From Oribacterium sp. NK2B42 (lineage in GTDB: Bacteria > Bacillota > Clostridia > Lachnospirales > Lachnospiraceae), in assembly GCF_000424445.1 (NCBI RefSeq), contig NZ_AUJX01000038.1:1-38852 (forward strand): a stretch of DNA of 38,852 nt. The letters are read 5' to 3'. Below the pieces are notes generated by a model. It was not told where the DNA came from and made no database searches. It saw nothing but the letters and a program-made list of their open reading frames with translations. Each line of letters starts with the position of its first letter. The stretch's first letter is position 1. Positions 1-38,852 of the stretch are shown here, one piece after another. Made by a program: the position numbers and the translations under genes.

Positions 1-1
1 A

Positions 2-787
2 ACAATAGCAAAATCAATGCTTCAGAAAATCCTTAAACAATCAGATATCAAGCCCTTCAAGATAAAGTATTATTGCGAAAAACGTGATCCTGATTTTGAA
101 GCAAAAAAGCATGACGTGTTGCTTGTATATAAACAAGTCAGCATGCAGTTCGACGAAGATGGAAACATCATAATACCTGATGACGGCATAATGGTTCATA
201 CCGTATCATGCGATGAAAAACCTGGAATACAGGCCATTGCAACAACCGGTGAGGATCTCCGTCCTACAGCGCAAAAAGGATGTGTAATGCGTGATGCTGA
301 ATATAAGCGCCTTGGAACACTTTCACTTCTTGCCGGAATTGATCTTCTCACAGGAGAAGCTATCCCTTATGTAAGCGAAACCCATAAGAGTTCTGATTTC
401 ATTGAACTCTTGAAAAAACTCGATACTCGATATCCTGAAGGAGATGTTATCCGTATTGTTTGCGACAATCACTCTGCACACAAATCAAAAGAAACAAGAA
501 ATTATCTCGCAACAAGGCCCGAGGGTCGTTTTGTTTTTGTGTTTACGCCTAAACATGGATCATGGCTTAACATGATAGAAAGCTTTTTCAGTAAGATGAC
601 CAAGCAAATGTTAAGAGGTATACGTGTAAAATCCAAGGAAGAACTTGAGCAGCGTATCTACCTCTATTTTGAAGAAGTAAATCGTGAACCTGTAGTTTAT
701 CATTGGACATACAAAATGGATGAAATCAGTGTTGCTGAAGCAGAGTCAGCTGGGATCAAATCTAACGAGATTATCAGTGTTAGTTAA
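2..787 (+). CDS. IS630-family transposase, 5' end cut by window edge
   Basis: This is the C-terminal two thirds of an IS630/Tc1-type DDE transposase. The reading frame is open to the first base of the window, and the residues before the first internal ATG (position 17) read like the linker between the HTH and catalytic domains of this family, so the real start lies outside. The catalytic triad is visible: the first Asp in SCDEKPGIQ, the second in CDNHSAHKS and the Glu in NMIESFFSKM. The end of the protein is intact. No inverted repeat could be paired because the left end is missing. The element sits at the edge of a defence-like island, which fits acquisition by mobile DNA. Confidence in the family is high; whether the copy is active cannot be judged. 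Confidence 0.9.
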   Translation, partial: TIAKSMLQKILKQSDIKPFKIKYYCEKRDPDFEAKKHDVLLVYKQVSMQFDEDGNIIIPDDGIMVHTVSCDEKPGIQAIATTGEDLRPTAQKGCVMRDAEYKRLGTLSLLAGIDLLTGEAIPYVSETHKSSDFIELLKKLDTRYPEGDVIRIVCDNHSAHKSKETRNYLATRPEGRFVFVFTPKHGSWLNMIESFFSKMTKQMLRGIRVKSKEELEQRIYLYFEEVNREPVVYHWTYKMDEISVAEAESAGIKSNEIISVS

Positions 788-862
788 TTATTATTCGATG
801 TACTAGATGCGAGCTGTCTGTTATAGTTTCCTTAACTTTAATTCTAAATGGAAATGTGCCCT

Positions 863-1189
863 TCATCTCTTTATTGAAAATTTCTGATTCGAATAGTATT
901 TTTTCCATGACTCATCCTTATATATAAAAAAAGAGGGCATCTCGTCGTCGGTTTCTCCTTCACCGAGCAAGATGTCCTCTATAGTTGTTTCTAATAAGAT
1001 GCTCAAATTAAGCAAATTCTCAACATCAGGTAAGCATGAGCCCCGCTGCCATTTGTAAACAGCTTGAGGTGATATATTGTCCATCTTATGACATATATCA
1101 TCAACGCTTACACCTTTGAGCTTTCGAATCTTCTTAATTCGTTTTCCGATAGCTACTTGGTCTAAATAAATCTTAGATGCATTATTCAT
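863..1189 (-). CDS. XRE-family HTH regulator
   Basis: A 108-residue DNA-binding protein with an N-terminal Cro/CI-type helix-turn-helix at about residues 13-67 (IGKRIKKIRKLKGVSVDDI, then SPQAVYKWQRGSCLPD as the recognition helix region). The remaining 40 residues are polar and carry no recognisable effector domain. A GGAGG ribosome site lies 7 bases before the ATG. It follows the helicase operon on the same strand with a 142-bp gap, so it may be the last gene of that operon or have its own promoter. Inference: a regulator of the neighbouring defence-like genes, as XRE proteins often are in such islands. Confidence 0.85.
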   Translation of the reverse strand: MNNASKIYLDQVAIGKRIKKIRKLKGVSVDDICHKMDNISPQAVYKWQRGSCLPDVENLLNLSILLETTIEDILLGEGETDDEMPSFFIYKDESWKKYYSNQKFSIKR

Positions 1190-1331
1190 TTTAAAGCCTC
1201 CATGGTAAACACAGTAGTTGGTTACACATTCTCAGGCAAAACCTTTTCCATACCGCTATGGTCAGAAGAATGTAAGGCATACAATATTGTTATTATATAA
1301 TGCATCTAATTTGTTTTAGCGTCAAGTATTT

Positions 1332-3203
1332 TTAATTTTCAACTACGACATCCGCGGAAAATAGATTCCCAAAAATTCTTCTCAATGCATTTTTATTCCT
1401 AGGGCCATTCAACGCTCCTTCGTCTATTTGTGAAACAACATTTAAATAGTCATCTTCTTTAAGCGTGCAAATCATATCAAGTTTACATTTTGCTCGAGAT
1501 GTACCTACATAAAACTCTTTTGCTCGATCTCCTGAAAAAGACATACTGTTTAAATTGAAAAGAATAACTGCATCGGCCTCAAGGCCCTTAAAAGTGATAC
1601 ATGTTGCAACCCTATATTTTTTTCCGTTGTATTTATAATAATCATAAGGATCCTCGTAGGTACTATTTATGAGTTTTTTGGCGATACTCGTTGATTCTAG
1701 CTTTCCTTGAGAAAGAATTACAATGTCATTAAATCCAAGTTCCTTATACTCATCTAATATTTTATTTAATACATCTATTTCGTTTTCTCTTGAATTTATC
1801 ACATGCATTATGGGGGTATATGGCTTCACCCATGAATATGCTGCATCAACTTTCAGTCCTTTTCCTCTTGCATCCTTAATCGGAGTTACAGATGTTTTAG
1901 CAATTTCTTTTGTATTTCTGCAGTTCTTATGAAGCGTCAATCTACAATCGGCTCCATCTATACAATCAGGGAGGATATTGTCTAAAACTTGTCCACCTTG
2001 GATTGTCTGATACTTATCATAGAAAAGGTAAAATGTTCCACCCTGTTCTAAAGCCGCATCCTGAAGCTTGTTTATGATTTCACAATTCTGTATTCCTTCC
2101 TCTTCTTTTTCGGGATGTTCTTTTAAATTTATGACGCCAAAATCCTGTCCTTCGTCCACAATAATGTGTTTATAGCCAAGTTCTGATTCACGCCTTATAC
2201 ATTTATCAAGCCATAATTCGAGACCGGCATAGTTTTCAAAGTCCCCGGTCTTATCCTTTGTGAGTTTACTAATAGTTCTAAAATCTACATTATCAAATTC
2301 AGGATTCTTTTTATTATCATCTTCTAACTGTTTCTGTAATTTTTTATTAAAACATAAGAATAAAACTTTATCACCCTCAATGCTATGGAGCCTTGCTTTC
2401 TCTACAGCTATCATGGTTTTACCAGTCCCAGCTGCACCATTTATGACAGCTGTAGGCTGCTCTGTCAAGAAATCGAGAATACGATATTGTTCTCTAATAA
2501 GCTGTTTTAAACGGAAGTTGATCAACCCATTAGTTGCCTCAGGAGATGGAATAAGATGGAATTCCGGACAAAGAACAGAATCTAAAAGTAATTTGAACTC
2601 ACCATCGTTCATACCGTTCGTCAAGCTAGGCTCATACTTCTCTTTAGGGATTTTAATGCTATATATTTTTTCAATCTTTGCCCAAATATCATCAAGGTCA
2701 TCCTGCAGGATAGTCATCTCCAAAGATGCTTCTTCAGGTAGACCTGGGAGATTTAGAAAATCATTCTTTCTCATATCAATAAAACATACAGCACTGATGA
2801 AACGGCACTTACCTAATAAGGCTCTTACTTTAGCTGATCTATTATACTTAACCTTGTCTCTTAAGACACGCATTGCCCCAGCAGACTGTTTGTATGGTCC
2901 GTTATGCTCCATTACCCTACCGCTACTGTAGTGCCATTCTCTATCTGAACCAGAATAATAAATATTTTCACCAGCTTTGGCCTCGATGCAGATTAAGCCT
3001 TTATTTGCATTTGCAATAACAAAATCAAGGTCTCTATCATATAGAGTATTGTCATCCTTGTTATATGCAACCGCATTGTAAGAATGAAAAACATAATAGT
3101 CTTCATTTCCGTTATAGTTGTTTTTTAACGCATTGAACAAAACATCTTCATGACTTCTTTTATCAAATTCTTTTGGCTCTTCAGGAATCATGTATACAGC
3201 CAT
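1332..3203 (-). CDS. NERD nuclease domain-UvrD-like superfamily 1 helicase fusion
   Basis: The 623-residue protein joins two modules. Residues about 15-115 form a NERD domain with PD-(D/E)xK-type residues in place: D58 and D60 in DRDLDF and E74-A-K76 in CIEAKAG, followed by the conserved Gln in GPYKQSAG. The rest is a UvrD/Rep-like SF1 helicase: Walker A GAAGTGKT near residue 257, Walker B HIIVDEGQDF near 349, a late motif FKGLEADAVIL and the arginine motif YVGTSRAK near 566. It is therefore expected to unwind and cut DNA. Its ATG directly follows the TAA of the 1780-aa helicase, with AGAGG upstream, so the genes are probably translated together. NERD helicases occur in several antiphage islands; the role as a third component of this module is inference. 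Confidence 0.88.
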   Translation of the reverse strand: MAVYMIPEEPKEFDKRSHEDVLFNALKNNYNGNEDYYVFHSYNAVAYNKDDNTLYDRDLDFVIANANKGLICIEAKAGENIYYSGSDREWHYSSGRVMEHNGPYKQSAGAMRVLRDKVKYNRSAKVRALLGKCRFISAVCFIDMRKNDFLNLPGLPEEASLEMTILQDDLDDIWAKIEKIYSIKIPKEKYEPSLTNGMNDGEFKLLLDSVLCPEFHLIPSPEATNGLINFRLKQLIREQYRILDFLTEQPTAVINGAAGTGKTMIAVEKARLHSIEGDKVLFLCFNKKLQKQLEDDNKKNPEFDNVDFRTISKLTKDKTGDFENYAGLELWLDKCIRRESELGYKHIIVDEGQDFGVINLKEHPEKEEEGIQNCEIINKLQDAALEQGGTFYLFYDKYQTIQGGQVLDNILPDCIDGADCRLTLHKNCRNTKEIAKTSVTPIKDARGKGLKVDAAYSWVKPYTPIMHVINSRENEIDVLNKILDEYKELGFNDIVILSQGKLESTSIAKKLINSTYEDPYDYYKYNGKKYRVATCITFKGLEADAVILFNLNSMSFSGDRAKEFYVGTSRAKCKLDMICTLKEDDYLNVVSQIDEGALNGPRNKNALRRIFGNLFSADVVVEN

Positions 3204-6200
3204 TTATCTATTCCTCTCTATTATTGAAATTACAGATAATAAATCATCGATATTAAGTGACTCATCAAGCATAAAGCAATACCAATCATAGGTCTTAAGC
3301 AAATCAAAATGCTCTTTCTGACCTTTCCAGAATAGTGCCACCTTTGAATTCGGCCAAAAAACAGATGGCCAAACATCGCCTTCCTTTAGTTCTATTTTGT
3401 TATACATCACTGGATTTTCATAATCCTTATCCTTGAGCTTGTTATACACTTTTTCAAATATAGCTTTTTCATTCTTGGATAATTCATCATCATCCATCGA
3501 CATAAATTCAATGTATACTTCATCTATAGTATTACGTTTATCATCATAATCAGAACCACTATAATCCGAAATAACTCTTACGCCCTTTTCCAGTTTTGTA
3601 TTAACATTAGAAATAAGCTTATCTGTTTTTTCTTCGCAATTAACATTAGTTATTGAAGAATCACTAAGTAACCAATCTAAATACCTATACGCAATACCTC
3701 TAGATAAAACATCATGGAAATACTGGTTTCCATAGTTTCTAAGGCATCCATAACAGGAGGTTTCTTCTGTACACCCACAGGAACCGTTTACCTTTTCTTT
3801 TGCCTTAGATAATACGTCTTCAATATGTTCATAAATGTGCTTAACAAATCCAGAGCCGCCCGGTGTATCATCATATAGAATAATCTGATGATTACCCGTA
3901 ACACACCCACTTATATCTCCTCTATTAATATCTAATGCAGAACTTGCACCCTCAAGGATTGAATACATCACAGACAAATCCTGATTCTTTAATTCTAATG
4001 AACCTGATTGTGTTAGTTCTATATCATGTTCTGGAAGCTGTATTTTCAAAATATCAGTCGAAAATACATGACCAAGAGATACTCTCTGTAACATTTTGTT
4101 GCTACACTTATGACCATACTTGTTCTTATGGCTTTTTTCTTTATATAATTTGTCAATTTCTGTAGCATATCCACACTCAGGACATACGTATATTCCTGCC
4201 CCGTTTGTTCCTTGGTTTAATACAAATAGTTTTCCTCCAGGAGAATATTTAGCGCTTACTTCCTTGCCGTTAATAATGGTTTTTTTTGATTTGACTTCGA
4301 GCTGCTGTCTTTCTGTCAAGTCAGTATCACACCAATACTGAGTTTGTGTAGCATAATATGCTCGAGGGCGCGTCTCTCCAACCATCTTTGGCTTCTCTGA
4401 ATAAGATGTAGAAAAACCAAATAACGGTATAATAAATTTTTTCGGATTGGTTTCTATTTTACAATCAGGACATATACCGGATGAATCATCTATATTTATA
4501 GTCACTTCAGTCATTTCTCCCTTGGGCGGGAAAATCCTCTTACATTTAGGACATTCATGATAAACATAAGTTGGCCAGCTTTTATCCGGAATAGTATTGA
4601 TTGCGTAGCTTTTCCATTGTTTTCCATTAGCAACAATCTGTGCCGGAGGAGCAAATTCACTTATGGCCATCCTTAAATCTCTTGATAGATCCAGTTTCTC
4701 AGCCTCTTTATTTTTATTATTTAAGATGTCTAGGGAAACAGTATCAATAGGAAATCCATATTTAGGCAGTACACCCTTAGAGCTAAGAAAGCTAATAGAT
4801 GCTTCATCATTTAATGTTTCAATCAGCTTTGTAACAGCCCTTGCTTCACTTAATTCCTTTCCAGTACTGTCTGGATTAATATTTTTCTTTAATTCCGTAA
4901 GGCCAGAAATATCAGCTTCTCGTTCCTTAATAGCAAGATTTAACTTACCGGAATCACCTAGAAGATCTTTAACAAATCCCCAATCATCAACTTTAAGAAG
5001 ATCACAGAGTTTTTCGTCAAAGACATTGTGTATTGTATCCAATAACTCCTGTGGCTTAGTATCAAGATATTTTTCAAGTTCCACTGCCATGTTGTCTTTA
5101 GTCTCGTAGGCTACGATACGTTTTGTTTTATCTTTAAAGAACTCCGGTTTTAATTTAAAGAATGAAGCTATAATTATCGAGTTTAAATGTCTTTGAGCAA
5201 TCTTTTCGTTATCAACTTCAAGTAAAGGGGCGGCAATTTTACCTGAAATGATTTCCGCAGGATTTTGAAAAAAAGTCATATCGTGACTATTTCGTCTTGC
5301 AAATGTCACAGAAAAAGCCGCAGAAGAAGTTCTTCGACCTGCACGTCCTGCTCTCTGTATATAATTTGAGGTCTCCGGCGGAACATTTCTTTGGAAAGTA
5401 GCTTCAAGCTCACCAACATCGACACCCATTTCAAATGTTGTAGAACAACTAAGCACATTAATAGCGCCTTCTTCAAACAGTTTCTGGTATTGGCCGGCCG
5501 TTTTTGAAGATAATTGAGCTGTATGTTCCCTAGCAACCATGGGCACAAACTGTTCACCACCATACAGGCTGTCATAATAATTATCTTTTCGTACATCACC
5601 GGCAGCAATGGTTTCAAGCTCACCATCACATTTAAGTTCCGGACATAAATCCATTAATGAATAAGAAAATATTTTTCCGCATTTTTTACATCTAAATATG
5701 TTTTCTTCAGGCTTTATATATTTGAACTTCCATTTTCGATAATTAAGCTCATAAATAACTCCGCTTTCATTAGATGTATCATCGCTAATGTAGCCCTTAT
5801 TTTTAAAAACTTTTGTGATATCATCATAACACTGCTCAAGGTTGCTAATAGCGATACTTTCATTTTCTTCCTCGGCTTCATGTTTGCTTAATATTTTTTT
5901 GAACATTGCAGAACGTTTGTTTTTATGCCCCTCGCTCGGCATAAACCCATATATATAGCCTTTTTTATATAATGTTTCATTTCCACTAATCCTAAAATAT
6001 CTAACATGATTTCGTGGAGAAAAGAAATCATCTTCAGCACTTATCTCCGAAGGAAATGTTACAGCACCTTTTTGTCTAAGTGTATCAAAGACAAATCTAT
6101 ATACTTTCCAAATATTCTTTCCGCCATTGACACCATATCTTGAAGCATCAGATTTTAACGGCAATTCCTGTGGCATGATCTGGATATAGCCCATTCCCTC

Positions 6201-8546
6201 GAGACCTGTTGCAATATCGGGAGATATAAATTCAGACATAATATAATGTGCAGCCATCGCTTTCTTCTGTTCGTTGCCCATCATACTTGCATCAAGATTG
6301 TTATTTTGTTCAACTAAATCAAGCGCATAAAGACCTTCTCTATCAGCCAACTGTTTTGCCTTAGCTATAAGATCATCTACAGACAGTTCTCCTCCATCTG
6401 CTTCTTTTAAGCAATTAAGAATTACCTTTCTCCACATTGCAAGTCTATATTTTTTTTCAAAAAATCCTGCGAAAAATGCCGCTTCTTGACGATTATCCGA
6501 GAATACTAAGAGCTTACGACCACTTTCATCGATAACTCTTTCGTCAATATTAACAGATTCAGGTAGAATATCTCCGAAAAGATCGTCGCTGAATAAATCG
6601 TCTTCCAATTCATTCGAACTTGATGATGATTTACCATTTATAGGTCTTGGAGGAATTGCATCATACAAGCTTTTTGCAACAGCAAAAGTTGCAGGCTGGT
6701 TTGCTGTTAAAAAGCGTTTGATCAGTCCCTCTTTTGTTGCGCCACAAGAAGGGCAACAGTTAGATTCTTTGCCCTTTCCTGAATATCTAAGATTATAAAC
6801 AGTAACAATCTTCCCTGGATCATTGGTCTTACAGCAATTATAACTGGTTTCTTCGGCATATTCCGAAATCCTACCACACGAAAGACAGAGTTTATATTTG
6901 TCCAAAGATGAAAAATTTGCTTTTTCATCTAAATTGTCATCCTCATCAAATGTTTCATCTATTATATTTTTATCTGATATAAAATAAAATTCAGGCTTTT
7001 CTGAAGCACTTGTTTGAACGAGATAGTTTTTACCATTTCTGTAAATTGTTTTTCCCAGTATGTACTCTTGTCCGCATTTCTGACAGTTTGCCATTTCAAA
7101 TACGGAATATTCCCCCGTGGCATCCCTGTTTTTTTCCTTACGATCAAGGAAAACTCGTTTACGAGGATAATACTGCACGAACATCCCTTCTAAAGATTTA
7201 ACAAAGAGATGATATCTTGCCGGTAGTAATGCTGACTCAAATTCACTTTTTTTTGCAGCTGCTGAAAGTTCAATTAATGTTATTAATGATTCTTCTCTTG
7301 AAGAAATATCTTTTAAATCATAAAAAACCGCATCTGCAACTTCAATAATATCTTTTGGTTTATCCTGTAATATATCATAGAGTAGGAATAACCTATTATC
7401 ATTTACTAGCTTTTCATATAAATATTTTCCCTTTTCCCAATCAGGCATATCAGCCACTTCTTCCTTGAGTTTTTTATACTCATCAAGACTGAAATTTCTT
7501 GAACCGCTAGATTGTTCCCTTTTTTTACGCTCAGTTGTAATTACGTCATTCTCATTAAATGGCTCACCAAATAACTGAGAGGCAAATTCAGCCAATGCAG
7601 CCTTACCACCTTCTGTCCCCAAAGTAGCACTGGTTGCAATACATCTAAAATCCTCTGTACGATGGTGCTTGATTCTTTCTTTTAATCTACGTAATAAAAA
7701 TGCAATTTCTGTTCCTGTGGCTCCTTTATACGTATGGGCCTCATCAATTACAATAAACTTCCAATTTTTTGCCTTTGATGTATCAAAAAAAGGAGCAGTA
7801 TTAGGCTGTAGGAGCATATACTCAAGCATTGCATAGTTCGTGAGCAATATATGCGGTGGATTCTTAGCCATGAATTCTCTGCACATGTATTCATTTGGTA
7901 TAGATTTTCTTGAATCCGAATCAGTATCATCCTGATGCTGAACATCGTATTCTTTATGTAAACGTTTTTCTGCATCCTCCGGTTCCTCATTTGTTTTGGC
8001 ATGCAGAGTTTCACCTGTATACCTGCCAAATGTTATATCAGGATACTCAGCAAGGAGTTTTCTAAGCTTCTTTTGTTGATCGTTAGCTAATGCATTCATT
8101 GGAAAAATCAGCAAAGCTCTTACACCTGCATCAAGGTTTCCCTGCTCTTTTTCACGCATTAGTTGGTTGAATATAGGATATAAATAACATTCCGTTTTTC
8201 CTGATCCTGTACCAGTAGAAACAACCATATTTCGATTGTCTTCTATTATGTGTCTAAGTGCATTTTCCTGATGGACACGTAGCTTCCAATCCTCATAATG
8301 GACTCTTTTCCCCATTTTTGAAAACTCCGTACTAACAAGTCCTTCTTCAGCAAGTTCTTTTAAGGTCTTACCATCTTTAAAAGGGAGTGTGGTTTCGAGG
8401 AATGGACCCTTTACAAAATTCGTGTGATAAACTTCTTCTTTTGCTAATTTGCTAATTTCTTTATCTCTAACAGTCAATATCGAAGAGACATAACGCTTAT
8501 AATCTTTCTTAATCTTATCCGTAGTTGTTCTTGGGTTCATTGACAT
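3204..8546 (-). CDS. Large DEAH helicase with zinc clusters and DUF1998-type C-terminus (DruE-like)
   Basis: A 1780-residue superfamily 2 helicase. The N-terminal RecA lobe has VHQENALRHI, Walker A STGTGSGKTE (about 110-119), LIFPMNALANDQ, DEAH at 268-271 and SAT at about 305. After a long insertion rich in CxxC pairs (CQKCG, CLSCG, CCPSCG, CKKCG), the second lobe carries FSDNRQEAA, TTFEMGVDVG and YIQRAGRAGRR (about 1070). The C-terminus has more zinc pairs (CPKC, CPDC, CPECG), the LYDDTPGGSGF motif and the four-Cys cluster CGCTEETSCYGC (about 1592), typical of DUF1998/MrfA-type proteins. Length and order match DruE-type helicases of Druantia better than MrfA, which is under half this size. 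It starts 2 bp after the upstream stop codon, so it forms one operon with both flanking genes. The helicase call is firm; the Druantia assignment is a hypothesis. Confidence 0.88.
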   Translation of the reverse strand: MSMNPRTTTDKIKKDYKRYVSSILTVRDKEISKLAKEEVYHTNFVKGPFLETTLPFKDGKTLKELAEEGLVSTEFSKMGKRVHYEDWKLRVHQENALRHIIEDNRNMVVSTGTGSGKTECYLYPIFNQLMREKEQGNLDAGVRALLIFPMNALANDQQKKLRKLLAEYPDITFGRYTGETLHAKTNEEPEDAEKRLHKEYDVQHQDDTDSDSRKSIPNEYMCREFMAKNPPHILLTNYAMLEYMLLQPNTAPFFDTSKAKNWKFIVIDEAHTYKGATGTEIAFLLRRLKERIKHHRTEDFRCIATSATLGTEGGKAALAEFASQLFGEPFNENDVITTERKKREQSSGSRNFSLDEYKKLKEEVADMPDWEKGKYLYEKLVNDNRLFLLYDILQDKPKDIIEVADAVFYDLKDISSREESLITLIELSAAAKKSEFESALLPARYHLFVKSLEGMFVQYYPRKRVFLDRKEKNRDATGEYSVFEMANCQKCGQEYILGKTIYRNGKNYLVQTSASEKPEFYFISDKNIIDETFDEDDNLDEKANFSSLDKYKLCLSCGRISEYAEETSYNCCKTNDPGKIVTVYNLRYSGKGKESNCCPSCGATKEGLIKRFLTANQPATFAVAKSLYDAIPPRPINGKSSSSSNELEDDLFSDDLFGDILPESVNIDERVIDESGRKLLVFSDNRQEAAFFAGFFEKKYRLAMWRKVILNCLKEADGGELSVDDLIAKAKQLADREGLYALDLVEQNNNLDASMMGNEQKKAMAAHYIMSEFISPDIATGLEGMGYIQIMPQELPLKSDASRYGVNGGKNIWKVYRFVFDTLRQKGAVTFPSEISAEDDFFSPRNHVRYFRISGNETLYKKGYIYGFMPSEGHKNKRSAMFKKILSKHEAEEENESIAISNLEQCYDDITKVFKNKGYISDDTSNESGVIYELNYRKWKFKYIKPEENIFRCKKCGKIFSYSLMDLCPELKCDGELETIAAGDVRKDNYYDSLYGGEQFVPMVAREHTAQLSSKTAGQYQKLFEEGAINVLSCSTTFEMGVDVGELEATFQRNVPPETSNYIQRAGRAGRRTSSAAFSVTFARRNSHDMTFFQNPAEIISGKIAAPLLEVDNEKIAQRHLNSIIIASFFKLKPEFFKDKTKRIVAYETKDNMAVELEKYLDTKPQELLDTIHNVFDEKLCDLLKVDDWGFVKDLLGDSGKLNLAIKEREADISGLTELKKNINPDSTGKELSEARAVTKLIETLNDEASISFLSSKGVLPKYGFPIDTVSLDILNNKNKEAEKLDLSRDLRMAISEFAPPAQIVANGKQWKSYAINTIPDKSWPTYVYHECPKCKRIFPPKGEMTEVTINIDDSSGICPDCKIETNPKKFIIPLFGFSTSYSEKPKMVGETRPRAYYATQTQYWCDTDLTERQQLEVKSKKTIINGKEVSAKYSPGGKLFVLNQGTNGAGIYVCPECGYATEIDKLYKEKSHKNKYGHKCSNKMLQRVSLGHVFSTDILKIQLPEHDIELTQSGSLELKNQDLSVMYSILEGASSALDINRGDISGCVTGNHQIILYDDTPGGSGFVKHIYEHIEDVLSKAKEKVNGSCGCTEETSCYGCLRNYGNQYFHDVLSRGIAYRYLDWLLSDSSITNVNCEEKTDKLISNVNTKLEKGVRVISDYSGSDYDDKRNTIDEVYIEFMSMDDDELSKNEKAIFEKVYNKLKDKDYENPVMYNKIELKEGDVWPSVFWPNSKVALFWKGQKEHFDLLKTYDWYCFMLDESLNIDDLLSVISIIERNR

Positions 8547-8548
8547 AA

Positions 8549-11500
8549 TTAGACACCCTCTTTTCTTCTTAAATAAACAAATAATGCAGCCATTATTAAA
8601 TCTCTTTCAGCCATATATGGTGCAATTTCAAATGCATTAACCATGAAATTTCGTGCTTCCTCTTTTATTCCATTATATTTCTGTGGAACATCAAGTGATA
8701 CTAGCAGTGCAGATAGAGCTTCAAAGTAAAAAAAGTTTGGCAATGAGAACCCTGTAGGATCTCCAGAAGTTCTCTTCTGAAGCACATTATTATACTCTTT
8801 TACATAAGTTCCAATTTGTTCGTCTCTTTGCAAAGCAAAAATATTGTTCCATACATTCGTCTTAAAAGATCTATATGAATCCTTTATTTTCTTTTCCTTT
8901 TCAGCTTCTATAGCACCTCCTTTTGGATGGTTCCTTATATACCAATTGACGAACAGATCTGAATATCTAGTGCCACTTAAATAAATACCACTATCTGGAA
9001 TTTTGTCTTTATCCAAATATATTTTCCCACTTTTGCTCCGTTTTTCATCTATCATCTCATAGAACTGATTGATACCTGATATTTGTTCCGTTAAATTAAT
9101 ATGAACATGACTTTGACCATCTTCTTTTAAGAAATGTCTCCTGTCTTCGTTTTTTATTTCATCTGAAACGTCACTATTCATCATTTCTATAACAGCTTGC
9201 TGACCTATCAGTTCTCTGTATATTGGGTCTCCGATTGTTTCCCTGATAGGAGAGTCTTTTCTCATCAGCAGTAATAATGATAGTTTAGGGTAATAATGTT
9301 TTACTTCTCCTGCCAACTCCTTTATCTGATTTGGAAGTAAATCGTCGTCAATTTCAGTTAATAATAATGAATAATTATTTAAGCATTGATGAAATACATA
9401 ATCACTTGCATTTACTTCAATAAGTTTTTTTATCACCGTATACCTATCTTTGCCTGAAAGTATATATCGTGAAACATTACACATATACTCTGAAATAATG
9501 TCTTTATGTTCATCTGAAATTTTAGCCTCCAACATAAATCCAAAACTGACCAAATTTAATATATCCCAATCTGTCAGTGTAGAACCTTTATATTTTTGCA
9601 GATCGTTACGTAATAAGTAACTTGATGACTCTTTTAATTTACTCAGCTTGTTACCGTTTCTATACATAACCAAATCGCTTAGTGCCTGATCCACCCAAAC
9701 ACTAAAGCTATCAATAGGTGTATCTTTTTCCTTTCTTGATACAACAAATTGATCCTTTTCCAGCGTTATATGAAAATCATCATCAAATAAAAACAAATCA
9801 CCAGCTTTATTATTCCTAACTAATCTGTAAAAACCCGGAGTCAACGCGTCCATATCATTAAATGTATAAACCCTCCATCCTTTACTGTTGATGGTAGAGC
9901 ATTCATATTTTAATGGCATACGATAATTTTTATCTCCGAATTTTTCCAAGTGAACATCATCATCTATGTCTTCATTTTTGATTCCAAGGATTTTTTTCTT
10001 ATACACATATTGCGGACGTGTTCGAAATTTGATTTTTTCATCTACAAAAATCAAAATATATTCTTCATCAGTCTGATTATTATGTATAACAATTTCTGCA
10101 GGAAGTGGAACATTTTGTATTGTATCTCTAAAAACGCTAAGGTCAGCGTTAATAGAGCCATTATTATTCAGCTTTATCTGCCTCTTTTGTTCAATTCCGT
10201 TAATCGATTTTAACTGTATCTCATATTCATTCTTTGAGTATTCTCCATAAACAGCTATTGATGCCCAAGGAGTTCCCTCAAGAAAATCATCGAGCTCACA
10301 TTTTTCCGAAATATCCGTATCAGAAACTAGTTCTGCTTTAAGAGCACATATTGGAAGCTCAAAATCAACTAAAACATGAAGGTTATCTTGCTTTGAAACA
10401 ACGCTTCCTCTCAACGTTCCTTCGGAATACGGAACAGATATTACATATTTATCAATAAGGTCCTGAACATTACCATTTTCAAAACATAAAGCCCATCCCT
10501 TTATCTTATTTATCGAAAATTTAGCAATTCTATTTTTGAAAAATTTGTCAGGCCATGGAAGAGAGGTATCATAATTTGTATGAAACTTTGGCAATAGACA
10601 GAATCTTTCTTCCTTAATAAATCGGCCATACTGATATACTCTAATAACATTAATTCCAAAACAATCATCTTCAATTGCATCACTTAAGTCGATGATGTTT
10701 TCTTTATCTAGATTAAGTCCTTGAACAGAGATCCTATTATGGCCTATATGTATCTCGATACCTTCGGTATTACTGAAGCCTTTAAATGACAAACTAATTT
10801 TAGGGATATCTAAAAACAATGGTATTTCAGATTCTATGTAATCAGAATCAAATAGTTTTCTTCCATGAAGTGTTATACTGAGCTGTGGTCTCATTAGAAG
10901 GACTATATCTCCGCAATTAGTGGTAATAGTCATTCTGGCATCAGCAGTAATTGGTGTTATTTGTTCTATTTTATAATCCGAAGTAATAAGTGGGTAACTT
11001 TGAACATCTCGAATAACATTACTGGATTGAATTTTATACTGTGAGGGATAAATAAGGTATCCATATGGTGCACGTAAATAACTATTATTTATTTTTCTTC
11101 CGCTGGAATTAAAATAAAACACCTCACATTCATCTGAATATAATCCTTTCAATCCATATGAGGATTGGTGAAGATCAAAACCGTCATCATATTCAAATGT
11201 GATTGATAGAAATTTACATAGTTTCACCGGAACAATCATCTGATCAACATAACGCTTACCTTCGGCACCTTGTACATATGCAATCTTTTCAACCTTAAAA
11301 TCTCGATCACCTTTGATGTTCCACTTTGCACTCTCGACCCATTCCTCGGACATATTTATACGAGGAAGAACCACACATAATCCATTTTTTCTGTAATCAA
11401 GAAAATAATAAGGCCGTACTTCAACTTTATCTTCATCTTTTTTGTTTTTATACGAACCCTTTTCCTTATCAAGTTCAACCCACTCTAAATACGCTTCAGA

Positions 11501-12142
11501 ATACTTACCTGATAAATCAGAAGACTGAGTTGCTGAAAGAAATGTATCCTGAACATCAAGGATAAAATTAATTGCTCTGTAGTCTGGTGAATATTCCAAA
11601 AAATGCAAAAGAGGTTTATGTACTCCGTACGACCTTGAAGTAATTTCGTCAATGAGAATCTGAGGTTCTACATTATTCATGAACCCGTACTTAATAATAT
11701 AGAATAGATCTCCAAGATTACTCTCGGGTGGCTCTCCTACCTGATATAAAATAGAATCTACGTATTTTCTTGGAGAATTATTTGCAGCACTATAGTCCAT
11801 TCCACACAGACTAAATGTAGATAAAATCATAGTTCCAATTTGAATCTGGTCAGCTGCATTTATCTTTTCTAGACCTACTTCATCACATATCATGCCCCAT
11901 AGATCACCTTTATAATAATACTTCGCCAAAAAGACCACATATGTCACCATAGCATAGCGAAATTGTTTGAAAAGAGTTTTGAAGTCATATCCACTATGTA
12001 GGCACTCAATGATTTTATCTTTAATTACCTTTAAATCATCTTTTGTAATATCTATTTGTCCCCAATATTCGGCATCTTTGATTTTTGATTTAATAACTAT
12101 ATCTATAATGGTTAATGAATCATCATATGTGAAGTTTAACAA
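8549..12142 (-). CDS. 1197-aa protein of unknown function upstream of the DUF1998 helicase (possible DruH-like)
   Basis: No known domain is recognised. Residues 1-190 look mainly helical (for example FKTLFKQFRYAMVTYVVFLAKYY has the feel of a packed helix); about 240-830 are rich in short beta-strand patterns with alternating hydrophobic residues, resembling stacked beta-sandwich units; the last 330 residues are helical again. There is no signal peptide, Walker motif, nuclease motif or Cys cluster. The start is a TTG at 12142: GGAGGG lies 6 bases upstream and no in-frame ATG is near. It is the first gene of the three-gene operon with the two helicases. Position and size match DruH of two-gene Druantia type III, a family also without known domains, but I cannot confirm similarity without a search. 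Confidence 0.75.
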   Translation of the reverse strand: MLNFTYDDSLTIIDIVIKSKIKDAEYWGQIDITKDDLKVIKDKIIECLHSGYDFKTLFKQFRYAMVTYVVFLAKYYYKGDLWGMICDEVGLEKINAADQIQIGTMILSTFSLCGMDYSAANNSPRKYVDSILYQVGEPPESNLGDLFYIIKYGFMNNVEPQILIDEITSRSYGVHKPLLHFLEYSPDYRAINFILDVQDTFLSATQSSDLSGKYSEAYLEWVELDKEKGSYKNKKDEDKVEVRPYYFLDYRKNGLCVVLPRINMSEEWVESAKWNIKGDRDFKVEKIAYVQGAEGKRYVDQMIVPVKLCKFLSITFEYDDGFDLHQSSYGLKGLYSDECEVFYFNSSGRKINNSYLRAPYGYLIYPSQYKIQSSNVIRDVQSYPLITSDYKIEQITPITADARMTITTNCGDIVLLMRPQLSITLHGRKLFDSDYIESEIPLFLDIPKISLSFKGFSNTEGIEIHIGHNRISVQGLNLDKENIIDLSDAIEDDCFGINVIRVYQYGRFIKEERFCLLPKFHTNYDTSLPWPDKFFKNRIAKFSINKIKGWALCFENGNVQDLIDKYVISVPYSEGTLRGSVVSKQDNLHVLVDFELPICALKAELVSDTDISEKCELDDFLEGTPWASIAVYGEYSKNEYEIQLKSINGIEQKRQIKLNNNGSINADLSVFRDTIQNVPLPAEIVIHNNQTDEEYILIFVDEKIKFRTRPQYVYKKKILGIKNEDIDDDVHLEKFGDKNYRMPLKYECSTINSKGWRVYTFNDMDALTPGFYRLVRNNKAGDLFLFDDDFHITLEKDQFVVSRKEKDTPIDSFSVWVDQALSDLVMYRNGNKLSKLKESSSYLLRNDLQKYKGSTLTDWDILNLVSFGFMLEAKISDEHKDIISEYMCNVSRYILSGKDRYTVIKKLIEVNASDYVFHQCLNNYSLLLTEIDDDLLPNQIKELAGEVKHYYPKLSLLLLMRKDSPIRETIGDPIYRELIGQQAVIEMMNSDVSDEIKNEDRRHFLKEDGQSHVHINLTEQISGINQFYEMIDEKRSKSGKIYLDKDKIPDSGIYLSGTRYSDLFVNWYIRNHPKGGAIEAEKEKKIKDSYRSFKTNVWNNIFALQRDEQIGTYVKEYNNVLQKRTSGDPTGFSLPNFFYFEALSALLVSLDVPQKYNGIKEEARNFMVNAFEIAPYMAERDLIMAALFVYLRRKEGV

Positions 12143-12267
12143 TGCAATCCCTCCGATAATACTATTTCCTATATTTTAAACTATTAAGATCTAATAATAA
12201 GTAACCCATTGGTTTAATCTTTAGAAAAATACATAATACTATCTTTAATCCCTTTTAATTCGCATGC

Positions 12268-12540
12268 TTAGATTCCTTTAACATATCCAACAAACTTATT
12301 TGTTTTAGAGTCTTCATGAAAACTTGTAATATAGTTTCGACCATACAATTTTTCTAAGAGTTCTCTTTTATATTCGGAAATAATTAATTTAAACCCATGT
12401 CTTTTTTCTTTTTGCGTCAAACCATAGTATGTTTCATCCAATCCAAAGAACAATTCAGATAATTCATCATTCTCATATAACGAAATCTGATTAAGTAGTT
12501 TTAATTTTGATAACAATTTTTTGAGTTTAATCATGCTCAT
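12268..12540 (-). CDS. Hypothetical 90-aa basic protein
   Basis: A small Lys/Leu-rich protein (MIKLKKLLSKLKLLNQI at the start) of no recognised family. Two ATGs are possible, 12540 and 12534; the second overlaps the stop codon of the reconstructed AlbA_2 gene upstream by 8 bases (ATGATTAA), an arrangement typical of translational coupling. The only ribosome-site-like sequence, AAAGG, is rather far (14 bases) from the first ATG. The reading frame is uninterrupted and residue use is protein-like (YYGLTQKEKRHGF, GRNYITSFHED), so it is probably real, but function is unknown. Confidence 0.45.
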   Translation of the reverse strand: MSMIKLKKLLSKLKLLNQISLYENDELSELFFGLDETYYGLTQKEKRHGFKLIISEYKRELLEKLYGRNYITSFHEDSKTNKFVGYVKGI

Positions 12541-14002
12541 TAAGTATATACTTACCTTTACCCTTTCCCTTAATCGGAGAAATAATATTGTTCGTTTCCA
12601 TTATTTTAAAACATACCTGGCTTTTGTAGTTTTGCACGAAAGGATTTGCATTATTTCCTTAGAAGTAACTACCTGCATTATTTCTATGTTATTAATTATT
12701 GTTTCAATCTCTCCCAGATCCTTTGGGGATAGTTCTCTAACCAGTTCTTTATTATGAAGTTTTTCTAATAATAAGTCTTTGCCATGAATCGACGTGATAT
12801 TCTCTCCAATCGACGCAAAACCTGCCGATTGAGCCTTGTATGATGCACTTTAACCGTTGTTTTAAGAATAAACGTCTTATTGTCATATAGCGGATCAGGT
12901 AGACCTGCAGACTCAAGCTCTTTACACATACGGTCTACGCCTTCACCATACTCCTTTACGTATCCATAATCCTTCAGAAATGCTGCAATCTTTGGGTTAC
13001 GGGAAAAATGTGTATGTCTGATATTGTCCTTTGTAACCATACCGGCAAAAGTTCCGGGACTGTCTACCTCAAGGCGGTCATCAAACATCTTGATCTGAAT
13101 ATCGGTACCCTTTATTCCATAATCTCTGTGGGTAACAGCATTTACAATGATCTCTGTACGTACGAACTCACTGTATTCTTCCTCGGTGACAAATATTCCG
13201 TCATGTCCAAGATATGTTTTTTCCTTCATTTGGATCTTGATGTATTCAACAGCCTTTTCAACCTGTTCCAGGATCCGACCTTCAAATATCACATCTTTGA
13301 TGACATTCATATCTTTTCCAACCTTAGCCTCTGTACCATCATATCTTATGAATCGTATAAAGGCTCTCGGAAAAAACAGCTGAGGATTCTTTCCGAACAG
13401 CAAAATTGCAGCTATTGAAATCTGTTCTTTACCATCTTTAACTTGAACAAACTTCTTATTCTCTCTGACGTATTCTAAAGGCGATTTACCATAACCTATG
13501 TGCCTGCAGTACTCGCCTATAAACTCCAAATCAAGATCATCTATGGTTGCATCTGCCACAGGTTCATCTTCATAATAGCGAACTCCTTTCGCATACATCA
13601 GTGTCATTCGATCATTAAAGTCGAGCTTCTTGCTTTTATCTCCAACACGTATAAATGCTTCATCTGACTGATTGGCATGGAGCAGTGGGCTTGCCTCAAT
13701 ATACATCAGTAAAACATGATCCGGCTTTCCATCATGATTGATACATTCGACCATTTCAGCTGTAATCGGAACCGTAGGATTACAAAAATCTATAGGTGTC
13801 CTGAGAATCTCATTTAACTGTTCTGTATGATAATCAACACCTTCAATCCTGCGTGTTTTATCAGATATGCCTATAGCCACAGTTCCGCCATCTGCATTAG
13901 CAAAAGCACATATTGTATCAGACAAATCAGCCGGCTTGATATTTATACTCTTTCGGTCAAAGATCTGTTTCCATCTTTTTCTAAGACCTCTTTTATCGTC
14001 AT
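12527..14002 (-). pseudogene. AlbA_2/COG2865 ATP-binding transcriptional regulator, three frameshifts
   Basis: The longest open piece (13925-12765) holds the end of an AlbA_2 domain (SDTICAFANADGG, GIS) and a GHKL-like ATPase half (FVRTEIIVNAVTHRDYG, DDRLEVDSPG, RNPKIAAFLKDYGYVKEYGEG). It lacks an ATG. Upstream, an ATG at 14002 with AGGAAGG 8 bases before it begins MTIKEVLEK and must join the main frame (IFDRKSINIKPADL) near a run of five A at 13976-13980. Downstream of TTVK the sense passes to another frame, SASYKAQSAGFASIGENITS onward, giving a winged helix (TSKEIMQILSCKTTKARYVLK) until 12601, and then to a third frame, METNNIISPIKGKGKGKY, ending at 12527. Each shift is repaired by adding one A. 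Either the gene is decaying or the assembly has homopolymer errors. The family binds DNA and is often tied to stress or defence regulation. Confidence 0.82.
12541..12554. promoter_or_regulatory. 14-bp perfect palindrome at a start codon
   Basis: TAAGTATATACTTA is its own reverse complement and ends exactly at the ATG of the 90-aa protein. It lies inside the last codons of the AlbA_2 reading frame, so it may be coincidence, or an operator of a homodimeric regulator such as the XRE proteins nearby. Confidence 0.3.
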
Positions 14003-14092
14003 ATCAGATACCTTCCTACTTCTTGAAAACCTTAAACTTCTTTTCTAAACTCCATAAACCAGAATGAAAACTTAACAGCCCCGGCGCTATAC

Positions 14093-14323
14093 TTATTTCT
14101 TTTCACGTGTGTCTCCTTCATCATCCGGGATCATTTCCATAATGTCACCAACATCACAACTAAGGCAGTCGCATATCCTCATGATGACATCCATGGAAAT
14201 ATTTTCATTCTTTCCCATCTTTGCAATGGTATTTGGACTGGTCCTTACGGCTTCCATGAGTTCAGTCTTATTCATGCCCTTATCTATTAGTAATTTCCAT
14301 AATTTGTTGTAGCTAACTTTCAT
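14093..14323 (-). CDS. Small XRE-family (HTH_26/YozG-like) regulator
   Basis: A 76-residue protein that is almost entirely a Cro/CI-type HTH: YNKLWKLLIDKGMNKTELM, then TSPNTIAKMGKNENISM and IMRICDCLSCDVGDIMEM, the usual ending of this compact group. An acidic/basic tail follows. The ribosome site AGAGGA lies 9 bases before ATG. It precedes the frameshifted AlbA_2 gene by 90 bp on the same strand, so the two were probably co-transcribed as a regulatory pair. It lies divergent to the glycosyltransferase gene. Confidence 0.88.
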   Translation of the reverse strand: MKVSYNKLWKLLIDKGMNKTELMEAVRTSPNTIAKMGKNENISMDVIMRICDCLSCDVGDIMEMIPDDEGDTREKK

Positions 14324-14503
14324 TTCTGTTATCCTCTTCAGGCTTATCCATTGTTACGCCAACATATAAATTTTAGCATGTATGAAAGGATACAGAAATA
14401 AAGAATCTATAAATACCTATATATTTTCTATTTTATAGTTACTCAAAGAAATATTAAATCAAATGCATCCGCCATTGTATTGGTCACGGATGCGGTTGTG
14501 GAG

Positions 14504-14557
14504 AAGTAAAGAAGAATCAAAACCTTAGTTATTAGGTTTCGTTGGTCTTCTTTACTT
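14504..14557. promoter_or_regulatory. Long two-tier hairpin in a divergent intergenic region
   Basis: The 358-bp gap between the XRE gene and the glycosyltransferase gene has a hairpin with perfect 12-bp arms (AAGTAAAGAAGA at 14504 and TCTTCTTTACTT at 14546) and inner 6-bp arms (AAACCT, AGGTTT). There is no T run after it on the plus strand. A smaller stem, GCATCCG/CGGATGC, lies at 14465-14493. Both outward promoters must lie in this gap, so a regulatory role is as likely as termination. Confidence 0.45.
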
Positions 14558-14616
14558 GTAAATATCGTAGCAAATCATGTGAGAAAAAAATGTACATAAT
14601 AAAAGAACGTATATTT
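14544..14616 (+). repeat. Dispersed ~70-bp intergenic repeat, copy A
   Basis: This stretch, with the core ATAGCAAATCATGTG (here CGTAGCAAATCATGTG) and TGTACATA plus AAAAGAAC, recurs at 20451-20521 in the same orientation with roughly 85-90 percent identity by eye. It starts within the 3' arm of the hairpin at 14504 and ends 65 bp before the glycosyltransferase start. It has no coding potential. Confidence 0.7.
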
Positions 14617-14681
14617 GTATATATTCATCGTATTATCTAGTGTAGAATAATAGGTAATAGAGATAATCGTGGAGGTTTAAA

Positions 14682-16016
14682 ATGCCCAAAGTAAGTATAA
14701 TCATCCCTGTATATAACGCTGAAAAAGCTCTCAGAAAATGTATAGACAGTGTTCTCAACCAGGAATATAAAGATTTCCAACTGCTCCTCATGGATGACGG
14801 AAGTAAAGACTCCTCTCCTTCCATCATAGATGAGTATGCAGAAAAGGACGCCAGAGTTAGAGCCGTACATAAGAAAAACTCCGGAGTTTCCGATACAAGA
14901 AATATGGCCATAGATATGGCAACCGGAGCATACCTACAGTTTCTGGATGCAGATGATTGGATCACTCCTGATGCCACAAAGCTTTTTGTCCGGGCTATAG
15001 AAGTAGCGGATGCAGACATGGTTATCGCGGATTTTTACCGCGTTGTGGGGGAACACCTGTCGCAAAAAGGAGACATTGACACTGATCGTATCCTATCAAG
15101 GAAAGACTATGCGGATTACATGCTATCGAACCCCGCAGACTACTACTATGGTGTCATCTGGAATAAGTTCTACAAAAAGGAACTGCTTGACCGCTATAAA
15201 CTCAGAATGGATGCGGAGCTCAGTTATTGCGAGGATTTCATTTTCAATATGGAGTATCTGCTTCATGCCGAGCGCATCGCAGTGGTCAAGTCTCCCATAT
15301 ACTATTATGTAAAGACTGAGGGATCTTTAGTTTCGCAAAACATGAATCTGACGAAGATAGTCAACATGAAAACCAATGTAATGCAGTACTATGACAGATT
15401 CTACAGAAATGTTTTCGATGAGGAGGAATATGATCTCAGAAGGGCTCAAATTGCGGGATTCCTGATTGATTTTGCAAAGGATGACTTTGTCATCCCCGGT
15501 ACTCCCATTTCTAAAAAGCTTGGAACAGAGACAGTATCAGTGCAGTATCTTCCGGATGAATGCGACACTGTTTTTTCCGGCAATTACTACAGGGATAAGC
15601 TTCTTGAGTACTATCTTAAGCCCATATCTATACAGAATGACCTGAAGGCTGAGGATCTCAGGATACTTCTATACATGCATCAGGCTGCTAATCCTGTAAC
15701 TGAAATGATGGTCGTCGATTATACAAAGCTTCCGCTTATTACGGTTGTCACTTCTCTTCAGAAATTGAAATCAAGGTATTTTATAAAAAGTATCCGTCCT
15801 GCCAAGGATGAAGCTAATGCCTCTTTCTCAGAGAGATACCGTGCCTATTATGTTTTGGATGATGCAAAACGTATAGAGGAGCAGCTTGATGAGGCCTTAA
15901 AAGACTTTGACAACCTTAGATATCAGGGGCTATCCGAAGATGAAAAAGCTGTTTTCAAGGATCTGGAAAAGAGGTCAATGGATAATATAAAAAGCTTTCT
16001 GAAATCGAATGGATAA
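14682..16016 (+). CDS. Family 2 glycosyltransferase with C-terminal MarR-like winged helix
   Basis: Residues 1-110 are a GT-A fold of family GT2: VSIIIPVYNAEKALRKCIDS, the nucleotide-binding DDG at 38-40 and the metal-binding DADD at 89-92. The middle third (YYYGVIWNKFYKKELL, CEDFIFNMEYLLHAE) is the usual acceptor part of bacterial cell-surface transferases. From about residue 311 the protein changes character: LKAEDLRILLYMHQAANPVT, then ITVVTSLQKLKSRYFIKSIR and a long helix up to SEDEKAVFKDLEKRSMDNIK, which is the layout of a MarR winged helix with its dimer helices. No transmembrane segment is seen. The ribosome site GGAGG is 6 bases from ATG. No other cell-wall gene lies nearby. The GT2 call is firm, the MarR part is pattern-based. 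Confidence 0.9.
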   Translation: MPKVSIIIPVYNAEKALRKCIDSVLNQEYKDFQLLLMDDGSKDSSPSIIDEYAEKDARVRAVHKKNSGVSDTRNMAIDMATGAYLQFLDADDWITPDATKLFVRAIEVADADMVIADFYRVVGEHLSQKGDIDTDRILSRKDYADYMLSNPADYYYGVIWNKFYKKELLDRYKLRMDAELSYCEDFIFNMEYLLHAERIAVVKSPIYYYVKTEGSLVSQNMNLTKIVNMKTNVMQYYDRFYRNVFDEEEYDLRRAQIAGFLIDFAKDDFVIPGTPISKKLGTETVSVQYLPDECDTVFSGNYYRDKLLEYYLKPISIQNDLKAEDLRILLYMHQAANPVTEMMVVDYTKLPLITVVTSLQKLKSRYFIKSIRPAKDEANASFSERYRAYYVLDDAKRIEEQLDEALKDFDNLRYQGLSEDEKAVFKDLEKRSMDNIKSFLKSNG

Positions 16017-16098
16017 AAGTATCTGATATGTTGATGGTATCTGAAGTGATATCACTATAGAAGTATTAAATCCATAAAAAATACTAAAGGAGTTCACC

Positions 16099-16413
16099 AT
16101 GAAGAAAGTCCGTATCACTGTGAAAAAGATTGCTCGCTATGCTGACCTCATAGAGCAGTATGAAAACTCCATAGAGCATACCTGTTCTATGGAGCTTGGT
16201 CAGACTTTCATATGTAATGGCTGGGAAAAGCCGGAAGGCTTTTGCACAAGTGCCTGGGATACGGTGTCGGCATTTGTAATGGTCCTGGCTCATGGCGGTG
16301 AAAACTTCTATGACGGCTGGATGAAGAATCCGAAGTCAGCAATGATCTCCTGTAACGATGGATTCAGACCGGTTAGTTTTCTGCTGGAAACTATGGATGA
16401 AGATGCCACCTGA
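16099..16413 (+). CDS. TIGR04076 family protein
   Basis: A 104-residue protein matching the TIGR04076 family, which is common in anaerobic Firmicutes and has no assigned function. Family hallmarks are MKKVRITVKKIARY at the start, the Cys in HTCSMELGQ, NGWEKPEGFCTSAW, the HGGENFYDGWM block and the ending AMISCNDGFRPVSF. AAAGGAG stands 6 bases before the ATG. The gene is alone, between the glycosyltransferase and a strong hairpin that contains its stop codon. Confidence 0.85.
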   Translation: MKKVRITVKKIARYADLIEQYENSIEHTCSMELGQTFICNGWEKPEGFCTSAWDTVSAFVMVLAHGGENFYDGWMKNPKSAMISCNDGFRPVSFLLETMDEDAT

Positions 16414-16447
16414 CTGCTCCCACGGGCAAGCCCGTGGGAGCAGTCAG
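16410..16447. terminator. Perfect 18-bp-arm hairpin holding a stop codon
   Basis: CTGACTGCTCCCACGGGC and its exact complement are separated by only AA. The TGA stop of the TIGR04076 gene is inside the left arm. No T run follows (ACAAAGC), so it is either a Rho-independent terminator of unusual form or an mRNA 3'-end stabiliser. Confidence 0.6.
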
Positions 16448-16516
16448 ACAAAGCTAGGTACTCGCACAGTCAATCATTTGCAGATATAAGTATATATTTA
16501 TATATATTCGTTATTC

Positions 16517-16651
16517 TCATACGGCTTTAATTAATTTAATGCGGTCACCAATGTCTCCTGCCCTCCAATCTAAGGACATCGTATCAATTTCTGGCCTGGC
16601 TTTATTTCCATGTTTTTCTATTAAATTGTACTGAATCTGCCGATAAGCCCA
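16517..16651 (-). pseudogene. Short coding remnant of unknown family
   Basis: The 250-bp gap before the coiled-coil gene holds, on the minus strand, a 45-codon open stretch that reads like the end of a protein (WAYRQIQYNLIEKHGNK, then TMSLDWRAGDIGDRIKLIKA) and stops at 16517. A TAG precedes it in frame and it has no start codon. It looks like the tail of a lost gene, but I do not recognise the family. Confidence 0.3.
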
Positions 16652-16697
16652 CTAGGAAGTATTTAAAGCATCTGAACAAGATTTTAGGAGGTTTGTC

Positions 16698-17291
16698 ATG
16701 CCAAAACTAACGATAAATGATGCCCTCACTACCTATGGGAAACAGATCAGAAAATATACGATGAGAATGAGCGAAGTTCGTCATGAGAAGGAATCATTGG
16801 CAAAGGTAATGGAAGAAGAACCGGGAAAAGCCGATGTCCTAAAGGAAGATTTTGACCGGCTGGAGCTTAGCTACCAGGCACTTTCGAAAAAGCATAAGGA
16901 ATACTGTGATTATACTGCCATGGTCACGGAATTACAGGTATCCCTCCAGAATATACAGGCAGCAAAAAATGAAGCTGATGCATATGCCAAAGAAAGTGAA
17001 AAAATGAGCAAATGTATGCAGGTAGCCATTCGTTACGGAAGGGGTGACCGAGTTCCTGCAAAGGATCTAAAGAAACTGATGGAAAAGTTTCCGGAACTAT
17101 ATACCATGGCAGAACAAATGCGGATGATGTCGAAGAAAACCAATAAGAAGCATAAATCTCTTTGGGAAGACGAAGATGAAAAGCCGGAAGATCAGCCGGA
17201 TATTGACGAAACCGAAGCACCTGACGGTGCACCGGAAATAGTTGAAGCGGAAGCTATAGCTTCGGATGCCGGCGGAACCGGTGCAGAATAG
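16698..17291 (+). CDS. Hypothetical coiled-coil protein with acidic tail
   Basis: The family is not recognised. The 197 residues begin with a helical region and a likely coiled coil at about 15-105 (heptad-like spacing in RMSEVRHEKESLAKVMEE and AAKNEADAYAKESEKM). A short basic helix follows (VPAKDLKKLMEKFPELY), then KKTNKKHKSLW and a tail of about 45 residues rich in Glu, Asp, Pro and Ala. There is no signal peptide, membrane segment or catalytic motif. AGGAGG sits 7 bases before the ATG. It is monocistronic, ended by the hairpin at 17301. Such proteins often act as scaffolds or partners; nothing around it shows a role. Confidence 0.65.
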   Translation: MPKLTINDALTTYGKQIRKYTMRMSEVRHEKESLAKVMEEEPGKADVLKEDFDRLELSYQALSKKHKEYCDYTAMVTELQVSLQNIQAAKNEADAYAKESEKMSKCMQVAIRYGRGDRVPAKDLKKLMEKFPELYTMAEQMRMMSKKTNKKHKSLWEDEDEKPEDQPDIDETEAPDGAPEIVEAEAIASDAGGTGAE

Positions 17292-17300
17292 AACAAAATG

Positions 17301-17338
17301 AAGGCCTGTGAAGATACTGCTAATACTTCACAGGCCTT
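17301..17338. terminator. Bidirectional terminator hairpin
   Basis: AAGGCCTGTGAAG and CTTCACAGGCCTT form a perfect 13-bp stem with a 12-base loop between two convergent genes (the coiled-coil gene and the acetyltransferase). The A/T ends are short in both directions. Confidence 0.75.
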
Positions 17339-17359
17339 ATACTCTCACAATTGGATTTC

Positions 17360-17803
17360 TTATAATTCCATCCCCATCAGAATCACTTCATTTTCTTTCT
17401 TAAATCCATACCTTTTGTAGAATTCGGGCAGAACACCTTCCACGGCAGTAATTAGATGCACACCTACCATTCCTTGAGCTTTTATATCCGCAAGACAACT
17501 TTCCATAAGAAGTTTAGCTACACCGCGTCTCTGATACGCTGGATCTACTGCCAGGTCATTAATCTCAAAAGTCCTGCCATAATGGAACAGCATTGATGTA
17601 CCAAGGATAAATCCAACAACCTTGCCATCCTCGATGCATTCCAAACCATACGACTGTTTTGATTCCAGAAGTTCTCTTACATGGATAATAGCATCTTCTA
17701 CATTCCATGGATCATTCCAGGGCTCACCGCTAAAAGCTGCCGCATATATCTCGCCGTATCTTTCTAGATTTTCAATATTTATGGACTGAATTATATATCC
17801 CAT
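17360..17803 (-). CDS. GNAT family N-acetyltransferase
   Basis: A 147-residue GNAT acetyltransferase. The acetyl-CoA pyrophosphate loop is QRRGVAKLL after the strand FEINDLAVDPAY, and the final part LPEFYKRYGFKKENEVILM is the usual C-terminal strand pair. The N-terminal helix (YGEIYAAAFSGEPWNDPWN) resembles GNATs acting on small amines or antibiotics, but the substrate cannot be read from sequence. An upstream GTG at 17824 is possible; the ATG at 17803 is preferred because AAGGA lies just before it. It stands alone and converges with the coiled-coil gene. Confidence 0.88.
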   Translation of the reverse strand: MGYIIQSINIENLERYGEIYAAAFSGEPWNDPWNVEDAIIHVRELLESKQSYGLECIEDGKVVGFILGTSMLFHYGRTFEINDLAVDPAYQRRGVAKLLMESCLADIKAQGMVGVHLITAVEGVLPEFYKRYGFKKENEVILMGMEL

Positions 17804-17976
17804 AGATTCCTTACTCTCCCACACGCAGCCTTTATCTTTTACTCTACAAACTTAATGTTTGACTCAATAGAACTCACACCACACATTACTTATCTCTCCT
17901 TCCCTCGAAATCACCTGTGAGTCAGTGTAGTACCTGTCTGATCATTATATACTAACCAAAGCCAAAACCAAAATTA

Positions 17977-18327
17977 ATGATTGGCGGGATTTTAGCACTG
18001 CTGTACACGGCAGCAAAAACTGGCGGGAATTTCGATTATATGAAGGTAGTGGCAGAGTCACAGCCGGTTGTATTACTGGTTTCCGAGATTATCTCGATAG
18101 CAGTATTCGGAATCTGGTACCGTTCAAAATATGTAAATGAAAATGGCAAAAATCAGGAAAAATCAAGGCTCAAAAGACAAAAATATATCCGCACTGATAC
18201 GAAGAAACATACACTCGATATAATCAGTGCCGGAATCCAGATTCAAGTGACGATTTATGTACATTATAGGCAAATATTATTATCTCCATTGATTTTTTGT
18301 ATGCAAAACGGCGATGCTATAGTCTGA
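17977..18327 (+). pseudogene. Possible N-terminal fragment of a CPBP-type membrane protease
   Basis: An open frame of 116 codons starts GGILALLYTAAKTGG, continues with a membrane helix (PVVLLVSEIISIAVFGIWY) and a basic stretch (RSKYVNEN). This resembles the first membrane helices of CPBP/CAAX-protease-like proteins, in which a WY-R/K-K-Y motif follows the second helix. The catalytic EE..R and H motifs of that family are missing, the last 50 residues look random, and no ribosome site precedes the ATG. I read it as a remnant. The rest of the 17825-18455 gap shows no gene. Confidence 0.4.
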
Positions 18328-18455
18328 TTGTATGAGTATAAGTACAATGAGCCGAAGTTATATGTAATATAATCCCTTCATACCATGGTAAAAATTTAAC
18401 AATCATATCGGGAAACCGACTTTTCGTATCATTATTTTTGAGGGGGAAATCAAAA

Positions 18456-20330
18456 ATGAACAAGTCAATGCTTCGAACAGTAGCTGTTGTTTCAGCACTG
18501 TCCATTACAGGTTGTGCTTCTACTTCTGTACCGGTTGCTACTACTGCGGCTTCAGAGGCTTCTGCAGAGGCAGCAACTTCAGCTGCAGCAACAGAGGCAG
18601 CTGAATCATCTTCTTCTCTTACTGACGGTACATATACCGCTAAAGCAAAGGGAATGGATGGAGACATTACCGCTGAAGTTGTAGTAAAGGATGGAAAGAT
18701 CGCAGAGATCAATTACACAGAGCAGGATGAGACTGCAGGTGTAGGTGATAAGGGTATAAAGCTTATGGCCGATTCCATCATTGAGCATCAGTCACTGGCT
18801 GTTGATGCTATTTCCGGAGCAACTATTTCAAGTTCTGCTGTTCGTATGCTTGTAAGCGATGCTATAGAGCAGGCAGGCGGAGATGTTTCTGAATGGAAGA
18901 ACCGCGAAGTCAGTGTAGAGGTTAAGGATGAGACTCTTGACTGTGACGTTGTTGTTGTAGGTGCCGGAATTGCCGGACTTGCAGCTGCTCAGAAAGCAAG
19001 CCGTGAAGGTGCTGATGTTATCGTGGTTGAGAAGCTCGCCTTCGGAGGTGGAACATCTATCTTCTCATCAGGATCATTTATCGCAGCTGATACAGCTGAA
19101 GGTGTTCCTGAGCTTGTTGAGAAATGGGTAAAGCGTAACAAGATTACAGAAAGAAATCCTCTTGATATGGATAAGATCAACACAGCCTGCGCAGTATCTC
19201 CTGATGTTCTTGAGCTTCTTACTGCAGCTAATGTTGACTACAAGCTTAACGATGAAGGAACTATGGTTCCCGCAGCTTCAGAGCAGGCAAAGAAGAACGC
19301 CGAAAACATTCACCTTGCAACAGCTCAAGTTAAAGTAAAGGGCGGCCAGGCTCTTGTAAATCAGCTTGAGGATGACCTTGTTGAAAATGGTGTTCCTATT
19401 TACTTCAACACAAAAGCAACAAAGCTTATTACTGACGCCGAGAATCATGTAACCGGTGTTGTTTGTGAATCAAAGACAGGCACAAAGACCATCAATGCCA
19501 AGGCTGTAGTTCTTGCCTGTGGTGATTATGCATGGAATGACGAACTCACAGCAGAGCTCGCTCCGGATGCACTTCATAATTTCACATCAACTGCTGTTTC
19601 AAACACCGGTGACGGTATCAATATGGCTGTTGAGGTTGGTGCTGTTAAGTCAGCCTTCGGTGAGTCAATGAGCGGATGTTTCGCACCGGATCCTTACGAT
19701 ATGCCTGTTGTAGGTCAGCCAAATAACAGCTATCCCTTCGAATGTCTCCTTCTTGACAACAAGGGCAGCCGTCCTGTATCTGAGGCTCTCGGAGTTCACG
19801 ACCAGATGATCTACTTCATTAACGAAGGGGAAGCTGATTACGGTTGGGTTGTCATGGATCAAGAGATCGCTGACAAATTCCTGAAGCTTGATGAGTATCT
19901 TGAGAGAACCTCTGAGGGTTCTGTTATCCAGGCATATAAGGAGGATTCCATTGAGGCCCTTGCCAAGGATATGAACCTTGATTCTGCAACAGTTCAGGCA
20001 ACAGTTGATCAGTACAACAAGCTTTGCGAGGCAGGCGAGGACACAGATCACGGTAAGGATGCCCAGTATCTTTCAGCTATCGATGCAGGTCCCTTCTACG
20101 CTGTAAAGGAGTATGATCTTACAAGAGGAAACTACGGCGGAATCGAAACTAACCTCGCTGGCGAGGTAACTGATAAGGATGGTAATGCTATCCCCGGTCT
20201 TTATGCTGCAGGTATCATCAGTTCAGCAGGTTTCTTCGGTGATTACTACCCAGGCCGCGAGGCTCTTGGAGTAGGCGCTTACATGGGCTTTATTTCAGGT
20301 GAAAATGCTGCTAAATATGCTGCACAGTAA
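18456..20330 (+). CDS. FMN-binding, FAD-dependent fumarate reductase-like lipoprotein
   Basis: A 624-residue secreted flavoprotein. Residues 1-19 are a signal peptide ending in the lipobox ITG-C20; a linker rich in Ala, Ser, Thr and Glu follows. Residues about 52-130 are an FMN_bind domain with the covalent-flavin motif DAISGATISS (Thr123), the target of ApbE flavin transferase. From about 160 comes a FAD_binding_2 domain (VVVVGAGIAGLAAA, GLYAAGIISSAGFFGDYYPG). No CxxCH heme site exists, so unlike Shewanella flavocytochrome c the electrons must arrive through FMN. The family reduces fumarate, urocanate, acrylates and similar acceptors at the cell surface; the substrate here is unknown. The ATG at 18456 has GAGGGGG 9 bases before it; an upstream TTG is less likely. 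A strong terminator follows. Confidence 0.9.
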   Translation: MNKSMLRTVAVVSALSITGCASTSVPVATTAASEASAEAATSAAATEAAESSSSLTDGTYTAKAKGMDGDITAEVVVKDGKIAEINYTEQDETAGVGDKGIKLMADSIIEHQSLAVDAISGATISSSAVRMLVSDAIEQAGGDVSEWKNREVSVEVKDETLDCDVVVVGAGIAGLAAAQKASREGADVIVVEKLAFGGGTSIFSSGSFIAADTAEGVPELVEKWVKRNKITERNPLDMDKINTACAVSPDVLELLTAANVDYKLNDEGTMVPAASEQAKKNAENIHLATAQVKVKGGQALVNQLEDDLVENGVPIYFNTKATKLITDAENHVTGVVCESKTGTKTINAKAVVLACGDYAWNDELTAELAPDALHNFTSTAVSNTGDGINMAVEVGAVKSAFGESMSGCFAPDPYDMPVVGQPNNSYPFECLLLDNKGSRPVSEALGVHDQMIYFINEGEADYGWVVMDQEIADKFLKLDEYLERTSEGSVIQAYKEDSIEALAKDMNLDSATVQATVDQYNKLCEAGEDTDHGKDAQYLSAIDAGPFYAVKEYDLTRGNYGGIETNLAGEVTDKDGNAIPGLYAAGIISSAGFFGDYYPGREALGVGAYMGFISGENAAKYAAQ

Positions 20331-20345
20331 TTAAAAATTTATCAC

Positions 20346-20397
20346 AAACGGGACTTTCGCTTTTGATGAATCACCCAGGCGAAAGCCCTGTTTTTTT
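20346..20397 (+). terminator. Rho-independent terminator after the flavoprotein gene
   Basis: AAACGGGACTTTCGC pairs with GCGAAAGCCCTGTTT (one G-U and one A-C interruption) over an 18-base loop, followed by seven T. It lies 15 bp after the stop codon. Confidence 0.88.
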
Positions 20398-20450
20398 GTT
20401 TGTATTGTACTAAATCGCTAGCGCGATGGTTATTCTACACAGAGAGCTGT

Positions 20451-20521
20451 GGTTTTCTTTATTTATAAATATCATAGCAAATCATGTGAAAAAAATGTAC
20501 ATATCAAAAGAACATATATTC
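20451..20521 (+). repeat. Dispersed ~70-bp intergenic repeat, copy B
   Basis: Second copy of the element at 14544-14616, in the same orientation: shared blocks are TAGCAAATCATGTG, TGTACATA and CAAAAGAAC/AAAAGAAC. It occupies the 425-bp gap between the flavoprotein terminator and the HAD gene. No protein-coding sense is seen in this gap. Confidence 0.7.
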
Positions 20522-20629
20522 CCAAGTATATTTTGCTTTTTTTGAAAAGATTATTCATGTTATAATTATCTATCATTTAAAATAAGTTTTATCCCAAAAA
20601 CGTTTTAATTAAAGGATTGATACAGCATA

Positions 20630-20713
20630 GATGAAAAGTGTCATGTAAACAGCAGATACCAGCTGATAAAACTGTTTTCCAAAAGAAATATAGGTTGATA
20701 AACACTTTTCATC
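20630..20713 (+). promoter_or_regulatory. Inverted repeat in the HAD gene leader
   Basis: GATGAAAAGTGT (20630-20641) and ACACTTTTCATC (20702-20713) are exact complements 60 bases apart. If transcribed, they would close a large stem just before the ribosome site of the HAD phosphatase gene. The right arm belongs to a leader element that recurs before the LysR gene, where the left arm is absent. Confidence 0.5.
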
Positions 20714-20750
20714 ACTATTTGTGCTGCTGCCAAAAGGCGGCGGAATGGAG
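20704..20750 (+). promoter_or_regulatory. Shared mRNA leader element, copy 1 (HAD gene)
   Basis: The 22 bases from ACTTTTCATCACTATTTG onward to GTGCT, and GGCGGCGGAATGGAG next to the start codon, recur at 31062-31105 before the LysR gene. In this copy CTGCTGCC-AAAA-GGCGGCGG can fold into an 8-bp hairpin that would cover part of the ribosome site (GGAATGGAG). Confidence 0.6.
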
Positions 20751-20755
20751 TTTAT

Positions 20756-21571
20756 ATGAAATATAAAATGATAGCTCTGGACCTGGACGGAACACTTACG
20801 AATTCACAAAAGGAAGTTTCAGAACGAAATAAGGAAGCATTGAAAAAAGCTGCTGATAAGGGAGTTCATATAGTGCTGGCTTCCGGCCGTCCGTTGGTCG
20901 GGATCCTTCCGGTGGCCGAAATGGTGAACCTTAAAGAAACAGGTGGATATATGCTGGCCTTCAACGGTGCCCATATCGTGGACGGACGCACCGGTGAAAC
21001 CTTCATGCAGACAACATTACCGGAAGAATTTTATCCGGACATCATAGACTATGGGAAGCTGTTTTATGATGTGACGATCTTAACCTACACCAAAAAAGGC
21101 ATCGTCACTCTTGATGACCAAAACCACTACGCTCAGCTTGAGGCAAAGATAAACCGTGTGCCTCTCATGCAGGTTCCGGATCTTTGCGCTGCACTTGACG
21201 GTCCGGTATGCAAATTCCTTTGCGTAGGTAACTATTCACATCTCAGGGAAATCCAGTTAATGATAAAGGCGGAGTACGGAGATAAGATCAATGTCTTCTT
21301 CTCGGAAACCTATTTCCTCGAGATAGTTCCGAACGGCATAGAAAAAGCAGCCTCCCTAAAGAAGCTGCTTGATAAGCTTGGTCTTAAACGCGAGGAGCTC
21401 ATCGCCTGCGGAGACGGCTTAAATGATATCACCATGATAGAGTTTGCCGGCCTCGGCGTCGCCATGGAAAATGCTCATGACGCTCTGAGATACCGCGCCG
21501 ACTACATTACCGACACCAATGATGCCGACGGTGTCGCGGAAGTGATAGAAAAGTTTATTTTGGAAGAGTAA
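20756..21571 (+). CDS. Cof-type HAD-IIB phosphatase
   Basis: A 271-residue cytosolic sugar-phosphate or nucleotide phosphatase of the Cof group. Motif I is ALDLDGTLTNS with nucleophile D9 and acid D11; motif II lies in HIVLASGRP; the C2-type cap spans about 85-185; motif III/IV is LKKLLDKLG with GDGLNDITMIEFAG near residue 218. Length is normal. The substrate cannot be told from sequence, as this family is promiscuous. Its leader is unusual (inverted repeat and repeated element), suggesting post-transcriptional control. It ends in a bidirectional terminator facing the minus-strand lipoprotein gene. Confidence 0.92.
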   Translation: MKYKMIALDLDGTLTNSQKEVSERNKEALKKAADKGVHIVLASGRPLVGILPVAEMVNLKETGGYMLAFNGAHIVDGRTGETFMQTTLPEEFYPDIIDYGKLFYDVTILTYTKKGIVTLDDQNHYAQLEAKINRVPLMQVPDLCAALDGPVCKFLCVGNYSHLREIQLMIKAEYGDKINVFFSETYFLEIVPNGIEKAASLKKLLDKLGLKREELIACGDGLNDITMIEFAGLGVAMENAHDALRYRADYITDTNDADGVAEVIEKFILEE

Positions 21572-21584
21572 TACCCTTTACATT

Positions 21585-21617
21585 AAAGGCGGCTAACCTT
21601 AATGGTCAGCCGTCTTT
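21585..21617. terminator. Bidirectional terminator between convergent genes
   Basis: AAAGGCGGCT and AGCCGTCTTT pair (one G-U), extended by ACC/GGT across a small bulge. It ends the HAD gene on the plus strand; the last codons of the lipoprotein remnant on the minus strand overlap it. Confidence 0.7.
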
Positions 21618-21821
21618 CCTTATATCGGATATCTTCCTGCCTTCAGGCAAAACAACAGGCGGTTCTTTCGGATGAAGTTCTCCATCTGCCTTAAGGAATT
21701 CTCCGGACTCCACATCATACTTGTACCACGTTGTGACGGCTCCCTTAACTCCCATAGTAATCACCTCTGAAAGGGAGCCATCCGGATAAAGCTCTGCGAC
21801 TCCTCTGTATGGATCGACATC
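21606..21821 (-). pseudogene. In-frame continuation of the lipoprotein gene after a TAA stop
   Basis: Directly behind the TAA of the lipoprotein gene, the same frame stays open for 71 codons and reads like protein: DVDPYRGVAELYPDGSLSEV, TTWYKYDVESGEFL, KEPPVVLPEGRK, ending with TGA at 21606. No ribosome site or convincing start codon introduces it. The simplest reading is one longer gene cut by a nonsense mutation (GAT-TAA-GAT); the alternative is a separate remnant. Confidence 0.55.
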
Positions 21822-22406
21822 TTAATCAACCGATTCGGCTGCCTCACTTACCGAAAGCTCTTCTATTTTCACGCTCAGATCTTCACTGACGACTACCTTA
21901 TAGTCTGCGTCAAAATTATCTGCTATGGGTGAACGCGCCTCTATACGCATATTTGTTTCACCGGGTTTGATACCGGTAAATGTGAACACCTCATCATATC
22001 CGGCACCTGTCATCATATCATGATCTTCACTGGCATACTTTCTTACAGCAGAACAGGATACAATGCTTTCGTCCTCTATGATCACATCAAATTCCGGTCC
22101 GCCTCCGTCAAATGATTCAAATCGGAGAGTTGTAGTCTTATCAATCATTTCCGTATCTCCTACAGTTGTTTCCTCCGCTGTTTCCTGAGTTGTTTCCGCT
22201 GTTTCTTCGCTTCCCGTAACAGTCTCATTGTTTTCCTTTTCCGCTTCGGTTGTTTCTTCGGACACAGTCTCAGAAACAGGATCTACCTCAGGCACAGAGG
22301 TTGCCTCACAGCCCGCCATGGTGACAATAACCGATATCACCATGATAAATCCTATAATTTTCTTGTTAATAATATGAATTGTTTGATGTCTGCTTTTTAA
22401 CATCAT
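21822..22406 (-). CDS. Putative lipoprotein with Thr/Glu-rich linker
   Basis: A 194-residue exported protein. After a basic N-terminus and a hydrophobic segment (IIGFIMVISVIVTMAG) a lipobox MAG-C leads into about 55 residues dominated by Glu and Thr, typical of a wall-spanning linker. The C-terminal part (TTLRFESFDGGGPEFDVII, GYDEVFTFTGIKPGETNMRI, DYKVVVSEDLSVKI) is a beta-sandwich and resembles chagasin-like (I42) inhibitor or related Ig-like folds; this is a weak similarity. Its ATG overlaps the stop codon of the reductase gene upstream (ATGA), with GAGGCGG as ribosome site, so they share an operon. The frame continues after the stop as described for 21606-21821. Confidence 0.75.
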   Translation of the reverse strand: MMLKSRHQTIHIINKKIIGFIMVISVIVTMAGCEATSVPEVDPVSETVSEETTEAEKENNETVTGSEETAETTQETAEETTVGDTEMIDKTTTLRFESFDGGGPEFDVIIEDESIVSCSAVRKYASEDHDMMTGAGYDEVFTFTGIKPGETNMRIEARSPIADNFDADYKVVVSEDLSVKIEELSVSEAAESVD

Positions 22407-22945
22407 ATTTCCGCCTCATTCATTATTGCGTCAACATCCGCCCCGACTATATCAAGCCCCACTGCTTTTATGAGCTCCACTTCTTTGATTCCATAGAAGC
22501 TCTGGGCAAGAGCTTTTATGTATCCGAATCCGTATTCTTCCGGAACAAAAGTTCCGCCTGCAGTCATAACATAGTAGAGCTTCTTTGCTTTGCACAGTCC
22601 TTTAGGAATCCCCTCAGGTGTATATTCAAATGTTATCCCCAGGACATTTATATGCTCTATATATTGCTTAAGCACAGCCGGGAATGACAGATCCCAGTAT
22701 GGGGCTGCTATAACGATAATATCTGCTGCCGCAAACTGTTTTGCCAAAGAAAAATAATCATCCCCAAATTGCCGCGTGGCTATCAGACTGTCTCTTTTCT
22801 TTAAAAAACCTTCATCCGTCTTCGGAAAGGCCACATCCTCCAGCCTGACCTCCACCCGGTCTCCGCCGATTTTTTCAAGCAGCTTCTCCGCAAGGTGCCT
22901 TGTTCTTGATTCACCGCGCACACATGCATTTACCAATAAAACCAT
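22403..22945 (-). CDS. NAD(P)H-dependent flavodoxin-fold oxidoreductase
   Basis: A 180-residue member of the Flavodoxin_2/azoreductase group. The FMN phosphate loop is VNACVRGESRTRHLAE at residues 5-20; AAPYWDLSFPAVLKQYIEHI is the characteristic second flavin contact; MTAGGTFVPEEYGFGYIKAL is the third. Such enzymes pass two electrons from NAD(P)H to quinones, azo dyes or nitro compounds. It is cytosolic, without a signal. It is coupled by a 4-base overlap to the downstream lipoprotein gene and lies 225 bp after the IspF-like gene; that gap holds no gene I can support. Confidence 0.9.
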   Translation of the reverse strand: MVLLVNACVRGESRTRHLAEKLLEKIGGDRVEVRLEDVAFPKTDEGFLKKRDSLIATRQFGDDYFSLAKQFAAADIIVIAAPYWDLSFPAVLKQYIEHINVLGITFEYTPEGIPKGLCKAKKLYYVMTAGGTFVPEEYGFGYIKALAQSFYGIKEVELIKAVGLDIVGADVDAIMNEAEI

Positions 22946-23170
22946 ATAAAACCTCCCGGTATATTCACCCTATCTACTATTATGTATTTGTAACGGCCGG
23001 GTACCTCTCAGCCGGAAAAGCTAACCATTCTGTTGTCAAAGCTATTAATTCTGTTTCTAAACCTTAACTCACAGAATTAAAACTTATCAGCTCATCTTTT
23101 AATGCTGTTATTTGTGTTTCAATGTCTGACAATCATATGAAAATCTGATCGGCTGTTTTAAATCAGAGCT

Positions 23171-23635
23171 TTATTCAACGGTGATTACCGCGAAAACATT
23201 TATCCCGTTTCCTTTGCCGAATTCCGTCAATTCTTCTCCGCTTGTTGCGGTGATGCCTATATTCTTTTCATCGGTTTTAAGCATTGCCGCAAGACTTCTT
23301 CTCATCTCAGGAATCCTGGGAGTGATGCGTGGGCGTTTGCACTCAATGGAAATTGACAGGTGGGATATGGTTCCCTCCAGATCCTTAAGTCCTTCCTCGA
23401 GATATACCCTGCTGTCTGTGATTCCGTTTTTCAGAAACTCTTTGGTTTTTGGTCCAAGCACATCCACTGTTGTGATTCCTGATATAGCTCTTGTGACTGC
23501 ATGAAGTATCACATCTCCGTCACTGTTAGCAAGCAGTGGCTGTTCCCCTTCAAAAACGACACCTCCAAGTATCAGAGGCTTATCTGAATTACTGTCATCA
23601 AAACGATGTGAATCCTGTCCGATTGCTACTCTCAT
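23171..23635 (-). CDS. Divergent IspF-like protein (MEcPP synthase fold)
   Basis: A 154-residue protein of the IspF family, collinear with the enzyme from start to end. Zinc ligands are kept: D8 and H10 in GQDSHRF, and the His of DVILHAVT. Other parts are changed: LLAHSDGDV of IspF is LLANSDGDV here (His to Asn), the Asp after HALT is Arg (HAVTRAISG), and the DIG..FPDTD block that holds the substrate is replaced by VDVLGPKTKEF. The CDP-binding block near the end is also altered (TATSGEELTEFGKGNG). It probably has a different substrate or lost activity; housekeeping IspF would be elsewhere. It follows the nucleotidyltransferase by 19 bp. AGGGGG lies 11 bases upstream of ATG. Confidence 0.82.
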   Translation of the reverse strand: MRVAIGQDSHRFDDSNSDKPLILGGVVFEGEQPLLANSDGDVILHAVTRAISGITTVDVLGPKTKEFLKNGITDSRVYLEEGLKDLEGTISHLSISIECKRPRITPRIPEMRRSLAAMLKTDEKNIGITATSGEELTEFGKGNGINVFAVITVE

Positions 23636-23654
23636 AAACTCTGGCCCCCTTTAT

Positions 23655-24161
23655 TTAATTCTGACTCTCTCGAATCTTCTTTATAAGAAGTGTTGTGGAA
23701 ACCCCTTTTGTTTCCTCAACTTCATGTATTTCTGTCCCTATCTCGTTGTAGAGTTTCATGAGGATATCCGGAAGCTTCTTTGATGGTTTAATGAGCACAT
23801 CAGGCCTTAAATCCGAAACCAGCTGATAATATCTCAGATACTGCATCCTGTCTTCCTCCGGAACATCAGGGATTCCCGCATCTATCTTCCTGTCGGCGAT
23901 CAGGGTATAGTCCACATACCTTATGGCATCAACTATGGATGCCCGCTGTTGCTCATCCTCGATGGGTCTGTCCGGTCCCTTAAGTTTTATTGCCTCATCG
24001 CACTTAACAAGGACAACAAGAATATCCCCCAGTGCCTTTGCACGACGGATCATATTTAGATGTCCCATATGAAAAAGGTCAAAAGTACCTTTAAGCATCA
24101 CTATTTTTTTATCCGGATTTTCTTTTCTGATACGGCTTAAATCTTCGTAAGTTATAATCAT
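23655..24161 (-). CDS. RfaE2/TagD-like nucleotidyltransferase
   Basis: A 168-residue cytidylyltransferase-fold enzyme that joins NMP to a phosphorylated alcohol or sugar. The nucleotide site is KGTFDLFHMGHLN with HxGH at 31-34. LKGPDRPIEDEQQRASIV and the ending KGVSTTLLIKKI match the C-terminal domain of HldE (heptose-1-phosphate adenylyltransferase). An insertion with DVPEEDRMQYLRYYQ and the pair PSKKLPDILMKLYNE differ from HldE. Firmicutes of this kind normally make no LPS heptose, so a different acceptor is likely. It lies between a kinase gene and an IspF-like gene on the same strand. Confidence 0.85.
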   Translation of the reverse strand: MIITYEDLSRIRKENPDKKIVMLKGTFDLFHMGHLNMIRRAKALGDILVVLVKCDEAIKLKGPDRPIEDEQQRASIVDAIRYVDYTLIADRKIDAGIPDVPEEDRMQYLRYYQLVSDLRPDVLIKPSKKLPDILMKLYNEIGTEIHEVEETKGVSTTLLIKKIRESQN

Positions 24162-24247
24162 GATTCTTATTCCTTTCCATCTTGTTATTCTGTTTAATCC
24201 CAGCTTTTTCCACTGATTTCACATATATAGTTGTCACCCTGATAGTT

Positions 24248-25447
24248 TCAATCAAAAAAATCTTTCAGTCCCCTAAGCTTCTCTTTTATTTTCTCACGTT
24301 CATCATTTAAAAGATATTTACGGGCATCAGCCACATGCAGTTCCCTGAGCTCCTGAGATATGCCCTGGTGTTTCATGGGGAAAAGACCGCTTCTCAGATA
24401 TCCGAAGGCATCACACAGATCCTTGACTGCATTAAATTTTTCATTATCACCGTCTTTAATATCAAAATAACAGCGTAACTCCAGCTCATAAAAACGTTCC
24501 ATATCCTCAGGAGTCAGTCCATGATGGGCCTTTCTTCCCGGAATGAAACTAAGATGTGCCCGGCATGCCATGCCTGCAAGGTCAAATATGGGATGTCCGT
24601 ATCCTATATCGGCCATATCTATAAGGATCAGTTCCCCGTTTTGGTAGAGCACATTGTTCTCATGATAGTCGCAGTGCACCAGAGTATCCCGGTCAGGAAC
24701 CTGATCCAGCATATACTTCATGAAATCGTACTCATCCTCTGTATAGAAATCCTTCATTCCTTCAAGCCAGTCCATCCAGGTTTTCTTCTCTGATACAAAG
24801 CCACTGTCAGGATCCATATGGGTTTCATGAATCTGTTTTAAAAGCTTGGTAAACTGTACTGCTGTCTTTTCAAATTCTTCAGGATGCTCCGTAATATAAC
24901 GCCCTACTGTATCCGCCTGTATCAGCTCAAATACTACTCCGAATCTGTCATTCACCCGAACGAGATCAAATGGTATTGCGGTGGGGATTCCTTTAACAAA
25001 GGAATTTCGTGCAAGATCCATTTCATGGCGGATCCTGTTTATAGGGATAGTCGGTTCATAACATTTGATTATGGTCTCCGGATCCAACCTGTATACATGA
25101 CTGCTCCTTCCGGCACCGATCATCTCACAGCCTTCTACCGAAAGACTTCGGAGCCTTAATCTCACATCCATGAGATCTGTAAATCCGGTAACCTGAAAAA
25201 TGGAATACACATCCTGAGATACATTTTCTATAGGTATTTTTTCGCCTTTACTTTTAATGGCTTTTAATAAAACCCTCAACCCCATGCTGCTAATGTAAGT
25301 AAGTTTTTCCGCATCAAAACTGAGTGAGCATCCCGGATGCTCATTCAGGGCTTTTTCGATTTCCAGACTGCAGGCTTCTGCATTATCTGTAGATATCTTT
25401 TCCGGAAGAACTATGTTCAGCACATCGTCAGATACTGATATTTTCAA
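24248..25447 (-). CDS. STAS domain-aminoglycoside phosphotransferase-like kinase fusion
   Basis: About 400 residues in two modules. Residues 1-100 form a STAS (anti-sigma antagonist) domain: VLNIVLPEKISTDNAE, LTYISSMGLRVLL and the closing VTGFTDLMDV. The rest is an APH/choline-kinase-type kinase close to TIGR02172: the glycine loop MIGAGRSSHVYRL, the Lys in IIKCYE, the catalytic loop LVHCDYHENNVLY (about 256-265) and metal site LIDMADIGYG (about 278). Such kinases phosphorylate small alcohols or sugars. I prefer the TTG at 25447 because AAAGGA lies 8 bases before it; a GTG at 25465 has no ribosome site. It stands 86 bp before the nucleotidyltransferase gene on the same strand. Confidence 0.85.
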   Translation of the reverse strand: MKISVSDDVLNIVLPEKISTDNAEACSLEIEKALNEHPGCSLSFDAEKLTYISSMGLRVLLKAIKSKGEKIPIENVSQDVYSIFQVTGFTDLMDVRLRLRSLSVEGCEMIGAGRSSHVYRLDPETIIKCYEPTIPINRIRHEMDLARNSFVKGIPTAIPFDLVRVNDRFGVVFELIQADTVGRYITEHPEEFEKTAVQFTKLLKQIHETHMDPDSGFVSEKKTWMDWLEGMKDFYTEDEYDFMKYMLDQVPDRDTLVHCDYHENNVLYQNGELILIDMADIGYGHPIFDLAGMACRAHLSFIPGRKAHHGLTPEDMERFYELELRCYFDIKDGDNEKFNAVKDLCDAFGYLRSGLFPMKHQGISQELRELHVADARKYLLNDEREKIKEKLRGLKDFFD

Positions 25448-25569
25448 TTTTTTGTTCCTTTCCACTCAAATATAGAATATCTTTTATTATATTCGGATAA
25501 ACTTACTATGTATATAAATAAAAGATATCGCATTTCATCTATGTAATATCCCTCAAATGGAAACATTAG

Positions 25570-26784
25570 CTAAAACTCACATTTCGTGTCATCACAAAAT
25601 CCGTCATCGTACACGGACTGAAGATAAAGTCCCACAAATGGGGATTCTTTAGTTATATCCTCACAGGCACTTTCATTCCAATTTATCTTATCTTTTCGAC
25701 CTGAAAAATAAGCAGAATTCACTTCAGAAAAGAAACTGCAGATTTCCTCATTTGGCTCGGCAATGCTCCTCTTCAGCATCCTGGTTGAAGTATCTTTAAA
25801 GAATCTCCCGGCATCCTCCGCATGTTCAAATTCAAGCTCTTCAGTATGGTATGTGGCCTTATCTCCTTTAAACTCTATTACTCCATACTGGCAGGGCGCC
25901 ACCATAAGTGAGGAGGTTGCGATATCCTTAAGTCCGTTTTCACTCTCAGCTATATTCTGTATATGCATGTGGCCGCTCAGATTGCAGCGCACACCATATT
26001 TTTCGTAGAGTTCACAAAGCTTCTCATACTGCTCCATAACAAATCCATCCGTAAACATCGGATTATGCGGAATCAGGTTCTGATGGCTTACGGCAATCAC
26101 CTGATTCCCGGATTTTCGGGCTTCTTCCAGCTGAACCTTTATCCATTCCAGTGTCTCGTCCTTAAGTTCCCCGGGTTCCTCTTTAGTATTGACATCTATC
26201 ATTAGAACTCTTGCTCCTGAATTAAGTTCGGTCACATAACTAAGTGATGAATCATCCCGGGCCAATGCCTCTTCATAGCCAAAATCCCTGTATATCTGTG
26301 AAAAGTCTTCGGCAGAAACATTATCAACCAGGGTATAACCGTCACCTTTAAAGCATGCTGCTCCGCGACTATAGAGATCATGATTTCCCGGTATCACCAA
26401 AACCCTTATCCCGGCATCCTCAACTGATTTCAGCTTCTGAGCCAGGCCCTCATGACTTGCCTTTGCACCGTTGAATGTCAGATCTCCGGACAGAATGACT
26501 ACCTCCGGCTTTATTGTGACCATCTCTTTCACAAAGGAATCCGTGATCTCTTCGCAGTACTGCATGAATTTTCCGTCAGCATTCTCAATCAGCTCTGTGA
26601 AATATTTCCCGCCATCCGTCAGCTCCGGCGCAATATAATGAATATCCGTTGCCACACATATGGTGGTTTCGTCCAACGCTATTATATTTTCATGATCTCC
26701 CGACTCCGTTCCCGGAAATTTCAAAAAAAGAAGCAGCACCAGTATGAACGCAATAGCCGGTAATATAAATCTAAGGTATCTCAT
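25570..26784 (-). CDS. Membrane-anchored metallophosphoesterase
   Basis: A 404-residue calcineurin-like phosphoesterase with one N-terminal membrane segment (FILPAIAFILVLLLFLKF), so the catalytic part is outside the cell. All five metal motifs are present: ATDIHY, ILSGDLTFNG, IPGNHDLY, VSHQN and LSGHMHIQ. The C-terminal 100 residues are helical. Start at the ATG with AAAGGTG 6 bases upstream; a GTG nine bases earlier is less likely. It is the first gene of the minus-strand series with the STAS-kinase, nucleotidyltransferase and IspF-like genes, with a 122-bp gap to the next start, so joint transcription is possible but not proven. Confidence 0.9.
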   Translation of the reverse strand: MRYLRFILPAIAFILVLLLFLKFPGTESGDHENIIALDETTICVATDIHYIAPELTDGGKYFTELIENADGKFMQYCEEITDSFVKEMVTIKPEVVILSGDLTFNGAKASHEGLAQKLKSVEDAGIRVLVIPGNHDLYSRGAACFKGDGYTLVDNVSAEDFSQIYRDFGYEEALARDDSSLSYVTELNSGARVLMIDVNTKEEPGELKDETLEWIKVQLEEARKSGNQVIAVSHQNLIPHNPMFTDGFVMEQYEKLCELYEKYGVRCNLSGHMHIQNIAESENGLKDIATSSLMVAPCQYGVIEFKGDKATYHTEELEFEHAEDAGRFFKDTSTRMLKRSIAEPNEEICSFFSEVNSAYFSGRKDKINWNESACEDITKESPFVGLYLQSVYDDGFCDDTKCEF

Positions 26785-26866
26785 ATTAAACACCTTTAGC
26801 TGTCATGCATAGTTGACAAGAAACTGTTTTACATTCAAAAAGATGATGTTGTTGATTTAGTTCTTT

Positions 26867-28207
26867 TTAAGAGGTTTTGTTTTTCAACCAGTCTCTCAGA
26901 AGAAAAGTACAGAAATACGGAAATGTGTAAATATTGTTTTCAAAGCCAATATTGTTCGATGAGAGTTTAACACCCCAACTGATGTCCTCGTATCTATCGT
27001 TATTGATCAGTGAACGCAGAGATTGGGAACGCCCGCTTCTGGCCTTTACTTCAACCGGAATCAGAGATGTGGTATCCCTTATAAAAAAGTCTTCTTCCAA
27101 GGTGCCGTCATCTCGTTTGTAATAGAAAAGCCCGTAATTATCCTTATAAAGAGCCTCACTCACGATACTCTCATAAAGTGCTCCCTTATATACTCCCAGA
27201 TTTTTATTAACTCGTAAATCCTCCTGGGATTCATCATCCAGCATGGAAACAAGCAGACCGGTGTCTGATAAATATATCTTAAACTTTGAATCGTCATAAT
27301 TTCCTTTTAGCGGTAGTTCAGGAAAATTAAGACAGTAACAAAGGTTTATCAGGCCTGCATCTTTCAGCCATTCTATGCATCCGGCATAATCATGAAACCT
27401 TGCTCCGGAAGCAACTTTTGATACCTGAAATTTTTTGTTATCCTTAGCAAGCTGAGTGGGAACAGACTCATATACTCTGGAAATTCTTGTCTGGTCAACG
27501 CCGGAAGCATACTTTCGGATATCTTCTTTATAAGATGATACGATTTGTCTTTGTAGTTCCAGGGTTCCAGAAAAATTATCATTACTGATATATCTTGAAA
27601 CCACTTCAGGCATTCCGCCTATAATGACATAATCAATGAACAGGTTCGAAAATGTTTTCATGACAGACTCATTGAAAGGTGCCAAAAAAAGCATGGTATT
27701 TAAAAGATCTGAACGAATTGATTCGTCATAGCCCTTTGCCCACAGGAATTCTTCAAAATCCATAGACTTCATTTCATAGTCAGTTTTGTATCCTACACTG
27801 ATACTTTCGATCTGCTTATAATTAATTCCGAGAAGGGAACCACTGCATATGACGTCATATCTTCCATCAATGGAGAAAAATTTAAGTGATGTAACTATGT
27901 CGGGGTAGGACTGAATCTCATCAAAGAATATAAGTGTTTCGTTTTCTATAAACTCATATCCGGGTTCTATCCTTGTGATATTTTTTATTATATCAACAGG
28001 GCTGTATCCATCCTCCAGGATATTTTTGAATTTCGGGCTCTCTATGAAGTTTATCTCAACTATATTTTTATAATGAGTCTCTGCGAATCGTCTTATGGAT
28101 TCTGTTTTCCCTGTCTGACGCGCCCCTTTTACTATAAGCGGTTTTTTATCAGGGGATCCGAACCAGTCTTCAAGGTATAGATCGATTTTTCTTTTCAGAT
28201 AAGCCAT
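26867..28207 (-). CDS. AAA ATPase with DUF4143 domain
   Basis: A 446-residue protein of the large AAA_14/DUF4143 family. Walker A is KGARQTGKTES (28-36), Walker B LIFFDEIQSYPD (about 92-103), and an arginine-containing sensor CSGSLLG follows. The C-terminal half carries DUF4143 with LYESIVSEAL and the PD-(D/E)xK-like end (EEDFFIRD, LIPVEVKARSGRSQSL). The family is widespread in anaerobes and archaea, often beside mobile DNA, and its function is not established; nuclease activity is suspected from the fold. The gene is complete and monocistronic. Repeats resembling IS21 ends lie just upstream. Confidence 0.9.
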   Translation of the reverse strand: MAYLKRKIDLYLEDWFGSPDKKPLIVKGARQTGKTESIRRFAETHYKNIVEINFIESPKFKNILEDGYSPVDIIKNITRIEPGYEFIENETLIFFDEIQSYPDIVTSLKFFSIDGRYDVICSGSLLGINYKQIESISVGYKTDYEMKSMDFEEFLWAKGYDESIRSDLLNTMLFLAPFNESVMKTFSNLFIDYVIIGGMPEVVSRYISNDNFSGTLELQRQIVSSYKEDIRKYASGVDQTRISRVYESVPTQLAKDNKKFQVSKVASGARFHDYAGCIEWLKDAGLINLCYCLNFPELPLKGNYDDSKFKIYLSDTGLLVSMLDDESQEDLRVNKNLGVYKGALYESIVSEALYKDNYGLFYYKRDDGTLEEDFFIRDTTSLIPVEVKARSGRSQSLRSLINNDRYEDISWGVKLSSNNIGFENNIYTFPYFCTFLLRDWLKNKTS

Positions 28208-28264
28208 GTTTTATCCTCCGGAAACTTTTATATAAATATTTTATCACAGTTTCAAAGAAAAATA

Positions 28265-28346
28265 CAAAAATTTGAGCCATTCAACACCTTGATACCGCAA
28301 AAATTTGAGCCATTTAATAATAAATTCCGACAAAATTTGAGCCATT
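28265..28346. repeat. Three 16-bp direct repeats spaced 32-33 bp, likely IS21-type end
   Basis: AAAATTTGAGCCATT occurs three times in direct orientation (28266, 28299, 28332) with unrelated spacers of 15-17 bp. On the minus strand the unit reads AATGGCTCAAATTTT, like the multiple transposase-binding repeats at the ends of IS21-family elements. No istA/istB gene is in the window, so this is a lone remnant in the 304-bp gap before the AAA ATPase gene. Confidence 0.55.
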
Positions 28347-28397
28347 CCGTTTCCGCTTTTAGCATCAATCTGTAGCAGTCAAGCATCAATCACTATT

Positions 28398-28440
28398 AAA
28401 AAAGCTGCTGATACAAAACGTCTGTATCAGCAGCTTTTTT
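28398..28440. terminator. Bidirectional Rho-independent terminator
   Basis: AAAAAAGCTGCTGATACA and TGTATCAGCAGCTTTTTT are perfect complements around a 7-base loop. With A and T tracts on both sides it can work in both directions; on the minus strand it ends the transporter operon (28512). Confidence 0.9.
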
Positions 28441-28511
28441 GCGTCCTATCTCCTTAACAGGAACATATCATTTCATCCCGCTTTGAAAGAAGACCTTTAC
28501 TTGTAAAAAAA

Positions 28512-29825
28512 TCACAGCACCATCGCCACTACGAAATTATAAGCAGCACATACCAGTACACTTACCGGAACCGCAACCATAAGAAGTCTATTGAACAGAG
28601 TATTTCTGTCCTCTTCCTTAGGTGTTGATCCGAGTATGAGAGATCCTCCGGATGAGAATGGGCTGATGGCACTTGACTGGGCACCAAGCACTGTACATGC
28701 GAAGAGTACAGGAGCAGACAATACGGTAGATGCTGCAAGTGCCGGGATAAGAGGGAACAGTGCCGGCGCAACAACACCTGTGGTTGAACTGAAGAAACTC
28801 ATGATAGCAGCAATAATTGAAAATGCGATCGGAATAAGTGGCTTAGGAACATTTGAACCTACCCAGAGGCTGAGCATTTCGATAGTGCCTGCCTTAACCG
28901 CAACCGCAATAAGCATTCCGGCTCCGGCGATCATGATGATGGTATTCCATGGAATTCTCGCGATGGCATCTTTCTGAGGAGCAAGCTTCATAAGTAATGC
29001 AATTACCGCAAAAATGACAGCAACCAGACCTACATCAACTTTTCCCGCAATGTAGCTTATACTTTCATTTCCCGGCATAAGGATCTTGAGAAGAGGGAAA
29101 ATAAGTACCACAACCATCATTGCGATCATAAGTGTAAGTGTTGTACTCTGCTCTTTTGTAAATGCTTCAGGCTTTTTAAACACAACGCCTTTTCCGATGT
29201 TTTTATTTTCCTTTGTTCCGTATCTGAAAATAGCAACAAGGATAAGTGAAAAGATCATGGAGAAGAAGAAAATCTGCATTTCCATTCCGAAGCTGTCAAC
29301 AGCAGTAAGTTCAGGAGTTGCTTCATAAGCCGTATCCGCAAGACCTCTGAAAACTACACCGAGGTTTGAGGTTGGGAAGTTTCCGCCGCAAAGAGCACCG
29401 CAGTTAATAGCTACAGCGCCGGTAACCTTATCCATTCTTGACTCATCGCAGATAACAAGAGTTATAGGTGCAAGGAATGCAAGAACAGTAAAGTATGTGG
29501 CTCCCATTACTGAGAGAATTACAGCTACTGCAAAGAGTGCAAAGGGAAGCATTCCCGGAAATTTGCGACACGCATAGAGCAGTGAACCGGACATCTTCTC
29601 CAATGTTCCGTTGATGGCGGCAACATTATAGAAAAGAGAAACTGAAAGGATAACAAACATGGTGTTCGTTGGCCAGAAAGCTATAACCTCCTTAGGCTTT
29701 AACCCCATGATGAAACAACCTATAACATATGCAAAAACGATACAAAATAGACCCGTATTAATCTTGGTTTTATATCCAAGGTAGATCGCCACAGCGATCG
29801 CCAGTATGATGACTGCACTTAACAT
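28512..29825 (-). CDS. MatC-like dicarboxylate/ion transporter
   Basis: A 437-residue membrane protein of the ion transporter (IT) superfamily with about 11-12 hydrophobic helices. The N-terminal half resembles the MatC N-terminal domain (LFYNVAAINGTLEKM, VMGATYFTVLAFLAP, GALCGGNFPTSNLG); the C-terminal half has FFSSTTGVVAPALFPLIPAL and GAQSSAISPFSSGGSLIL, the two hairpin-type substrate motifs. Such carriers import malonate-like or other carboxylates with a cation. It follows the DUF6282 hydrolase by 30 bp on the same strand and is probably controlled by the divergent LysR gene, so the substrate may be what the hydrolase acts on. AGGAGG lies 6 bases upstream of ATG. Confidence 0.88.
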   Translation of the reverse strand: MLSAVIILAIAVAIYLGYKTKINTGLFCIVFAYVIGCFIMGLKPKEVIAFWPTNTMFVILSVSLFYNVAAINGTLEKMSGSLLYACRKFPGMLPFALFAVAVILSVMGATYFTVLAFLAPITLVICDESRMDKVTGAVAINCGALCGGNFPTSNLGVVFRGLADTAYEATPELTAVDSFGMEMQIFFFSMIFSLILVAIFRYGTKENKNIGKGVVFKKPEAFTKEQSTTLTLMIAMMVVVLIFPLLKILMPGNESISYIAGKVDVGLVAVIFAVIALLMKLAPQKDAIARIPWNTIIMIAGAGMLIAVAVKAGTIEMLSLWVGSNVPKPLIPIAFSIIAAIMSFFSSTTGVVAPALFPLIPALAASTVLSAPVLFACTVLGAQSSAISPFSSGGSLILGSTPKEEDRNTLFNRLLMVAVPVSVLVCAAYNFVVAMVL

Positions 29826-29855
29826 TTTTATCCTCCTGATTACTTAACCTGTTTC

Positions 29856-30722
29856 TCATTCTTCAATTCCGAGAAGTCTGTATGGAATAGTCTTGGTCAT
29901 ATGATAAACGTGCTCGATTGGAATTCCGTACTCCACAAGATAATGCATATACTCATACATCTCAGTTTCCCAATCCGGATTCTCGACCTGACCACCGTCT
30001 GTATCAACCATAACGTGCTCGTATCCGACTTCCTTGATGAGCTCAGCATTCTCCTTAAGATTCAGATGATAAGGCTGTCCCTTACCCATGTTCTGCGCAT
30101 AGCATCGCTCAAGAATAACATCGTAATCCTTAACCAGTCTTATCTGATCTTCAATGGAATAATCACATACCCACCACTCAGGATGTGTGATTATGATCTT
30201 TTTAACACCTGCATCTCTGGCAGCTTCCACCACTGTGAATGCCTCCTCAGGTGACACATGTGCGGTTCCGAGAGCAACATCATAATCCTTTACGAGCTTA
30301 AATACGTCGATCAACTCCGGTATGACTTTTCCGTCTCTTACCAGTTCGATTCCATCAGCAGGATTCTGTCCCATTTTCTCAAGGTGACGTTTTGCCGATT
30401 GTGTCGGGAGCCATATTTCCTTAGCCCCCAGCTTCAATCCCTTCTCAACAGCCTCAGGATTAACGCCACCGATAACTTTATTCATTACAACACCACCGTA
30501 CATGGTGAAGCCGGTATTCTCACCGTAAACCCGCTTTACATACTCATTTGCTATGGCAGCGCGGTTCACCGTGAATCCGAGATGTGATTTAATCACTATC
30601 GCTCTGGCTCCGACTCTTACAGCCGCATCAGCCAGCTGCAGATCATTATAAGCACGGGTTCTCAGATCCGGATTTGTGTGTACATGCATATCACATATAC
30701 CTTTAAGCGATACTCTGCTCAT
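29856..30722 (-). CDS. DUF6282 family amidohydrolase-like protein
   Basis: A 288-residue TIM-barrel metal-dependent hydrolase-like protein. The first strand carries the metal pair DMHVHTNPD (His13, His15); further metal candidates are IKSHLGF, GTAHVSPEE, ITHPEWW and MVDTDGGQ, in the order seen in amidohydrolase and PHP-like enzymes. The family has no established substrate. It is the first gene of a two-gene operon with the carboxylate carrier and lies opposite a LysR regulator, so a role in breakdown of an imported acid, ester or lactone is a fair inference. AGGAGGG precedes the ATG. Confidence 0.85.
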   Translation of the reverse strand: MSRVSLKGICDMHVHTNPDLRTRAYNDLQLADAAVRVGARAIVIKSHLGFTVNRAAIANEYVKRVYGENTGFTMYGGVVMNKVIGGVNPEAVEKGLKLGAKEIWLPTQSAKRHLEKMGQNPADGIELVRDGKVIPELIDVFKLVKDYDVALGTAHVSPEEAFTVVEAARDAGVKKIIITHPEWWVCDYSIEDQIRLVKDYDVILERCYAQNMGKGQPYHLNLKENAELIKEVGYEHVMVDTDGGQVENPDWETEMYEYMHYLVEYGIPIEHVYHMTKTIPYRLLGIEE

Positions 30723-30862
30723 ATTCCCTCCTAAACTAATGTTGCTTTTGGGAGCTTTAATATCTGATATACAGATGCAGATCCAGTTGGCTCCTTACAT
30801 GCTCCCTTAAGTGTTCAGGGTGCCAATGTTTATACCCGTTCACGATGTACATCTGTTGATTT

Positions 30863-30901
30863 ATGAAATACCAATAATAATTCGGCCGGGTGGTATTTCA
30901 T
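30863..30901. promoter_or_regulatory. Inverted repeat in the LysR/DUF6282 divergent region
   Basis: ATGAAATACCA and TGGTATTTCAT are exact complements with a 17-base spacer. In the 389-bp gap between a LysR gene and its divergent target operon this is the best operator candidate, although the spacer is longer than the classical T-N11-A box. Confidence 0.5.
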
Positions 30902-30931
30902 TAATCTTTAATGTGAGTATAATTAAAAACA

Positions 30932-30986
30932 ACATATCGCAGAATACGATATTTCATTATACATCGTATCGGTTTTTCCGATATGT
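30932..30986. promoter_or_regulatory. Nested inverted repeats before the LysR gene
   Basis: ACATATCG/CGATATGT (outer) enclose ATACGAT/ATCGTAT (inner), and an alternative stem TATCGG-TTTTT-CCGATA overlaps both. The set could be a cruciform operator, or alternate RNA folds in the LysR leader 126 bp before its start. Confidence 0.4.
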
Positions 30987-31061
30987 TACAGTATTTCAAC
31001 GCTTCTTAAAATAAATGATAATTGCTTTAAATTTAATTAGCGGGGGAATATTGTGAAATAG

Positions 31062-31105
31062 ACTTTTCATCACTATTTGTGCTACGGCATGGCGGCGGAA
31101 TGGAG
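31062..31105 (+). promoter_or_regulatory. Shared mRNA leader element, copy 2 (LysR gene)
   Basis: Repeats the element at 20704-20750: ACTTTTCATCACTATTTG to GTGCT is identical, and GGCGGCGGAATGGAG ends it next to the start codon. The connecting bases differ (ACGGCAT here) and the 8-bp hairpin of copy 1 is not kept. The GGAG of the element is the ribosome site. Confidence 0.6.
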
Positions 31106-31111
31106 AATGAT

Positions 31112-32035
31112 ATGGAAATAAAAGAGCTAAATTATCTAATCGCAATTTACGAAGAACGGAGCATATCCAAAGCTGCGGAAAGACTCTATATGGCACAGTC
31201 CAGTCTTTCCCAGTTCCTGACCACCTATGAAAGTAATCTGGGACACAAACTGTTTGTCCGCACTTCAAATGGCGTCCGTCCAACTGAATCCGGGCAGATT
31301 CTGATCGATTATGCCTATCACACCTTATCTGAGTACCATAGAGTACAGGATCAAATGCAGGATGTTTCCAATCTTAATTCAGGACATGTTATTCTGGGAA
31401 TCAGTTCCTTCAGAGGTTCCTATCTGCTTCCTCCTGTGCTGAATGCTTTTCATATGACCTATCCCAACATCCATGTCCAGATCGTGGAAAAGAATTCAAT
31501 GGCACTTGAACAGCTATTGTTAAACGGTGATATAGACATAGCTTTACTGGCTCATAAAGTAAAAAACAACCGACTTCATGTTGAAAAGCTGATAAGAGAC
31601 GAAATATGTCTAGTGACCAGTCCAAACCACCCCATAATAAGCAAAGCCAAGGTGAACAAGCAGCACAGTTTCTCCCAGATCACCAAACGTATAGACATTA
31701 AGGACACAAAAAACTATGAATTCCTGTTAAGTGATTATGATACGATACTTGGACGTGAAGCCAGAAAACTGTTTTTGAAAAACGGTATAACTCCCATTGC
31801 CTATAACAACACTTTGTCCGCCCTTTTCGCGGCCTCACTGGCTGCCAACGGACAGGGGCTTGCTTTCACCTACTATAGCTCAAGGCATTATTTCAGAAAT
31901 GCAGAATTCCTGTCTCTCGGAAAAGATGCACCAAGTGTGGAACTCTCAACAGCCATTTCAGCAGAAAGATATCACTCCAAGGCAACCCTTGCCTTAAATG
32001 AAGTGATACACGAGATACTGAAATCTGTGAAATGA
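31112..32035 (+). CDS. LysR-family transcriptional regulator
   Basis: A 307-residue LysR regulator. The winged HTH fills residues 1-60 (MEIKELNYLIAIYEERSISK, AAERLYMAQSSLSQFL, LFVRTSNGVRPTESG); the effector-binding domain is in 90-300 (VILGISSFRGSYLLPPVL, DIALLAHK, FAASLAANGQGLAF). The start at 31112 is chosen because GGAG stands 7 bases upstream and the domain begins exactly there; two earlier in-frame ATGs lie inside the leader element. It is divergent from the DUF6282-transporter operon, the usual position of a LysR activator with a small-acid inducer. Confidence 0.92.
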   Translation: MEIKELNYLIAIYEERSISKAAERLYMAQSSLSQFLTTYESNLGHKLFVRTSNGVRPTESGQILIDYAYHTLSEYHRVQDQMQDVSNLNSGHVILGISSFRGSYLLPPVLNAFHMTYPNIHVQIVEKNSMALEQLLLNGDIDIALLAHKVKNNRLHVEKLIRDEICLVTSPNHPIISKAKVNKQHSFSQITKRIDIKDTKNYEFLLSDYDTILGREARKLFLKNGITPIAYNNTLSALFAASLAANGQGLAFTYYSSRHYFRNAEFLSLGKDAPSVELSTAISAERYHSKATLALNEVIHEILKSVK

Positions 32036-32212
32036 AACAATAGTCTTCATAAATAGCAATAATCTATTTCAGAGAAGTCGTATTTCTTCTTGATACTATG
32101 ACGCTACTGTTCATTCCCAATACAGTAGGACTTATGAGTCTGATAGATTAAATCCGTTTGTCAGAAATAAACGGTAAAAAATACACGCTTATAAATAAGG
32201 AGTTGGCATATT

Positions 32213-33109
32213 ATGGTTACAATTCATTACCACCTTCCAGGACTCTTTGAGTTTTATGATCTATATAAATTATTTCTGCCGCTTTTCAGAGAACATCGGG
32301 AATACTTTTATGACTGGTGTGACATAGGGTCTGTATACGGCGCTCCCGGAGACTGCCTTTGGGGCGGCGGACGTGTAGGGTTCGGTGATGAGAATCCTGA
32401 TAATGTAGTTTCAATGATGAAAGAATATAAAGTTTCTGCCCGTCTGACTTTCAGTAATTCACTGATAAATGAAAAGCATCTTTATGACAGGAAATGTAAT
32501 CGTCTATGTGACCTGTTTGAAAATGTCAGCGGTGTTAAGAATGGTGTGATCATTCATTCCGATTTGTTGCTTGACCACATCAGGAAGAATCATCCGGGAT
32601 TTTATTTCGTCTCATCAACCACCAAAGTTTTGACAGACTTTGAGGATTTCAGGAATGAACTTAACAGAGAAGAATTCCGATATGTTGTTCCGGATTTCAG
32701 GTTAAATAAACGCTTTGATGAATTAAACACACTTACTACAGCACAGAAACAAAAGGTTGAATTTTTATGCAATGAATGCTGCTGGTTCGGATGCTATGAC
32801 AGAAAAAACTGTTACGAAAACGTCAGCAAAAAGAGCCTCGGTGAAGATTGTGAAGATCATATCTGTGTTTCTCCGGAGGCAAAGTATGGCTATCGTTTCT
32901 CGGAGGCAATGAAGAATCCCGGATTCATAGGTGTTCAAGACATAAAGAATGTTTATGCTCCTATGGGATTTTCTGAATTTAAAATAGAAGGACGAAGCCT
33001 TGGCAGCGCGATGATCCTGGAATTTTTGCTGTACTATATGACCAAACCCGAGTATCAGCTTAATGTAAGAGAAGAGATATATCTTGACAGTTCATTGGAT
33101 CTTTTCTGA
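32213..33109 (+). CDS. U32-peptidase-like TIM-barrel protein with Cys cluster
   Basis: A 298-residue protein of unknown function. The later part has the look of U32-type proteins: a strand pattern VVPDFRLNKRFDEL, a Cys-rich stretch (CNECCWFGCYDRKNCYENV, about 192-210), then C in HICVSPEA and a GFSEFKIEGRSLG motif like the one that ends U32 barrels. Members of that superfamily bind a 4Fe-4S cluster and act in hydroxylation or tRNA and quinone modification; the Cys cluster supports a metal centre here, but I cannot assign a reaction. AAGGAG lies 10 bases before ATG. A decayed partial copy lies inverted at 34826-34990. Confidence 0.65.
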   Translation: MVTIHYHLPGLFEFYDLYKLFLPLFREHREYFYDWCDIGSVYGAPGDCLWGGGRVGFGDENPDNVVSMMKEYKVSARLTFSNSLINEKHLYDRKCNRLCDLFENVSGVKNGVIIHSDLLLDHIRKNHPGFYFVSSTTKVLTDFEDFRNELNREEFRYVVPDFRLNKRFDELNTLTTAQKQKVEFLCNECCWFGCYDRKNCYENVSKKSLGEDCEDHICVSPEAKYGYRFSEAMKNPGFIGVQDIKNVYAPMGFSEFKIEGRSLGSAMILEFLLYYMTKPEYQLNVREEIYLDSSLDLF

Positions 33110-33291
33110 GAGAATTATGTTTATACTTGCATTTTTTTATATTTCTTTATATATCGGTATATATCTATATGTCTGTTTATATATTTTGTGATGATATGAA
33201 CTGTTACAGAGGTGAGTTTAAGCAGGGTTCTGCATTTGTAAAGAAAATCATTGATGTTCCAATCAGATGATGATTTTTTGCGGCATCGGTG

Positions 33292-33305
33292 GTAAACTAG
33301 TTTAC
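33292..33305. promoter_or_regulatory. 14-bp perfect palindrome upstream of the VOC gene
   Basis: GTAAACTAGTTTAC is fully self-complementary and stands 80 bp before the VOC start codon, where an operator or promoter element is expected. It is the clearest symmetric site in the 275-bp gap. Confidence 0.45.
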
Positions 33306-33384
33306 GGAGTGGTTTGTGAGCCCTGATCATCTGAGCCCCTCCGTCATATATCAAAAAAACATTTACAAAACCGGGAGGTACATT

Positions 33385-33768
33385 ATGGCAGATTTAATGT
33401 CAAAGGATTTTGATGCAGTCAAGGAATTGGGACTTTGTGTCCTTCATGTAGGTATCAATGCAGACGGTGAAGAAGATGCTTTACGAATTGCAGATGAATT
33501 CCACACTCTGATGGGCTTTCTTCCACGTGTTGGTAACAGCTCTATCTTCGCTTCTGATCTCATCGAGATCATGAAAAAGGATGGTCCCGGAGAGAAAGGG
33601 CATATTGCAATCGGTGCTCACGATGTTGCAAAGGCTGCCGAATTTTTTGAAATGAGAGGCATGGGAGTAAAGAAAGATAGTGCCACCTACAATGAGGACG
33701 GCACCATGAAATTCATCTATCTTGATAAGATGATCGCAGGTTTCGCTATCCATCTTAAGCAGTATTGA
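33385..33768 (+). CDS. VOC (glyoxalase-fold) family protein
   Basis: A 127-residue single-domain VOC protein. It matches the C-terminal module fused to 2-keto-3-deoxy-6-phosphogluconate aldolase in some clostridia: LGLCVLHVGINADGEEDALR, GFLPRVGNSSIFASDLIEIM, GHIAIGAHDVAKAAEFFEMR, FIYLDKMIAGFAIHLKQY. Here it stands alone, with no aldolase part upstream or downstream. Start at 33385, 5 bases after GGGAGG. A strong terminator follows, so it is monocistronic. Function is unknown; a regulatory or accessory role to an aldolase elsewhere is possible. Confidence 0.82.
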   Translation: MADLMSKDFDAVKELGLCVLHVGINADGEEDALRIADEFHTLMGFLPRVGNSSIFASDLIEIMKKDGPGEKGHIAIGAHDVAKAAEFFEMRGMGVKKDSATYNEDGTMKFIYLDKMIAGFAIHLKQY

Positions 33769-33782
33769 TTTTCTTTGTAGGA

Positions 33783-33818
33783 AAAGGCCGCAGATTCTTC
33801 ATTCGGACTGCGGCCTTT
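33783..33818 (+). terminator. Rho-independent terminator after the VOC gene
   Basis: AAAGGCCGCAG pairs perfectly with CTGCGGCCTTT around a 14-base loop, 15 bp after the stop codon. Confidence 0.85.
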
Positions 33819-33918
33819 CCTGTGTTTGATTTTTCAGGATACATCCCGGTTTAAGCATCTCACAATATAGCGGACGCATTCTTCAGAATACACCGAAACA
33901 TCAGAAAATGCTCAATAA

Positions 33919-34098
33919 AGTTATCGACTCCTGTTTAACAACAAGCCTCTTTTTGTTAAGCTTAAAGCCGCAATGGTAGAAGAGAAGGAAGGCCGAAGAC
34001 TGATTGTAGGTGTCAACAACATTGACGCTCAGATCCGTCAGGAAGAGGATGATTATCGAAGGCTTCAGGCTCAAATAATCAATGATGCATTTTACTAA
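33919..34098 (+). pseudogene. C-terminal remnant of a PAS/GGDEF-type signalling protein
   Basis: An open stretch of 59 codons without start codon reads VKLKAAMVEEKEGRRLIVGV, then NNIDAQIRQEEDDYRRLQA and ends in NDAFY. This is the sentence found at the end of the sensory PAS part of many Lachnospiraceae diguanylate-cyclase and histidine-kinase proteins (LKAAMV, DGRRLIVGV.NID.Q.R). The rest of the gene is gone and a terminator follows immediately. Confidence 0.6.
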
Positions 34099-34130
34099 AA
34101 AGGGGGCTGTCTTAGTTGACAGCCCCTTTT
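34098..34130. terminator. Terminator hairpin between convergent units
   Basis: AAAAGGGG-CTGTC pairs with GACAGCCCCTTTT (one bulged G) around a 6-base loop, and serves the remnant on the plus strand and the DUF2798 gene on the minus strand. Confidence 0.82.
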
Positions 34131-34143
34131 AATACATATTCTT

Positions 34144-34644
34144 TTATGCTCTCTCAGAAACAGCTATATCGCTTTTCTTTGAAAATGTTCTGACACAAAA
34201 ACCAAATACATTTCTTACAAGCGGACCCGCAAAAAATATCTGCCAGCAAAGTGCCATAAGGAAGTTCATGGCTGTGGTCTGAATCCAGACTGAAACAAAT
34301 TCTGCACCGGCATTCTTAAAAAGAATTGTTGCTGCAAGACTCATTAATGGGCACATCAGACATACCGACATAGAGGATATCGCAAGTATGATCATTATCA
34401 TCGGGTCCTTACCCGGTGTAACAAATCTGAACGCAAGAATCTGTGCAAGCTTTCCAACGAACAGAAGCTCAAGCACTACGGCTATAGGCCACATGATCAT
34501 CATTTCTTTAAATGCGGCAATAAAAACAAAATTCTGCATCCCGCCGACATTCAGTGAAATATTGTAGCAGATCATCGCATAAACCATGACAAATGCCATA
34601 AATAATGTGAAAATAACATCCTGAAACTTATTCTGTGGTAACAC
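34144..34644 (-). CDS. DUF2798 family membrane protein
   Basis: A 166-residue protein with four predicted membrane helices arranged as two copies of the DUF2798 unit: VIFTLFMAFVMVYAMICYNI and IAVVLELLFVGKLAQILAF, then IMIILAISSMSVCLMCPLM and TAMNFLMALCWQIFFAGPLV. The N-terminus MLPQNKF fits the family. The start is a GTG at 34644, supported by AAAGGAG 9 bases upstream. Family function is unknown; some members lie beside regulators of efflux. It is monocistronic. Confidence 0.85.
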   Translation of the reverse strand: MLPQNKFQDVIFTLFMAFVMVYAMICYNISLNVGGMQNFVFIAAFKEMMIMWPIAVVLELLFVGKLAQILAFRFVTPGKDPMIMIILAISSMSVCLMCPLMSLAATILFKNAGAEFVSVWIQTTAMNFLMALCWQIFFAGPLVRNVFGFCVRTFSKKSDIAVSERA

Positions 34645-34825
34645 TCTTAGGTTCTCCTTTCAAATAACGGAAGACTTCAGTGTGTTGTTCGTTATCGCCA
34701 CAAAAAGGTGTGCGTTTCCAATGATACCTGGCCTGCATCTTCATTTAAAAAATCAACGATTCGAGATTATATCAGAAAAATTTTTATCGTGTAATACTTT
34801 TTTTGAATTTTTTATTCAGCCGGAG

Positions 34826-34990
34826 CGTTCTCTCAGAAAAGATCCAGTGAACTGTCAAGATATATCGCTTCTGAGAAACGATAGCCATACCTTGCCTCCG
34901 GGAAACACAGATATGATCTTCACAATCTTCACCGAGGCTTTTTCTGCTGACGTTTTCGTAACAGAGCTATCTACATAATCCGATACCCTG
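34826..34990 (-). pseudogene. Decayed partial copy of the U32-like gene, internal deletion
   Basis: Read on the minus strand, 34962-34870 matches 32811-32907 of the U32-like gene almost base for base (GTTACGAAAACGTCAGCA, GCCTCGGTGAAGATTGTGAA, GATCATATCTGTGTTT) and 34868-34828 matches its last 40 bases (GATATATCTTGACAGTTCA, TGGATCTTTTCTGAGAGAA). About 165 bp between these parts are deleted and small indels break the frame. Weaker similarity continues to about 34990, next to the GGDEF gene stop. The rest of the 350-bp gap (34645-34825) shows nothing. Confidence 0.75.
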
Positions 34991-34994
34991 CCCT

Positions 34995-36407
34995 TTAATC
35001 CAGACGTTCCGCCTTCATTTCCTTCTTTCTCTCATACATAGCATCATCTGCACGACGGAAAACATCTTCAACATCGGTATCTTTATTCCTGTCATAGTAA
35101 GCGACACCTACCGCAACTGAAGGCGCTTCCCATGGATTGAATTCTCCGCTTGCACGTGCATTCAGAGCTTTTTCAAATTCCTTAAGCAGTTTATCTGCAT
35201 TCGCCAGATCCTTTTTCTGAAGAATGATGACGAACTCATCGCCTCCTATCCTGTATACCGGAGAATGTACAAAGATGTCACATACGATGGAACAGAAATT
35301 CTGTATGAGGAGATCACCGTATTTGTGTCCGTAGGTATCGTTAATCTTCTTAAGGTAATTAACGTCCATCATTATGACTCCAAGCTCATTGATGATATTC
35401 CCTTTTAATCTTACGTCTAACTGTTTAACCTCATCATCATAAGCAAGCTTATTCTTTACACCTGTAAGAGAATCGGTATTTGCAACTTCCTTCATGTGTA
35501 TGGTTTCTTTTTCAGCAGAAATAATACGGAACATATAGTCCTTCATATCTTCCGTCATCTGATTAATGGTATTACTAAGCGATTCAACCTCATTTTTAAT
35601 GTTAAGGTCCGGTTTTTCAAATATAAGCATTTCCGGGGAACTGACATTCCTGCTTCTTTGGATATATCTGATGGCACTTTTTTCCAGCATCTCGATAGGA
35701 TCCGTGATATTTTTTGCTGCCCAGGTAATGAAACCAAAAATAAATGCAGCACCGGTGATTATGATGATTACCAGATTGCCAAGGGTTTTATACAGGATAT
35801 CCTTTGACATCTGTGTCAGGTCTATATCTACTCCGAGAATAGCATACGGTGCTCCTGTGGAATCATGAAGCGTATAATACCCGCAATAGGAATGTCCCCA
35901 GTAGGTAATGCTCTCCATAAATACAATATCTTTTTCTCCCATTATGACACGCATCTGATCCACTTCTTCTTTTGTGTATTCGTCCTCAAGTACATCTCCA
36001 AGGTACAGATTCCCCTCTGTGTACTCATAACGATCATAATAATTTTCTGCCGACAAAAGAACCAGAACGTGTTTTCCGTCACCTTCACTTAATGGTTTTA
36101 TTACATAGAGATACTGCGGTTCCAGATCTTCTTTGACATCATCAAGAAAAGCCATCATTTCCTTATACTTTGGGCTTTCCACATTGGTTTCCATACATTG
36201 TTTCAGATCATCATTATCGATATAACCTATTACATAGTTGATGATCTGTCTTATATGGTCCTGACTCTGCTTTATGAATAGATTTTTATAGTTAAAATAT
36301 ATGCTGACACCGAGAAACACGCAAAGTACAAGCACAAAAACAATACAGCCGTACTGTATACTTCTCTTTAAAGGTCTTTGAATTCTCTTATTTTCCATAT
36401 TGTCCAT
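34995..36407 (-). CDS. Membrane-bound diguanylate cyclase (Cache-like sensor, GGDEF)
   Basis: A 470-residue signalling protein. A first membrane helix (about 18-40) and a second (about 208-230) flank an extracellular sensor of roughly 165 residues (YLYVIKPLSEGDGKHVLVLL, APYAILGVDIDLTQM), like Cache domains. A HAMP-like linker (ITDPIEMLEKSAI) and a coiled coil lead to the GGDEF domain (ANTDSLTGVKNKLAYD, MMDVNYLKKINDTYGH, YRIGGDEFVII near 388). The active-site motif is intact, so c-di-GMP synthesis is expected; the inhibitory RxxD site before GGDEF is absent (VHSP). It is monocistronic. Confidence 0.93.
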   Translation of the reverse strand: MDNMENKRIQRPLKRSIQYGCIVFVLVLCVFLGVSIYFNYKNLFIKQSQDHIRQIINYVIGYIDNDDLKQCMETNVESPKYKEMMAFLDDVKEDLEPQYLYVIKPLSEGDGKHVLVLLSAENYYDRYEYTEGNLYLGDVLEDEYTKEEVDQMRVIMGEKDIVFMESITYWGHSYCGYYTLHDSTGAPYAILGVDIDLTQMSKDILYKTLGNLVIIIITGAAFIFGFITWAAKNITDPIEMLEKSAIRYIQRSRNVSSPEMLIFEKPDLNIKNEVESLSNTINQMTEDMKDYMFRIISAEKETIHMKEVANTDSLTGVKNKLAYDDEVKQLDVRLKGNIINELGVIMMDVNYLKKINDTYGHKYGDLLIQNFCSIVCDIFVHSPVYRIGGDEFVIILQKKDLANADKLLKEFEKALNARASGEFNPWEAPSVAVGVAYYDRNKDTDVEDVFRRADDAMYERKKEMKAERLD

Positions 36408-36465
36408 AGTTTGCCACCTCTAGTATTATGTCGGCGCTTTAACGATCATAATAAGAAAAAACAGC

Positions 36466-36491
36466 CGGTGGATGAAAATCATCATCCACCG
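36466..36491 (-). terminator. Rho-independent terminator of the Nramp-like gene
   Basis: CGGTGGATGA pairs with TCATCCACCG around six bases; on the minus strand it is followed by GGCTGTTTTTTCTT. It lies 45 bp after the stop codon of the transporter gene. Confidence 0.85.
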
Positions 36492-36535
36492 ACTATGATT
36501 TGTAAAATTAAATATAGACTTGCTTAAGATCAGCA

Positions 36536-37864
36536 TCATGCTAAGCCGAGAACACTAGGAAGCTGTGCAACCAGTTTCTTAAGTGCACTATAGGTCATGA
36601 ATAATGCGAAGATGTAGCAAACTGTCATTGAAATCTGTAAAAGCTTCGGTGCCTGGATACCCTCGAAAAGCTCCTTCTTCCATAAGATGGGAACCATGAA
36701 AAGTCCTGCTACAGGTGTTGCGATAGATGTAGCAACATTAGCAATGAAGATAAGCTGTGTAGGTGATCCGCCATATGAGAAGCAGATAACAGTTGCGATA
36801 GCAAGACATGCGATACAAAGTACCTTTACAGACTTTGACTCAAGTCCTGTTTCCTTATTAATACCGGCATTGAGGAGTACGACACCTCTCTGTGTATTTC
36901 CGAGAAGTGATGAGAAGCCAGCGCCGATGATAGCGATACCCATAACGATAGGAGCTGCGTTACCAAGGAATGGTCTTAAAAGCTCTCCAAGCTGAGCAGG
37001 AGCCTTTATGGTTGTACCTGTAGGATTAAGAACGATAGCACCAACAAGAACGATAGCGCCAGAGATAAGAACAACAGTTACGATGTGTGTGATAGCATCA
37101 GCGCGCATTGCACCATTGAAAAGGTCTTCCTTCTTCCACTTCTTCTCAAGTCCAAGGTAGGTTCCGTAAATACCTGCTGTAACTGCAGCATTGGTACTGA
37201 TATATGCAAGAGCTGTTGTAAGAGATCCCTCAGGGAACTGAGGTGTTACAAATCCCTTTGCCATAAGTCCAACGTTAGGACCGCCTGTTGCGACAAGTGT
37301 AGCAAAGAATGCAAGAATCATACCTACTATACAAACCATGATTCCCTTCTCTACCTTTGAATAAACTCCCTTTGTAAGGTAGCAGAATGCAAGGAGTGCC
37401 AACATTATCATAGAACCGATTCTCCAGTCAAATCCGAAGATCAGGTTCATACCTGCGCCTGTACCGGTGATATTACCAAGTGTAAAGAAGAAACATGACA
37501 GGAACAATGCTACTCCGCAGAATCCGGAAGCAACTCCGCCATAGTAATGTCTGATGGCGTGAAGTATAGGCATACCTGTAAAAATGGATATTCTGTAAGC
37601 GGTCATGGTAAATGTGATTCCCATGATAATGATAGGAATCAGGAGCCACATCATCTGATATCCATAGTTAGCACCCATCATAGCTGATGTTGTGATGTTT
37701 CCGGGTCCGATAACAATTCCTGTAAGGATGATTCCGGGACCTACTTTTTTGATAAGCTCTCCAAATGAAAGCTTTTTAACTGAATTGGGATCAAAGCCAA
37801 GGCGCTCCTGAACAGTGCCTGTGATCTTTGCATCTGTAGTAGTTTTATTTAATTCAACTTCCAT
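36536..37864 (-). CDS. Nramp-fold transporter lacking the canonical metal motif
   Basis: A 442-residue membrane protein with 11 or more helices that aligns with the Nramp family (VGPGIILTGIVIGPGNITTS, GANYGYQMMWLLIP). Canonical Nramp proteins bind Mn or Fe through DPGN in helix 1 and MPH in helix 6. Here DPGN is GPGN, and the region of helix 6 reads ISTNAAVTAGIYG with no MPH. Substrate is therefore uncertain; Nramp-related proteins with other substrates are known. AAGGAG lies 9 bases before ATG, and the gene follows a DapA-family aldolase gene on the same strand, separated by a hairpin. A 40-residue N-terminal cytosolic extension is present. Confidence 0.82.
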   Translation of the reverse strand: MEVELNKTTTDAKITGTVQERLGFDPNSVKKLSFGELIKKVGPGIILTGIVIGPGNITTSAMMGANYGYQMMWLLIPIIIMGITFTMTAYRISIFTGMPILHAIRHYYGGVASGFCGVALFLSCFFFTLGNITGTGAGMNLIFGFDWRIGSMIMLALLAFCYLTKGVYSKVEKGIMVCIVGMILAFFATLVATGGPNVGLMAKGFVTPQFPEGSLTTALAYISTNAAVTAGIYGTYLGLEKKWKKEDLFNGAMRADAITHIVTVVLISGAIVLVGAIVLNPTGTTIKAPAQLGELLRPFLGNAAPIVMGIAIIGAGFSSLLGNTQRGVVLLNAGINKETGLESKSVKVLCIACLAIATVICFSYGGSPTQLIFIANVATSIATPVAGLFMVPILWKKELFEGIQAPKLLQISMTVCYIFALFMTYSALKKLVAQLPSVLGLA

Positions 37865-37967
37865 ATATATATCTCCTTATTACACCGAAAAATCCCATCG
37901 GAATCATGAAATCAAAGCCAATTTCTGAATAGCAGTATATGAGCGTCAAATCACTCAAAGCCACATC

Positions 37968-37993
37968 CTTCCCCCGATCTTACCCGGGGGAAG
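37968..37993. terminator. GC-rich hairpin between aldolase and transporter genes
   Basis: CTTCCCCCG pairs with CGGGGGAAG around eight bases. It lies after the aldolase gene and before the transporter gene on the minus strand; no T run follows, so it may be a weak terminator or a processing site that sets unequal expression. Confidence 0.55.
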
Positions 37994-38054
37994 AGACGTA
38001 TCTATCAGGATTTCATATTACTCTCCGATTTATTTCGGTGTCCCCCTCTTTGGA

Positions 38055-38852
38055 TTAAGCAAACTTAGACATATCAACCTTCTCAAGACCGCTGTTCTTG
38101 ATGCCCTGAGCGATCCAATCCTTCTCTTCCTGGTTAAGAGGAAGTACAGGCTTTCTCATAAGGCCGCTTGTGAAGATACCTCTCTGTACAAGTGTCTCCT
38201 TAAGTCTTGCATGTGCCTCACCTGATGGCTGTCCGCCGCCATAGATTGCCTGGCTGATGTGATAGATTCTGTCGCTCCAGTCCTGAGCTTCCTTAAGTGT
38301 GTGCTTGTCAGGGTTAGCGAATACTTCTCTTGCAGGGCAGATAAGCTCAGGTACGCAGCCTGCGAATCCGATGAGAGCTCCGTCCATGCCTGGGAACCAT
38401 GATACACAGAGTGTCTCGTCATGGCATGTGATAAGGCTGATATCAGGGCACTCCTGACGAAGAAGTCTTACATCGTGCTCGTAGATAGATGTTACACGAG
38501 TTCCCATCTTGATGCACTTAACGTGATCGATCTCTTTGCACATCTTGATAAGTGTCTCTACAGGGTAGAATGCCTTTGATGTTGCAGGATAAAGGTGGAT
38601 AACGATATCGATATCAGCACCCTCAGCTACATCCTTGATATACTCGAAAGGAGCATCAGGGTTCATACCGAATCTGAGCCACATGTGAGGAGGCATAAGA
38701 AGGATTGCGTCAGCGCCTGCTTCCTTAGCCTCAGCTGCCATCTCGATTGACTCCTGAGTGTTCTCGCAGTTAACACCGGAAACGATTGTCATGATATCGC
38801 CGCACTCTTCAGCACAGATCTCAGTTACTCTCTTTCTTTCAGCTCTTGTAAG
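38055..38852 (-). CDS. DapA/NAL-family aldolase or synthase, N-terminus cut by window edge
   Basis: A dihydrodipicolinate synthase-family lyase, open to the last base of the window; the residues before the first internal Met (LTRAERKRVTEICAEECGDI) are the normal helix preceding the VSGVN strand, so the true start is outside. Family motifs: EAGADAILLMPP, the Tyr in IVIHLYPATS, the Schiff-base Lys in CIKMG (about residue 125 of the visible part), ITCHDETL and DGALIGFAGCVPE. The usual GNxGE region lies beyond the edge. The YPATS in place of YNxP points away from DapA itself and towards other members that split or form 2-oxo acids. The downstream transporter may serve its substrate. Confidence 0.88.
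   Translation of the reverse strand, partial: LTRAERKRVTEICAEECGDIMTIVSGVNCENTQESIEMAAEAKEAGADAILLMPPHMWLRFGMNPDAPFEYIKDVAEGADIDIVIHLYPATSKAFYPVETLIKMCKEIDHVKCIKMGTRVTSIYEHDVRLLRQECPDISLITCHDETLCVSWFPGMDGALIGFAGCVPELICPAREVFANPDKHTLKEAQDWSDRIYHISQAIYGGGQPSGEAHARLKETLVQRGIFTSGLMRKPVLPLNQEEKDWIAQGIKNSGLEKVDMSKFA

Follow-up and report, generated by a model that had tools for sequence, protein, structure and literature searches.

A probable Druantia III-like locus of Oribacterium sp. NK2B42 in which a tailed DruE-like helicase adjoins a NERD-UvrD gene

It is an open question how YprA-family defence helicases and nucleases are coupled, and many Druantia III-like DruE proteins carry no nuclease according to the available part of PMC12458937. 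A locus of Oribacterium sp. NK2B42 raises this question in a concrete form: a large DruE-like helicase, in which Pfam recognised no nuclease domain, is directly followed by a gene encoding a second helicase fused to a nuclease domain (Table 1). We analysed this module within a window of 38,852 nucleotides that corresponds to the entire contig 32 of a 95-contig genome; the left end of the window is thus an end of the assembly.

Table 1. Coordinates of the module and of neighbouring features in the window
Feature	Coordinates	Strand	Description
Gene 1	8549..12142	minus	1197 aa, TTG start; divergent DruH-like partner, candidate infection sensor
Gene 2	3204..8546	minus	1780 aa; DruE-like YprA-family helicase, DEAH box, MZB/DUF1998
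Gene 2 C-terminal tail	3204..3680	minus	about residues 1623-1780; lacking in most DruEs examined, common to other NERD-linked DruEs and one DrmB
Gene 3	1332..3203	minus	623 aa; NERD nuclease domain fused to UvrD-type helicase
Shine-Dalgarno-like hexamer GGAGGG	12149..12154	minus	6 nt upstream of the gene 1 TTG
HTH_3 gene	863-1189		adjoining the module
HTH_26 gene	14093-14323		upstream of the module
DDE_3 transposase ORF	2-787		interrupted by the contig end

The module and its surroundings

The ORF calls place all three genes on the minus strand, with 2 nt between genes 1 and 2 and 0 nt between genes 2 and 3, as the preliminary description of this DNA had reported. Its other observations on the layout were also recovered, namely two unlike helicases (a DEAD/MZB protein and a NERD/AAA_19/UvrD-like protein), HTH genes (described there as XRE regulators) on both sides and an AT-rich composition. 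The HTH_3 gene adjoining the module scored 25 bits in Pfam (cut-off 23), and the HTH_26 gene (70.7 bits) is located about 2 kb upstream, with two genes in between. The GC content is 32-37% over the module vs 36-46% beyond 14 kb (1-kb bins). The IS630 element announced at the window edge was confirmed as a DDE_3 transposase truncated by the assembly, "IS630" being a name for transposases of this type.

The whole three-gene set was also found in Ruminococcus flavefaciens (locus L009), and a relative of gene 1 in a further locus, L115. The recurrence of the entire set indicates that it is more than a chance association, and the conservation of the three genes as a set, on which the earlier proposal depended, is supported.

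Relationship of genes 2 and 1 to DruE and DruH

Pfam recovered DEAD, Helicase_C and MZB (formerly DUF1998; 52.3 bits) domains in gene 2, and PADLOC assigned it to DruE1 (624 bits) and DruE3 (591 bits). Compared with solved structures, it scored 282 bits against DruE (9tu7) vs 86 bits against YprA/MrfA (6znp), so that the helicase suggested earlier to be a DruE is not of the MrfA type. By these scores gene 2 is DruE-like, far nearer to Druantia DruE than to MrfA/YprA. In a DruE scan based on a four-row alignment, with one genome per species, the closest DruE among the best 80 of 588 relatives was that of Ruminococcus flavefaciens YRD2003 (L009), which aligns to window residues 1-1773, its best segment being 58% identical. 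At the C-terminus we found no pair of PLD domains such as the canonical type III DruE of E. coli carries; the 158 residues past the MZB domain contained no PLD recognised by Pfam.

Gene 1, described previously as an unknown protein, obtained zero family matches in PADLOC, Pfam and NCBIfam at E up to 1, and with no PADLOC family it is not a DruH in the sense of that database. A PADLOC family was likewise absent from all eight related partners scanned, including two mycobacterial ones. Used alone as a query, gene 1 retrieved the window's own genome only from sets of 98 and 392 related genomes, and no match besides the window among plasmids, phages and viral contigs. The gene 1 search having recovered the window only, DruE was then used as bait, and an iterative profile search grouped large proteins encoded beside DruE relatives into a partner family of gene 1. 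A two-row profile (window and L009) retrieved L022 (102 bits), L013, L011 and L012, and a second round retrieved the mycobacterial partners of L029 (86 bits) and L030 (97 bits), the mycobacterial comparison concerning these two proteins. None of 76 reversed partners scored at E 0.3 in either round, and 6 of 430 other proteins fell below E 1e-3 in the second. Four of these six were partner genes or parts thereof: those of L017, L041 and L036 end at the start of DruE and had been overlooked by the ORF picker, and that of L076 is the gene preceding the picked partner. The protein of L062 sits about 3 kb upstream of DruE and is not counted as a partner gene, and that of L006 (32.5 bits), located upstream within the operon, has no explanation as one.

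The resulting 19-row family matched a profile of six E. coli-type DruH proteins at 95.8% over 615 collinear columns (hhalign), vs at most 0.2% for reversed, shuffled and unrelated profiles. With 2 or 6 family rows alone the match fell to 0.6-0.7%; the kinship is therefore a remote homology that becomes apparent through intermediates, since the match needs the 19-row family. The six-protein DruH profile itself matches the solved DruH 9tud, and a PDB profile search with the gene 1 family gave no convincing match. Two residues of gene 1 that are invariant in the 19 rows, W82 and P138, align with W88 and P139 of DruH, in which W88A and G136A/G137A each abolish E. coli Druantia III according to the available part of PMC13192584. 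By these profile comparisons gene 1 is a distant DruH relative, invisible to PADLOC, and the proposed comparison of the 1197-aa protein with DruH thus gave a positive outcome.

The NERD-UvrD group and the C-terminal tail

In gene 3, Pfam detected a NERD domain (31.2 bits, cut-off 22.1), AAA_19 and weak UvrD-like matches. The protein displays the D..ExK nuclease site together with Walker A and DEGQD motifs, and the PD-(D/E)xK site noticed from the sequence is indeed intact, D60, E74 and K76 being invariant in six homologues. In the loci collected with DruE, a gene 3 homologue is located immediately downstream of DruE in L009, L010, L044, L048 and L077. A NERD-UvrD gene is also found immediately downstream of DruE in L092 (a viral contig), immediately upstream of it in L040 and at a greater distance in L030; the NERD-UvrDs of L040 and L092 branch outside the main gene 3 group and their DruEs are devoid of the tail described below.

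We searched for gene 3 with a six-row alignment whose rows had been picked for an adjoining DruE, and obtained 10 matches in 391 Clostridia genomes (E <=1e-20), 32 in 398 genomes of the phylum (E <=1e-40) and 6 in 247 genomes of the L009 family (E <=1e-40). All six matches of at least 450 bits outside the model (G604, G628, G620, G523, G1210 and G1486) abut a DruE (five) or a DrmB (one). No DruE end was present in the flanks of about 1.5 kb around the 37 weaker matches examined, a count that leaves out six weaker matches of the phylum search without a locus; six of the 37 come after a DrmB-like protein, DrmB being confirmed by PADLOC for L114 and L121 only. Altogether, 12 loci, window included, have a NERD-UvrD gene of this subfamily directly next to one for DruE or DrmB, and in all 12 the neighbours either overlap or are no more than 12 nt apart.

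The first genes of these loci are diverse. Gene 1 relatives proper are present in L009 (565 bits) and L115 (605 bits), and the gene 1 family profile also recognises the first genes of L113 (144 bits) and L048 and, weakly, those of L077 (14 bits) and L116 (12 bits). The neighbour in L044 enters the partner cluster only through links to other partners, that of L157 (1167 aa) has no match to the gene 1 family, L010 and L163 run into contig ends and L114 is a DISARM operon. Gene 3 therefore pairs with several kinds of first genes. The L077 partner bears an SSB domain, which is in keeping with an ssDNA target.

Of the 90 DruEs examined, a few of them cut by contig ends, 67 stop no more than 33 residues past a position after which gene 2 continues for another 158 residues. 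Most carriers in the 12 gene 3 loci share this tail, which measures 137-164 aa in the six cases measured. Leave-one-out tail profiles singled out only four of the 90 DruEs, those of the window, L009, L044 and L048 (E 4e-15 to 6e-22); the tails of L010 and L077 were not significant when omitted from the profile, their extensions being similar in length and place. Among the new loci, a six-row tail profile gave 77.6 bits for L113, 48.7 for L114 and 19.8 for L116, and a nine-row profile 50.5 bits for L163 and a weak 16 bits for L157; the DruE of L115 is shortened and lacks the tail. In L114 (genome G628) the tail is carried by the DrmB of a DISARM operon, with the gene order C5 methylase, DrmE, DrmA, DrmB with tail and NERD-UvrD; we detected no PLD match among eight proteins scanned there.

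Searching 265 Clostridia genomes for the tail produced 13 matches, eight of which cover the MZB end only and five of which span the tail proper (window, G604, G628, G523 and G708). All tails of at least 50 bits occur beside gene 3, most of them being rows of the profile itself. Weak tails were observed without an adjoining NERD-UvrD in G708 (17 bits) and without gene 3 in L065 (7.5 bits), so that one of the three divergent tails (L157, L065 and G708) has gene 3 alongside. The tail showed no match to other long DruE tails (hhalign, at most 1.7%) and no convincing match in a PDB profile search. A degenerate Vsr-type nuclease, suggested by a W..KVALF...W pattern noticed by eye, was considered for the tail and found unsupported (hhalign <=1.7%). 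Neither the tail nor an exchange of the nuclease-helicase between systems figured in the preliminary description.

The trees of gene 3 and DruE exhibit two different histories. The gene 3 proteins of the 12 loci form one group in a tree of 25 rows (support 87/89), with 100/100 for the inner nine rows, and their nearest neighbours are five NERD-UvrDs located beside neither DruE nor DrmB; a larger gene 3 tree of 51 rows places L040 and L092 outside the group. In a DruE tree built from 54 selected rows, with the columns thinned to 650, ten DruEs of the 12 loci fall in six places; the DruE trees do not include L114, whose carrier is DrmB, or L163, where the contig stops and only the end of DruE is present. 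A single clade of these ten was rejected (lnL 1206 lower, p-AU 3e-63) in an AU test on 52 rows, two long rows being omitted. An earlier DruE tree likewise required six changes, for eight NERD-linked rows including L040 and L092; it omitted L001-L004 (duplicates or the window itself), L008 (which shares its contig with L047), L071, L085, L097 and L099, as well as ORFs shorter than 1000 aa (L076). The discordance is also visible in individual loci: the sister of L113 is L044 for gene 3 (100/99) and L048 for DruE (100), and that of L010 is L116 for gene 3 (97/95) and the window group for DruE (99). One NERD-UvrD group vs DruEs in six separate places is what is new here. The simplest account would be that tail and gene 3 were transferred as a pair, both among lineages of DruE and across Druantia-like and DISARM operons.

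Known systems and possible readings of the locus

The locus has the hallmark of Druantia of any type, a defence-type DruE with MZB that is not of the MrfA type. As in Druantia type III (DruH and DruE; E. coli and Mycolicibacterium smegmatis, the DruH-DruE pair of the latter being experimentally active according to the available part of PMC13316683), a large partner gene, here a remote DruH homologue, closely precedes DruE. The window differs from type III by the end of its DruE without PLD, by the third, NERD-UvrD gene and by a first gene unseen by PADLOC. With the "Druantia Type III-like" branch, in which DruE mostly lacks a nuclease domain (PMC12458937, in part), it shares two features, a DruE without a recognised nuclease and the DruH-like partner; the available part of PMC12458937 mentions no NERD-UvrD gene for that branch. 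Druantia type IV has the DruE core in common with the window but contains DruF and DruL, going by the accessible portion of PMC8565338, and PADLOC found no Dru protein other than DruE in the window. GajA, which stands beside GajB in Gabija, was absent from the 7 proteins scanned with PADLOC. The DISARM variant L114 has the same tail and the same gene 3 subfamily as the window and differs by its DrmB carrier, preceded by DrmA, DrmE and a C5 methylase. NERD is listed for Mokosh I and Nhi-like systems in the portion of PMC10952713 at hand, and a NERD-UvrD protein that accompanies DruE or DrmB is unreported in the available parts of that paper and of PMC12458937, within a coverage limited to PubMed Central.

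We consider it rather probable that the module is a Druantia III-like system in which the nuclease absent from DruE is supplied in trans by an exchangeable cassette of tail and NERD-UvrD. The DruE identity, the remote DruH and the conservation of the set all agree with the original suggestion that a nuclease-helicase has been added to a Druantia-like system. The likely sensor in E. coli is DruH, with DruE as a helicase-nuclease effector acting on ssDNA-containing intermediates (PMC13192584, in part). By the scheme we propose for an antiviral role of the window module, the divergent DruH would probably sense infection, and DruE, with a short tail in place of a recognised nuclease domain and differing in this from canonical type III, would load onto single-stranded or branched phage DNA and open it. 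Gene 3, which the tail of DruE would bring to the complex on the DNA, would contribute in trans both a nuclease and another helicase motor and cut the DNA. Tail and gene 3 may thus form a portable cassette, swapped between DruE lineages and once onto the DrmB of a DISARM system.

Genes of one operon may be linked without contact between their proteins, which counts against such docking. Tail and gene 3 could be mere genetic hitch-hikers, a DNA block being swapped when recombination strikes the 3' terminus of druE or drmB, with gene 3 acting as a separate single-gene defence that does not contact DruE. This we find distinctly less probable than the cassette. It would explain why 31 of the 37 weaker gene 3 matches have neither DruE nor DrmB within flanks of about 1.5 kb and why L065 and G708 have a tail but no gene 3, but it fits poorly with the restriction of the tails of at least 50 bits (most of them in the profile) to the neighbourhood of gene 3 on two carriers, DruE and DrmB, and with the overlap or spacing of no more than 12 nt between carrier and gene 3 throughout the 12 loci.

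It is improbable that the module belongs to another YprA class, ARMADA or TALON. In the available part of PMC12458937, ARMADA type II has a YprA helicase followed by a final UvrD/GajB-like helicase with an N-terminal nuclease domain, and TALON joins a YprA helicase, whose C-terminus is an inactivated RNase H fold, with a NERD nuclease. However, ARMADA has BrxHII and PglX, and a RelE-like RNase where the window has NERD, and TALON has TPR-CSD and TBP genes, with no UvrD part mentioned in that part of the paper; neither a separate BrxHII, nor a PglX methylase, TPR-CSD or TBP turned up in a scan of 7 proteins around the module, and gene 1 groups with DruH-like proteins. An even more remote candidate is an MrfAB-type DNA-repair operon: the MZB domain and SF2 helicase core of gene 2 would suit it, yet the structure scores favour DruE over YprA/MrfA, no MrfB-like match was found among the same 7 proteins, and the distribution of gene 1, confined to the window's own genome in both genome sets, is patchy.

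Beyond this locus, we lean slightly towards the view that the cassette of the preferred reading is a general plug-in of YprA-family immunity, in which a C-terminal adaptor on an MZB/DUF1998 carrier (DruE or DrmB) recruits NERD-UvrD, adaptor and nuclease together replacing the built-in PLD, Vsr or DrmC. The tail provides a marker for finding further systems of this kind, and its occurrence with the nuclease-helicase on two carriers offers, for one group of systems, a directly testable answer to the question of how these helicases are coupled to nucleases. If this answer is true, Druantia-like and DISARM systems would swap effector parts.

Genes upstream of the module and a copy of the set at L115

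The PADLOC model for pAgo matched the AlbA_2 and HATPase_c_4 protein encoded upstream of the module with a score of 121 bits, and the AlbA_2 match of this protein started at profile position 22. The family search returned no significant match for the 90-aa gene. In the copy of the three-gene set found at L115, the DruE was shortened to 1335 aa and gene 3 lacked its start, which is the result of either decay or misassembly.

Coordinates of the genes and loci considered here
Locus	Positions	Feature
Window	12268-12540	90-aa gene just upstream of the module, on its strand
Window	12765-13925	Schlafen AlbA_2 and HATPase_c_4 protein, upstream of the module
L115 (genome G620)	3406-12619	Copy of the window's three-gene set
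L114 (genome G628)	3256-15052	DISARM operon, drmB then NERD-UvrD gene
L005 (Ruminococcus phage NatCom_28274)	7245-14668	Druantia III-like pair: 917-aa partner-like protein, 1558-aa DruE
L077	1211-4678	DruH-like partner with C-terminal SSB domain (residues 1059-1150)
L064	9983-18575	1997-aa DruE with long C-terminal extension
L172 (window's genome)	G000:C16:53000-71824	Second YprA-family locus

NERD-UvrD genes following DrmB or DrmB-like genes

In the DISARM operon at L114, DrmB bore a tail of the DruE type, and none of the eight proteins scanned there matched a PLD nuclease. A NERD-UvrD gene also lay directly 3' of a DrmB-like gene at six more loci (L121 (L112), L133, L143, L152, L153, and L154), where the tail was absent.

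Variant DruE loci

The pair in the phage record was flanked by an endolysin on one side and by exonuclease/polymerase genes on the other, and its DruE was nearly identical to that of L078. Downstream of the L064 DruE, we observed a UvrD helicase of 861 aa; its N-terminal 230 residues had no match in Pfam. At L172, a type IIG methylase-like protein (1573 aa), a DruE-like protein (2148 aa) and a 693-aa UvrD helicase whose N-terminal region was not recognised were followed by GajA and GajB; this locus looks like an ARMADA-like system adjoining Gabija.
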